Source: Haematobia irritans (lineage: Eukaryota; Arthropoda; Insecta; Diptera; Muscidae). Taken from it: a DNA stretch of 64,000 nucleotides. How positions within the stretch are numbered: position 1 is the stretch's first letter; each line of letters opens with the position of its first letter. The DNA lies in the NCBI RefSeq assembly GCF_050003625.1, contig NC_134401.1, positions 70,536,537 to 70,600,536 of the forward strand, written 5' to 3'. Shown here one piece after another: positions 1 through 64,000 of the stretch. A program made the position numbers and the translations under genes. The notes under the pieces were generated by a model that saw only the letters and a list, made by a program, of their open reading frames with translations, had not been told where the DNA came from and ran no database searches.

Positions 1-43
1 TTGTGTATGCAAGGCGGCATGCTAACCATTGCACCACGGTGGC
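1..43 (-). mobile_element. tRNA-derived SINE head, cut by window edge
   Basis: Read on the minus strand this matches the 5' tRNA-like head of the complete SINEs at 30158-30480 and 45887-46225: A-box-like TGGTGCAATGG, then the segment GCCGCCTTGCATACACAA. The B box and body would lie left of the window. The inverted repeat begins just after it (about position 48), so the SINE lies at the junction of that structure. Confidence 0.75.
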
Positions 44-1188
44 TCATCGACTATATTATTTGTTAAAAGTCTCTCCGTACCAGTCTACCATAACAACACG
101 ATTACAACTAAAAAACAACCCACGCGCAAACATATATCGTAGATTACATCGATTACAGGTAGATAAAAGAAATATAGGAAAATTTCCTATATTCTATCAA
201 GTGTGTTTCCTTAAGTTTTGAAAGGATTGAATACTTCTTAGTACGAATGAACTAAAATAAGTTTCTATGCCAAGTTTTATTCGTATGTATGATAAGCTTT
301 AGTTCCGTTTTTGTTTATTTTTACGAATGCTTTGTTATGAGCGAATAAAATTTTCTTGTTCAGAAGTAAATTCTTATATAGCGAAGAAAACAGTATTAGC
401 AAAATTCCATGTCTTATTCTAGTTAATGTACTATTCCTAACTGCTTTCAGTTTAGGATTTTTTTTACTGTAACAAGTAAATTTTATTATTTCACACAAAA
501 ATTAAACTTAATGGAAATAAAATGGCTAAACTAAGTTGATGAACGTTTTTTCCTTTAGTTTCGAATGCACTTTTTTCTGGGTGTATTAGTAATAAAAATA
601 AAGAACGAAATTAAAAAAAATTATATTGATTGGACTAAATTTCGTTATTAAAAAATAAAGAGATTTATGGTTAAAAAATTGTGCTCTTACGAATAAACTA
701 AAACAGAAAACTTTAAAATTTTAAAATGAAGTGGATATTGATTGGCAATATTGTTAAGCATTTTGAATCATAGAAAATATTGCAAACAGTTACTTGCGAA
801 CTATTTTCTAAGACAAAATAAAAATAAAGTCCAGTCGACAAACATACAGTTGTTAAGGGAGCTAATCAATTCAAGAACGCAGAAAGGTACAGTTGAGCAG
901 AATGTTATTGCTGTCTTATGTGATTGGTGGCATCGATTTAAAAACTATTAATTATTTACCAAGTTTTGTAAATCTGTATTTTTTCTTTTTTGAAATTAAT
1001 TTTCAAAATCCTAAATATTTTTATATAAATTTTTCAAACTAAAATGTGTTAAATTACTAATTTAATTCGAAAGATTAAATATATAATTAAATTGTCTTTT
1101 ATTAACCTTTTCTCTAAGCTTATGAATTTAGACAGTTTATTGATTATTTAAATAAGTTTAGCGGGGATAATAAAAGAAAAAAACTGAA

Positions 1189-1784
1189 GTGAAAATGGAT
1201 GCCACCGCATTACAAGCTATTATTGAGGTAGCAATTAAAACCGCTACTGAGCAAACAAGACAGTTATGCCAGTCTATGATTGAGGCATTAGCAACAAGGC
1301 TTAATAAAATCGAAACCTTTGCTCTTATGGAGAGACTTTCTCCATATTCCTCAAACGGACAAAATATTGGCGAACAACTGGGTTATAAATTGCAACAAGA
1401 AAATTTAAGGGAATTTGAAACTCATACAAATGATGATGTGACCCAACAAAATTATCGACTATACTGCAAACAAGACAGTTATGCCAGTCTATGATTGAGG
1501 CATTAGCAACAAGGCTTAATAAAATCGAAACCTTTGCTCTTATGGAGAGACTTTCTCCATATTCCTCAAACGGACAAAATATTGGCGAACAACTGGGTTA
1601 TAAATTGCAACAAGAAAATTTAAGGGAATTTGAAACGCATACAAATGATGATGTGACCCAACAAAATTATCGACTATACTGCTCAAATGAAGAATTTGTA
1701 GATGAAATTAATTTTTTACAAGTGCCACTTACATCTGTCATAAAATCTGTGCAGAATCCTGTAATTTTTTTAAACCCCAAATAG
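1189..1784 (+). pseudogene. Small coding-like segment, left arm, split by 215 bp duplication
   Basis: An ATG after a purine-rich leader opens a helical, Gln/Glu-rich polypeptide starting MKMDATALQAIIEVA. The segment 1251-1465 is directly repeated at 1466-1680. Because 215 is not a multiple of three, the first frame ends soon after the junction (stop at 1492-1494) and the second copy continues to 1784. A retrotransposon Gag leader is possible from its coiled-coil-like look, but no family motif is visible and the product is unknown. The same broken structure is present in the right arm, and an unduplicated 5' part recurs at 18830-19039. Confidence 0.5.
1251..1680 (+). repeat. 215 bp direct tandem duplication
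   Basis: Two head-to-tail copies, 1251-1465 and 1466-1680, differ by very few bases. The mirror-image duplication is present in the right arm, so the duplication predates arm formation or was copied between arms. Confidence 0.9.
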
Positions 1785-2343
1785 TTCTCACGCAGAGTTC
1801 TGAACAGGAAGTGCAGGTGGGGAAACCATTCGAAAATTGTATCCGCCATGATGAAATTTACAGGGAATTGAACAATATTTCGATAGTATTTGAAGACATT
1901 ATAAACCCTAATTTGTCAAATGGTGTTTTTTGCAATTTGGCAACAAATAATCCAACAAAAACTTCTGAACGATCACCCTCCATACCATATCACATCCGTC
2001 AAATGTGTTGGGTGCTATATATAAAGGTTTATGCCAAATACATACATTTAAATATCACTCGATTTGGACAGAAAATTGATAGACTTTTACAAAATCTATA
2101 GACTCAAAATTTAAGTTGGCTAATGCACTAGGGTGGAACACAATTTTAGTAAAAAAATATGGGAAACATTTAAATCTGAAGCAATTTTAAGGAAACTTCG
2201 CAAAAGTTTATTAATGATTTATCGCTCGATATATATGTATTAGAAGTTTAGGAAAATTAGAGTTATTTTTACAACTTTTCGACTAAGCAGTGGCGATTTA
2301 ACAAGCAAAATGTTGGTATTTTGACCATTTTTGTCGAAATCAG

Positions 2344-2579
<236 letters not shown>

Positions 2580-3133
2580 TTCGACAAAAATGGTCAAAAT
2601 ACCAACATTTTGCTTGTTAAATCGCCACTGCTTAGTCGAAAAGTTGTAAAAATAACTCTAATTTTCCTAAACTTCTAATACATATATATCGAGCGATAAA
2701 TCATAAATAAACTTTTGCGAAGTTTCCTTAAAATTGCTTCAGATTTAAATGTTTCCCATATTTTTTTACTAAAATTGTGTTCCACCCTAGTGCATTAGCC
2801 AACTTAAATTTTGAGTCTATAGATTTTGTAAAAGTCTATCAATTTTCTGTCCAAATCGAGTGATATTTAAATGTATGTATTTGGCATAAACCTTTATATA
2901 TAGCACCCAACACATTTGACGGATGTGATATGGTATGGAGGGTGATCGTTCAGAAGTTTTTGTTGGATTATTTGTTGCCAAATTGCAAAAAACACCATTT
3001 GACAAATTAGGGTTTATAATGTCTTCAAATACTATCGAAATATTGTTCAATTCCCTGTAAATTTCATCATGGCGGATACAATTTTCGAATGGTTTCCCCA
3101 CCTGCACTTCCTGTTCAGAACTCTGCGTGAGAA

Positions 3134-3729
3134 CTATTTGGGGTTTAAAAAAATTACAGGATTCTGCACAGATTTTATGACAGATGTAAGTGGCACTTGT
3201 AAAAAATTAATTTCATCTACAAATTCTTCATTTGAGCAGTATAGTCGATAATTTTGTTGGGTCACATCATCATTTGTATGCGTTTCAAATTCCCTTAAAT
3301 TTTCTTGTTGCAATTTATAACCCAGTTGTTCGCCAATATTTTGTCCGTTTGAGGAATATGGAGAAAGTCTCTCCATAAGAGCAAAGGTTTCGATTTTATT
3401 AAGCCTTGTTGCTAATGCCTCAATCATAGACTGGCATAACTGTCTTGTTTGCAGTATAGTCGATAATTTTGTTGGGTCACATCATCATTTGTATGAGTTT
3501 CAAATTCCCTTAAATTTTCTTGTTGCAATTTATAACCCAGTTGTTCGCCAATATTTTGTCCGTTTGAGGAATATGGAGAAAGTCTCTCCATAAGAGCAAA
3601 GGTTTCGATTTTATTAAGCCTTGTTGCTAATGCCTCAATCATAGACTGGCATAACTGTCTTGTTTGCTCAGTAGCGGTTTTAATTGCTACCTCAATAATA
3701 GCTTGTAATGCGGTGGCATCCATTTTCAC
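3134..3729 (-). pseudogene. Small coding-like segment, right arm (mirror copy)
   Basis: Reverse-complement counterpart of 1189-1784 with the same start, the same internal 215 bp duplication and the same frame break. The translated pieces are identical to those of the left arm, so the arms are very recent in origin or kept alike by conversion. Product unknown. Confidence 0.5.
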
Positions 3730-4343
3730 TTCAGTTTTTTTCTTTTATTATCCCCGCTAAACTTATTTAAATAATCAATAAAACTGTCTAAATTCATAAG
3801 CTTAGAGAAAAGGTTAATAAAAGACAATTTAATTATATATTTAATCTTTCGAATTAAATTAGTAATTTAACACATTTTAGTTTGAAAAATTTATATAAAA
3901 ATATTTAAGATTTTGAAAATTAATTTCAAAAGAGAAAAAATACAGATTTACAAAACTTGGTAAATAATTAATAGTTTTTAAATCGATGCCACCAATCACA
4001 TAAGACAGCAATAACATTCTGCTCAACTGTACCTTTCTGCGTTCTTGAATTGATCAGCTCCCTTAACAACTGTATGTTTGTCGACTGGACTTTATTTTTA
4101 TTTTGTCTTAGAAAATAGTTCGCAAGTAACTGTTTGCAATATTTTCTATGATTCAAAATGCTTAACAATATTGCCAATCAATATCCATTTCATTTTAAAT
4201 TTTTAAAGTTTTCTGTTTTAGTTTATTCGTAAGAGCACAATTTTTTAACCATAAATCTCTTTATTTTTTAATAACGAAATTTAGTTCAATCAATATAATT
4301 TTTTTTTTTAATTTCGTTCTTTATTTTTATTACTAATACACCC

Positions 4344-5083
4344 AGAAAAAAGTGCATTCGAAACTAAAGGAAAAAACGTTCATCAACTTAGTTTAGCCAT
4401 TTTATTTCCATTAAGTTAAATTTTTGTGTGAAATAATAAAATTTACTTGTTACAGTAAAAAAAATCCTAAACTGAAAGCAGTTAGGAATAGTACATTAAC
4501 TAGAATAAGACATGGAATTTTGCTAATACTGTTTTCTTCGCTATATAAGAATTTACTTCTGAACAAGAAAATTTTATTCGCTCATAACAAAGCATTCGTA
4601 AAAATAAACAAAAACGGAACTAAAGCTTATCATACATACGAATAAAACTTGGCATAGAAAATTATTTTAGTTCATTCGTACTAAGAAGTATTCAATCCTT
4701 TCAAAACTTAAGGAAACACACTTGATAGAATATAGGAAATTTTCCTATATTTCTTTTATCTACCTGTAATCGATGTAATCTACGATATATGTTTGCGCGT
4801 GGGTTGTTTTTTAGTTGTATTCGTGTTGTTATGGTAGACTGGTACGGAGAGGCTTTTAACAAATAATATAGTAAAATAATATAATAAACAACAAATAAAA
4901 TATATAAAATATTTGTTATTTTAAATTAGTGAGAAAAATTGTGTATTTTGTATTTTTGTATTTTGTAATAAATCTATATATGTTCGTGATGGTGTATAAA
5001 GAAAGAAAACACCAGCAGAATAACTACCCTTTCATTCGTCTTCATTTTGGAAATCATCAATTATCAGGTAATATTCAGTGACG
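4344..5083 (+). repeat. ~740 bp interspersed repeat, copy 1
   Basis: Begins with CACCCAGAAAAAAGTG and ends near TCAGGTAATATTCAGTGACGC. The same sequence recurs at 5555-6303, and its first ~530 bp recur inverted in the left palindrome arm (48-590). Its start resembles termini of TA-targeting MITEs elsewhere in the window (46923, 51834), but no clear second terminus was found. Confidence 0.7.
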
Positions 5084-5097
5084 CACCCAGAAAAAAG

Positions 5098-6892
5098 TGA
5101 CCCCTTCTTTAAGTTAAAATGAACTCATTGTGAAGAAAGTTGAACTTCGTATAGCGCCAAAGACATTTTTATTTGTTTGAACGATGTGATTTTCGTAGAA
5201 ATTAGGAATAATGCATTCAATATATTAGTTAACATTTTCCTATATTTATATACCACTATACTACAGAATGAAAAAATTTAACTAATTTGAATTCATATAT
5301 GGAATGATTTTATTGAAATTTTTTCATTCATTTCGACAAATCTTACACATTTGTGGTAAAACTTTTACTTCATAATTAGAACTGCTTACCTTCGTTTTTA
5401 AATACAATTTTATTTATTTCTATAAGCAATTTTATCTTCAATAAAAAGACATGTTTTATTAATATATTGAATATATTTATTAAGAATCAACAGCATCGAA
5501 TCTCTTTGAAATATTAGTTTATTATTCCACTATTTCCAATTTCCGTGTGATATTACACCCAGAAAAAAGTGCCTTCGAAACTAAAGGAAAAAACGTTCAT
5601 CAATTTAGTTTAGCCATTTTATTTCCATTAAGTTAAATTTGTGTGTGAAATAATAAAATTTACTTGTTTCAGTAAAAAAATCCTAAACTGAAAGCAGTTA
5701 GGGATAGTTCATTAACTAGAATAAGGCATGGAATTTTACTAATACTGTTTTCTTCGCTGGGTATAAGAATTTACAACTGAACAAGAAAATTTTATTCACT
5801 GATAACAAAGCATTTGTAAAAATAAACAAAAACCAAACTACAACCAAGTTTCCTCAAATTTAGTAAAATTTCTTATAAAACGATAATTCTGACTTCCTTT
5901 ATTATAGAAAGCTTATCATAAATACGAATACACTTAGCAAGAAAAGTATTTTAGTTCATTCGAACTAAGAAGTATTCAATCCTTTCAAAACTCAAGGAAA
6001 TACTTGTTTTATTTCTTTTATGTAATCGATATGTTTGCGCGTGGGTTGGTAATTTTTTAGTTGGAATCGCGTTGTTATGGTATACGGGGAGATTGTTAAA
6101 AATAATATAGTATAATAATATAATAAATAAAAATAAAATATTTTTTATTTTAAATTAGTGAAAAAATTTTTCGTTTTTTCAAAATTATTGAACATAAATA
6201 TGTTCTGATGTTGTATAATACCAACAGAATAACAACCCCTTCCTTCATTCGTCTTCATTTTGGAATCTTCAATTATCAGGTAACATTCATACAGTGACGC
6301 TAACCTTTTGTGAAAAAAATGGTTTATGATTTGTTATATTTGTAGGCATTGAAATTGTAAAAGGAGGACAAAATCGTTACTCAGCATCTTATTAAAGTGA
6401 AAGGAACAAAAAGAAGAAAAGCATTACGTTTTACAGTTGGTAACATTACATGGAAATTGGATATAGTGGAATAATAAACTAATATTTCAAGGCCACTCGA
6501 TGCTGTTGATTCTTAATAAATATATTTAATATATTAATAAAACATGTCTTTTACTGAGGAAAAATTGCCTATATAAATAAATAAAACTGTATTTAAAAAT
6601 GAAAGTAAGCAGTTCTAATTTTGAAGTAAAAGGTTTACCACACATATATAAGATTTGTCCAAATGAATGAAAAAAGTTCAATAAAATCATTCCATATATG
6701 AATTCAATTCAGTTAAATATATTCATTCTGTATTATTGTGGTACATAAATATAGGAAAATGTTAACTAATATATGGAATGCATTCTACCTAATTTCTACG
6801 AAAATCACAACGTTGAAACAAATAAAAATGTCTTTGGCGCTATACGAAGTTCAACTTTCTTCACAATGAGTTCATTTTAACTTAAAGAAGTG
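5098..6892. repeat. Inverted repeat (arms ~440 bp) interrupted by a second 740 bp repeat
   Basis: 5098-5545 is the reverse complement of about 6455-6892, both containing TTGAACTTCGTATAGCGCC and AATGCATTC. Copy 2 of the ~740 bp repeat (5555-6303) lies between the arms. Part of the arm is present a third time at 7264-7408, beyond the mariner fragment. The arms therefore look like termini or subterminal DNA of a mariner-related, partly non-autonomous element. Confidence 0.75.
5555..6303 (+). repeat. ~740 bp interspersed repeat, copy 2
   Basis: Direct copy of 4344-5083 with scattered substitutions and small indels, inserted between inverted-repeat arms right after a TA dinucleotide. The following ~150 bp (to 6455) hold no recognisable feature. 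Confidence 0.75.
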
Positions 6893-7293
6893 GTCGCTTG
6901 AAACGATCCAAACAAGCTTGAGAAATGTTCATTCTTATGCGTTTTTGATCGACTGTTAACAAATGCGGCACCCATCTTGCAGAAAGCTTTATCATTTGTA
7001 GTTCTTCATGCAGAATTAAATGGGCTCGATCAGCAATTTCACGCACTTTTATTCGTCGATCATTTAATACCACATCATGCACTTTGGCCACAATTTCTGT
7101 TGTTGCTCGTTTTTGGACGTAAACTACGTAGTTCGTCTTCAATGCTTGTACGACCACATTTAAATTCAGCAACCCAATTTTTTACTGTTGCATATGAAGG
7201 AGCACTTTCACCTAACACATTCACCATATCATTATGAATTTCTTGTCCCGATAAACCTTTTTTATGTAAATATTTAAATTTCAATAAAATCAT
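6890..7293 (-). pseudogene. Truncated mariner transposase (N-terminal HTH region)
   Basis: Minus-strand peptides match the N-terminal third of mariner/SETMAR-type transposases: a first helix-turn-helix region with SYATVKNWVAEFK, then GRTSIEDE, and further on RRIKVREIADR, ILHEELQM and SARWVPHLLT. Two frames are needed (7293 to about 7110, then about 7130 to 6890), so there is at least one frameshift. The sequence stops around CLDRFKR, so the whole catalytic D,D34D domain is missing. It lies between inverted-repeat arms (ending 6892 and starting 7264) that may be its former termini. Non-functional. Confidence 0.85.
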
Positions 7294-7408
7294 TCCATAT
7301 ATGAATTCAATTTAATTAAATTTTTTCATTCTGTAGTATAGTGGCACATAAATATAGTAAAATGTTATCAAATATATGGAATGCATTCTACCTAATTTCT
7401 ACGAAAAC
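7264..7408 (+). repeat. Third partial copy of the inverted-repeat arm
   Basis: Matches about 6690-6830 (AAATCATTCCATATATGAATTCAATT through ATTTCTACGAAAA in short segments) in the same orientation. It borders the start of repeat X at 7408. Confidence 0.7.
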
Positions 7409-7451
7409 AAGTAAGGAAAATCTAAAGTCGGGCGGGGCCGACTATATTATA
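7408..7451 (-). repeat. Terminus of interspersed repeat X, split by LINE-A
   Basis: CAAGTAAGGAAAATCTAAAG followed by the GGGGCCGACTATATTATA terminus. The same terminus ends the complete copy of X at 59785-60811. X resumes at 18067 with ACCCTGCACCAC, so LINE-A inserted into X here. Confidence 0.85.
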
Positions 7452-7559
7452 TTCTCTATTCAACCGTCGAACGGAACGGACGTGTTTTTCAATAGCGTAT
7501 AAACTCATCGTAATAGGTACCTACTAAGAATTTCAAGTGTGGTGGGATATTAAGCCACC

Positions 7560-8786
7560 ATGCAGCGAAATTCCAAGTCATCCACTGGGTTGCTAACTTC
7601 AGGGCCCAGTGGACGGGTATCGACTGGAGTTATAAATCTGGGCAATGGCCAAGAGTTAGGCCCAATTAGTCGACCTGTAGACGGGTCGACAGGTGGCGAC
7701 ACTATGACAAGTCGAACTTTTTCTAAGGTAACGACATCAAAATGAGGTAATCCCTCACGAAAGAGATTCAAGGAACGCAGAAATGCTTTGCTTATCCTAA
7801 AGAAGTTAGGATCAGTCGACCCAAGCACGCTGTCGGCTAAACAAAGCGATTCCTTAAAATGGGCTCAAGGAATTCTTGAGAATGGAAAAAGGGAACGATC
7901 GCCGGATGAGTTGCCATCCTCCAAAAGGGATCAAAGATCGTTTGCCTCAGTTGCTAAAGACAGCCTTGTGATGGCTATCATTAATAAAGGAGCATTGGAC
8001 GGTATGGTTCCATAGCAAAAATGGGGGGAAATTGAGAATGCTCTGTCTGTCGTCTACTCACAGGTGCTGGAAAAGTTTCCCGGCCCAGATCCTCGACACC
8101 AAGAGGCTGGTTGGTATCAAGGACGATTTAAGCTAGTCGCATTTGAGGACCAGAGGTATATAGAATGTTTTAAAGCTGCTCTGATACTAATTGGTGAAGT
8201 TTGGGAAGGAGCTGCTCTAGAGTTAGTCGAGAAGAAAGACATACCGGCTAGACCTAGAGCACATGTGTGGATACCTGCAAACCCTTCTGACCCTGAATCT
8301 ATTTTAAATAGACTGAAACGATGCAATCCAGATCTTCCAACAGCTGATTGGAAGGTTGGCCGTTTGGATGAAGTGGATGGACCAAGACGGCATGCAGTGT
8401 TTATATTGAACACTCAGTCTTTGCCACATCTAGCAAAGTCCCAGGGCCGTGTATGTTATGGCTTTCATTATATCCAAATGAAGGTATATAAAAACGATCA
8501 GCTAAAGGATTCAGAAATGGACAAGCCTCTGTCTGAATCAGAAGTAAGCGGATCCTCTTGCGAAGTCGAGGGAGATACCAAAGTTGAAGACATGGATAGA
8601 CACCGTATGCGAGAGGAGGTTTCTATTGCCTCAGAACTCACCAAAGTTGAACCTATGGTTATTGCGAGAGTCACCGAGATCTCTGAAGAGGACATTCTTG
8701 ATGACTCGATTGACGCGGCTGATGTGACGGTTGTTGAAAATCTCGATGGTCCTACGGATCCTCCAGATAAATCTTCATCATTGTAA
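7560..8786 (+). pseudogene. LINE-A ORF1 (RNA-binding/gag-like protein), two nonsense codons
   Basis: One frame runs from ATG 7560 to 8786 (about 409 codons) except for a TGA at 7743-7745 and a TAG at 8013-8015. The N-terminal part is Ser/Thr-rich, followed by a basic stretch (RKRFKERR). The central part holds AHVWIPANPSDPESIL and WKVGRLDEVDG, then HLAKSQGRVCYGFHYIQMKV, resembling the arthropod retrotransposon ORF1 domain I know as DUF4780. The C-terminus is acidic. In LINEs ORF1 binds the element RNA and forms the RNP. It overlaps the ORF2 start by 56 bp in another frame. The family call is from memory, so moderate. Confidence 0.75.
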
Positions 8787-11700
8787 GGCTGCATGTGCTG
8801 CCTTAAAAGTTCTCCTGATGAAAGGGGACATAGATATAGTTCTTATTCAAGAACCATATGTTTATAGAAACAAAATATGTGAATTAAGTACTCCGGGGTT
8901 CAAGCTATTGCAGTATACTGGTAATGATGTAAATCGAGCCTGTATAATTGCTAAAAACAGGCTCAACTTGTTTCTGCTTCCTTCAATGTGCAATACAGAC
9001 ACTGTAGTTGCCAGTTTAGAAATAGCCAAATGCAAATATTGGGTATCTTCGGTCTACATGGGACACGACAGGGAGATGCCTCCATTTGCCGTTAAGACCT
9101 TAGTGGAGGAGTCACTGAAAACAAAGACGAAACTCATTATGGGATGCGATGCAAATGCACATCATAGTATATGGGGAAGTAGTGATACTAATGCAAGGGG
9201 AGAGTCGCTAATAGAGTTTATTTTGCGTACTAATCTGGTAGTTTGCAACAAGGGAGATGCCCCAACCTTTGTCACTAAAAACAGGCAAGAGCTTTTGGAT
9301 ATCATCTTGGCCTCGCAAGAACTGAATGAAATGATATCTGAGTGGCAGGTTTTAAGTGAACACAGCTTCTCAGATCATCGCTACATCAGTTTCAAATTTG
9401 ATGTTCATATCACCAAGACCATATTCCGCCAAATGTTAGGAAAGCTGACTGGAAAAGGTATAGGGAATCGTTCAATATGATGATACCGGAAATAATAGAG
9501 ACAAATATGAGAAATGTGCAAGATATCGAACACGCAGTGGAGCGGATTACTAAGGCCTTCAACATCTCACTGAAAGCTGCATGCCCTAGAGGAAAGCCAA
9601 GGGGGTGGTCTACGGAATTAAGTAATATGAGGAAATCCTGCAGGAAGCTCTTTAACAGGCAACGTCCACCAGAGCCCTTGAGGACTGGGACGCTTACAAG
9701 AAGAATCTGAGAGGATACAAGCGAGAACTGAGAAAGGCTCAGCATAACTCTTGGAATGATTACTACAGCAGTATTGAGAATACGTCCGAGGCTTCCAGAC
9801 TACGGAAGGTTCTAGCATCCACCAACTCCGCTCCAGGTTTCATTAAAACATCGGAGGGCAATTGGACAACGTCCAGTGAGGAGACGCTGGAGGTACTATT
9901 GGACACACATTTTCCTAGAAATCAGACGGTTGAACCATGTACTGGCGGTGCCACAGTTGCTCAGCGGTCGTTTCCTGTCGAGGAAATTGTATCGGAAACT
10001 AGAATAAGATGGGCGCTAAATAGCTTTGGACCATTCAAATCCCCCGGAACTGATGGAATTACTCCGGCGGAGTTACAAGCTGTAACTGACAAAATTATCC
10101 CCTGGTTGTCGGTGATATATAAAGGATGTATCAACTTATCATATATCCCAGGAAAGTGGAGGGAAACAAAAATCGTTTTCATACCTAAAGCGGGAAAAGC
10201 CTCTCACTCGAGGGCGAAGGATTTCCGACCAATCAGCTTATCCTCATTCCTACTTAAGACTCTGGAGAGGATGATAGATATTTATCTTAGAACTAGCATC
10301 GATTCAAGTTTGTTCTCGAAACGACAGCATGCATACTCGAAGGGCAGGTCTACTGAGACCGCACTACATGAACTAGTCAGCTTTATTGAAAGCTCACTAT
10401 CTTTCAAAGAATACACAATCGTGGCGTTTCTAGACATCGAAGGGGCGTTCAATAATGTCCATCCGAGCTCGATATTAAATGGACTGACAACTCTGAATGT
10501 TGATCCATGTATACTCAGGCTGTTAGATGAACTGCTAATGAAGAGACGTATTTCAGCCACACTAGGACAAGCAAACATACAAAGGTATGTGAACAGAGGC
10601 ACTCCCCAAGGAGGAGTTCTATCACCTCTTCTTTGGAATGTTGCTATAAATAGCCTTCTGGTTACTCTAGAAAAAGAAAGGATAAAAGTGGTGGCATACG
10701 CAGAGGATGTGGCTCTGGCAGTCAGGGAAAAATTCCCATCCACAATCAGAGATTTTATTCAGAGGGCCCTCCGGATGATTGAGATATGGGCGAAAGACAA
10801 TGGTCTTGGGGTAAATCCTGCAAAGACAGAATTAGTCATGTACTGCAAAGATCGCAAAACTCCCACGGTTAGGCCTATTTCCTTAGGGGGTATTGAAATT
10901 CCCTTTGGTGATTGTGCAAAATACCTTGGCGTTATTTTGGACAGGAAGCTGAACTTTAAGCTTAATATTGAAGAAAGGGCGAGAAAGGCAACTTTAGCTT
11001 TGTACTCGTGCAAAAAGGCAATAGGAAAAAAGTGGGGACTAAAACCAAAAATTGTGCATTGGCTATACACGGCAGTGGTTAGACCTATAATGCTATATGG
11101 TGTTGTAGTCTGGTGGCCGGCACTTCAGAAACCGACTTGTTTAGATAAAGTTCAGCGTATGGCGTGTTTGTGTACTTCAGGCGCATTCAGCAAGACAGGA
11201 ACAAATTCCCTTAATGTCATGCTGCATCTATTGCCTTTAGACATTTTGGTCAAACAGTCAGCTGCAACAACGGCTGTGCGGTTGCGCGAACTATCGCTGT
11301 GGTCGGAAAAAGGTTACGGTCACAGTTCTGTCCTCAAAATAATGCCAGATGTGCCTAACGTAGTGGATTACACTTTGGCGAGTCCACTTTTCGACAAAAA
11401 GTTTGAGACTCTAATCCCCAACAGTGAGGCGTGGTGCACACAGACCCCGGGGAATAAAGAATATATAGATTTCTACACTGATGGCTCCAAATTGGATGGA
11501 CAAGTGGGGTTCGGAGTATATTCTAATGATCTGGAACTTCGAATAGCAAAAAGATTACCTAATCACTGTAGTATTTTTCAGGCTGAAATATTAGCAATAA
11601 GAGAGGTGGCGAATTGGCTGAGAAGTAATGTTCCAAAAAATGTGGGCATTAATATATACTCAGACAGTCAACCTGCAATAAAATCCTTGGACTCTGTGTT

Positions 11701-12088
11701 CCTCAACTCGAAAACGGCCATCGACTGCCGCAAATCTCTCAATGAGATGGCTGAGCAGTACAATATTCACCTAATATGGGTGCCTGGCCATAGGAACATA
11801 CCGGGGAACTCCGAAGCGGATGAGTTGGCAAGGCTAGGGACTACCTTACATATTCCAGGGGAACTAGAATTTGTTGGTATGCCCCTAGCTACCTGCAAGC
11901 TCATGCTGCGTGAGAAGGCTGTTATGATGGCAAATGTTCGATGGGAGAATTGCAAGGGTTGTAACGACACCAAGCAAATATGGCCCCATTTCAACTTAAA
12001 CCGCACACTAGATATGCTAATGTTCTCGAGACGTCAGATATCACTCCTGATATCTGCTATAACGAGATGCCCCAACCTTTGTCACTAA
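8731..12088 (+). pseudogene. LINE-A ORF2, copy 1: EN-RT-RNase H, frameshifted
   Basis: The endonuclease starts at 8731 (LRILQINLHHCKAA, then IQEPY, MGCDANAHHSIWGSS, LLDIILAS and SFSDHRYISF). A missing T near 9424, relative to copies 2 and 3, shifts the frame. A second frame change near 9690, shared by all copies, follows a stop at 9708-9710. The RT-RNase H frame runs 9899-12088 (729 residues). RT motif A has FLDIEGAF (D179), motif B GTPQGGVLSPLLWN. Motif C reads YAED (Y267, E269, D270) instead of YADD, a hit on a catalytic aspartate. RNase H has FYTDGS (D528), FQAEIL, YSDSQPA and WVPGHRNIPGNSEADELA. At 12064 the RNase H end jumps back into endonuclease sequence. Confidence 0.9.
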
Positions 12089-15000
12089 AAACAGGCAAGA
12101 GCTTTTGGATATCATCTTGGCCTCGCAAGAACTGAATGAAATGATATCTGAGTGGCAGGTTTTAAGTGACCACAGCTTCTCAGATCATCGCTACATCAGT
12201 TTCAAATTTGATGTTCATATCACCAAGACCATATTTCCGCCAAATGTTAGGAAAGCTGACTGGAAAAGGTATAGGGAATCGTTCAATATGATGATACCGG
12301 AAATAATAGAGACAAATATGAGAAATGTGCAAGATATCGAACACGCAGTGGAGCGGATTACTAAGGCCTTCAACATCTCACTGAAAGCTGCATGCCCTAG
12401 AGGAAAGCCAAGGGGGTGGTCTACGGAATTAAGTAATATGAGGAAATCCTGCAGGAAGCTCTTTAACAGGCAACGTCCACCAGAGCCCCTGAGGACTGGG
12501 ACGCTTACAAGAAGAATCTGAGAGGATACAAGCGAGAACTGAGAAAGGCTCAGCATAACTCTTGGAATGATTACTACAGCAGTATTGAGAATACGTCCGA
12601 GGCTTCCAGACTACGGAAGGTTCTAGCATCCACCAACTCCGCTCCAGGTTTCATTAAAACATCGGAGGGCAATTGGACAACGTCCAGTGAGGAGACGCTG
12701 GAGGTACTATTGGGCACACATTTTCCTGGAAATCAGACGGTTGAACCATGTACTGGCGGTGCCACAGTTGCTCAGCGGTCGTTTCCTGTCGAGGAAATTG
12801 TATCGGAAACTAGAATAAGATGGGCGCTAAATAGCTTTGGATCATTCAAATCCCCCGGAACTGATGGGATTACTCCGGCGGAGTTACAAGCTGTAACTGA
12901 CAAAATTATCCCCTGGTTGTCGGTGATATATAAAGGATGTATCAACTTATCATATATCCCAGGAAAGTGGAGGGAAACAAAAATCGTTTTCATACCTAAA
13001 GCGGGAAAAGCCTCTCACTCGAGGGCGAAGGATTTCCGACCAATCAGCTTATCCTCATTCCTACTTAAGACTCTGGAGAGGATGATAGATATTTATCTTA
13101 GAACTAGCATCGATTCAAGTTTGTTCTCGAAACGACAGCATGCATACTCGAAGGGCAGGTCTACTGAGACCGCACTACATGAACTAGTCAGCTTTATTGA
13201 AAGCTCACTATCTTTCAAAGAATACACAATCGTGGCGTTTCTAGACATCGAAGGGGCGTTCAATAATGTCCATCCGAGCTCGATATTAAATGGACTGACA
13301 ACTCTGAATGTTGATCCATGTATACTCAGGCTGTTAGATGAACTGCTAATGAAGAGACGTATTTCAGCCACACTAGGACAAGCAAACATACAAAGGTATG
13401 TGAACAGAGGCACTCCCCAAGGAGGAGTTCTATCACCTCTTCTTTGGAATGTTGCTATAAATAGCCTTCTTGTTACTCTAGAAAAAGAAAGGATAAAAGT
13501 GGTGGCATACGCAGATGATGTGGCTCTGGCAGTCAGGGAAAAATTCCCATCCACAATCAGAGATTTTATTCAGAGGGCCCTCCGGATGATTGAGATATGG
13601 GCGAAAGACAATGGTCTTGGGGTAAATCCTGCAAAGACAGAATTAGTCATGTACTGCAAAGATCGCAAAACTCCCACGGTTAGGCCTATTTCCTTAGGGG
13701 GTATTGAAATTCCCTTTGGTGATTGTGCAAAATACCTTGGCGTTATTTTGGACAGGAAGCTGAACTTTAAGCTTAATATTGAAGAAAGGGCGAGAAAGGC
13801 AACTTTAGCTTTGTACTCGTGCAAAAAGGCAATAGGAAAAAAGTGGGGACTAAAACCAAAAATTGTGCATTGGCTATACACGGCAGTGGTTAGACCTATA
13901 ATGCTATATGGTGTTGTAGTCTGGTGGCCGGCACTTCAGAAACCGACTTGTTTAGATAAAGTTCAGCGTATGGCGTGTTTGTGTACTTCAGGCGCATTCA
14001 GCAAGACAGGAACAAATTCCCTTAATGTCATGCTGCATCTATTGCCTTTAGACATTTTGGTCAAACAGTCAGCTGCAACAACGGCTGTGCGGTTGCGCGA
14101 ACTATCGCTGTGGTCGGAAAAAGGTTACGGTCACAGTTCTGTCCTCAAAATAATGCCAGATGTGCCTAACGTAGTGGATTACACTTTGGCGAGTCCACTT
14201 TTCGACAAAAAGTTTGAGACTCTAATCCCCAACAGTGAGGCGTGGTGCACACAGACCCCGGGGAATAAAGAATATATAGATTTCTACACTGATGGCTCCA
14301 AATTGGATGGACAAGTGGGGTTCGGAGTATATTCTAATGATCTGGAACTTCGAATAGCAAAAAGATTACCTAATCACTGTAGTATTTTTCAGGCTGAAAT
14401 ATTAGCAATAAGAGAGGTGGCGAATTGGCTGAGAAGTAATGTTCCAAAAAATGTGGGCATTAATATATACTCAGACAGTCAACCTGCAATAAAATCCTTG
14501 GACTCTGTGTTCCTCAACTCGAAAACGGCCATCGACTGCCGCAAATCTCTCAATGAGATGGCTGAGCAGTACAATATTCACCTAATATGGGTGCCTGGCC
14601 ATAGGAACATACCGGGGAACTCCGAAGCGGATGAGTTGGCAAGGCTAGGGACTACCTTACATATTCCAGGGGAACTAGAATTTGTTGGTATGCCCCTAGC
14701 TACCTGCAAGCTCATGCTGCGTGAGAAGGCTGTTATGATGGCAAATGTTCGATGGGAGAATTGCAAGGGTTGTAACGACACCAAGCAAATATGGCCCCAT
14801 TTCAACTTAAACCGCACACTAGATATGCTAATGTTCTCGAGACGTCAGATATCACTCCTGATATCTGCTATAACGAGATGCCCCAACCTTTGTCACTAAA
14901 AACAGGCAAGAGCTTTTGGATATCATCTTGGCCTCGCAAGAACTGAATGAAATGATATCTGAGTGGCAGGTTTTAAGTGAACACAGCTTCTCAGATCATC

Positions 15001-17678
15001 GCTACATCAGTTTCAAATTTGATGTTCATATCACCAAGACCATATTTCCGCCAAATGTTAGGAAAGCTGACTGGAAAAGGTATAGGGAATCGTTCAATAT
15101 GATGATACCGGAAATAATAGAGACAAATATGAGAAATGTGCAAGATATCGAACACGCAGTGGAGCGGATTACTAAGGCCTTCAACATCTCACTGAAAGCT
15201 GCATGCCCTAGAGGAAAGCCAAGGGGGTGGTCTACGGAATTAAGTAATATGAGGAAATCCTGCAGGAAGCTCTTTAACAGGCAACGTCCACCAGAGCCCC
15301 TGAGGACTGGGACGCTTACAAGAAGAATCTGAGAGGATTCAAGCGAGAACTGAGAAAGGCTCAGCATAACTCTTGGAATGATTACTACAGCAGTATTGAG
15401 AATACGTCCGAGGCTTCCAGACTACGGAAGGTTCTAGCATCCACCAACTCCGCTCCAGGTTTCATTAAAACATCGGAGGGCAATTGGACAACGTCCAGTG
15501 AGGAGACGCTGGAGGTACTATTGGGCACACATTTTCCTGGAAATCAGACGGTTGAACCATGTACTGGCGGTGCCACAGTTGCTCAGCGGTCGTTTCCTGT
15601 CGAGGAAATTGTATCGGAAACTAGAATAAGATGGGCGCTAAATAGCTTTGGATCATTCAAATCCCCCGGAACTGATGGGATTACTCCGGCGGAGTTACAA
15701 GCTGTAACTGACAAAATTATCCCCTGGTTGTCGGTGATATATAAAGGATGTATCAACTTATCATATATCCCAGGAAAGTGGAGGGAAACAAAAATCGTTT
15801 TCATACCTAAAGCGGGAAAAGCCTCTCACTCGAGGGCGAAGGATTTCCGACCAATCAGCTTATCCTCATTCCTACTTAAGACTCTGGAGAGGATGATAGA
15901 TATTTATCTTAGAACTAGCATCGATTCAAGTTTGTTCTCGAAACGACAGCATGCATACTCGAAGGGCAGGTCTACTGAGACCGCACTACATGAACTAGTC
16001 AGCTTTATTGAAAGCTCACTATCTTTCAAAGAATACACAATCGTGGCGTTTCTAGACATCGAAGGGGCGTTCAATAATGTCCATCCGAGCTCGATATTAA
16101 ATGGACTGACAACTCTGAATGTTGATCCATGTATACTCAGGCTGTTAGATGAACTGCTAATGAAGAGACGTATTTCAGCCACACTAGGACAAGCAAACAT
16201 ACAAAGGTATGTGAACAGAGGCACTCCCCAAGGAGGAGTTCTATCACCTCTTCTTTGGAATGTTGCTATAAATAGCCTTCTGGTTACTCTAGAAAAAGAA
16301 AGGATAAAAGTGGTGGCATACGCAGATGATGTGGCTCTGGCAGTCAGGGAAAAATTCCCATCCACAATCAGAGATTTTATTCAGAGGGCCCTCCGGATGA
16401 TTGAGATATGGGCGAAAGACAATGGTCTTGGGGTAAATCCTGCAAAGACAGAATTAGTCATGTACTGCAAAGATCGCAAAACTCCCACGGTTAGGCCTAT
16501 TTCCTTAGGGGGTATTGAAATTCCCTTTGGTGATTGTGCAAAATACCTTGGCGTTATTTTGGACAGGAAGCTGAACTTTAAGCTTAATATTGAAGAAAGG
16601 GCGAGAAAGGCAACTTTAGCTTTGTACTCGTGCAAAAAGGCAATAGGAAAAAAGTGGGGACTAAAACCAAAAATTGTGCATTGGCTATACACGGCAGTGG
16701 TTAGACCTATATGGTGTTGTAGTCTGGTGGCCGGCACTTCAGAAACCAACTTGTTTAGATAAAGTTCAGCGTATGGCGTGTTTGTGTACTTCAGGCGCAT
16801 TCAGCAAGACAGGAACAAATTCCCTTAATGTCATGCTGCATCTATTGCCTTTAGACATTTTGGTCAAACAGTCAGCTGCAACAACGGCTGTGCGGTTGCG
16901 CGAACTATCGCTGTGGTCGGAAAAAGGTTACGGTCACAGTTCTGTCCTCAAAATAATGCCAGATGTGCCTAACGTAGTGGATTACACTTTGGCGAGTCCA
17001 CTTTTCGACAAAAAGTTTGAGACTCTAATCCCCAACAGTGAGGCGTGGTGCACACAGACCCCGGGGAATAAAGAATATATAGATTTCTACACTGATGGCT
17101 CCAAATTGGATGGACAAGTGGGTTTCGGAGTATATTCTAATGATCTGGAACTTCGAATAGCAAAAAGATTACCTAATCACTGTAGTATTTTTCAGGCTGA
17201 AATATTAGCAATAAGAGAGGTGGCGAATTGGCTGAGAAGTAATGTTCCAAAAAATGTGGGCATTAATATATACTCAGACAGTCAACCTGCAATAAAATCC
17301 TTGGACTCTGTGTTCCTCAACTCGAAAACGGCCATCGACTGCCGCAAATCTCTCAATGAGATGGCTGAGCAGTACAATATTCACCTAATATGGGTGCCTG
17401 GCCATAGGAACATACCGGGGAACTCCGAAGCGGATGAGTTGGCAAGGCTAGGGACTACCTTACATATTCCAGGGGAACTAGAATTTGTTGGTATGCCCCT
17501 AGCTACCTGCAAGCTCATGCTGCGTGAGAAGGCTGTTATGATGGCAAATGTTCGATGGGAGAATTGCAAGGGTTGTAACGACACCAAGCAAATATGGCCC
17601 CATTTCAACTTAAACCGCACACTAGATATGCTAATGTTCTCGAGACGTCAGATATCACTCCTGATATCTGCTATAACG
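9254..17678 (+). repeat. Three tandem copies of a 2811 bp internal LINE-A segment
   Basis: Unit starts: 9254, 12064 and 14875 (2810, 2811 and about 2804 bp). Each runs from the endonuclease (GAGATGCCCCAACC) to the end of RNase H (CTGCTATAACG). The junction ATAACG/AGATGCCCC is identical at 12064 and 14875. The last copy continues into the normal LINE 3' end (GGTCGCTGCC). The copies share the inactivating frame change near 9690, 12500 and 15310, so amplification occurred locally after death rather than by retrotransposition. They differ by a few substitutions and two small deletions. Confidence 0.93.
12105..14899 (+). pseudogene. LINE-A ORF2, copy 2: partial EN plus RT-RNase H
   Basis: Endonuclease C-terminus (LDIILASQEL to SDHRYISF) runs without the copy-1 frameshift to a stop at 12519-12521. 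RT-RNase H then occupies 12710-14899 (729 residues). Motif C is the canonical YADD (GAT GAT at 13514-13519). RNase H residues are as in copy 1. It differs from copy 1 also at MGTHFPG versus MDTHFPR and FGSFK versus FGPFK. It ends in the same artificial fusion as copy 1 (stop 14897-14899). Confidence 0.9.
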
Positions 17679-17930
17679 GGTCGCTGCCTTATAGGCGATT
17701 GTGCAAAAACTATTGGCGCGAAGTATAATGACTATTGTGTGAGCTGTCATGATGCGAAGGAAAAAGAGTCAATTAAACACCTCTTGTGTGAGTGTCCTGC
17801 ATTTTGTGCAAAGCGCAAGCAACTTTTAGGAGCATATAGCTTCAGATTACTGGCGGATCTGGAAAACGTTAACTTAAGCAGTCTGCTAATGTTTTTGGAA
17901 CAATCTGGTTGGTTCAACAAAGAAAAATAA
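14916..17930 (+). pseudogene. LINE-A ORF2, copy 3: EN part, RT, RNase H, zinc knuckle
   Basis: Same start as copy 2. RT runs 15521 to about 16710 with intact YADD. An 8 bp deletion at about 16709 (ATAATGCT missing) shifts the frame. RNase H then continues in the frame 16674-17930. Only this copy keeps the authentic C-terminus, with a cysteine/histidine cluster (CVSCHDAKEKESIKHLLCEC) typical of LINE C-terminal knuckles, and stops at 17928-17930. Confidence 0.9.
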
Positions 17931-18066
17931 TCAAGAAGGTTCAGCGGTTAAAACTAGAAGTGCCCATATGTAATAGGTACTTTTAGTTAATGTGGTATCA
18001 CAATGGACTGAATAGTCTAAGTGAGCCTGAATCTTAATCGGGCTGCCACTTTAACCTAACCTAACC
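17931..18066 (+). other. LINE-A 3' UTR and CCTAA-repeat tail
   Basis: Contains AATGTGGTATCACAATGGAC, TGAATAGTCTAAGTGAGCC and ATCGGGCTGCC, then TTTAACCTAACCTAACC. The same ~75 bp ends every SINE here (30158-30240 minus, 46160-46225 plus, 54570 region) and the LINE-A fragments at 37440-37532 and 54386-54475. It is probably the RT recognition tail. Confidence 0.9.
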
Positions 18067-18883
18067 ATACCCTGCACCACTTTGTAGATCTAAAGTTTCG
18101 ATACCATATCACATCCGTCAAATGTGTTGGATACTATATATAAAGGTTTGTCCCAAATACATACATTTAAATATCACTCGATTTGGACAGAATTTGATAG
18201 GCTTTTACAAAATCTATAGACTCAAAATTTCAGTTGGCTAATGCACTAGGGTGGAACACAATGTTAGTAAAAAAATATGAGAAAATATTTAAATCTTAAT
18301 AAAACTTCGCAAAAGTTTATTTATGATTTATCGCTCGATATATATGTATTAGAAGTTCAGGAAAATTAGAGTCATTTTTACAACTTTTCGACTAAGCAGT
18401 GGCGATTTTACAAGGAAAATGCTGGTATTTTGACCATTTTTGTCGAAATCAGAATAACATATATATGGGAGATCTATCTAAATCTGAACCGATTTCAACC
18501 AAATTTGACACGCATAGCTACAATGCTAATTCTACTCCCTGTGCAAAATTTCAACTAAATCGGAGCAAAAAATTAGCCTCTGTGGTCATATGAGTGTAAA
18601 TCGGGCGAAAGCTATATATGGGAGCTATATCTAAATCTGAACCGATTTCAACCAAATTTGGCACGCATAGCTACAATGCTAATTCTACTCCCTGTGCAAA
18701 ATTTCAACCAAATTGGGCCAAAACTCTGGCTTTTAGGACCCTATTAGTCCATATCGGGCGAAAGATATATATGGGAGATATCTAAATCTGAACCGATTTC
18801 AATCAAATTTTGCACACTTAACTATACGACTAAGTGTTATGTTTGTACAAAATTTCAAGCAAATCGGTATAAAACGCTGGATA
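18067..18883 (-). repeat. Repeat X, continued, with ~153 bp tandem units
   Basis: Resumes at ACCCTGCACCAC and matches the minus strand of 60395-60770. It then holds three units spaced 154 and 153 bp (TATATGGGAG at 18462, 18616, 18769), with TCTAAATCTGAACCGATTTC in each. No gene is visible. Confidence 0.8.
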
Positions 18884-19305
18884 TGGAGAAAGTCTCTCCA
18901 TAAGAGCAAAGGTGTCGATTTTATTAAGCCTTGTTTCTAATGCCTCAATCATAGACTGGCATAACTGTCTTGTTTGCTCAGTAGCGGTTTTAATTGCTAC
19001 CTCAATAATAGCTTGTAATGCGGTGGCATCCATTTTCACTTCAGTTTTTTTCTTTTATTATCCCCGCTAAACTTATTTAAATAATCAATAAAACTGTCTA
19101 AATTCATAAGCTTAATGAAAAGGTTAATAAAAGACAATTTAATTATATATTTAATCTTTCGAATTAAATTAGTAATTTAACACATTTTAGTTTGAAAAAT
19201 TTATATAAAAATATTTAAGATTTTGAAAATTAATTTCAAAAAAAAAAACAATACAGATTTACAAAACTTGGTAAATAATTAATAGTTTTTAAATCGATGT
19301 CACCA
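18884..19305 (-). repeat. Fragment of the palindrome-arm sequence, with truncated coding-like segment
   Basis: Matches the right arm from about 3560 to 3985. It encodes MKMDATALQAIIEVA on the minus strand (start 19039) without the 215 bp duplication. It is cut at 19305 by the Penelope-like fragment. This shows that the arm sequence is an interspersed repeat. Confidence 0.75.
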
Positions 19306-19470
19306 ACCACATCCTCATCAGCATTCTCTACTTGCAGCAAAACTATCAACCAATTATCAGAATAAATTCAGGCATTTCATTAAACCCAACAATGAACCAC
19401 ACTTGAACCTTCCGAAAAGAGGTTTTACATGATAGTCGGCTTATGCCGAAATAAATTCGTACAAATATAT
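19306..19470 (-). mobile_element. Penelope-like fragment, truncated inside the hammerhead
   Basis: About 160 bp match 23308-23472 in the same orientation (CTTGAACCTTCCGAAAAGAG, TTACATGATAG, CGAAATAAATTCGTACAAA). On the minus strand it ends within helix II of the hammerhead motif: stem I strand CTTGCAG complement and CTGATGA remain, the GAAA half is gone. The next ~90 bp (to 19560) hold nothing recognisable. Confidence 0.7.
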
Positions 19471-19559
19471 CTCTTTTCCGTTGCCACCGTCAAATCATCG
19501 ATTTGAGTGCAGTTGGCTGGGTTTATTTTGAGCATGCTTCCTATTCTTTCATTCGTTTT

Positions 19560-22500
19560 GTTTTGTTATTGTTGTTGTTGTTGTAACAATTTTTAATGTA
19601 GTTTCATCCATTTTGTTCTATGCTTGTGTAGTTCAGCTGGTAGCCAGATCAAGGAACTCTGGGACAAGGATGGGGTGTGTCCAGAGTGATCTGGTAGTGA
19701 TACGGGTAGGCTTAGCTGGGCAAGCAAAAAGGTGACGAGTGTCATGTGGCCCTTGATTACATATGGGACACACGTCAACTACGCTGCTATCAATCACTGA
19801 TAAGTATGAATTGAAGCGGCTGCACTTGCCTGATCTTAGTTGGGCCAAAACTACTCTTGTCTGCCTAGGGAGGTGTCTCTCCTCCGGTGCAATGGGCGGC
19901 GGTCGGACTCCGAGAACAGGATTAACCTTGTAGCTTCTCACCGCTTCAGCTACAGTATCCTCATGAATCCTGTTCAGACCTGTCTGGTATGCTGCCTGAT
20001 CTAGAGGCTCTCTTTTGTAACGCTGGATCTCTGGCTCTAGAAGGTGAAGATCAACCCTTACATTCCTGGGTGGAGGTTGTCTATCCACAAGATGGTGATT
20101 CGGATGACAACTTCGATGGCAACCCAAGAGGTACTGCTTTGACAACATGTAGTTGTATCGACGCACTGGGATGATCTTGGTCTCCGCATAAAGGTGATCC
20201 AGGGGTGTACTGCGGAGGCATCCTATTGCGGTTCTAAGGGCAGCGTTCTGACAGGTCTGTATGTTATTCCACTGCGTATCGCTCGTTTGAGGTGTCCACA
20301 CTGGCGCTGCATAGTTTACCACTGACCGGCCAATTGCCTTATATGTAGTTAACAAGGTTTCTTTGTCCGCACCCCAAGTGCTGCCGGCAAGCGACTTGAG
20401 GACCTTGTTTCTACCGCGGAGCTTATCACAAATTGCAGTGACATGGGCGGACGACTTATAAAGGCTGTCGAATGTGACCCCGAGAATCTTGGGGTAATTT
20501 GTTTTCGGAATTGTTTCGCCATCGACTCTGACATTCAACTGCCTGCGTACTTCCGCCGTCCATGTAGTGAATAGTGTGGCTGAGGATTTGGTGGGAGATA
20601 TCCTCAAATTTCTTACAGTTAATTAACTAGTAAGATCAGCGAGGAAGACATTTAATCGATCGCAAATGTCATCAACAATGGGCCCGGATGCCATGATTGT
20701 GCAATCGTCCGCATAAGACACAATCTCGACGCCGTCAGGAGGGGGTGGAATCGAGGACAGGTAGAGGTTAAACAGTGCTGGAGAAATCACCCCGCCCTGG
20801 GGAACTCCCTGTTTAACTCTACGAGGTTTTGACTTCTTGTCCCTGAACCCACGTACGACTGGCGTCCACACATATAATTCAGAACCCAACGCTTCGCCCC
20901 TGCCGGTAGGGACGTATTCTCGATGTCCTCGAATAATGTGGCATGGTTGACCGTATCGAACGCTTTCGATAGGTCAAGCGCCACGAGGACCGTCCTATGA
21001 CACGGCTTGGGCTGGTTAAGTCCCCTATTGATATGTGTCGAAATGGCATGTAAGGCCGTCGTCGTACTGTGTACCTTACGGAATCCATGTTGATGGTGGG
21101 CAGCTGGAAAATTCTCCACAAGGCTGGGGAGGAGTAGTGCCTCAAGTGTCTTGGCTACTGGCGAGAGAAGGGATATCGGTCTGTACGATTCACCTTTACT
21201 CGAATCTTTGCCTGGCTTCAGTAGTGGAATCACTCTTCCCATCTGCCAGACATCGGGTATAATGAGTGATTCCAAGGACAAATTGAGGAGTCTGGTCAGG
21301 TACTCAACTCCCAGTATTCCCAGATGCTTCAGCATTAGCATTGAAATTCCGTCGGGGCCCAGCGCCTTAGATGGTTTCGCGCTGTTGATGACATTGGTAA
21401 CTTCAGCTGCGGTAAATTGTGGTGTGTCGTCGGCTCGGAGACCACGTATGCGACGAGTGGCTCTCCTTTTCGCTCTATCACTCTCGGGGTGCTCGACAAA
21501 CAGTCGGCTGAAATATTTGGCGCATCTCTTCGGATCAGTCACAGTCACGTCGCCAAAGGTGACTGAAATCCCATCATCACTTGTAGCGGGGTTCGAGAGG
21601 GCTCTCACTGTTGACCACAATTTACCAGTCCCTGTGCCTAAGTTACATTGCTTCAGGTGCTCTAACCAAGTGTTCCTCTTGTGCTCGCCGACTATCTTAC
21701 TAATCTCTAGATTTAGTTCTCTGATTCTAGGATCAGCAGGGTTAGCACGACGGCGTTCATCACGCTCGTCTGCGAGTCCCGCCGCTTCGGCTGGGAAGTT
21801 GGGCCTCACTTGGGCAATTCGACCAGCGGGTATGAAGCGAGCGGCTGCTGCGTTGATGATGTCCCGGAACGCCCTCTGGGCAACATGAACATGAGAGGGG
21901 GACGGGAGCTCACTGAAGCGGCGATCGGTGTATTCTCTGAAGCCTTCCCAGTTGGCTTTCTTTTGATTGATAAACGTCCGGCGTTCAGAGGTTATGAAAT
22001 CGGAGGGTCGGTTAATGGTGAGAATTATGGGGAGGTGGTCCGATCCCAATGAAATGACGGGTTGCCAGGAAACGTCATTTATCAGACCAGGCGACGCTAA
22101 AGATAAATCTGGTGAACTGCTGCAGTCACCCATAATTCTCGTGGGGGCCTCTTCGTTCACCGTGCAAAATGTGGAGAAATCTATCTGCCATGCCAAAGCT
22201 ATGCCTCTCTGGTCATTACCTAGGAGTGAATGCCAAAGTTCATGGTGGGCATTAAAGTCTCCTAGAACCAATCGGTTATGCCCGCACATTAGCCACTCAA
22301 TGTTTGGGCAATAACCTGGAGCACAGCTACCAACCGGCGGTATATACACATTGTATAGCTCTATCTCGGCAGCCCCAGACTTGACTGCTACCCCCATACA
22401 TTCCATATACGGGTCACTAGTGTCTGGCACAAGCGGGATAGGTCTATACTACACGGAACGGTGTATTATGAAAGCCAGGCCACCACCTCCACTTCTTGTG

Positions 22501-23165
22501 CGATCCTTTCGAAGCACATTGTATCCATCACAATGGCGTAGGCTGCAGGTGGAATTCAGCTTAGTCTCCTGGATCGCTGCGACTCTTATCCTTTTCCGAT
22601 TCATAAAGTCCACGATTTCGCTAATCTTACCTCGGAGCCCGTTGCAATTAAATTGCAAAAACGATGCACTATCCGGAACTGGAACAATAATATTGGGTGT
22701 AAGATGCTGCGGCGGAGAATATTGTTGAACGGGAGATGTCGGGGGGCTCGCATAGTCAGACGACCCACTGGTGCTATCGTTGGCATAGCATCCTGCCACG
22801 TAGTCAGTGTGACTATACTCCCGCAGCGATGTTAAGCCGGAACAGTTCCGGTAATGCACCCACTCCAAGCACCGGTTACACCTTACCGAAACCGAACGGT
22901 GGTGGATCAGGTTTCGGCAGACTGAACAATACCATGGTCCAGGGTTCTCCTCTATCCCGGCTCGGACCAATAGCAAACGGAGAAGGCTCCCCGGGATGCA
23001 CCTTCTCCAACACAAAAAGACGGACGAAACAACACGTACACTGATTTGGCAGCCGCTGGCCAATGGATGGGTCCATCGGGAGAACCCGCCGCCGTGGGAT
23101 TGGGTTTTGTTCTTCAATCATTCATTCTTCAATCATTTGTTCTTCAATCATTGTTGTTGTTTTTT
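19560..23165 (-). mobile_element. LINE-B: jockey-like non-LTR retrotransposon
   Basis: Near full-length minus-strand element: short 5' region with three ~13 bp TTCTTCAATCATT repeats (23112-23158), one long ORF, and a 3' end in CAA repeats (plus-strand GTTGTTGTTGTTGTTG at 19570-19585). There is no RNase H, as in the jockey type. It lies between two same-orientation Penelope-like fragments (19306-19470 and 23166-23472). No clear target duplication was found. Confidence 0.88.
19633..23117 (-). pseudogene. LINE-B ORF: 2A-like motif, zinc finger, endonuclease, RT
   Basis: From 23117: hydrophobic N-terminus, 2A-like GIEENPGP (Pro61 at 22935-22937), then a Cys/His finger (C64, C67, C80, C83, H88, C92) of PHD-like spacing. 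Endonuclease follows: LQFNCNGLRGK, AIQETKL, LVLGDFNAHHELWHS, SLGSDHLPI. RT has LDLSKAFDTVNH, GVPQGGVISPALFN and SYADDCTIM. The C-terminus has a knuckle, CPICNQGPHDTRHLFACP. Breaks: TAG at 22449-22451 in the endonuclease, a frameshift between about 20815 and 20885 before motif B, and TAA at 20623-20625 after the YADD motif. Inactive. Confidence 0.9.
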
Positions 23166-23472
23166 TGATTTCAGCTTAAAACGATGCATTGACTAAACTA
23201 CAAGTGTAGCTTAACCAACAGAGGAAAAGAATGTTTGTCAAATTTATTTGGGCAAAGCCCTATAGACTGCAAGATGGTTGGATGGACGCACGTTTCGGAA
23301 TTACCACATTCCTCATCAGCATCCTCTACTTGCAGCAAAACTATCAACCAATTATCAGAATAAATTCAGGCATTTCATTAAACCCAACAATGAACCACAC
23401 TTGAACCTTCCGAAAAGAGGTTTTACATGATAGCCGGCTTATGCCGAAATAAATTCGTACAAACATATGAAT
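23166..23472 (-). mobile_element. Penelope-like terminal-repeat fragment with hammerhead
   Basis: Minus-strand sequence upstream of LINE-B. 23308-23472 is repeated at 19306-19470. It contains the complete hammerhead at 23267-23335 and a GGGCTTTGCCC hairpin just downstream. Hammerheads are known from terminal repeats of Penelope-like elements and retrozymes, hence the call. No Penelope ORF is attached; a separate Penelope nuclease relic is at 61580-61888. Confidence 0.6.
23267..23335 (-). ncRNA. Type I hammerhead ribozyme motif
   Basis: On the minus strand from 23335: stem I outer strand CTGCAAG (23335-23329), loop TAGA, stem I inner strand GGATG (23324-23320), core CTGATGA (23319-23313), stem II GGAAT (23312-23308), loop GTGGTA, ATTCC (23301-23297). 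Then GAAAC (23296-23292), loop GTGC and GTC (23287-23285), giving a 2 bp stem III. CATCC (23284-23280), internal loop AACCAT and CTTGCAG (23273-23267) close stem I. All core residues and the NUH site (GUC) are present; cleavage is predicted between 23285 and 23284. The very short stem III resembles that of Penelope/retrozyme hammerheads, which often work as dimers. Confidence 0.85.
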
Positions 23473-24179
23473 TCTCATTTTGACTTTACTTTTGGAGCCG
23501 AGTTTCAGTGTTTAGACCACGTTTGTGGAGTTTTTGCTTTCGATTGTGCAACTTTTGAAGCTCCGTAGCGACAATAAATTCACTATAGCTCGCGGGATGT
23601 TTTGTTCACTGCAATTGTTTCGGGAGAAAAACGACAGTTCTTACATAGGGGGGGGGGGGGGGGTGGGGATGGTTCTTGGAAGTTTAATAGCTTCTATTTT
23701 GACAATGGTGTTCAAAATTTGCTTTATTTATTTATTTATTAAAATCTTTATTATAATTACAAATTGAAAAAAATATATAACAAAAAAAGCAACTAGCAAC
23801 TTAGGCTATCGGCCTAACATTTGCTTTATTTCATATATCTATTACATTCTCTGAAGGATGGAAGCTTAGGATAAATATATTGAGGGGACTCTTCGTATAG
23901 TGATGAGTTTTATTAAAAGCATTCAAAATATTTCATTTCATTTATTTGATTTGGATTTTCAGTACAACAAGATACAAAGCCTATAAATTTAGTACTAAAT
24001 TTACATTGTTATAAATAAAAAATAATAAGGGTAAATCATTCAACTATTATTAAATTTATATTGGAATAATGAAATTATCAAAAAAAAATTAAATTAAATT
24101 CTCTTTTCGTGGTTTTATCTTGGGCACTTCTAATAGTATTCCCTGAGAAATAGTGAACTCTGTTAATAGATAGTATCAA
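23473..24179. other. Unassigned AT-rich stretch with poly-G run
   Basis: Contains a run of about 15 G (23648-23662), followed by TGGGGATGG. Further on are A/T-rich tracts and TAGGCTATCGGCCTAAC (23800-23816), which forms a small inverted repeat. No gene is visible. Confidence 0.5.
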
Positions 24180-24740
24180 GATTCGCTATAGAATTTAATG
24201 ACATTTGTCTTCAATCTATAATTACTTCTTATGGTTTGATTGTGATTGGGAGTTGGTTCCAGAGACGGATAGTACGAATCTGGAAGTGTTTCTCAGATGA
24301 ACTACGACGATGGCTTAGTTGTATAATAGTTCTCCCCCGAGAAGATCTGGCAAAATTCAGTTTATAATAAGTATGTTGGCTTGCATGTGCTTATTATTTT
24401 ATGTCAAAAAATCAACGACTTATAATCAGATATTTTTCAAGAGGCAACTTCAGGACATTCGGCAGTTTTCTGTAGTCCGAAGCATTACAGCCCGCAAAAA
24501 TCTCAACGGCATAAAACAAGGTAGGAAGAATATAGCTTTTAACAAGCTTAATATTCAGAGGTGTATACGGTTGGGTTGTCCACACGACATCATAGAGTAT
24601 AATTTTCCACAAGTGGCAGTTATATGATCAGACCAGTTAAGATGTTTGTTGAAAATAACCACAAGGTTCTTTGCTTTGTCAACAACTTCTAGGAGTGACG
24701 TTCCCAATAATAGATGTATGTTGGTTCCAACTTCACCATG
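24180..24740 (-). pseudogene. 5'-truncated LINE reverse transcriptase relic
   Basis: Minus-strand translation in broken frames gives typical LINE RT thumb/C-terminal sequence: NKHLNWSDHITATCGKLYSM, then KLVKSYILPTLFYAVEIF (24580-24520), then SRGRTIIQLSHRRSSSEK and IRTIRLWNQLPITIKP ending about 24235. The LWNQLP motif is characteristic of jockey/CR1-group LINE C-termini. At least two frameshifts. It is a different family from LINE-A and LINE-B. Confidence 0.75.
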
Positions 24741-24782
24741 GTAATGGGATTATTATTATTTGTTTTATAATAATCCCATTAC

Positions 24783-25012
24783 CCGTGTAAAAATTGGTGG
24801 ATGTGACCAGATATTATTAGATCTACCGTTATATCTGATTAGATACTGTAGTATATCGAGGCAGATCTGGCCAGATCCGAAAAATGGTAATATCTGATCA
24901 GATCTAATTTCATTTCTAATTCTCATATTTGGCCCACATCTAATTATATCTAATCTGATATAATTAGATATTAATATATCTAATTATATATAATTTATTC
25001 TACAAATGGTAA
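24783..25012 (+). repeat. Half of a TIR element starting CCGTGTAAAAAT
   Basis: The terminus CCGTGTAAAAATTGGTGGAT is followed by GACCAGATATT and AT-rich motifs such as TCTAATTATATCTAATC. The inverted terminus of the same family ends at 35883 (ATCCACCGATTTTTACACGG). No second terminus is nearby, so this is a partial copy. Confidence 0.65.
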
Positions 25013-25212
25013 CACTTCCCCGTTACACGTAATATGACCCTAAATAATAAAAAGAATTGTATGTTAATACTATATTAATAACTATATTCATAATGATAAA
25101 GCTGTATTCTTAAAATTACTATTGAGATCGTACATTTAATGTATTATAAGCAACTTAAGTATTATAATTAATTAAAAAACAAAAACGAAAATATCAAACA
25201 ATATAGACCAAA

Positions 25213-25850
25213 CTACTTTTGTCGTTTGATCTCTCTAAGACTTTGGGACATTGCCCTCTTGACATCTTCTTTCGATTGTGGCTCCCAATTCCGCTCTTTC
25301 GCAACCCCGAATGAAAACTCTAAAGACAAAACAGATTTATCATTTAATTTGAAAATTTGAAACAATAGCTTCTCTCGTCCTATAATTTAGGGCAAAAACG
25401 GGCTCTAACTGGCGCTCCAAAGCCTGTGCCCTTGGAGGTTGTCCAGTGAGGGTAACTTTTTTAAGTATACACATTTCTTTTGAATACGCCTTCCAGCAAC
25501 TTGCGAGCCACATTCGAGGCCTTGTGGGACGTGCCCAAAGCCGTGTTGTGAATGATTGTACGACATGTTGTTCCCGATGCGTATCATCTGTAATGAAACA
25601 AAAATTAAATTACTCATTGTTATGTTGAAATGAAAATCATTTTATGGATTTGAGCACCTTGCCCTTGTTACTTACCTTTTCATCAAAATTGCTGCCAAGA
25701 AGTTGCTCCTCATCATCATTGCTCTACCGTAATTTCCGGTAAAGCCTGGCTTTGTTTTAAAGCAGCAAGTTCATCCTCCGTCTCCATTATTCTCTTTTGG
25801 AGAACCTCATTTTCATTTTCCGGAAAGAAAATCAATTTATTTTTAAATTT
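25213..25850 (-). pseudogene. Decayed spliced gene with coiled coil and BEN domain
   Basis: Three minus-strand coding pieces are separated by plausible introns. Piece 1 (about 25850-25676) is acidic coiled coil (NENEVLQKRIMETEDELAAL), has a +1 shift near GAGCAATGATG and ends at a perfect donor AAG/GTAAGT. Piece 2 starts after CATTACAG at 25587 and reads ASGTTCRTIIHNTALGTSHK, then ASNVARKLLEGVF and, after another frameshift, VTLTGQPPRAQALERQLEP. This pattern fits the BEN domain, a DNA- or protein-binding fold of chromatin regulators. Piece 3 starts after TTGTCTTTAG at 25319, reads SFSFGVAKERNWEPQSKEDV and stops at 25213-25215. Frame breaks argue for a pseudogene; sequencing errors are an alternative. 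Confidence 0.65.
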
Positions 25851-27146
25851 ACACAAAAACTATAAGGAAACACAAAACATATACTTCTTTTATGTTTTTT
25901 TTTTATTGAATTTACGCATTTTGATTACTTTTTGTATTTTTATACATTTTGTTAACCAACGACGCTAACCACTTGCGCATGCACTGTTAGAAAAATATGT
26001 TTTTCATATGTTCCGATATAAACAAAATGTGTGTTCGGGCACAATTTTAAAACGCAATATATTTAAGTGCAAACATGTAATGTTCCTAACACTAAATGTT
26101 TGGGACATCTATGTTAATATGTTAGAATATATTATGTTTCGGGCATGAATGTTTCATAAAAATCATATGTGTGAATGCAAACATATATAAATTTACAAAT
26201 TTCGACTAAACATACATATGTTGTGATATTTTATTCAAAGCGACAGAGAGAGTATAGAGAAAGAAATAGAGATGAAAACCGGCAGAGTTGACGAAAGATT
26301 TCAACATAACACAGCAAAAGAATCAAAAGAGAACAATTTCTGTGAAACCGCTTGTATGTTGTTTCGGAAAACTGTTTTATGATAAGGTCAAAAATTTGAT
26401 ATGCTTAAGTCTAAATATTATTTAATTTGAATAAAGAGAATAGACATTTGAAAAACAAACAGCATATGTTTTCGCCTTGAGAGCAGCATTTTATGTATGT
26501 GTGGACATGTGATTTGTTTATCATTTTGGTATTATGGGCACAATTTTTTTCTTGGTTCGTTAAAAGAAATCAGGGGTCTTTATAAAAATACGAAAGGGCA
26601 CTATACTCTTTTTAGAGTTGGGACATTAAAATGAAATAAGGAGGAAATAGTGAAAAATTACACAGTAAAATGTATAAAAACAAAGTTTAGTTCCTCTTTA
26701 TTAATAAGTAGTCCACGAGGAGTTGACGGACACCTTCAAATATAAAAGCGGGCATTAAGTTCGAGTTTTGCAGCTAAAACAATTTAAAAAGTTTATATTC
26801 TTTAAAATGAATTATTAAAGAAAAATAAAAGGCATTTTAGAGCGATGGTGTTAAATGCTAGTAAAAAGCTGTTCACGCCTAAATAAATTTATGTTTATAT
26901 TATAAAATTATTTATGTATGTTTATACTCGACTCCACGTTCTTCTTTTGTTAGAGTTTTTTAATTCCTTCCAAATTTTAAAGTTTTGTACCAAAAACAGT
27001 TTTTTTTACAAAGTTGTTATTTTTGCAATAAAAAAATAATATTTTATCCAAAAATCAGTCAACTTCGTGTATATCAAGCACTGTTACTGACTATAAATCT
27101 TTAATAACCCACATTTCGAATTTAATATAGTATAAATATAAATATG

Positions 27147-27187
27147 TAGCATGGTTAGCATGCTAACCACTGCTTCACGTGGCAAAC
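27147..27187 (-). other. Degraded tRNA-like module 1 in CAC copy A
   Basis: Only the 5' part remains on the minus strand (GCCACGTGAAGCAGTGGTTAG). The B-box half and T-run are deleted compared with 28778-28849 and 42045-42116. Confidence 0.6.
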
Positions 27188-27298
27188 AAATGTATGCTTC
27201 TGTTAAATAATGTTATGTTTGCATGGGCTCGTGGGCGCTGCAAACTATGCTATATAAATGTAACTTATAACGATAAATATCTACTGGTGACTATAACA

Positions 27299-27369
27299 GC
27301 TACGTAGCCCAGTGGATAGTGTGTTGGCTTACAAACTGTATGGTCCTCGGTTCGATTCTCCGTGCAGGC
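27299..27369 (+). other. tRNA-like module 2 in CAC copy A
   Basis: Begins GCTACGTAGCCCAGTGG, with an exact A-box match TAGCCCAGTGG, and has B box GGTTCGATTCT 40 nt further. The anticodon arm does not pair well, so it is tRNA-like rather than a tRNA gene. No immediate T-run follows. Confidence 0.65.
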
Positions 27370-27761
27370 GAAAGGTAAAATTTAAAATATTTATATAAGT
27401 GAATAATTTCTTTAACATTATTTGTAAAATTATTTGAAAAAGGTGCCAAGAACTAAAAAATTTGTGGAAGTGAAAATTGCGAGTATGTTAGGGAATGAGC
27501 GCAATCCTCTTTGGGAAAAATTCTTCCAAGCATATATTATTTTTGGGCTCAAAATGCTTCCAAACATATAATATGTTCACATAAAACAAATATATTAATG
27601 TTTCGGCAGTATCCAATAATATATGTGCTTCCTGCAAAATATGTTTGGAACATATGTTAAAGAAGCGATTTGTTTGAGGGTATGTGTGCATGTGTTTGAG
27701 TAATTTATTTTTCAAGATGGCACTTAATCGGCGCACAATGAAACGCAACATATATGTATAC

Positions 27762-28210
27762 CAGAGAATGAAGCCGACCCATTTTTGTCGGCGGCGGCGG
27801 ACACTAAATTTTTGCCTCCGGCGGCGGCGGCTTGACGGCTGAGCCGATATAAATTTGTTCACTCGGCGGCGGACAATTATCCATTATAAAATCAATTTGA
27901 AGTTAATCGAATGGTAATGAGATTAGTTGTACAACCTATCTTACAAACAAATTTACTTTTCGTTCAAATTTTCTGAGCTAAATTTTTGCTAAATTATTAT
28001 AGCAGATTAAATATGATTGGTTGTGTTCAAAATTTTGGAAAAAATACGACAATTTAATAACAATTTTTCTGATTTAAATCGATATTTTTGTTTACTTGGC
28101 GGCTAAATTTGAGTCGAGATGAGTCGACATATTCGGCGGCGGCGTCGACTAGCAAAAAATGGTCGGCGGCGACTGAAATCGGCGGCGCGACTCGGCGGCT
28201 TCATTCTCTG
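27762..28210. mobile_element. 449 bp hAT-type MITE with GGCGGC-rich ends
   Basis: Terminal inverted repeats CAGAGAATGAAGCCG (27762-27776) and CGGCTTCATTCTCTG (28196-28210). Flanked by a perfect 8 bp target duplication ATGTATAC (27754-27761 and 28211-28218). The 8 bp duplication and CAGAG start fit hAT. Both ends carry clustered GGCGGCGGC motifs against an AT-rich middle. No transposase; non-autonomous. It sits at the symmetry centre of the CAC composite. Confidence 0.92.
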
Positions 28211-28591
28211 ATGTATACTGTTACAGCCACTGAAAATGTTGCGCGTTTAATGTATGTGTTTAGAGGGCTGTTTATATATACACCCTCAAAAAAAATCGCT
28301 TCTTTAACATATGTTCCAAACATATTTTGCAGGAAGCACATATATTATAGCATACTGCCGAAACATTAATATGTTTGTTTTATGTGAACATATTATATGT
28401 TTGGAAGCATTTTGAGCCAAAAATATTATATGCTTGGAAGAATTTTTCCCAAACACGATTGTGCTCATTCCCTAACATACTCGTAATTTTCACTTCCACG
28501 AATTTTTTTTAGTTATTAGCACCTTTCTCTGTAATACAAATAATGTTGAAGAAATTATTCACTTTTATAAATTTTTTAAATTTTACCTTTC

Positions 28592-28662
28592 GCCTGCACG
28601 GAGAATCGAACCGAGGACCATACAGTTTGTAAGCCAACACACTATCCACTGGGCTACGTAGC
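28592..28662 (-). other. tRNA-like module 2 in CAC copy B
   Basis: Reverse-strand equivalent of 27299-27369 with the same A box TAGCCCAGTGG and B box GGTTCGATTCT. It points away from module 1 of the same copy, 115 bp apart. Confidence 0.65.
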
Positions 28663-28777
28663 TGTTATAGTCACCAGTAGATAATTATCGTTTTAAAATA
28701 CATTTATGTAGCATAGTTTGCAGCGCCCACGAGCCTATGCAAACATAACATTATTTAACAGAAACATACATTTGTTT

Positions 28778-28849
28778 GCCACGTGGAGCAGTGGTTAGCA
28801 TGTCTGCCTTGCATGCAAAGGGTCGTGGGTTCAATCCCTGCTCCGACCG
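28778..28849 (+). other. tRNA-like module 1 in CAC copy B
   Basis: Starts GCCACGTGGAGCAGTGG: A-box-like TGGAGCAGTGG with one mismatch, and a perfect B box GGTTCAATCC. The T arm GTGGG/CCTGC can pair. It closely resembles the SINE head. A long T-run follows at 28854. Confidence 0.7.
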
Positions 28850-28853
28850 AACA

Positions 28854-28879
28854 TTTTTTTTTTGTTTTTTTTTTTTTTT
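28854..28879 (+). terminator. T-run after tRNA-like module 1 (Pol III-type terminator)
   Basis: Ten T, one G, then fifteen T begin four bases after the tRNA-like module ends, the position expected for RNA polymerase III termination. The same arrangement recurs on the minus strand at 42028-42041 and 48055-48060. Confidence 0.55.
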
Positions 28880-30157
28880 AATTTACACATTTATATTTAT
28901 ACTATATTAATTTTTTTTTTTAAATGAAACTTCGAAATGTGCGTTATTAAAGATTTATAGTCAGTAACAGTGCTTGATATAAACGAAATTGACTGATTTT
29001 TGGATAAAATATTATTTTTTATTGCAAAAATAACAATCTTGTAATAAAAAACTGTTTTTGTACAAAACTTTAAAATTTGGAAGGAATTCAAAAACTAAGA
29101 AAAGAAGAACGTGGAGTCGAGTATAAACATACATACATAATTTTATAATATAAACATAAATTTATTTAGGAGTGAACAGTTTTTTACTAGCATTTAACAC
29201 CATCGCTCTAAAATTCCTTTTATTTTTCTTTAATAATTCATTTTAAAGAAAATAAACTTTTTAAATTGTTTTAGCTGTAAAACTCGAACTTAATGCCCGC
29301 TTTTATATTTGATGGTGTCCGTCAACTCCTCGTGGACTACTTTTTAATAAAGAGGAACTAAGGTTTGTTTTTTTACATTTTACTGTGTAATTTTTCACTA
29401 TTTCCTCCTTATTTCATTTTACTGTCCCAACTCTAAAAAGAGTATAGTGCCCTTTCGTTATTTTTATGAAGACCCCTGATTTCTTTTAACGAACCAAGAA
29501 AAAAATTGTGCCCATAATGCTAAAATGATAAACAAAACACATGTCCACACATACATAAAATGCTGCTCTCAAGGCGAAAACGTAAGCTGTTTGTTTTTCA
29601 AATGTCTATTCTCTTGGTTCGGAATGTATATTCTCTTTATTCAAATTAAATAATATTTAGACTTAAGCATATCAAATGTTTGGCCTTATCATAAAACAGT
29701 TTTCCGAAACGACATACAAGCGGTTTCACAGAAATTGCTCTCTTTTCATTCTCTCGCTATGTTATGTTGATATCTTTCGTCAACTCTCCCGGTTTCCATC
29801 TCTATTTCTCTCTATACTCTCTCTGTCGCTTTGAATAAAATATCACAACATATGTATGTTTAGTCGAAATTTGTAAATTTTTATATGTTTGTATTCACAC
29901 ATGTGATTTTTATGAAACATTCATGCCCCAAACATAATATATTCTAACATATTAACATAGATGTCCCAAACATTTAGTGTTAGTTCAGGAACATTACATG
30001 TTCGCACTTAAATATATTGTGGTTTAAAATCGTGCCCGAAACACATTTTGTTTACATCGGAACATATGAAAAACATATTTTTCTAACAGTGTATCAATAA
30101 ATGTACTGTGTAGTACATTTTTCGATTTTGCTTACATATGACCCAAAGAATAATCTA

Positions 30158-30480
30158 GGTTAGGTTAGGTTAGGTGGCAACCCGATGTATCAGGCTCACT
30201 TAGACTATTCAGTCCATTGTGATACCACATTGGTGAACTGCCTGATTCCATGTTAATAAGCTCAATGACAAGGGACCTCCTTTTTATAGATGAGTCCGAA
30301 CGGCGTTCCACATTGCAGTGAAACCACGTAGAGAAGCTTTGAAACCCTCAGAAATGTCACCAGCATTACTGAGGTAGGATAATCCACCGCTGAAAAACTT
30401 TTTGGTGTTCGGTGGAAGCAGGAATCGAACCCACGACCTTGTGTATGCAAGGCGGACATGCTAACCATTGCACCATGGTG
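30158..30480 (-). mobile_element. Complete tRNA-derived SINE with LINE-A tail
   Basis: On the minus strand: head (from 30480) with exact A box TGGTGCAATGG and B box GGTTCGATTCC, ~200 bp body, then the LINE-A tail (AATGTGGTATCACAATGG, GTGAGCCTGATACATCGGG) and CCTAA repeats. A 10 bp target duplication GAATAATCTA flanks it (30148-30157 and 30481-30490). Confidence 0.93.
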
Positions 30481-30490
30481 GAATAATCTA

Positions 30491-31136
30491 AAGTAACTAC
30501 TGAAAAATTGTATTTTTTAAAATGAAAAAGTAACCATGAAAACATTGCAATTTTATTATAATTATATATTATTTATTATATTTATATATTATTTACTTAC
30601 TTATTTATATACTATATATTATTATTTATTAAAGTAGCCCCAAAAATGGCAACGCGAAAATCTTTTCGATTTTAGTATTATAATTAACATTATCGTTTGA
30701 AAAATGTAAAGAATCAACAATTTTTCAAATATGTTTTTAAAGGATTAGGGTAATTCTCAATTTGAGAAATCCATTTGTTTTTTGTTTTAACCGCGTTGGG
30801 CTAGGTGTTGTTGAAACGTATAGAAAACTAGACGTAAGTTTATTTGTTTAATCTTACTATAGGTATATCAAAAACAAACTGCTGAAACGCAACGATACGC
30901 TTACGATCATTTTTTCGATAAATAAACAGGCTTGAAATCATATCAAAAATCAAACACTGTACCTTCATTTTGAAAGAATCCAATTGGATATGATTCCATA
31001 TATGAATATATACTGTAATGTTTGCCGTGTGGGAGGCAAACGGTCACCAAGAACAAAAAGGATGCTTGCCGTGAGGTAGGCAAGTGTTCACACAAAAACA
31101 AAAAAAAAAGGATTTATGCAGAGATTCCTAAATCCC
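30491..31136. other. AT-rich stretch with no recognised gene
   Basis: Holds AT-rich repeats around 30560-30630 and a twice-used GCCGTG-GGAGGCAA-like motif (31024 and 31069) followed by an A-run at 31101-31110. No reading frame with recognisable content. Confidence 0.5.
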
Positions 31137-31783
31137 TACCTGCCCGAATTTTGGCCGGCGCTTAAGAGCGCCACTAGACCAGCTAATTTTTGTTGCAGGC
31201 ACTCTACAGTGCCACTTCAACGAAGAGAAAAATAAAAGCCAGTTGTTTAGGCTCTGTGTAATATCTTTCTGATTTTATTTTCGAAAATGCATTCAATTTA
31301 TACCAAATTTGGAACTTAGAATTATTGACTATTGAGTGAAAAATGTACTAATACTATTTCAATAAATGGAGTATAGAACTATGGAGCTCACTTATACATG
31401 CATATATTTCTATGAAAAATTGATCTTCATTTTACCAATACTTTTACTTTCTTTGAGATGCAGGCCTTTCTTAATTCCTATTGGTGGTCATTTGACTCAA
31501 TTCATGCAATTGGTCTACTTACAAAACAATGTATGCAATCCCAACTGGAAACTCTAAACCAATGAAAAGTGTCACATGCCACCAACATCTAATTGGAACT
31601 CCACTGAGTACATTCAACTCAGTCACTACCAAGTGTGTGACTGACCTGCGTCAACAAAAACCAAAATATGAATGCACCGAGAATGCAAGTGGATCAAAAA
31701 TAGAGTACTGTATGCTAATGGGAATGCATGTGTAAGTGAAGAATAATGGGGAAGAAGTGGAGAGTGTGTTTGGTCACACTACA
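31137..31783 (-). repeat. 3' LTR of the gypsy-type element
   Basis: Direct copy of 35032-35677. It contains AAGAGAAAAATAAAAGCC (possible polyadenylation region) and the small open frames also seen in the other LTR. Confidence 0.85.
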
Positions 31784-31956
31784 CCCTCGCCCTTAAGAGA
31801 AATGTACACAATTTGGTTATTTCATAGAACAAATTGGATACATTTTTATAATGTGATATTTATTGTGTTATATTGTAGTGGTTTGTTTACAAATTTGTGT
31901 TTTGCTTTACAGAGTTTTCTTTGATATGTGATACTAGATATAAGTGGTTAGCTAGT

Positions 31957-32100
<144 letters not shown>

Positions 32101-32208
32101 GAATACTTACATATTAGAAATACAATGATTAAATTTGGTATTTTTTTAATAAGTTTTTGTGTACAGTTTTTTCTTTATTATCTATTTGTAGTGTTACGTT
32201 TAAATTAT

Positions 32209-33219
32209 CTATATTTGATATTCTATAGGGACCATGGTAAGGTGGCTGATTTTTTCTCTATTTTCCTTTTTTACTAAAACTAAATCACCTATTCTAAGGT
32301 CTATCCTATTTGTATTTATCAAAGAGTTCTGGCTTCTCTTAAGTTTTACTTGTTCTACTAGTTTCGTGGCATTTTCAATAGAGATTTTTAGTCTTAATTT
32401 CAGCTCGTTTGCGTAGTTATCTAAGTCATAAACTTTTTCAGCGTTCATTATGTTTTCCCCTGGTATTGTCGGTAATTTACCAAAAATTAGTTCGAATGGT
32501 GAATACCCTGTATCAACATGTGGTGTTGTGTTATATGCGAATGCATAATATGGTATCCACTCATTCCAATTATCATCATTTACAAAAGACAAAAAGTATT
32601 CATTTAGAACTCTATGGTTTCTTTCGACTGTTCCCAAGGTTTCGTGGTGATATGGTGTAGAAAATCTTTGTTCAATCCGTAATAGATTGCACATTTCATT
32701 CATCAAATCGTTCACGAATTCAGTGCCTCTATCGGATTTCAAAGTTTTGAATATCCCATATTGCAAAATTAGGTTTTCATTCAAACATTTTGCTATCGAC
32801 TTGGCTTCTTTAGTCTCCATGGGAACGGCTATGACATACTTGGTCAATTCACATTGCATTGTCAATATGTAGTGATAATTGTTTGAGGGACGTAAGGTGC
32901 CTACTGTGTCAATGACAACTACATTAAAACTGTCTGTTGGGGTGTCCGTTTTCATTAACGGTTCTTTTGTGTGTTTTATTTGCTTGTTTCTTTGGCATAA
33001 GTCACAAGTTGACACATATCTTTTTACCATTTTAGACATATTCTTCCATACATATTTTTGTTTTAATTTTAAAATTGTTTTTCTGACTCCAAAATGACCT
33101 CCGCATGGTGTATCGTGATATAATTTAATTAGTTCTAATTGTTCCGGATTACTTTTTATTTCTCGAGGTTTTTCATACAACAAAATATTGACGTCATAAT
33201 TCTTCAGATAATTATTCAT
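32209..33219 (-). pseudogene. Gypsy-type integrase
   Basis: 336-residue frame: N-terminal HHCC zinc motif (H35 and H41 in LYHDTPCGGHFG, C72 and C75 in CDLCQRN), then the catalytic core with VVVIDTVG, LKSDRGTEF and GTVERNH supplying the D,D35E triad. The C-terminal part includes [16 protein letters not shown], a typical chromatin-side domain. It integrates the element DNA. It is separated from RNase H by a frameshift near 33285 and a poly-A slip near 33228. The C-terminus runs into the microsatellite side without a clear natural end. Confidence 0.88.
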
Positions 33220-33273
33220 TTTTTTCTTTAAATTTCGCTAGCGTTATTAATTTAAATATTTCGTCACCTTTAT

Positions 33274-33822
33274 CTAGTGCGAAAGTTTAATATTCATTCT
33301 GCTTAACTCAGATGGTAGCTTCTCCCAAAGATAACCTAAGTAATAGGGATTATCACTACATCTTATGGCCAATTCGTTCACAGAATGATCATAATCAATA
33401 TTCAATTTCTTAGTCGACCTGTCTATAATAAATCTCAATTTCCTCGCGAGTTTAATATCTTTAATAGATGTACATTCCCAAACTTTGAGTTGATCAAACT
33501 CATTATGGGAAGACATCTCTTCCTTCCTGTCCTCTTTATCTGTGCACATTTTTCTTTTCATCCCTCGAGTTATCACCAGCGATTTTTTAAATTTCTCATC
33601 TATTTCTTGAGGTATCATCGATCTCAATGTATCGGAGTCTATCGCTATACGCGATAACGCATCTGCATTTGTATTATTTGTTCCTTTTTTATAAACAATT
33701 TCAAAATCATAATCTGATAGTTCTAGTCTAATTCGAGTCAATTTAGAACTGGGGTTCTTGTGAGTAAACAAAGAAACTAAAGATCGATGGTCTGTAACCA
33801 CAACAAATTTCCTACCATACAA
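33274..33822 (-). pseudogene. Gypsy-type RNase H and connection domain
   Basis: Starts in the RNase H C-terminal half (FVVVTDHRSLVSLF, YDFEIVYKKGTNNTNADALSR). It leads through a linker with basic and acidic blocks to about 33274, where the frame shifts toward integrase. Upstream, 33830-34080 encodes a scrap of RT end in other frames, with a duplicated 'AAATCGGGG-ATTGCAAAATT' segment (33876 and 33905). Confidence 0.82.
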
Positions 33823-34084
33823 ATATGGATGGAAAAATTGGATTCATCCATTGGGGAATTCCTAATAATTCTTTCTCGAAATCGGGGCATTGCAAAATTT
33901 GTCGAAATCGGGGTATTGCAAAATTTTAATCCCGCCAATTCAACTTGTTCTTAAGTGTTTCGAAAGCTTCCTGACATTGTTGTGTCCATTCGAATTTCGT
34001 ATTCTTCTTCACTAAGGCATTCAAACACGATATAACAGCCGTTCTGTTAAAATCTTTAATGAAATATAGACGTTTCACCATTAT

Positions 34085-34264
34085 TTGGAAAAAAAAACTC
34101 CTTTCCTAAAATCCCATTCAACAGTTACATTTTATCCAAGAATAATGCCATCAAAATTAGGTTTTTACGAACCATTATTTGGAAAAAAAACTCCTTTCCT
34201 AAAATCCCATTCAACAGTTACATTTTATCCAAGAATAATGCCATCAAAATTAGGTTTTTACGAA
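34085..34264. repeat. ~84 bp tandem duplication
   Basis: ATTTGGAAAAAAA-CTCCTTTCCT through AATTAGGTTTTTACGAA occurs twice head to tail (about 34083-34168 and 34172-34262) inside the gypsy-type element. Confidence 0.85.
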
Positions 34265-34692
34265 ATGTAGATCAAGCATGTACAAATTTTTCAAATATAG
34301 TTTTCAAATCATCTTCATTTTTCTGTTTCAAACAAGTTACTAGCCAAAAAATTCAAGCTGTGGGGGTTAATTTATGCAAATTGGTAAAAGTAAGAAGTAT
34401 TAATCGACATTAAGCGCAGTTTACAAAAAAAAAATCAACTTCCTTACCGCAGGAAAAGTTTGAGTCATACGAGAATGTGTTTTTTTTACAATTTACTTAA
34501 AGATTTAATTGGATTAAATATTGGTCCATTTTAATTTATTTAAAACAGTATCTATTTCTATATATATACTTTTTGCAAATATTTTTTATTATATTTGTTT
34601 TTTTTTTTTAGTAATAATTGTAATTGAGTAATAAAATTGGTTATATGTTTGTTATAATCTTCTTCATTTTTAAATATTTTTTAAATTATATG

Positions 34693-35023
34693 CTAGTAGC
34701 TATGTTGTGGGGAAATGATGAAATCCATTTCTTCTTTGCCTTTTTCGGGATGTTTTGTGATGTCGCCCAAAGTTTCAAATTCATACATCATACGTGGCAA
34801 TTCTCGTAATGGTTGATTTTCTTTTCGTGATCGTTCTCGTTCCATTTCAATAGGGACAGATCGTATTTGGGCACAATATAGTTTAAGGAGACATAAGGTC
34901 CACACGTTAGTGGGGATTTTGAATGTTGAATGCGATTTCGTCCACATTATGTAGGTCATCCTTCTTAGCTAAATTCAATAGTGGTTTGCTGGTTAAATTA
35001 TTAAGTGTCAAACTAGTATCCAT
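34693..35023 (-). pseudogene. Gag-like start of the gypsy-type element
   Basis: Just inside the 5' LTR, ATG at 35023-35021 opens MDTSLTLNNLTSKPLLNLAK and stops after about 38 residues. An overlapping frame continues to 34693. Position fits Gag, but no zinc knuckle is seen. The next ~430 bp (34270-34690) are AT-rich with nothing recognised. Confidence 0.4.
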
Positions 35024-35031
35024 AAGGATGT

Positions 35032-35677
35032 TACCTGCCCGAATTTTGGCCGGCGCTTAAGAGCGCCACTAGACCAGCTAATTTTTGTTGCAGGCACTCT
35101 ACAGTGCCACTTCAACGAAGAGAAAAATAAAAGCCAGTTGTTTAGGCTCTGTGTAATATCTTTCTGATTTTATTTTCGAAAATGCATTCAATTTATACCA
35201 AATTTGGAACTTAGAATTATTGACTATTGAGTGAAAAATGTACTAATACTATTTCAATAAATGGAGTATAGAACTATGGAGCTCACTTATACATGCATAC
35301 ATTTCTATGAAAAATTGATCTTCATTTTACCAATACTTTTACTTTCTTTGAGATGCAGGCCTTTCTTAATTCCTATTGGTGGTCATTTGACTCAATTCAT
35401 GCAATTGGTCTACTTACAAAACAATGTATGCAATCCCAACTGGAAACTCTAAACCAATGAAAAGTGTCACATACCACCAACATCTAATTGGAACTCCACT
35501 GAGTGCATTCAACTCAGTCACTACCAAGTGTGTGACTGACCTGCGTCAACAAAAACAAAATATGAATGCACCGAGAATGCAAGTGGATCAAAAATAGAGT
35601 ACTGTATGCTAATGGGAATGCATGTGTAAGTGAAGAATAAGGGGGAAAAAGTGGAGAGTGTGTTTGGTCACACTACA
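35032..35677 (-). repeat. 5' LTR of the gypsy-type element
   Basis: Direct copy of 31137-31783 with about five differences, suggesting recent insertion despite the gutted interior. Confidence 0.85.
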
Positions 35678-35883
35678 ATACATTTATATCTTATTAGATA
35701 TTGTTTATATAATTAGATATAACAATATATATGCTGAAATCTGACATTATATCTAATCATATATAACACACTATGAGTCATATCTATGTAGATCTAATTA
35801 CATCTGCAAACATATATGATCAGTTATAATTAGAAAGACTTTGATATAATTATATATGACCAGATCCACCGATTTTTACACGG
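35678..35883 (-). repeat. Half of a TIR element ending in TTTTTACACGG
   Basis: AT-rich sequence with TCTAATCATATATAAC-type motifs ends in GACCAGATCC, ACCGATTTTTACACGG, the inverse of the terminus at 24783. It is cut on the left by the gypsy LTR. Confidence 0.65.
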
Positions 35884-36759
35884 ATAGAGGCGTAGTTTTC
35901 CACAACGCTAACTAATAGTAGTAATAGGTGGTGGGCGAACAGGCCTTGGCTGATCACTCCTAATTGTGTTCGTGACTTCAGTCCTTTCCTCCTTTCTGGT
36001 CAACTTGGTCGCGGGGTGTGAAGGAGCATATAACCGCCGCCAAAGTAAGTTGGGTGCCGCCAACAACGCAACCGAACACTTATGCCCCAAGAATAAGTGT
36101 TCGGTTGCGTCGGGCATCACAATGCCCTGATTGGGATGCGTCTAGAGCCGATCTCAATGTTTGTCTCCATAGCACTAAGAACCTGGCACAGCGAGCCGTT
36201 TGCCGTGACGCTGGTTCCATATGGAAGGATATGATGCTCGTGTTCAAAGGATTGCGCGAACACTTCGTTATAAAGCAGTTGTATTCACTAACCGTTCCAC
36301 AATTTTGACCCTAGCAACCAGCTTTGAGGGGTCTACCCGGAAGGAGGCTTCTGATTGTGGGTAGTGTTGACTTGCGTTTCCCGCAGACCGTCGGCAGCAG
36401 TCAAGGAGAAGGCAAGGTTATTTCGGTTTTTTATTAGAAGTTTTATGTCAGATTCTGGATCCCTCCTGGCTGTGGTTATGACGGGGAGGAGACCTCTGGA
36501 CGTGGAGAGGGCGAGACCTAACGGTCCTCGCTTGTATAGATCCGGATCGGCAATTGGCGGCTTCTCACAACAGTGGTAATAATTTTGGGGCTACGGGAGA
36601 GGTGAACACTACTTCGGAGATATTCGGCGGAATGATTTGTATTGAAACAAGTTCTTTGTTCTGATTCAAGATTAAATCTGTTTATTATGGGATCCAGGTC
36701 CCTCTTTTATACAAATTTTAGCTTAATATTAGATAACATTTCTTTGGTTCTTAATTTGC
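35884..36759. other. GC-richer stretch without recognised gene
   Basis: Base composition is clearly less AT-rich than its surroundings (for example 36310-36560). Reading frames of 60-96 codons are present on the plus strand, but none shows a known motif. It includes a perfect 17 bp hairpin at 36067-36109. It could be unrecognised transposon DNA adjoining the errantivirus-like element. Confidence 0.45.
36067..36109. repeat. Perfect 17 bp inverted repeat with 9 nt loop
   Basis: CGCAACCGAACACTTAT (36067-36083) and its exact complement ATAAGTGTTCGGTTGCG (36093-36109) are separated by GCCCCAAGA. No T-run follows. Function unknown. Confidence 0.9.
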
Positions 36760-37157
36760 TGTCCCACTGTGCAGTTGCAATAATGCAACCAAAACAAATA
36801 TCCATCAACGACACGAGCTGCTAGTCAGCTTTTCTACAGCGTAGTTATAATAAACCATTTAATAATAATAAAACCCTATCATTGCGTTTAATTTGCGCCC
36901 AAACGCGGTACTCGCGAATGTTAAAAGTAAAAAACGAAAAAAATCAACAACGACCGTACCTGAGTATTTCCGATAACGTGGTTTACCGGATAAAAAAGGA
37001 CACAAAAATAACCAATAAATAAAATAATTATAATAAAAAAAGGAAAATCTGATTCAAAAAAAATATTAAAAACGTGCAAATCGTGCAAGAAAAAAAAACT
37101 TTGACCCAGAAAAAAAATCAAAACAAAAAACCAATCGTGCAAGAAGAAAAATGTCTG

Positions 37158-37532
37158 ATAGACGATTTTGCAAAAACTATTGGTGCGTAGTATAATGACT
37201 ATTGTATGAGCTGTCATGATGCGGAGGAAAAGGAATCAATAAAACACCTCTTGTGTGAGTGTCATGCATTTTGTGTAAGGCGTAAGCAAATTTTAGGGGC
37301 ATATAGCTTCAGATTACTGGCGGATCTGGAAAACGTTAACTTAAGCAGTCTGCTAATGTTTTTGGAACATTCTGGTTGCTTCAACAGAAGAAAATAATCG
37401 AGAAGGTTCAGCGGTTAAAACTAAAAGTGCCCATATGTAATAGGTACTTTTAGTTAATGTGGTATCACAATGGACTGAATAGTCTAAGTGAGCCTGAATC
37501 TTAATCGGGCTGCCACCTAACCTAACCTAACT
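37158..37532 (+). mobile_element. 5'-truncated LINE-A copy
   Basis: Matches 17690-18066: last ORF2 codons with the C-terminal knuckle (SCHDAEEKESIKHLLCEC, frame 37206-37397), 3' UTR and CCTAA repeats. It was cut at 5' by normal LINE truncation and lies in the errantivirus-like element upstream of its gag-like scrap. Confidence 0.9.
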
Positions 37533-37687
37533 ATAACATTTTATTTTTTTGAAAATGTTAAGGTGAGTGAAGTGCTCTTTGTTATTGTAAACTGCGAATA
37601 AAAAATAAATACAAAAAATATAGAAATTCAAAGTCCGTAAATAAGTGGTGATTTAAAATAAAGAAGGGAAGATGAAAACTTTAATTT

Positions 37688-37882
37688 ATGAGCAAAGAAT
37701 TAGAATTGCTATCAGGCAACTTAAGTTTAGTGGACAAAGGAATGAATCCAGAACAGGTTAGCTAATTGGTCAGGGCAGGAGTAAATAGGGCACTAGCTGC
37801 TCAGAAATCGGAGTTCGACAGGAAAATATCCGCCCTTACCACGCAATTTGCCAAACCCTCTGTCGAAAAATATTCACGCTAA
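37688..37882 (+). pseudogene. Probable errantivirus Gag N-terminal scrap
   Basis: Frame MSKELELLSGNLSLVDKG continues with one in-frame TAA at 37763-37765 to a stop at 37880-37882. A polar helical stretch (RALAAQKSEFDRKISAL) is visible. The Gag call rests on position between primer site and env only. Confidence 0.4.
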
Positions 37883-37904
37883 AATCCATTTATTTGCTCT
37901 TTCA

Positions 37905-38579
37905 TTACACATAGGTCATGAACTGAGGAATAGTTTCAGAATCACTTTACAATTGGTTACGGCAATACTGGTGTTAACGACATGCGGACGGTTGATAGAC
38001 TACTCAACCGTGAGGTACATCCCGGTGGAAAACTCTTAATTTGGGAAAGTTTTGGACTCATTAAACACGTTACTAACCTGACTCTATACGAACTTCTAAT
38101 GGACGAGACAACCAACGCCACGGACCACTTCCCCCAATCACACACGGAAAAGTTATTACTCGCAGACATAACTCAGATAAGTAGACTAATACAGACAGTT
38201 AACATTCATCACAGACAAGCGAGGAGTATAAGTGCAATAGGAACAGTACTGAAATATATCGCAGGTACTCCCGACCATGATGGCTTTGACAGACTACATT
38301 ATACGGCTGAACGACTAATTGACAATCAGGACAGACAGTTTACTTTTAATACAGAAGGAAATCAATAGCAGTGACTCGACACCGACATTTTGCCTACCGT
38401 CTTCAGCCACATCATGCGCTCTACAGTTAATGACCCGGAATACCGCAAACTGCAGCACCACATTTAATAATCTCGCAACAATCACACCAATAAGCGATGG
38501 TTTAATCGTCATCAACGATCAGTCGCCCTCGTTGAATAGAATAACGAAATTCGTAATACGGTCAATGGGACTTTCCTAG
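37905..38579 (+). pseudogene. Errantivirus-type envelope (F-like) remnant, frameshifted
   Basis: Three frame pieces follow each other. A hydrophobic leader with LQLVTAILVLTTC lies in the frame ending at 38039. The next frame (37982-38368) has HVTNLTLYELLMDET and a cleavage-like RQAR followed by a hydrophobic, fusion-peptide-like SISAIGTVLKYIAGTPD. The last frame (38319-38579) has Cys/Asn motifs (NTANCSTTFNNL). This order matches baculovirus-F-related env proteins of gypsy errantiviruses. Two frameshifts and the loss of the C-terminal membrane anchor make it non-coding. The following ~450 bp to the right LTR hold no recognisable frame. Confidence 0.75.
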
Positions 38580-39028
38580 TCCTTTTCAAGGACTAAGTAA
38601 GTAATTGATACTATCATATGAACGGTTCAATGTATTACAACGTTGATAATATCAACGGTTCAATGTATTACAACGAAAACTCAACAATTCCACTGCAACC
38701 CGAAACCCCATGGGCCTCTGTGATTAACCTAACGCAACACACTGAGATATTGAGCACACCCTATCTCCATTAAGTTAATCAGAACAATTTTCACCATATC
38801 CGTCATTTACAACGAATGGTCACTCAGGGTCACGTCGTTGGGCTATCGTCCATTGGTGCTCTAGTGGTTGTGAGACTATCCGCCTACCTATGGCGCCGCA
38901 AGATAGTGATGAAAAAGAAAACCTGATAGCCAGGTCCGTTAATGACGCGATAAAGAGTGCTGTCACGAGGGCGAATTATCATGAGATACCATCGTAGGTG
39001 GAGTTATGAGATACCATCGTAGATCCAA

Positions 39029-39354
39029 TGTCCCACTGTGCATTTGCAACAATGCAACCAAAACAAATATCCATCAACGACACGAGCTGCAATGTCAGCG
39101 TTTTCATACCTGAGAACGGGAATATCGACAAGTTCTCACAACTCACATCGACCACGAGCTGCTAGTCAGTTTTTCTTCACCAGACGCTGAGTCAGCGGCA
39201 TAGTGGTCAACAGCAGCGCAGAGCAGAATTTTGGTGGCAGTTTAGTCTTTCTTTATAGTCGGGGTAGTTGCTATTGTTAGTCATTAATATGGACTGGAAT
39301 AAGTAAGTTATAATAAACCATTTAATAATAATAAAACATTCATTGCGTTTAATT
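39029..39354 (+). repeat. Right LTR of the errantivirus-like element
   Basis: 326 bp, sharing both termini with 36760-36893. It contains two near-copies of CGACACGAGCTGC that explain the deletion in the left LTR by recombination. Confidence 0.75.
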
Positions 39355-39498
39355 TGCATATTATTATTTGAACCCATTAGAAATCATGGATTTAATGATC
39401 ACTTACATTTTTTCGCATATGGTTTCCCATTCTTACATTTACTTTCTTTAAGATATAGTTGCATTTATGCTAGCTGCGCTGCATTGCATTGCTTTAAA

Positions 39499-39882
39499 CT
39501 AGAGGTGTGCACGTGACACGAAATTGTCGTGACTCACGCGTGAGTCGCTTACAAACATAAAATGCTTACGAGTTCAATTCATATATAATTTTAGTGACAT
39601 CCTAAGTGTTAAAAGTTTTATAACGCTCTCGATTTTAGTCATACTCATATTTTCAGTCAGGTTCTAGGGGTAAATTACTCATAAAATTATTCGTGAGTCA
39701 CGAGGTTTCTCGTGAGTCACGACATTTTTCGTTAGTCATGACATTTAAAAGATTTTCGTGCGTGAGTTCAAATTTTATTTTCGGGAACGTGAGTCCTACC
39801 AAAAAATATCGTGCGTGAATAAGATTTCTCTGTCGTGAGAAAAATGTAGAAGTACTTAACTAGAGTGGTCGGACACCTCTAG
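39499..39882. mobile_element. Probable hAT-like MITE with GTGAGTCACG motifs
   Basis: Starts CTAGAGGTGTGC and ends GGACACCTCTAG, an inverted pair of about 10 bp. Inside, CGTGAGTCACGA-type motifs are repeated, and GACTCACGCGTGAGTC (39530-39545) is a perfect palindrome. No matching 8 bp duplication was found. A second CACCTCTA end lies 60 bp further right. Confidence 0.5.
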
Positions 39883-39969
39883 CTATGAGATAGGAAAGGA
39901 GAAGCGAATGTAGGAACGCGTGGCTAGAGTGGTCGCACACCTCTATCGGGTAGGAATGTAGAAACACTT

Positions 39970-40175
39970 GGCTTGGACAAAAAAAATTCTGATTCAATCA
40001 CAAAATTAATTGATCCAATTAATTTTTTAATTGAAATGTCTTCAATCTCAGAAATGATAGTATCAATTAAAAAATTAATTGATACTATAAGTTTTTGTGA
40101 TTGATTTTTGTTTCAATTAAAAAATTTGTTGAATCAATTAAATTTTTAATTGAATATTTTTAAAACTCAATTAAA
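39970..40175. repeat. AATTAATTGAT-type MITE fragment
   Basis: Matches the complete MITE at 61914-62200 (TCTGATTCAATCAC, TTAATTGATCCAATTAA, AATTGATACTATAA), but the outer CACACAAAAAA end is degenerate. The following stretch to 40765 is AT-rich with nothing recognised. Confidence 0.6.
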
Positions 40176-42027
40176 ACATTATACTTTTCTTCAGCGTAAT
40201 ATGTTTATAACGGCAACTTGTTTACTGCAGTTACTTACGCTAGGTTATAGTCATCTAATATAATATTCAAATAATTTGTATAACAAAAACGGTAATTCAT
40301 TATTATTAAATATTCACTATTATTTTAAGTTGTGCGTAGAAACGAGGGCCTCCAACTTCCAGCCTCACAAACAGCAAACAATTAGATATTTTAGAAATGC
40401 AGACATACTGCTGAGAAGTCAGTAGTTTATTAAAATTGTCTGCTGATCCGAATAAAATTATAAATTAAATCTGTTCTATCTGATAATAGAATTACTGCTG
40501 AAGTAAGCCCAAAATAGCCGAATTATACACATTAAATAACACCAAACATTAAAAAATATTATGTTTTTGGTTTTGCAATAACATTTCTGAACAAGTCACC
40601 CTTTTTAATATATGACCCACAGGGAGATAGTAATTTTCATTTTAGTTAAAACATTTTTTTTAATTAAACGGACCCTGGGTGTTGTGTACGCCAAACCTCC
40701 ATGAAAATGTGGCTACACACAAAAATTTTTTTTGGCTGCAATCACGAGAATCGCGGATTCGATCCTTTTTATACCCTTCACCATAGGATGGGGGTATGGT
40801 ATATTAACTTTGTCATTCCCCATAAAGTACACTGTTAGAAAAATATGTTTTTCATATGTTCCGATATAAACAAAATGTGTTTCGGGCACGATTTTAAACC
40901 ACAATATATTTAAGTGCGAACATGTAATGTTCCTAAACTAACACTAAATGTTTGGGACATCTATGTTAATATGTTAGAATATATTATGTTTGGGGCATGA
41001 ATGTTTCATAAAAATCATATGTGTGAATACAAACATATATAAATTTACAAATTTCGACTAAACATACATATGTTGTGTATTTTATTCAAAGCGACAGAGA
41101 GAGTATAAAGAGAAATAGAGATGGAAACCGGGAGAGTTGACGAAAGATATCAATATAACACAGCAAAAGAGTCAAAAGAGAACAATTTCTGTGAAACCGC
41201 TTGTATGTTGTTTCGGAAAACTGTTTTATGATAAGGCCAAACATTTGATATGTTTAAGTCTAAATATTATTTAATTTGAATAAAGAGAATATACATTCTG
41301 AACCAAGAGAATAGACATTTGAAAAACAAACAACATATGTTTTCGCCTTGAGAGCAGCATTTTATGTATGTGTGGACATGTGTTTTGTTTATCATTTTGG
41401 CATTATTTTTTTCTTGGTTCGTTAAAAGAAATCAGGGGTCTTCATAAAAATAACGAAAGGGCACTATACTCTTTTTAGAGTTGGGACGGTAAAATGAAAT
41501 AAGGAGGAAATAGTGAAAAATTACACAGTAAAAAGTAAAAAAATAAAGTTTAGTTTCTCTTTATTAAAAAGTAGTCCACGAGGAGTTGACGGACACCATC
41601 AAATATAAAAGCGGGCATTAAGTTCGACTTTTACAGCTAAAACAATTTAAAAAGTTTATTTTCTTTAAAATGAATTATTAAAGAAAAATAAAAGGAATTT
41701 TAGAGCGATGGTGTTAAATGCTAGTAAAAAACTGTTCACTCCTAAATAAATTTATGTTTATATTATAAAATTATGTATGTATGTTTATACTCGACTCCAC
41801 GTTCTTCTTTTGTTAGTTTTTGAATTCCTTCCAAATTTTAAAGTTTTGTACAAAAACAGTTTTTTATTACAAGATTGTTATTTTTGCAATAAAAAATAAT
41901 ATTTTATCCAAAAATCGTTCAATTTCGTTTATATCAAGCACTGTTACTGACTATAAATCTTTAATAACGCACATTTCGATGTTTCATTTAAAAAAATTAA
42001 TATAGTATAAATATAAATGTGTAAATT

Positions 42028-42041
42028 AAAAAAAAAAAAAA
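42028..42041 (-). terminator. T-run after tRNA-like module 1 (Pol III-type terminator)
   Basis: Fourteen A on the plus strand, i.e. a T-run three bases beyond the end of module 1 on its own strand. Confidence 0.55.
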
Positions 42042-42044
42042 GTT

Positions 42045-42116
42045 CGGTCGGAGCAGGGATTGAACCCACGACCCTTTGCATGCAAGGCAGACATGCTAAC
42101 CACTGCTCCACGTGGC
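42045..42116 (-). other. tRNA-like module 1 in single CAC copy
   Basis: Same as 28778-28849: A-box-like TGGAGCAGTGG, perfect B box GGTTCAATCC, directly followed by a T-run. Confidence 0.7.
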
Positions 42117-42231
42117 AAACAAATGTATGTTTCTGTTAAATAATGTTATGTTTGCATAGGCTCGTGGGCGCTGCAAACTATGCTATATAAATGTAACTTA
42201 AAACGATAATTATCTACTGGTGACTATAACA

Positions 42232-42302
42232 GCTACGTAGCCCAGTGGATAGTGTGTTGGCTTACAAACTGTATGGTCCTCGGTTCGATTCTCCGTGCAG
42301 GC
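42232..42302 (+). other. tRNA-like module 2 in single CAC copy
   Basis: Same as 27299-27369: A box TAGCCCAGTGG, B box GGTTCGATTCT. It is identical to the copies at 27299 and 28592 over nearly its full length, more alike than surrounding AT-rich DNA. Confidence 0.68.
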
Positions 42303-42649
42303 GAAAGGTAAAATTTAAAAAAATTATAAAAGTGAATAATTTCTTCAACATTATTTGTATTACAGAGAAAGGTGCCAATAACTAAAAAATTTCGTGGAAG
42401 TGAAAATTACGAGTATGTTAGGGAATGAGCACAATCGTGTTTGGGAAAAATTCTTCCAGGCATATAATATTTTTGGCTCAAAATGCTTCCAAACATATAA
42501 TATGTTCACATAAAACAAACATATTAATGTTTCGGCAGTATGCAATAATATATGTGCTTCCTGCAAAATATGTTTGGAACATATGTTAAAGAAGCGATTT
42601 TTTTTGAGGGTGTATATATATTCTGGGTCGTAGTGAAATTCTGAGTCGA

Positions 42650-43660
42650 TCTGAGCATGTCCGTCCGTCTGTTGAAATCACTTGGCACAAATAGTTATTA
42701 TTGATGTAGGTCGGATGGTATTGCAAATGGGCCATATCGGTCCAATTTTACGTATAGCCCCCATATAAACGGACCCCCAAATTTGGCTTGCGAATCCTCT
42801 TAGAGAAGCAAGTTTCATCCGATCCGGCTGAAATTTGGTTTATTGTATTAGTATATCGTCTCTAACAACCATGCAAAAATTGGTCCACATCGGTCCATAA
42901 TTACATATAGCTCCCATATAAATCGATCCCCCGATTTGACTTGTGGAACCCCTAAGAGAAGCAAATTTCATCCGATACGGCGGAAATTTGGTACATGGTG
43001 TTAGTATATGTCTCTAACAAAATGCAAAAATTGGTCCACATCGGTCGATAATTATATATAGCCCCCATATAAACCGATCACCAGATTTGACCTCCGGAGC
43101 CTCTTGGAAGACCAAAATTCATCTGATTCAGTTGAAAATTGGTACGTGGTGTTAATATATGGCCTCAAACACCCATGCAAAAATTGGTCGAAATCGGTCC
43201 ATAATTATATATAGGCCCCATATAAACCGATCCCAAGATTTGACTTCCGGAGCCCCTTGGAAGAGCAAAATTCATCCGATTCGGTTGAAATTTGGTACGT
43301 GATGTTAGTATATGGTATCCAACAACCATGCAGGAATTGGTTCATATCAGTCCATAATTATATATAGCCCCCATATAAACCGATCCCCAGATTTGACCTC
43401 CGGTGCCTTTTGGAGAAGCAAAATTCATCCGATCTGGTTGAAATTTGGTACCTGGTGGTAGTATATGATATTTAACAACCATGCCAAAAGTGGTCCATAT
43501 CAGTCCATAATCATATGTAGCCCCCATATAAACCGATCCCGAGATTTGGTTTTGGAGCCTCTTGGAAGAGCAAATTTCATCCGAGTCAGTTGAAATTTGG
43601 TACATTGTGCTAGTATATGGCCGTTAACAACCATGCCTAACTAGGTCCATATCGGTCTAT
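42650..43660. repeat. Six ~153 bp tandem units of repeat Y
   Basis: The motif AGCCCCCATATAAACCGAT recurs at 42757, 42910, 43061, 43214, 43367 and 43520 (spacings 153, 151, 153, 153, 153). Units diverge by roughly 10-25 percent by eye. Confidence 0.9.
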
Positions 43661-43661
43661 A

Positions 43662-44577
43662 CACCCTTACAAAAAACCGCTTCTGTAACATATACTCCCA
43701 AACATATTTTGCTTCAAGCATATACATTTTTGGGTATTGCCCAAACATTTATATGTTTGATCTCTTCCAATATATAATATGTTTGAAAGCATATTGGTCT
43801 AAACAATATATGACTACCCAACTAAGTTCCAAACATTTTGTATTTTTGCATCCAAATTCAATAATGTTGTCTTCCAAAAAACAATATGTTATTATGTTAA
43901 CATATAATATGTTTGGAAGCATTTTGCACCCAAAAATATTATATGCTTAAAAAAATTCTCCCAAACAATATTGTGCTCAAAATTTTATTTATTTATTTAT
44001 ATATTTACAATCATAATGAATTATGAAAATAAACAGGTAATATAGGTGCTAACAACATAGGTTTTCGACCTGAATGCTCAAAATTTTGTTTCTGCCTAAT
44101 TGTATATTCCCCCACATCTTTCTCACTTCCACGAGATTTTTTAGTTCAATTTTATTTTTTTTTATTTTTTAATTTTACCTTTTGCCGGACGGGGATTCGA
44201 ACAGCGGACCACACAGTTTGTAAGGATCAAAGAAGTAGCAGATCAATTGCCCAAGGAAAAATAAAATGTTAATTTTGTAATAACAAGCAACAACCACCAA
44301 CTTAATTCAATATCGCTCCCTGTTAAATAGCGCTCCAAGCTACTAAACACATATATGTTTATAGGCTTATTCTAAATTAATATATGTTTGCATCCAAGCA
44401 TATTATATTTACAAACATTTGATGTCCCAAACATAATATGTTCTAACATATTAACATATATGTCCCAAACATGTTATGCTAGTTTATGAACATTATATGC
44501 TTGCACTCAAAAATATTGTGTTCCAAACATATAATGTTTATAGCCAAACATATGTAAAACAGTCTTTTTCATCCGTG
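43662..44577 (-). mobile_element. CAC transposon, short internally deleted copy (916 bp)
   Basis: Starts CACCCTTACAAAAAACCGC and ends CTTTTTCATCCGTG, flanked by TA on both sides (43660-43661, 44578-44579). It is reversed relative to 40830-42612. It keeps only part of tRNA-like module 2 (minus, about 44183-44225, with GTTCGAATCC). Its outer end CACGGATGAAAAAGACTG groups it with the 46332 element. Confidence 0.87.
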
Positions 44578-44700
44578 TAGTTATATATAGCTCTCAGATA
44601 AATCGATCCCCAATCACACAAAAATTTGTCCATATCCATCTCTACGTACCGTGCAAAAGTCCATATCGTAATTATTTGTAGACTTACTTATACATAACTT

Positions 44701-45070
44701 TTTTGTCTAATATATACCACGTATGGACTAACTCGCAGTTAAGAAAACGATGTTAGGAAGTTTTAAGATACCACAACCCAAGTAATTCGGTTGTGGATGA
44801 CAGTCTTTCGTAGAAGTTTCTACGCAATCCATGGTGGAGGGTACATAAGATTCGGCCAGGCCGAACTTACGGCCGTATATACTTGTTTTGTCTAATATAT
44901 AAAACGTATGGACTAACTCGCAATTTAGAAAACGATGTTAAGAAGTTTTAAGATACCACAACCCAAGTAATTCGATTGTAGATGACAGTCTTTCGTAGAA
45001 GTTTCTACGCAATCCATGGCGGGGGGTACATAAGATTCGGCCTGGCCGAACTTACGGCCGTATATACTTG
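44701..45070 (+). repeat. 185 bp end segment of repeat Y in tandem
   Basis: 44701-44885 and 44886-45070 are head-to-tail near copies (TTTTGTCTAATATATA to CGGCCGTATATACTTG). Confidence 0.92.
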
Positions 45071-45290
45071 TTTTAATTGAAATGTCGTCAATCACGAGTA
45101 TGATAGTATGAATTATAATTGTGCGATTGAATCAATTAGAAAAGTGATTGGGTTTTGACATAAAATTCAATCAATGTTTTAATTGATTAAATTAAAATTT
45201 TAATTAATTTCGCGACTAAAATCAATCAACTATTTAACTGATTCAATTGATATTGGCAATAAATTTCTAACAAAACATTTGTGTATTTCG
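45071..45290. repeat. AATTGATT-type MITE fragment
   Basis: TTTTAATTGAAATGTCGTCAATC and later TTAATTAATTTCGCGACT-type motifs match the MITE family of 61914-62200 in diverged form. 45290-45815 is AT-rich with nothing recognised. Confidence 0.5.
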
Positions 45291-45886
45291 CCCCAAAATC
45301 TTATTTAGTTTTATTTGGAATAAAAAAAACTATGCGTTTCTTATATTAAAAAAAATCTATAATTTATTTTTGTGAATTATGATATAGACAAAAGAATTTG
45401 GTTCTTGTTACTTGAGTGCTTTGTTCTACCTTAGACATACAATTACGATCAATAACAACTAAAGGTTGAAAAAACAAACTATATAAATCATTATCTTCCT
45501 TATCATAATAACCATGTCAGCATGTTCCTTCAAATATGTAGATGCGCCAATAAATGATTTCCAATAAATCAACAGCTTATAAGCTAAATTAATTTTTCTG
45601 AAAGTAAACGAATAATTAGAACTTATTTTTGTTCAATTAAAATTTAATTTTGTTAAACATTACCTGCATAGAATATCAAGTTAAATTCTTAGTTCCAGGT
45701 TGCAGATTTATAATCTTCTTTTGCCGTTGTATTCTTTTAGCATAGGTGTATTAAGGGGCTCGGTTTAATTTAATTTTAGTAACAATTCCTTTCCAAAATT
45801 TCCATACATTGAAATCGTCGAAAATTTGAACCAATCAGAGACAAAAATAATAGCAAAGAAATACAATGCACTCACGGTAACGTGAA

Positions 45887-46225
45887 ATAGGAGCCACCGT
45901 GGTGCAATTGTTAGCATTCCCGCCTTGCATACACAAGGTCGTGGGTTCGATTCCTGCTTCGACCGAATACCAAAAAGTTTTTCAACGGTGGATTATCCCA
46001 CCTCAGTAATGCTGGTGGCATTTCTGAGTGTTTCAAACCTTCTCTAAGTGGTTTCACTGCAATGTGGAACGCCGTTCGGACTCGGCTATAAAAAGGAGGT
46101 CCCTTGTCATTGAGCTTAACATGGAATCGGGCAGCACTCAGTGATAAGAGAGAAGTTCACCAATGTGGTATTACAATGGACTGAATAGTCTAAGTGAGCC
46201 TGATACATCGGGCTGCCGCCTAACC
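45887..46225 (+). mobile_element. Complete tRNA-derived SINE with LINE-A tail
   Basis: Head with TGGTGCAATTG A box and perfect B box GGTTCGATTCC, body, then LINE-A tail and CCTAACC. A 9 bp target duplication TAACGTGAA flanks it (45878-45886, 46226-46234). A ~70 bp flank (45818-45886) also recurs on the far side (46259-46326). Confidence 0.9.
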
Positions 46226-46922
46226 TAACGTGAACTAATTAAAACCAAGAGAGTTCACGTCGAAATTTTGAACCAAGCAAAGACAAAAATAATAGCAAAG
46301 AAATACAATGCACTCATGGTAACGTGAACTACACGGACGAAAAAGACTGTTTTTCATATGTTTGGGTGTAAAAATTATATGTTTGGAACTCAAATTTTTA
46401 AACACAATATTTTTAAGTGCAAGCATATAATGTTCATAAACTAGCATAATATGTTTGGGACACATATGTTAATATGTTAGAACATATTATGTTTGGGACA
46501 TAAAATGTTTGTAAATATAATATGCTTGGATGCAAACATATATTAATTTAGAAATAGACTATAAACATATATGTGTTTAAAAAGAGAGACATAAAGTGTA
46601 TGCTGGAAGTAAAATAATGAAAGTAACCAATTGGCGCTTTAAAAATATATATACACAAAGAAAATTCCATTAAAGACTGGAAAAATACTATGTGTGAATA
46701 TAAAAAAGTATAAATTTACAAATTTGGAGTAAACATATATATGTTGTGATATAAGACCGCCAAAAATTGTATATGCTTAAGTAAAAAGATTAAAATGAGT
46801 ATTCGGAGAGAAAATTCATTCGAAACCAAGAGAAAAAACATTGAAAAAAACATGAGTTTTGTTTATCATATTCGCATTACGGGCACTTTTTTTTTTGTTT
46901 CGTCAAAACAAATCGGAACGTA

Positions 46923-47437
46923 CACTGAAAAAACAATGAACCCACCAGGAAGAAAACTTTCGGTTAATTTTAGAAAATTTTGAATATTTGTAGAAAATTT
47001 TAACTAAACAGTATTACAAACGTTGGCATCACGCCGATGTCATAAAAATAAGTAAATATTTTTCGACAAATACAAGAAAATTTATTAGACATAACTAAGT
47101 TTTTTCACTTGTTAAAGAAAATTTTGTAGTTTGAAGAAAAACTTGGAGTTCAAAATTGCAAGAATGTCTTTAGTGACATACGAAGTTCACGATGGACGCA
47201 TTTTTGGTAAAACTTACAAATTTAAAGAAATTCTGAACTATTTTGTGGAAGACACGAATTTAGTCAATCTTTATGCTTCATTTGAGTATATTTTTTCCTC
47301 GGGTTTAGTTAATTTAACTAACGTACACAAAAAAGTATTAGAGTAAAGAAAACTTTCTCCAAACATAATATTTCTATGAACTAAAATAAAGTTAAATTGG
47401 CTTTAGTGAAATAGAGAGTTCACTTTTTTTTCGAGTG
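46923..47437 (+). mobile_element. TA-flanked MITE in left arm (515 bp)
   Basis: Ends CACTGAAAAAACAATGAAC and GTTCACTTTTTTTTCGAGTG, flanked by TA (46921-46922, 47438-47439). It contains a 71-codon frame without a known motif (47131-47346). Confidence 0.85.
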
Positions 47438-47513
47438 TAGGACGAGTAAGTCAAAATATTCAAACAAAGGTAATTAAAGGGATCTTCATAAAAACTAACG
47501 AAAGGGCACTATA

Positions 47514-47612
47514 CACTGAAAAATAGCATGCCCGGTTCCAAAGATTGTGTCTCTATTTTAAAAATTTTGGTATTGATTCCGAACCAATGAAGCCGAGAAT
47601 TCAAGTAAGGAT
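47514..47612 (+). mobile_element. Truncated second MITE in left arm
   Basis: CACTGAAAAATAGCATGCCC onward matches the inverted end of 51152-51747. The rest and its flank are deleted up to GATTAAAGAAAGC. Confidence 0.8.
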
Positions 47613-48065
47613 GATTAAAGAAAGCAAACAATTGTTCACACCTAAATAAATTTATGTCTTGGTTGTAAAATTATTGTTTAGAATTTAAATATGATGTGCT
47701 TTTGAATGGTTATCGTTAACTTTAGGATTCGATGGAAAAATATTTATATATTACTCGACTTCACATTCTTCCTTTGTAAGAGTTTTTTGAATTTCTTCGA
47801 AAATTTCTAACTTGTGTACAAAACCCTTTTTTGTTACAAATTTTTTATTTTTGCAATAAAAAATAATATATGATTTCAAATCAGTCCATTTCGTTTATAT
47901 CAAGCACTGTTCTTTTCTGAATTTAAGTCTTTTATAAGACACACTTTACAGTTTCATAGTAAAAAGTTAATATGGTAGTATGTAATGTTGAACTCCTTTT
48001 CGGGATATTCCGAACGTATTTGGAATATACGTAAAAAAATATGTAAAAAAAAATAAAAAAACGGT

Positions 48066-48139
48066 GTCGGTCGAAGCAGGGATCGAACCCAGGACCCTTG
48101 GCATGCAAGGCGGACGTACCAACCACTGCTCCACGTCGC
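48066..48139 (-). other. tRNA-like module 1 in CAC 46332 copy
   Basis: Diverged version with perfect B box GGTTCGATCCC and a T-rich tract after it (plus-strand A-runs 48055-48060 and 48045-48053). The A box region reads TGGAGCAGTGG, as in the other copies. Confidence 0.65.
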
Positions 48140-48266
48140 CAACAAATGTATGTTTAACAATATTATGTTGTTAAAAAATGTTATGTTTGCATCGGCTCGT
48201 GGGCGCCGCAAGCTATGCTATATAAATATGACTTATAACGATAATTATCTCTTGATGACCATAACA

Positions 48267-48337
48267 GCTACGTATCCCAGTCGTTAGTGTGCTGCCTTAC
48301 AAACTGTGTGGTCCGCTGTTCGAATCCCCGTCCGACA
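48267..48337 (+). other. tRNA-like module 2 in CAC 46332 copy
   Basis: GCTACGTATCCCAGTCGTTAG with degenerate A box, and B box TGTTCGAATCC. Same divergent layout to module 1, 127 bp apart. Confidence 0.6.
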
Positions 48338-48920
48338 AAATGTAACATTTAAAAAAATTATAAAATTTAATAATTTCTTCTACAATGTTTGTATTACAGA
48401 AAAAGGTGCTAAGAACTAAAAAACTCATGGAAGTGAGAAAAATGTGAGGGAATATACAATTAGGCAGAAAAAAATTTGAGCACAATCTTCTTTGGGAGAA
48501 AATTCTTCTAAGCATATAATATTTTTGGGTTCAAAATGTTTCCAAACATATTATATGTTCACATAATAACATATAGTTTTTTGGAAGACAACATTATTGA
48601 ATTTGGATGGAAAAACACATAATGTTTGGAACTTAGACCACCCAAACATATTATATTGTTTAGACCAATATGCTTTCAAACATATTATATTTTGGAAGAA
48701 ATCAAACATATAAATGTTTGGGCAATACCCAAAAATTTATATGCTTGAAGCAAAATGTATTTGGGAGTATATGTTACAGAAGCGATTTTTTTTTGAGGGT
48801 GTGGAATTTGGCAAGATGTTCCTCAATTTAGACCAAGTTTGAAGCAACCACTATGCACATAATACTGCGAACAAAACGAGCGTCACTAAAAAATCGTATG
48901 GGGTTTCCTTCAAAAAAACC

Positions 48921-50690
48921 AGTGTGCAATCCTGCCCAGGATATTTTGGTATCAGGAGAAAGGTCGCAACGTGTACTTTCTGGCTATATGGTCGCTATAT
49001 TCGAAAGCAATCCAGAAAATTGTGTTTTATCCAATTTAATGGAAAAATACTAACTTGGATGGATTAATATAAGGAAAAATGCCCCACTGTGCAATCCTGC
49101 CCAGGATATTTTGGTATCGGGCGAAAGGGCGTGACGTTTACTTTATGGCTAAAAGATCTTTTCATTCGAAATCAATCCAGAAAATTGTGTTTTATCCAAG
49201 TTAATAGGAAATTACGAACTATGATAGAAATATAAAGAAAACTGGCCCACTGTGCAATCATGTCCAGGCTATTTTGGAATCACGAGAAAGGGCGTGACGT
49301 GTACTTTATGGCTAAAAGGTTTCTATATTCAATACCAATCCAGAAATTTGCATTTTGTCCAATTTGATGCAAAAGTGCAAACTACGTCCGAAATATAAAG
49401 AAAAATGACCCACTGTGCAAAGCTGCTAAGGATATTTTGGTATCAGAAGAAAGGTCGTAACGTGTACTTTCTGGCTATATGGTTGCTATATTCGAAAGCA
49501 ATCCAGAAAATTGCATTTTATCAAAATATCTTGGGCAGGATTGCACAGTGGGCCAGTTTTCTTTATATTTCTATCATAGTTCCTAATTTCCTATTAACTT
49601 GGATAAAACGCCATTTTCTGGATTGATTTCCAATATAAAAATCTTTTAGCCATAAAGTACACGTCACGCCCTTTCGCCCGAAACCAAAATATCCTGGGCA
49701 GGATTGCACAGTGGGGCATTTTTCCTTATATTAATCCATCCAAGTTAGTATTTTTCCATTAAATTGGATAAAACATTGCTTTCTAATATAGCGACCATAT
49801 AGCCAGAAAGTACACGTTACTACCTTTCTCCTGATACCAAAATATCCTGGGCAGTTTTGGACAGTGGGACATTTTTTATATATTTCGGACGTAGTTTGCA
49901 TTTTTGCATAAAATTGGACAAAAAAAAAATTTCTGGATTGGTATTGAATATAGAAACCCTTTAGCCATAAAGTACACGTCACGCCCTTTCTTCTGATACC
50001 AAAATATCCTGGGCAGGATTGCACAGTGGGCTGTTTTCTTTATATTTCTATCATAGTTCGTAATTTCCTATTAACTTGGATAAAACACAATTTTCTGGAT
50101 TGATTTCAAATATAAAAAATCTTTTAGCCATAAAGTACACGTCACGCCCTTTCGCCCGAAACCAAAATATCCTGGGCAGGATAGCACAGTGGGGCATATT
50201 TCCTTATATTAATCCATCCAAGTTAGTATTTTTCCATTAAATTGGATAAAACACAATTTTCTGGATTGCTTTCTAATATATCGACCATATAGCCAGAAAG
50301 TACACGTTACGGCCTTTCTCCTGATACCAAAATATCCTGGGCAGTTTTGGACAGTGGGACATTTTTTATATATTTCGGACGTAGTTTGCATTTTTGCATA
50401 AAATTTGACAAAACACAAATTTCTGGATTGGTATTGAATATAGAAACCCTTTAGCCATAAAGTACACGTCACGCCCTTTCTCCCGATACCAAAATATCCT
50501 GGGCAGGATTGACAGTGGGGCATTTTTCCTTATATTAATCCATCCAAGTTAGTATTTTTCCATTAAATTGGATAAAACACTATTTTCTGGATTGCTTTCG
50601 AATATAGCGACGATATAGCCAGAAAGTTCACGTTATGACCTTTCTCCTGATATCAAAATATCCTGGGCAGTTTTGCACAGTGGCCTGAAT
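48921..50690. repeat. 163 bp satellite with three-monomer order and an inversion
   Basis: The landmark GTGCAATCCTGCCCAGGATA recurs at 48924, 49089, 49252 and 49415 on the plus strand. It is then inverted at about 49540, 49704, 49857, 50019, 50182, 50347, 50509 and 50673. Spacing is mostly 162-165 bp. Three monomer types alternate, recognised by their ends (TTGGATGGATTAATAT, ACTATGATAGAAATAT, CTACGTCCGAAATATA), giving a ~490 bp higher-order unit in both halves. Orientation switches at about 49525, inside a truncated monomer. No ORF of known content. Confidence 0.93.
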
Positions 50691-51151
50691 TTATAAAAAT
50701 TAAGGATCCATTAGTGCGGTTTTATTTCTACATTATCTCAATCGTTATTGTGTTTTTGATCTATGTGACCTTATTTTCTGAAAGTGCGCATAAATAAATT
50801 TATTTAGGTGTGAACAATTGTTTGCTTTCTTTAATAATTTATTCTAAAGAAAATAAACTTATTCAATTGTTGCTTTGGATCATTCCCCACCAAGTTATAA
50901 TACAATTTGCCTAAAAAAGTTATAATGTTATTCTGGTTTTACCGATGTGAGTTTTGCCGTTAAAATGGGAAATAATTTTAGTGGCAAAACTCAAACTCAA
51001 TGTCCGCTTTTATTTTCGAAAGTATCCGTCAACTCCTCTTGGACTACTTATTAATAAAGAGGAACTAAACTTTGTTTTTATAGATCTTACTGTTTAATTT
51101 TTCACTGTTTCGCAATGTTTTCATTTTACTGTAACAACTCTAAAAAGAGTA

Positions 51152-51747
51152 CACTGAATATTGTCGTGTGGCCAAAGATTTCATGTCCTTAAAATAATTT
51201 TGCTTAGCTTAGACGACGCATTTCTCTAATATAAAGTTTTTTCCATGTTCAAAAGTCGATAAACTTTTCAATGAAGTCGTGTTGTCCTTATAATTAAGTG
51301 ATTTGACTTGAAAATGGGTATCATAACATGAAAAAAATTTTTTTGAACTAAGGTCAACTTGACTTTAATAATTCAGAAAAAATCTGTAAAACTAATGAAA
51401 TTGTCTTTAAATTTGTTGCGTTTTTGCATCTTGACTACAAAGCGAAAATCGGTAAAAAATAGGACATGTTTTTCAACACTTTATTTTAAAGACGTTTTTA
51501 CTTGAAACATAGCACAATTTCTACTGTCTTGTTTTTAGCGGACTTTTTATAGCATATGAAAAAAGCTGAAAAAGCGAAAAAATAAAATTTGCTTCATAGA
51601 GTCAAATACACAAAACCCACATTTAAAAGAGAATTGTGTCTTAAAAGTATCCTTACTTGAATTCTCGGCTTCATTGGCTCGGAATCAATACCAAAATTTT
51701 TAAAACAGAGACACAATCTTTGGAACCGGGCATGCTATTTTTCAGTG
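51152..51747. mobile_element. TA-flanked MITE, complete (596 bp), right arm
   Basis: Ends CACTGAATATTGTCGTGTGG and CCGGGCATGCTATTTTTCAGTG are imperfect inverted repeats, both leading to CAAAGAT. TA lies on each side (51150-51151, 51748-51749). The uninterrupted target (AAAGAGTATAGTGCCC) is visible in the CAC copies near 26607 and 41467. Confidence 0.88.
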
Positions 51748-51833
51748 TATAGTGCCCTTTCGTTAGTTTTTATGAAGATCCCTTTAATTACCTTTGTTTG
51801 AATATTTTGACGTACTCGTCCTACACTCAAAAA

Positions 51834-52337
51834 AAGTGAATTCTCTATTTCACTAAAGCCAATTTAACTTTATTTTAGTTCATAGAAATATTATGTTTGG
51901 AGAAAGATTTCTTTACTCTAATACTTTTTTGTGTACGTTAGTTAAATTAACTAAACCCGAGGAAAAAATATACTCAAATGAAGCATAAAGATTAACTAAA
52001 TTCGTGTCTTCCACAAAATAGTTCAGAATTTCTTTAAATTTGTAAATTTTACCAAAAATGCGTCCATCGTGAACTTCGTATGTCACTAAACACATTCTTG
52101 CAATTTTGAACTCCAAGTTTTTTCTTCAAACTACAAAATTTTCTTTAACAAGTGAAAAACCTTAGTTATGTCTAAAAAATTTTCTTGTATTTGTCGAAAA
52201 ATATTTACTTATTTTTATGACATCGGCGTGATGCCAACGTTTGTAATACTGTTTAGTTAAAATTTTCTACAAATATTCAAAATTTTCTAAAATTAACCGA
52301 AAGTTTTCTACCTGGTGGGTTCACTGTTCTTTCAGTG
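51834..52337 (-). mobile_element. TA-flanked MITE in right arm (504 bp)
   Basis: Inverted counterpart of 46923-47437, with the same TA flanks and a similar 67-codon frame. Confidence 0.85.
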
Positions 52338-52927
52338 TATATTCCGATTTGTTTTGGCGAAACAAAAAAAGTGCCCGTAATGCGAAAATGATAAACAAAA
52401 CTCATGCTTCTTTTTTATATGACTTTTCTCTTGGTTCCGAATGAATTTTCTCTCCGAATACTTATTTTAATCTTTTTACTTAAGCATATACAATTTTTGG
52501 CGGTCTTATATCACAATATATATATTTACTCCAAAGTTGTAAATTTATACTTGTTTATATTCACACATAGTATTTTTCCAATCTTTAATGGAATTTTCTT
52601 TGTGTATATATATTTTTAAGGCGCCAATTGGTTACTTTCATTATTTTACTTCCAGCATACACTTTATGTCTCTCTTTCTAAACACATATATGTTTATAGT
52701 CTATTTCTAAATTAATATATGTTTGCATCCACGCATATTATATTTACAAACATTTTATGTCCCAAACATAATATGTTCTAACATATTAACATATATGTCC
52801 CAAACATATTATGCTAGTTTATGAACATTATATGCTTGCACTTAAAAATATTGTGTTTAAAAATTTGAGTTCCAAACATATAATTTTTACACCCAAACAT
52901 ATGAAAAACAGTATTTTTCGTCCGTGC

Positions 52928-53444
52928 AGGAGCCGATGGTCTGGAATATGTATAGAAATATAAAAACTTAGATCGACCATGATTCTATGAAGTTCAAATA
53001 ACTTTTTTTCCACTTTTAGTTTCGCTACAGTGGATATATCTTCGGAAGACATAAAATTATGTACTACGAAGCAACGAAACCAAGGGAGACTTCAAAAATG
53101 ACAAATTCTTCTAAATAACTGTATTTTCTGAAAGGATGTTATTGTTATTAATTGTTCCAAATACAAATATTGCACTAAACTTTTTAAAATACCTATAAAA
53201 ACTGATTTAATGGTTCAATCGCATAAAAATTTACAGTTTTCAACTTAAAACACTTTAATACAAGAAATCATAAACCATCACGCTGCAAATCATGCAAAAG
53301 ATAAAGTTATGTAGGAATAAAAATCAAAAAGGTCCAGCGGGACCACATCACGCACAGAAGGGTTAACGTCAAATTTCATGTTTTTCAGCGTTACGGAGTA
53401 GTTAGTGTCAGAAAAAAACGTGTTCACATTATGCGGTTGTTGTT
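52928..53444. other. Unassigned AT-rich stretch
   Basis: No repeat partner elsewhere in the window and no convincing frame. It may be genuine single-copy intronic or intergenic DNA. Confidence 0.4.
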
Positions 53445-53915
53445 TTAACAGTAATTTAATGTAATTTCATCCATTTTGTACTATGCTTAGGTAGTTCAAT
53501 TAGTAGCCAGATCAAGAAACTCTGCGACAAGGATGGGGTGTGTCCAGAGTGATCTAGTGGTGGACAGATGGCCCTTGATTACAGATGGGACACACGTCAT
53601 CTACGCTGCTATCAATTGAGGCGGCTGCACTTGCCTGATCTTAGTTGAGCCAAAACTACCCTGGTCTGCCGTGGGAGGTCTCTCTCCTCCGGTGCTATGG
53701 ACGGTGGTCGGACTCCGAGAATAGGATTAACCTGTAGCTTCTCACCGTTTCAGCTACAGTATCCTCATGAATCCTGTTCAGACCTGTCTGGTATGCTACC
53801 TGATCTAGAGGCTCTCTTTTATAACGCTGGATCTCGGGCTCTAGAAGGTGAAGATTTACTGCGGATGTACTGCGGAGACATCCTGTTGCAGTCCTAAGGG
53901 AAGCGTTATGCGGTG
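53445..53915 (-). mobile_element. 5'-truncated, internally deleted LINE-B copy
   Basis: Matches about 19580-20230: GTTGTTGTT tail side, then GATCAAG-AACTCTG-GACAAGGATGGG and the ORF C-terminus. Compared with LINE-B it lacks several short segments (for example around 53570 and 53855). 53915-54295 holds nothing recognised. Confidence 0.85.
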
Positions 53916-54295
53916 TTCACGTTACCCCTGAACCCAAAATTTCACATGTCAATGTCTTCAGTAGTCCATATATTGCTGTTCTACAAAATCCTAATTTTAT
54001 TTCACGTGCAATAACAGTCCGATTTCGAACAAACACCAACAAATTTTTTAGCGCTGAATAATCTCCTCTCAATAATGCTGGCGTCATTTCTTATGGCGAT
54101 TTCGATTGGGGAAAAAGGTGCAAAATTCTCGAAATTGATAACAAAATATGAAGGACACTGTCATTGCTTTTGGGTCGTGTATCTCTCACAATATTATGAA
54201 TTAAAAATAATTTTGGAATGACACTATCATTTGGGCGAAAATACATTGAGGGAAAAAGTAGTGTAACACCAAGGCAACATATTTTTTGCGAAACG

Positions 54296-54600
54296 AAAAC
54301 GCCCTTAGTATTTCAAAGGTTCTCTAAGTGTTATCACCGCAAGTTGAAACGTAGTTCGGACTCTATTATAAAAAGGATGACCCATAGGTTAGGTTAGGTT
54401 AAAGTGGCAGCCCGATTAAGTTTCATGCTCACTTAGGCTATTCAGTCCATTGTGATACCATATTTAACTAAAAGTAAAAAGGATGACCCATTTTATTGAG
54501 CTAAACATGGAATCGGGCAGCACCTAGTTATAAGGCAGAAGTTGACCACTTTGTTATCGCAATGGACTGAATAGTCTGAGCCTAATATAACGGGCTATGT
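54296..54600 (+). mobile_element. Old SINE body split by a LINE-A tail
   Basis: Diverged SINE body (TTCTCTAAGTGTTATCACCGC, TATTATAAAAAGGATGACCC, AACATGGAATCGGGCAGCAC) continues on both sides of the insertion at 54386-54475. It ends in a decayed LINE-A tail without CCTAA repeats. The tRNA head is lost or unrecognisable. Confidence 0.82.
54386..54475 (-). mobile_element. 90 bp LINE-A 3' tail insertion with 16 bp duplication
   Basis: Minus-strand copy of LINE-A 17975-18066. It is flanked by an exact direct repeat AAAAAGGATGACCCAT (54370-54385 and 54476-54491), the signature of target-primed reverse transcription with extreme 5' truncation. Confidence 0.92.
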
Positions 54601-54859
54601 TTGCTTTTCGTGTTGAAATTTTCACGGTTACTTTATTAAAACAGTTCAATATAAAGCAGATAAATTAACTCACTTGGTGCGCAGTTTCCAGTTCCTCTAT
54701 ATTTCGGAAAACAAACAGGAATATATTTGTTTTCATTTACTATTTTGATTATTTAAGGAAAAGTAATCGCGAAAATAAAATAGTTTTCAACTCGAAAACC
54801 GAACATAGTACCCACCTTTAAATGATTTATTTCATTTCAAAATGTCGATAAAAATGACA

Positions 54860-55110
54860 AAGTTTGTTGCTATGACAGCAAACATTTGTAGTTGTTATAG
54901 CAGAAAAAATGTTAGCTATTTCAACTAACTTTGAGCAAACACGTTAGCTAATTTGTTTGCTATTTCAGCAGTACAAAATGTTTGCAGTTTCAACTAACGG
55001 ATGTTTGCTGAAATAACTACATGCTACTGCTTCTCCTTTTTCAACAAACAAAAACTGCTGATTTAACAAACATTTCTGCTGTTATGAATAACAATTTTTT
55101 TGGGTGTTTG
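54860..55110. repeat. TTTGCTRTTTCAGCAG-type internally repetitive MITE-like tract
   Basis: Motifs GTTTGCTATTTCAGCAG, GCAAACATTTGTAGTTGTTATAG and AACAAACATTTCTGCTG recur on both strands, giving inverted-repeat character. Ends were not resolved. 55110-55473 is unassigned, probably intron of the following gene. Confidence 0.45.
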
Positions 55111-55473
55111 AATAATTGTTTGCTTTATATCCGCGTTTTGTTTTTGTTTGTTATAGTATGGAATAATTTCTTAGTTGAAGTATTTATGCACGCTCGCTTT
55201 TCTACCCAATTATTTTAACGCATATGTTCATTCACCTCTATGAGGTAGTTAGGCAAGCAGGAATAAATACCTCACTCGGATAATTACCCAAAAGTTTCAG
55301 CGATGTATTTATGTGAGGATTACTGTATGTATAAATTACAAATAAAATTATCACCCGTAACAAACTAGCACAAGTAGATTCAACAATTTACCTAAAAGAA
55401 AATTTGTTTAGATATAGCGTTGATTTTTTATCCTGGTTATTTTATGTATATATTTTTTATGTAATCATTTCAG

Positions 55474-55952
55474 ACTGCAAACAAGACCAAAGCCGAAAAA
55501 ATTATCAAAAATATAATAAAAATTGTTATAAAAATTGGAGTTTTACACCGCAATAACCAATTCAATGAAGAAGAGCTTAAGAGCGTCGAAGCCTTTAAAA
55601 GAAAATTTCAGGTATGCCGATCCATTAAGATAGAAGAAATACCTCTATATATAGACTAATCGAATAATTATTTCAGAACACACAACTGTCTATTATATCT
55701 TTTCACGAAGTGGAATATAGCTTCGACCTAGAATATTTACAAAACTCCATATCGGAGTCAAGAGAATCACTTAAAGCTATTGTAAAAAGGCATTTAACAG
55801 AAAAATCAATGAATCGAATCGATGAAGTGTTTGCCTTTTTCTCTGACACCTGCCTTCTTGAGACCGCATTTAAACCTGATTCACCCTATTGTGAGGTCAT
55901 GAGTAAAATTATTGCCGATATCAATACTGCAATGGAGACGGGTGATATTTAA
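55474..55952 (+). CDS. sigmar: TNFAIP8 (TIPE) family protein, last two exons
   Basis: Exon 55474-55611 follows a TTTCAG acceptor and ends CAG/GTATGC. Intron 55612-55676 is 65 bp and ends TTATTTCAG. The last exon is 55677-55952, stop TAA. Both junctions are phase 0, giving 137 residues. The peptide has TNFAIP8 family landmarks: [57 protein letters not shown]. The family folds as a helical bundle with a lipid-binding cavity and acts in cell survival and autophagy; the Drosophila member is sigmar. About 50 N-terminal residues are missing; their exon(s) must lie further left, behind repeats or outside the window. Frame and splice sites are intact, so it is probably functional. Confidence 0.9.
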
Positions 55953-56310
55953 AGATTCGAAAAATACGCCGTACCAAAGAAATATTACACCTTTTAATGG
56001 ATTATAAGTAAACTAATACACAACATATCCTCTATAATCTCAATTTCGTTCGGAGCCCTCACAACAAATATTATTCAAACATTCCAACATCACATTTTGT
56101 ACAATATTTTCCCTGCCTTGATTAACACATTTATTTATAGTGATTATAGATATTCAAAACATTTCATCCTCTAGAAGAAAGAGCTCCGGTAATTCATTTT
56201 CTAATAATGTACTTAACGAATTTATCTCGTGGTATAAATAAATCCCACTGGATTTAAAAAAGAACAGTTCCACAATTATAAAATACAAATAAAATATTGG
56301 ATTGTAACAT
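55953..56310 (+). other. sigmar 3' UTR and polyadenylation region
   Basis: AATAAA-containing motifs at about 56237 and 56288-56294 offer poly(A) signals. No repeat is recognised here, consistent with transcribed host sequence. 56310-57250 is AT-rich, without recognised features. Confidence 0.55.
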
Positions 56311-57289
56311 AAGTTCGTTGAGTCTTTTTCACAAATAGGAAGTCATGCTCCCAAGTTTTGAGTAAGACCAACTAATTGAAGATATCCAGGGATTGTTATT
56401 GCACTAATATATATTTTTTCTTCCAAAATAACGAACATTTAAATGACGAACAATTAAGTTTAAAAAAATAATAGAACAGTTTCGAATAGGAGAAAGAACC
56501 CTATTTTGCTAAACAACAAACAAATTGTAAAATAACTCTACGAACTTATGTTACCTCCCAATTAACTCGCTGAAGTTCAATACTCATACCTAATATTCGA
56601 TCGAATTGCTCTTTGTGCCTTAGCAGAACTATGTACTGTTACACTACATTTTTGGAGCATTTTGTAATTTTCGTTTTTTTCATCTCACTTTATAAGCAAT
56701 AAATGAAGGGCTGAAATGAAACAAATAAGATTAATCAAGCAAAAAGTCAATGTTATATAAATAAAACAACAGGAAACAAGAACAATGTTTAATATTTAAT
56801 GTATAAACAATTCATTTGATGGTTTACTTATCTAGGCCTAAATATTTCCATTAACTACCACTACTTATTATTAAAATATTTATTCGAGCTTATTGGGCAA
56901 GAAGATGAAGGGAATTGGCATTTTCATTTACAAAATATGGTTCCATATGCCTCTAAAGTGCCAAGCTCTTATTGCGAGGTACAAGCTTGTAAACTTTTTC
57001 ATTATGCGTGACAGAATCCCATACTACACTACTACTTAAACTACGATAATCAAATATGTATCCCTTTAAAAACTCTTAAATCTTTTTTGAAAATAATTTT
57101 AACCATTGGGCCAAATTGAAAAGCAAACACCAAAGGACCACGAAATGTAGAGAATGGCTCAATTGATCAATTTTTGTGCTCTCAAATATATATAATTATG
57201 CTCACAAATATATATAATTATATATAATTATGGACCGCTATTAACCAATTTATGTATGGTTCTTAGAAAGCATAAACGAACATCGCGTA

Positions 57290-57600
57290 CCAATTTTCAA
57301 CTGGATTGTTTGAAACTTTGGGATCTGAGACCAATATATCGATATACATATGTCTGGAAGCACATTGACCCAAAATGTTTGGAAACATTTTCTCCCAAAG
57401 AAGATGGCGGTTTTACTGAAATTATTTGTAGCACATCGAGTATAAATATTAATATTTTTACATCGAATCCTATCTTTTTTAAATTACATAACTTTATGCA
57501 CCTGTTTTGACATCACAAGGAGAAAAACATGATGCCGATGTAGGTAAACAACACATTCCCACACATACATAAAATGCTGATTTCAAGGCAAAAACATTCT
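57290..57600. repeat. Eroded CAC transposon fragments
   Basis: CTGGAAGCACATTGACCCAAA and TTGGAAACATTTTCTCCCAAA, and later ACACATACATAAAATGCTG with CAAGGC-AAAAC, match internal parts of the CAC family in diverged form. Confidence 0.5.
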
Positions 57601-58595
57601 CAGTTTTTCTTTCTCTTTAGGAGGGCTGAGTTCATTGTTTGAAAGAATAAAATTACAAGTCGGTGTTGCAAATTTATCTGGAACTAGGTTTATAACTGAG
57701 GAATGAACTTCTGCTCGGCTCGATGGAGGTCTGAGTTCATGTCCTGAACAATATGTGATGAAGATTTGAGTAGGTCGTCGGTCGGTCTGTTTAAATTCTA
57801 GTTTTTGGTGACTAGAATCCTGAACTAAACTAATTTGCGGATGATGTATGGACGAATGTCGGCTATCATCGCATAAAGTTGACGATGTGATGTCCCGTTG
57901 ATCACGATGTCGATTAGATTTTGCTTTATTGACAGTTGAAGTCGAAACTGCGTGTTTCAGCTGTGGGAAGTTTTGTGTAGGCAAAGTCTTAGGTCGTGGT
58001 AGGACAGTGATATTTGTGGACTGTATATTTTGTTTGGTTTGTAGAGTGGACTGTATTTTATTTTCGGATGAGTTAGGTTGAAATGTGGACTGTAAAATTG
58101 TATTTGAGAATGTATCCTGTGTTTCTTTAGGTCGATAAAGAGGTCCAGGAACTAATTGGATTGTATTGTCAACCAAGAGGTCTGATGATTTTAGATGTGA
58201 AGTTTGTACTATAAGTCGATTTTCAGTGCATGAGATTTGGTTTGGGTGTGGTTTTGATAAATGAAATTTATTTAGAGAAAGGCGGGACATCTTGGAGTTG
58301 AATTGGTGAGAAGTCTGGGAAGTTTTTGAAGTTTGTATTATTGATTTTATGTTTCTCGAAAATATTTTATATTTGTTGAAAGTCTTCCAATAATTCACCC
58401 TGAGTTGCTTTGGGTTCATTGAATAAGGTCTCGACATTTTTCGTACGCATCTTGCGTTTGCAACCATAAGTCTTCCGAATGATTTAGAAGAAATTCTAAG
58501 GTCGCTATGTGATAATTGACTTGACTGCTGTCGTCGGTTTCTACAAGATCAATTAAATCATCGCACCAATTATGAAATTTTTGTACGACGTCCAT
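57583..58595 (-). pseudogene. Uncharacterised protein in two overlapping frames, possibly LTR-element Gag
   Basis: The first frame starts MDVVQKFHNWCDDLIDLVE at 58595 and runs helical through LEFLLNHSEDLWLQTQDAYE to a stop near 58416. A second frame, overlapping by about 50 bp, continues from 58467 to 57583 (294 residues). It is rich in Ser, Thr, Gln, Pro and basic residues, with KSNRHRDQRD and PRPKTLPTQNFPQ. The overlap suggests either a frameshift mutation or programmed shifting. I recognise no domain. A possible LTR boundary lies upstream at about 59757 (CCCAACA followed by TTTGGTCAGCTTCGAATCG), similar to the BEL-like junction at 62456, so a minus-strand LTR element is a guess. Confidence 0.4.
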
Positions 58596-58599
58596 TTTT

Positions 58600-59784
58600 A
58601 TGTGCAAATGATTCAAAAAGTCAAGATAATTCGAGATTAAAATTGTGTGAGGTCGAAAAATGTCCCCGCAAATAGTTAAAAAATGTCGGATCTGGCAACT
58701 CGCATTGTAGATACACCAAAAATAATAATAAGGAGAGCGAAGTGTGAGATATTGCAAGGAGAGAATGTTACTTGAGCACAACTCAGAAATGTCTCTGGAT
58801 GTTTATATGTATGTCAATGTACTTACTCCTTGTCCCCTTTTTCTACTTGCGTGAATTTTTGTTACTCCTACTGCATTGATGTTGCTGATGACGTCACTGA
58901 TCGTTGTTGCGCGATGCCTTGATGTCCCAGTATTTCTTCCACAGTATGTAAATGCACAATTGTTTTTTTAATAATGTCCAAAATTTTGCACAAAATATAT
59001 TTTTGCCGATATTGGCCTTGAACGTGTTATACCGTTATGAAGTACAGTTTTTCTTTTGAAAATCACTTTTTGAAATTGGTTTTGCGAAATGTCACAAGCA
59101 CGATGACTTTGGATGATTTTATTTTTGAAAATGTCACTCAAATCATACAAAAAATGAAATCGGAAAATTTTGGGTTATTTTTGGAGTAACTTTTCTCCAA
59201 AAATCTTGAAATAATTTCTTTTTTTCCACGAACAAAAAATGTTTTTAATTATTTCCCAAATGTTAATAAATGTCACGATAACACAAGCTGGTTTTGATAT
59301 TGGTTTCTTTTTTTTTGAAATTTTGTAATACGCATTTTTTACTGATTAGCACAATGTGAGTTAAGTCAGTTTTCGTTTCAGTGAAACGAAACATTTCTAA
59401 AAATTGGCACAAATTAATTGGTAATGGATATTAATTTTATCTTGAAAGTTTTAAAGATATGAAATTTTAAATTGTATTTAAATATTTTTCTCCACAAATG
59501 TCACTTACGTAGTTTTGCGTTTTGACACTGATAAAAAATAAGATTTCAAAATGTCCACTTTTCCACAAAAGTCACTAGATTCTTTTGGTTAAAATAAATA
59601 TACTTTTCGATTAGGATTTGAAAATAATTTTTACAAAAAAAAGAGTTTTGATTACTTTAATCACTTTTTTATCCATAGGTGACTGTCCACTGTTCATTTT
59701 TGATGTCGAATCGATATATTATTAAAAACACACTATTCGATTCGAAGCTGACCAAATGTTGGGTCGGTATAGACCCTTCAATTT
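58600..59784 (-). other. AT-rich leader-like stretch with ATGTC motifs
   Basis: No coding content. AAATGTC(A/C) recurs many times on the plus strand (for example 59100, 59130, 59270, 59500, 59550). The left part may be the long leader of the ORF at 58595. Confidence 0.35.
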
Positions 59785-60811
59785 TTATACCCTTCACCAC
59801 TACTGTGGTACAGGGTATAATAAGTTTGTGCATTTGTATGTAACACCAAGAAGGAGTAATCATAGACCAACCTTTTAGTATACGGATCGGCTCAGAATTA
59901 AATTCAGAGTCGATTTAGCGATGTCCGTCTGTCTGTCTGTCTGTCTGTTGATGTATTTTTGTGTGCAAAGTACAGCTCGCAGTTTTAGTCCGATTGTCCT
60001 AAAATTTGGTATAGGGCCTGTTTCGACTCAAAGACGATCCCTATTGATTTTGGAAAAAATCGGTTCAGATTTAGATATAGCTGCCATATATATTTTTCAC
60101 CGATCTGGTCATAATTGGCGTGTATATCAACCGATCTTCCTCAAATTCCGTACATCCGAATATTTTATGGGTCTCGAAAAACTTGCAAAATATCAGCCAA
60201 ATCGGTTCAGATTTAGATATAGCTCCCATATATAGCTTTCGCCCGATTTACACTCATTTGCCCACAGAGGTCAATTTTTAACTCCGATTTAGTTGAAATT
60301 TTGCACAGAGAGTAGAATTAGCATTGTTGCTATGCGTGCCAAATTTGGTTGAAATCGGTTCAGATTTAGATATAGCTCCCATATATATGTTTTTTCTGAT
60401 TTCGACAAAAATGGTCAAAATACCAACAATTTCCTTGTTAAATCGCCACTGCTTAGTCGAAAAGTTGTAAAAATTACTCTAATTTTCCTAAACTTCTAAT
60501 GCATATATAACGAGCGATAAATCATAAATAAACTTTTTCGAAGTTTCCTTAAAATTGCTTCAGATTTAAACGTTTCCCATATTTTTTTACTAAAATTGTG
60601 TTCCACCCTAGTGCATTAGCCAACTTAAATTTTGAGTCTATAGATTTTGTAAAAGTCTATCAAATTCTGTCCAAATCGAGTGATATTTAAACGTATGTAT
60701 TTGGGACAAACCAACACATTTGACGGGTGTGATATGGTATCGAAAATTTAGATCTAGTGGTGCAGGGTATAATATAGTCGGCCCCGTCCGACTTTAGACT
60801 TTCCTTACTTG
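59785..60811. repeat. Repeat X, apparently complete copy
   Basis: Starts TTATACCCTTCACCACTACT, contains GTCTGTCTGTCTGTCTGTTG (59928-59948) and two to three ~153 bp units with GGTTCAGATTTAGATATAGC. It ends GGCCCCGTCCGACTTTAGAC with TTTCCTTACTTG. Parts recur at 7408-7451 plus 18067-18883 and in both palindrome arms. No ORF of known content. Confidence 0.8.
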
Positions 60812-61579
60812 TTTACTGTATATTTGAGGTCGATGATGAGTATGTCTTGTGTTGTTGTTAGTTGTTCTAATGCATGTGATCGATATGCATATAATGCGTG
60901 TGATCGATATGCATATAAGTAATTGCAGAGTATATTAGGGTGGGTCGTCTTTTGAATATAAAATCAAATATATGATGACTTTGAAAATAATTATAGAATA
61001 TAAAATAGACATACAAATAGAAAAGTAATGATAATAAAAAAAGAAAATAAGAATATTTTACTACTTCAAAGCAAAATAAGTAAATGAATTTATAAATTGA
61101 AATTTTGTAATTTTCATTGAAAAATTTCATGGTTTAATGTCGTTCAACATTAAACACAAAGCGTTTTCAAATCAGACTAACCTACAACAAATTTTTAAAT
61201 AACCTCAATTTTAATATGAGTATGTGAAATCCAACTGGTTGGATGATTATGTGAAATCAACGCTCGGTTCTGGGCGAAATTAGCATTTTCTTCTCATTTT
61301 TTATAAGAAAAAGACATTCGAAAATAAAATAAAAAAAGTAAGACATAAATGCTTTTAAAAAACGTATACTGTACAAATTCTTATATTGTCAAAAACGAAG
61401 TATTTTGTGAAGGTTTACGACTTTTTTTGACGTATAGTAAAATACGTCGTAAATGTATGTCAAATACCTTATGTTACAGTTTACGACAGACCATCTCTGG
61501 CACTTATATTGTCCGTATCTTATTTTAAGTTCTTTGTTCGTCTTATATTTTGTTGTAAGCTTTCAATTGTCAATCGTCT
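60812..61579. other. AT-rich stretch without recognised gene
   Basis: Includes a short duplicated GTGTGATCGATATGCATATAA segment (60876 and 60898). It may include eroded Penelope sequence next to the nuclease at 61580. Confidence 0.4.
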
Positions 61580-61888
61580 TCACTCTTTGTCCAGTATTCT
61601 GCAGTTTTCAAAGTCAGCTTTATGCCCAGTGCTTATTATGTGTTGTGATAATGCTGTTCTTTCTATGTCCGTTTTGTGCTCTCCAATTCTTGTCTCCAGT
61701 GTTCTCTTCGTAGATCCAATGTATATGCGATCACATTTCCCTTTATAACCACCTTTGCAGCTGATTTTGTATACCACGTAATGTTGTTGTTCTTTTTGTA
61801 TTGGTGTTTTGACTTTTGTGAAAACGGCTCTTAATGTATTGTGTGGCTTGAAAGCAAAACATATGTTTTTGTTTAGATTTCTAAACAT
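61580..61888 (-). pseudogene. Penelope-like element GIY-YIG endonuclease fragment
   Basis: Frame of 102 residues: NTLRAVFTKVKTP (end of RT region), then VVYKISCKGG, RIYIGSTKRTLETRIGEHK and ALSQHIISTGHKADF. The VVYKI...YIGST spacing is the GIY-YIG nuclease core, with the following arginine/glutamate region, as in Penelope retroelements. RT is missing and the 5' side is cut by a MITE at 61914. Inactive fragment. Confidence 0.88.
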
Positions 61889-61913
61889 GCACTATCTGGG
61901 ATATGTGTATTTA

Positions 61914-62200
61914 CACACAAAAAAATTTCACGAAATTTTTTCCAATTAAAATTTTAATTGAGTTTTAAAAAATATTCAATTAAAAATTTAATTGATTCAA
62001 CAAATTTTTTAATTCAAACAAAAATCAATCACAAAAATAATAGTATCAATTAACTTTTTAATTGGATCAATTAACTTGTTAATTGACCTTCAATTAATTT
62101 TTTAATTGATACTATAATTTCTGTGATTGAAGACATTTCAATTAAAAATTAATTGGATCAATTAATTTCGTGATTGAATCAGAAAAAACTTTTTTGTGTG
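61914..62200. mobile_element. TA-flanked palindromic MITE (287 bp)
   Basis: Ends CACACAAAAAAATTTC and AAAAAACTTTTTTGTGTG, flanked by TA (61912-61913, 62201-62202). The interior is almost entirely AATTAATTGATnC-type motifs that pair with each other. Related pieces at 39970-40175 and 45071-45290. Confidence 0.88.
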
Positions 62201-62246
62201 TAGGATAGATAAGGTTTATGGCATAATAAAATGAAAACGCATTACA

Positions 62247-62456
62247 TGTGTAGCCGTAGCTGATAACGCAGCAATATGGTGCACATGCATGGCCATAAAT
62301 ATTATTATTAAGTTCATGTTCTTATCTTTACTTTTTAAGAATATTTAGATTGTAGCTAGTTTAAGATTTAGTATATAAGGTTGAATATTTTTTAGAAGAA
62401 ATTAGTGATTTATAACCACTCAATCGTGTAAGAAGTTGTTATTTAATATCTTAACA
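62247..62456 (+). repeat. Probable 5' LTR of a BEL/Pao-like element
   Basis: From TGTGTAGCCGTAGCTGAT to CTTAACA, followed at once by TTTTGGTCCTTCGAACCGG, a junction typical of BEL/Pao elements as I know them. The second LTR is not in the window, so the left border is tentative. Confidence 0.5.
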
Positions 62457-62711
62457 TTTTGGTCCTTCGAACCGGATCGAGTTTTCCCCCAACCGTGGTA
62501 AGAGATTCGAACGGTAAAAATAAGCCTTTCGAACGGATCGGATGCAAAGTCTGCAGAGGGTTGCAGAAAGGGAATTTACTCCCTAAATTGGAAATCCTGC
62601 ATACTTGTGTTCATTTGGGAAACCCGTTCTATGTGCAGATAAAATTAACTGTTCAACTGGTCTTTACTAAGGGGTAAAGAACGAAACAACTAGATTGCTA
62701 GGAAGCGTCTA

Positions 62712-63830
62712 ATGATGGAGCATCAATCAGAAATGGACAAAAAAATGGTGATGAGATTCCAGTGGCAAGTGGAGATACTGGAAGACAGATTGTCTATGCT
62801 TAAATATGAATTGGGCCATTATTCCAGACACTTGTTGAGAAGACAATATGGTCTGCAAAGGCAATTCACGAAATTGGGAGACCTAGCAGAAAGTTTGAGA
62901 TATTTCGGTATGCATTCCGAAGAAGTGATTGACACTTTCGATCGCATAGAGGCACTATATGACTGTCTTAGTGCAAAAATCAGAAAGAGACTTAGTGCAC
63001 TACAGGCTAGAAGGATGGCTACAATAAGGCAGGACTCATGCTCCAATGGAAGGAGCTATGACACTGAACCTATCATTTGGGTCTATAGGAATAGATCCAA
63101 AGGGTCACCGGAGGAAGAACCAACACAAAGTGCGTTTAATGAAATTCCAATAGAAACGACAGTGATAGATCCGAAGAGTCATACTCGATTGGAAGGAGCC
63201 TTGATGTCAATCATACTATTTGGGTCTATAGGGACAGATCGAATGAGTCATCAGATGAAGAACACAGGCCTACAAAACAGAAGTTGATGGTACTGATGCC
63301 ACCACAACTGATGGTACTGCTGCTACGCTAGCCGAAAATGCAGCCGATGCTGAAGAGTCTGCACCAGTCTCAGCCGAAGGAAACGTGGAGGAACCACAAA
63401 AGATCGTCAAATCAACTGAGATTCTAAGAGAATCTCTTTATGTTTCTGTTTTCTCTTTACAGGAAGAAGATTTGGTCTCGGAGACTCAAAATGACATGGA
63501 GGCTGGAGAAGTTGAGAGAGGAGCTTCTGTTGCAGAAAGAGCAACATATCCAAGACATGGGCGCAAGGAGTATCCAGCAAAAAGGCAAGGTAGTCAATTA
63601 CCCACAACTAAAGGTAGTACGTACGATGAAGAAATTTCGTGGAATAGATCCAAGACAGGAAGAGTATCACTCACCGCCGGAGTGCAGCGAAGGGCAGAGT
63701 TGGTGCGTTTTACGGTAGCGATTATCTTCAAGGAACAGTTCGCTAACCATGTGTGCAGTTTGCTCAGCGAAGGAATAAACAGAAGGAAGATAATGCTGCT
63801 TTGGTGAAGCAAGAAGAAAGCCCCCAAAGA
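62712..63830 (+). pseudogene. BEL/Pao-like Gag region, frameshifted
   Basis: The frame 62712-63287 (191 residues) starts MMEHQSEMDKKMVMRFQWQ. It contains a long charged helix (VEILEDRLSMLKYELGHYSR to IRKRLSALQARRM), as in BEL/Pao Gag N-termini. Later coding-like pieces lie in other frames, for example coiled-coil RRLKMTWRLEKLREELLLQK near 63480-63540, so there are at least two frameshifts. GATAGATCC-AAG-GTCA-type segments repeat around 63090, 63165 and 63235. No Cys-His knuckle is reached before the frames end (about 63807). 63830-64000 shows nothing recognised. Confidence 0.5.
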
Positions 63831-64000
63831 GCCAGACCGGTCACATGTTTGATGTTTTGTTGAGTTACGCTATAATAATTTTGCCTAAAGTATACTTAGT
63901 TTTTTACAAATTTTGTATTTGTATTGTTTGTATTGTTTAGAATAAGATCAATAGGTTCGATAGGTAATCATATTTGGCATGAATTCATATGTATTTGGCC

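Follow-up and report, generated by a model that had tools for sequence, protein, structure and literature searches.

Beside a LINE in the genome of the horn fly, Haematobia irritans, lies a complete hammerhead ribozyme, and the locus raises the question of which element the ribozyme belongs to. We have addressed this within the window, by which we mean the whole 64-kb stretch of DNA analysed (64,000 nucleotides), and against the 1.17-Gb assembly of 181 contigs that contains it. The locus is very probably a non-LTR retrozyme of the metazoan type, built from a 439-nt repeat that carries a type I hammerhead, and was later split by the LINE. The features on which this reading draws are as follows.

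23267–23335, minus strand: complete type I hammerhead, also present in genomic copies, with predicted cleavage at 23285/23284
23104–23468, minus strand: first putative retrozyme unit, with the complete ribozyme inside; 41 of 45 genome matches are 96–98% identical over most of 23468–23136
23110–23152, minus strand: 15-bp minisatellite of 2.9 copies inside the first unit, not in the tandem copies L004 and L013
19570–23103, minus strand: LINE, with borders good to a few bases and ends common to other copies
19306–19569, minus strand: second putative retrozyme unit, which resumes the first beyond the LINE and stops inside ribozyme loop II
19306–19337, minus strand: 5′ half of a second, broken hammerhead, with stems I and II both altered and the 3′ half missing
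18881–19312, plus strand: another repeat bordering the second unit, with about 7 bases of shared sequence in overlap

Anatomy of the hammerhead

The hammerhead motif at 23335–23267 of the minus strand is real, and self-cleavage is predicted from its pairings. Stems II and III are closed and stem I is open. Stem I comprises an outer helix (CUGCAAG, 23335–23329, paired with CUUGCAG, 23273–23267) and an inner helix (GGAUG, 23324–23320, paired with CAUCC, 23284–23280), with UAGA forming one side of its internal loop between CUGCAAG and GGAUG. The core CUGAUGA (23319–23313) leads into a stem II of 5 bp (GGAAU/AUUCC, loop GUGGUA), which is followed by the core GAA and by a stem III of 2 bp (AC/GU) with the tetraloop GUGC; C17 is at 23285, and the predicted scissile bond is 23285/23284. 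A first-pass annotation, made from the letters alone, had proposed this hammerhead, and it holds up well here: every pairing that it named is present where it placed it, the complete minus-strand core (CUGAUGA, GAA, C17) is there in the letters, and the pairing layout predicts the same scissile bond. It described the motif as minimal; the short stem III is tetraloop-capped, and the stem I internal loop and loop II are also present. In excerpts of the published work, a 2-bp stem III with a tetraloop is called similar to invertebrate hammerheads (PMC7229834), and in the minimal type of Penelope elements the non-conserved portion of helix III is usually missing (PMC7761336). By chance, a 5/5/2-bp descriptor that does not demand the outer 7-bp stem is found once in 60 simulated 128-kb sequences, or 0.017 times per window with both strands counted.

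In the covariance-model check proposed in the first-pass annotation, Rfam recognises the motif weakly. It returns no match at the gathering score over the 64-kb window and, when 1,001 bases are searched, no hammerhead with an E value of 10 or less; with 89 bases, the best match is to RF00163 (Hammerhead_1) at 16.1 bits (E 0.12), below the gathering score of 34. A genome-wide search with RF00163 gives no matches, with 73 of 151,042 candidates scored, and is uninformative because none of 14 controls was detected. A model built from genomic copies (R1) scores the window hammerhead, itself one of the 12 training rows, at 105.5 bits, and the broken second hammerhead at 18.8 bits (E 0.013). Counting against the motif, the isolated 69-mer reaches its energy minimum in a different pairing (−22.8 kcal/mol), the hammerhead fold being at −16.1 kcal/mol, under an energy model that leaves out the tertiary contact.

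A dispersed family of 439-nt repeats

The ribozyme is a member of an abundant family. A core pattern that does not test stem I matches the fly genome 8,229 times (4,126 + 4,103), and the reversed-pattern control gives no matches. With a 357-nt query there are at least 45 matches (40 of 1,628 candidates scored), these being the window itself, 41 at 96–98% identity, and three short matches at 73–100%. The tandem copies L004 and L013 define a unit of about 439 nt (439 in L013) with a GC content of 0.37, and tandem spacings elsewhere are 438–443 bp between matches of the 357-nt query and about 441 bp between core-pattern matches. As a circle, one unit is predicted to fold at −119 kcal/mol, compared with −88.4 ± 6.4 for 60 mononucleotide shuffles (z −4.8), with 63% of the bases paired.

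Conservation was compared across 44 distinct copies; these were the ones most similar to the window and are related to one another, so that the figures are indicative only. Changed cells number 8/572 in the core (1.4%), 7/880 in the loops, 34/1,584 in the stems and 315/11,616 in the rest (2.7%), with Fisher p values of 0.03 for the core, 7e-5 for the loops and 1.6e-5 for core plus loops. The core is kept in 36 of the 44 copies, and the core together with all 19 pairs in 22, while the 69-nt block as a whole is unexceptional, 14% of windows being equally low. The first-pass annotation would have been contradicted by a core no better conserved than its surroundings, and these comparisons do not contradict it: under position permutation core plus loops stand out (0.0006), and the core alone is weakly supported (0.10).

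A variant ribozyme is present at L051 (G000:C1:4308830–4308862), where some 10 bases in the hairpin of stem II read as the reverse complement of the usual letters, as if inverted, and the core is intact. A single core-pattern match in the viral_contigs collection, at 966–1000 (+) of a 136-kb contig (L075), was rejected as a true hammerhead and is probably due to chance, because its flanks form no stem I by eye.

Insertion ends and genomic surroundings

Two sets of loci were used to locate the ends of insertions, which were taken as BLAST ends; the limits of two AC-rich tracts (unit positions 128–148 and 160–185) were set after seeing the data. Sample 1 consists of the best matches, 39 loci of L004–L043, leaving out the window itself (L003) and L015, which duplicates L013. 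Sample 2 is positional and consists of the first 30 pattern places on C1, of which 25 were kept; L053, L060, L065, L066 and L068 are the same insertions as their neighbours and were dropped. In sample 1, 37/39 3′ ends lie at unit 160–185 and two elsewhere (214 and 282), although this sample is biased to the second tract because the query reached unit 149. In sample 2, 17/25 lie at 128–148, 6/25 at 160–185 and two elsewhere (122 and 64), placing 23/25 within the two tracts. Insertions longer than 1.02 units make up 18/39 and 4/25 of the samples, respectively. Inverted pieces abut the 5′ end in both sets, with 12 in 11 loci of sample 1 and 10 in 9 loci of sample 2, and 13 of these 22 (7/12 + 6/10) face the target with tract ends (binomial p of 8e-5 and 2e-4, respectively, for an expectation of 47/439). 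Copying of a linear RNA that had been released by cleavage and primed at its 3′ terminus would start at the cleavage site (unit 439/1), but the recurrent 3′ ends lie elsewhere, which suggests that priming takes place inside a circular or multimeric RNA. Most of the second tract is unpaired in the predicted circle, and most of the first is paired.

At least two copies of a 29-bp AT-rich satellite motif are found at 31 of the 41 loci L003–L043 (window and one duplicate included), and a loosened form of the motif occurs within 100 nt of the retrozyme 3′ end in 18/26 cases in sample 1 and 14/29 in sample 2 (duplicates included). In its strict form, the motif occurs nowhere in the 64-kb window. Among the flanks of L004–L074, many are in satellite with TTTCTATAGAAA every 29 bases. 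This association, together with the tandem arrays of the repeat, could point to satellite DNA spread by unequal exchange, in which the ribozyme would be incidental; however, the copies are often single or short inserts in which the same 3′ ends recur, the 5′ ends vary and the 5′ pieces are inverted, features that reverse transcription would produce, and we consider the satellite reading very improbable.

An equally slight chance attaches to the first-pass view that the repeat is a fragment of a Penelope-like element, which would make the hammerhead a minimal pseudo-LTR ribozyme. Its type I hammerhead, tandem copies, internal AC-rich starts and inverted pieces do resemble those of PAc, as described in excerpts of PMC11167929. 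However, the repeat is a 439-nt tandem unit, too short for a reverse transcriptase plus an endonuclease, and its stem III of 2 bp with a tetraloop is unlike that of Penelope-like elements. A genome search with PF01541, the sensitivity of which to Penelope endonucleases is uncontrolled, yields a sole GIY-YIG match (25 of 25 candidates scored), which is SLX1-like and sits beside a MED31-like frame. Judged by translation, this match is probably the host gene SLX1 and the neighbouring frame MED31-like.

The LINE and what moves the repeat

The LINE lies downstream of the ribozyme on the same strand and encodes a 2A-like GIEENPGP motif, an APE-type endonuclease and a reverse transcriptase in broken frames, ending in an (ACA)n tail. 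Among named sequences, the nearest to it come from flies (Musca, Stomoxys, Bactrocera, Lucilia and others), and it is presumably of the Ingi/Vingi kind. The GIEENPGP motif is near the start of the LINE frame, at about 22970–22930 (−), and the Stomoxys relative P0033 has GIEKNPGP. The C-terminal part is found at 123 or more genome places including the window, all at 91% identity or above (123 of 13,083 candidates scored), and many copies have open frames of 1,149 residues.

The borders were established from plus-strand copies hand-picked from the 123 listed places, 15 for the 3′ end and five for the 5′ end. All 15 fetched 3′ regions close with TTACAACAACAACAAC and then continue into other DNA, and all five 5′ starts are at ATCYCACGGCGGCGGGTTCT or a few bases earlier and are preceded by other DNA; the ribozyme is at the 5′ end of none of these five. 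Comparison of the retrozyme unit with the fetched LINE regions by BLAST gave, among the matches listed, only weak hits to short words or AC-rich stretches (best E 0.03), none of which touches the ribozyme. These shared ends indicate that the window LINE extends from about 23103 to about 19570 and that the ribozyme repeat was its target. In L004 and L013 the retrozyme is uninterrupted through the site where the window has the LINE. In the window, the first unit is 5′-truncated at about 23468 and interrupted at about 23104, and a direct repeat surrounds the LINE (23468–23303 versus 19470–19306, 162/166 identical), the first copy of which holds the 5′ half of the ribozyme. By these alignments the window locus is a 5′-truncated tandem retrozyme copy, cut in two by an unrelated LINE. 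The first-pass annotation was therefore right to place the ribozyme next to a LINE, and the empty site and LINE borders supply the cause: the two adjoin because the LINE landed in the repeat that carries the ribozyme. With one complete hammerhead kept, RNA from the window copy could be cut once and would yield no clean unit. More generally, the locus shows how a ribozyme can come to resemble part of a LINE through nested insertion.

The direct repeats flanking the LINE could be read as its own terminal repeats of 166 nt, with the ribozyme formed at the junction of tandem LINEs, as in Penelope pseudo-LTRs, and the ribozyme does span the end of one repeat and share the strand of the LINE; but this is the least probable reading of all, given that the fetched copies finish in (ACA)n followed by unrelated DNA (15/15), that their GC-rich 5′ starts follow unrelated DNA with no ribozyme match (5/5), and that the repeat is tandem without the LINE and far more widespread. 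Relatives of the LINE were sought further afield, with none found in viral_contigs or, using a single-sequence query, in genome_contigs; an alignment query of genome_contigs found one, L001 (JADGDE010000022.1), on a eukaryote-like contig in a bacterial MAG. The LINE on L001, which has a 2A-like motif, is eukaryote-like, and its assignment to the MAG of a Thiotrichales bacterium is probably due to contamination; it has an (ACA)n tail, and a scan of it showed no hammerhead. A LINE-encoded ribozyme is refuted for the copies examined, by L001, the empty sites and the LINE borders. The direct repeat was also considered as a long LINE target-site duplication, a reading rejected in view of the tandem copies of the repeat that have no LINE between them. 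A literature search on Vingi elements with hammerheads found nothing relevant.

Returning to the retrozyme reading, the hammerhead would cut read-through RNA once per unit into 439-nt pieces, which a host ligase may circularise. The reverse transcriptase of a retrotransposon would then copy the circle or multimer, starting internally at either AC-rich tract and perhaps traversing the ribozyme more than once, and the head-to-head inverted pieces suggest priming by both target strands. The insertion ends provide a sequence-level handle on the enzyme that moves metazoan retrozymes, which excerpts of PMC7229834 and PMC7761336 leave open while favouring Penelope, the former for moving retrozymes. 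We tentatively raise the possibility, though we lean somewhat against it, that a LINE reverse transcriptase does so by internal priming on circular RNA, with the AC-rich tracts as a built-in tail, such that cDNA could pass the ribozyme repeatedly and both target strands could prime. The ACAACAACA stretch at the first tract and the (ACA)n tail of the LINE are alike, and the genome has many intact-looking copies of this LINE, but the loosened satellite motif that lies near many retrozyme 3′ ends is at none of 15 LINE 3′ regions. If true, LINE priming would name a driver of metazoan retrozymes where PF01541 detected no Penelope endonuclease. A Penelope enzyme is also a candidate: in the excerpted account of PAc (PMC11167929), reverse transcription begins at two neighbouring internal sites within an AC-rich loop, AT-rich DNA is preferred and both strands are extended, and the hammerhead is unnecessary for insertion in vitro. 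Against it is the same sole SLX1-like GIY-YIG match, from a search of uncontrolled sensitivity to Penelope endonucleases.

Relation to known ribozyme elements

Metazoan retrozymes are described in excerpts of PMC7229834 as tandem repeats of 150–450 bp with GC below 50%. The fly locus fits the published non-LTR type (PMC7229834 and PMC7761336, in part) in its type I hammerhead, its repeat length and GC content and its thousands of dispersed copies; its circle, a predicted one, would be highly self-paired. By sequence, it is a new family, in a fly, of a known kind of retrozyme. It differs in its two internal AC-rich 3′-end tracts and in the many copies within 29-bp AT satellite. Target-site duplications in metazoan non-LTR retrozymes exceed 4 bp when present; words shared at 15 fly loci are of 5–26 bases, many inside the 29-bp satellite and hence ambiguous. 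The insertion-end pattern, with two AC-rich tracts in place of the cleavage site, is an addition to the published picture.

A hammerhead satellite has reportedly been described in cave crickets, and our literature search found no type I retrozyme described from a muscid. Insects are named just in general terms for retrozymes in the excerpts of PMC7229834. Dipteran genomes including that of Musca domestica also have hammerheads, but according to excerpts of PMC7936874 these are of type III with long helices, unlike the type I motif here. LINEs with 5′ ribozymes (R2 and others; PMC7761336, in part) similarly have a self-cleaving motif upstream of the frame; unlike the present case theirs is of HDV type, whereas here the ribozyme is a different one, the adjacency arose by insertion, and other LINE copies are without it.

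Other repeats are present in the window. The repeat at 18881–19312 is 97.7–97.9% identical to 918–1347 and 3571–4001, copies in mutually opposite orientation that have 215-bp tandem duplications nearby (1251–1682 and 3236–3667). At 8731–17930 (+), another LINE appears as a tandem of three copies at intervals of 2,811 bases, and its frames at 9899, 12710 and 15521 are near-identical.
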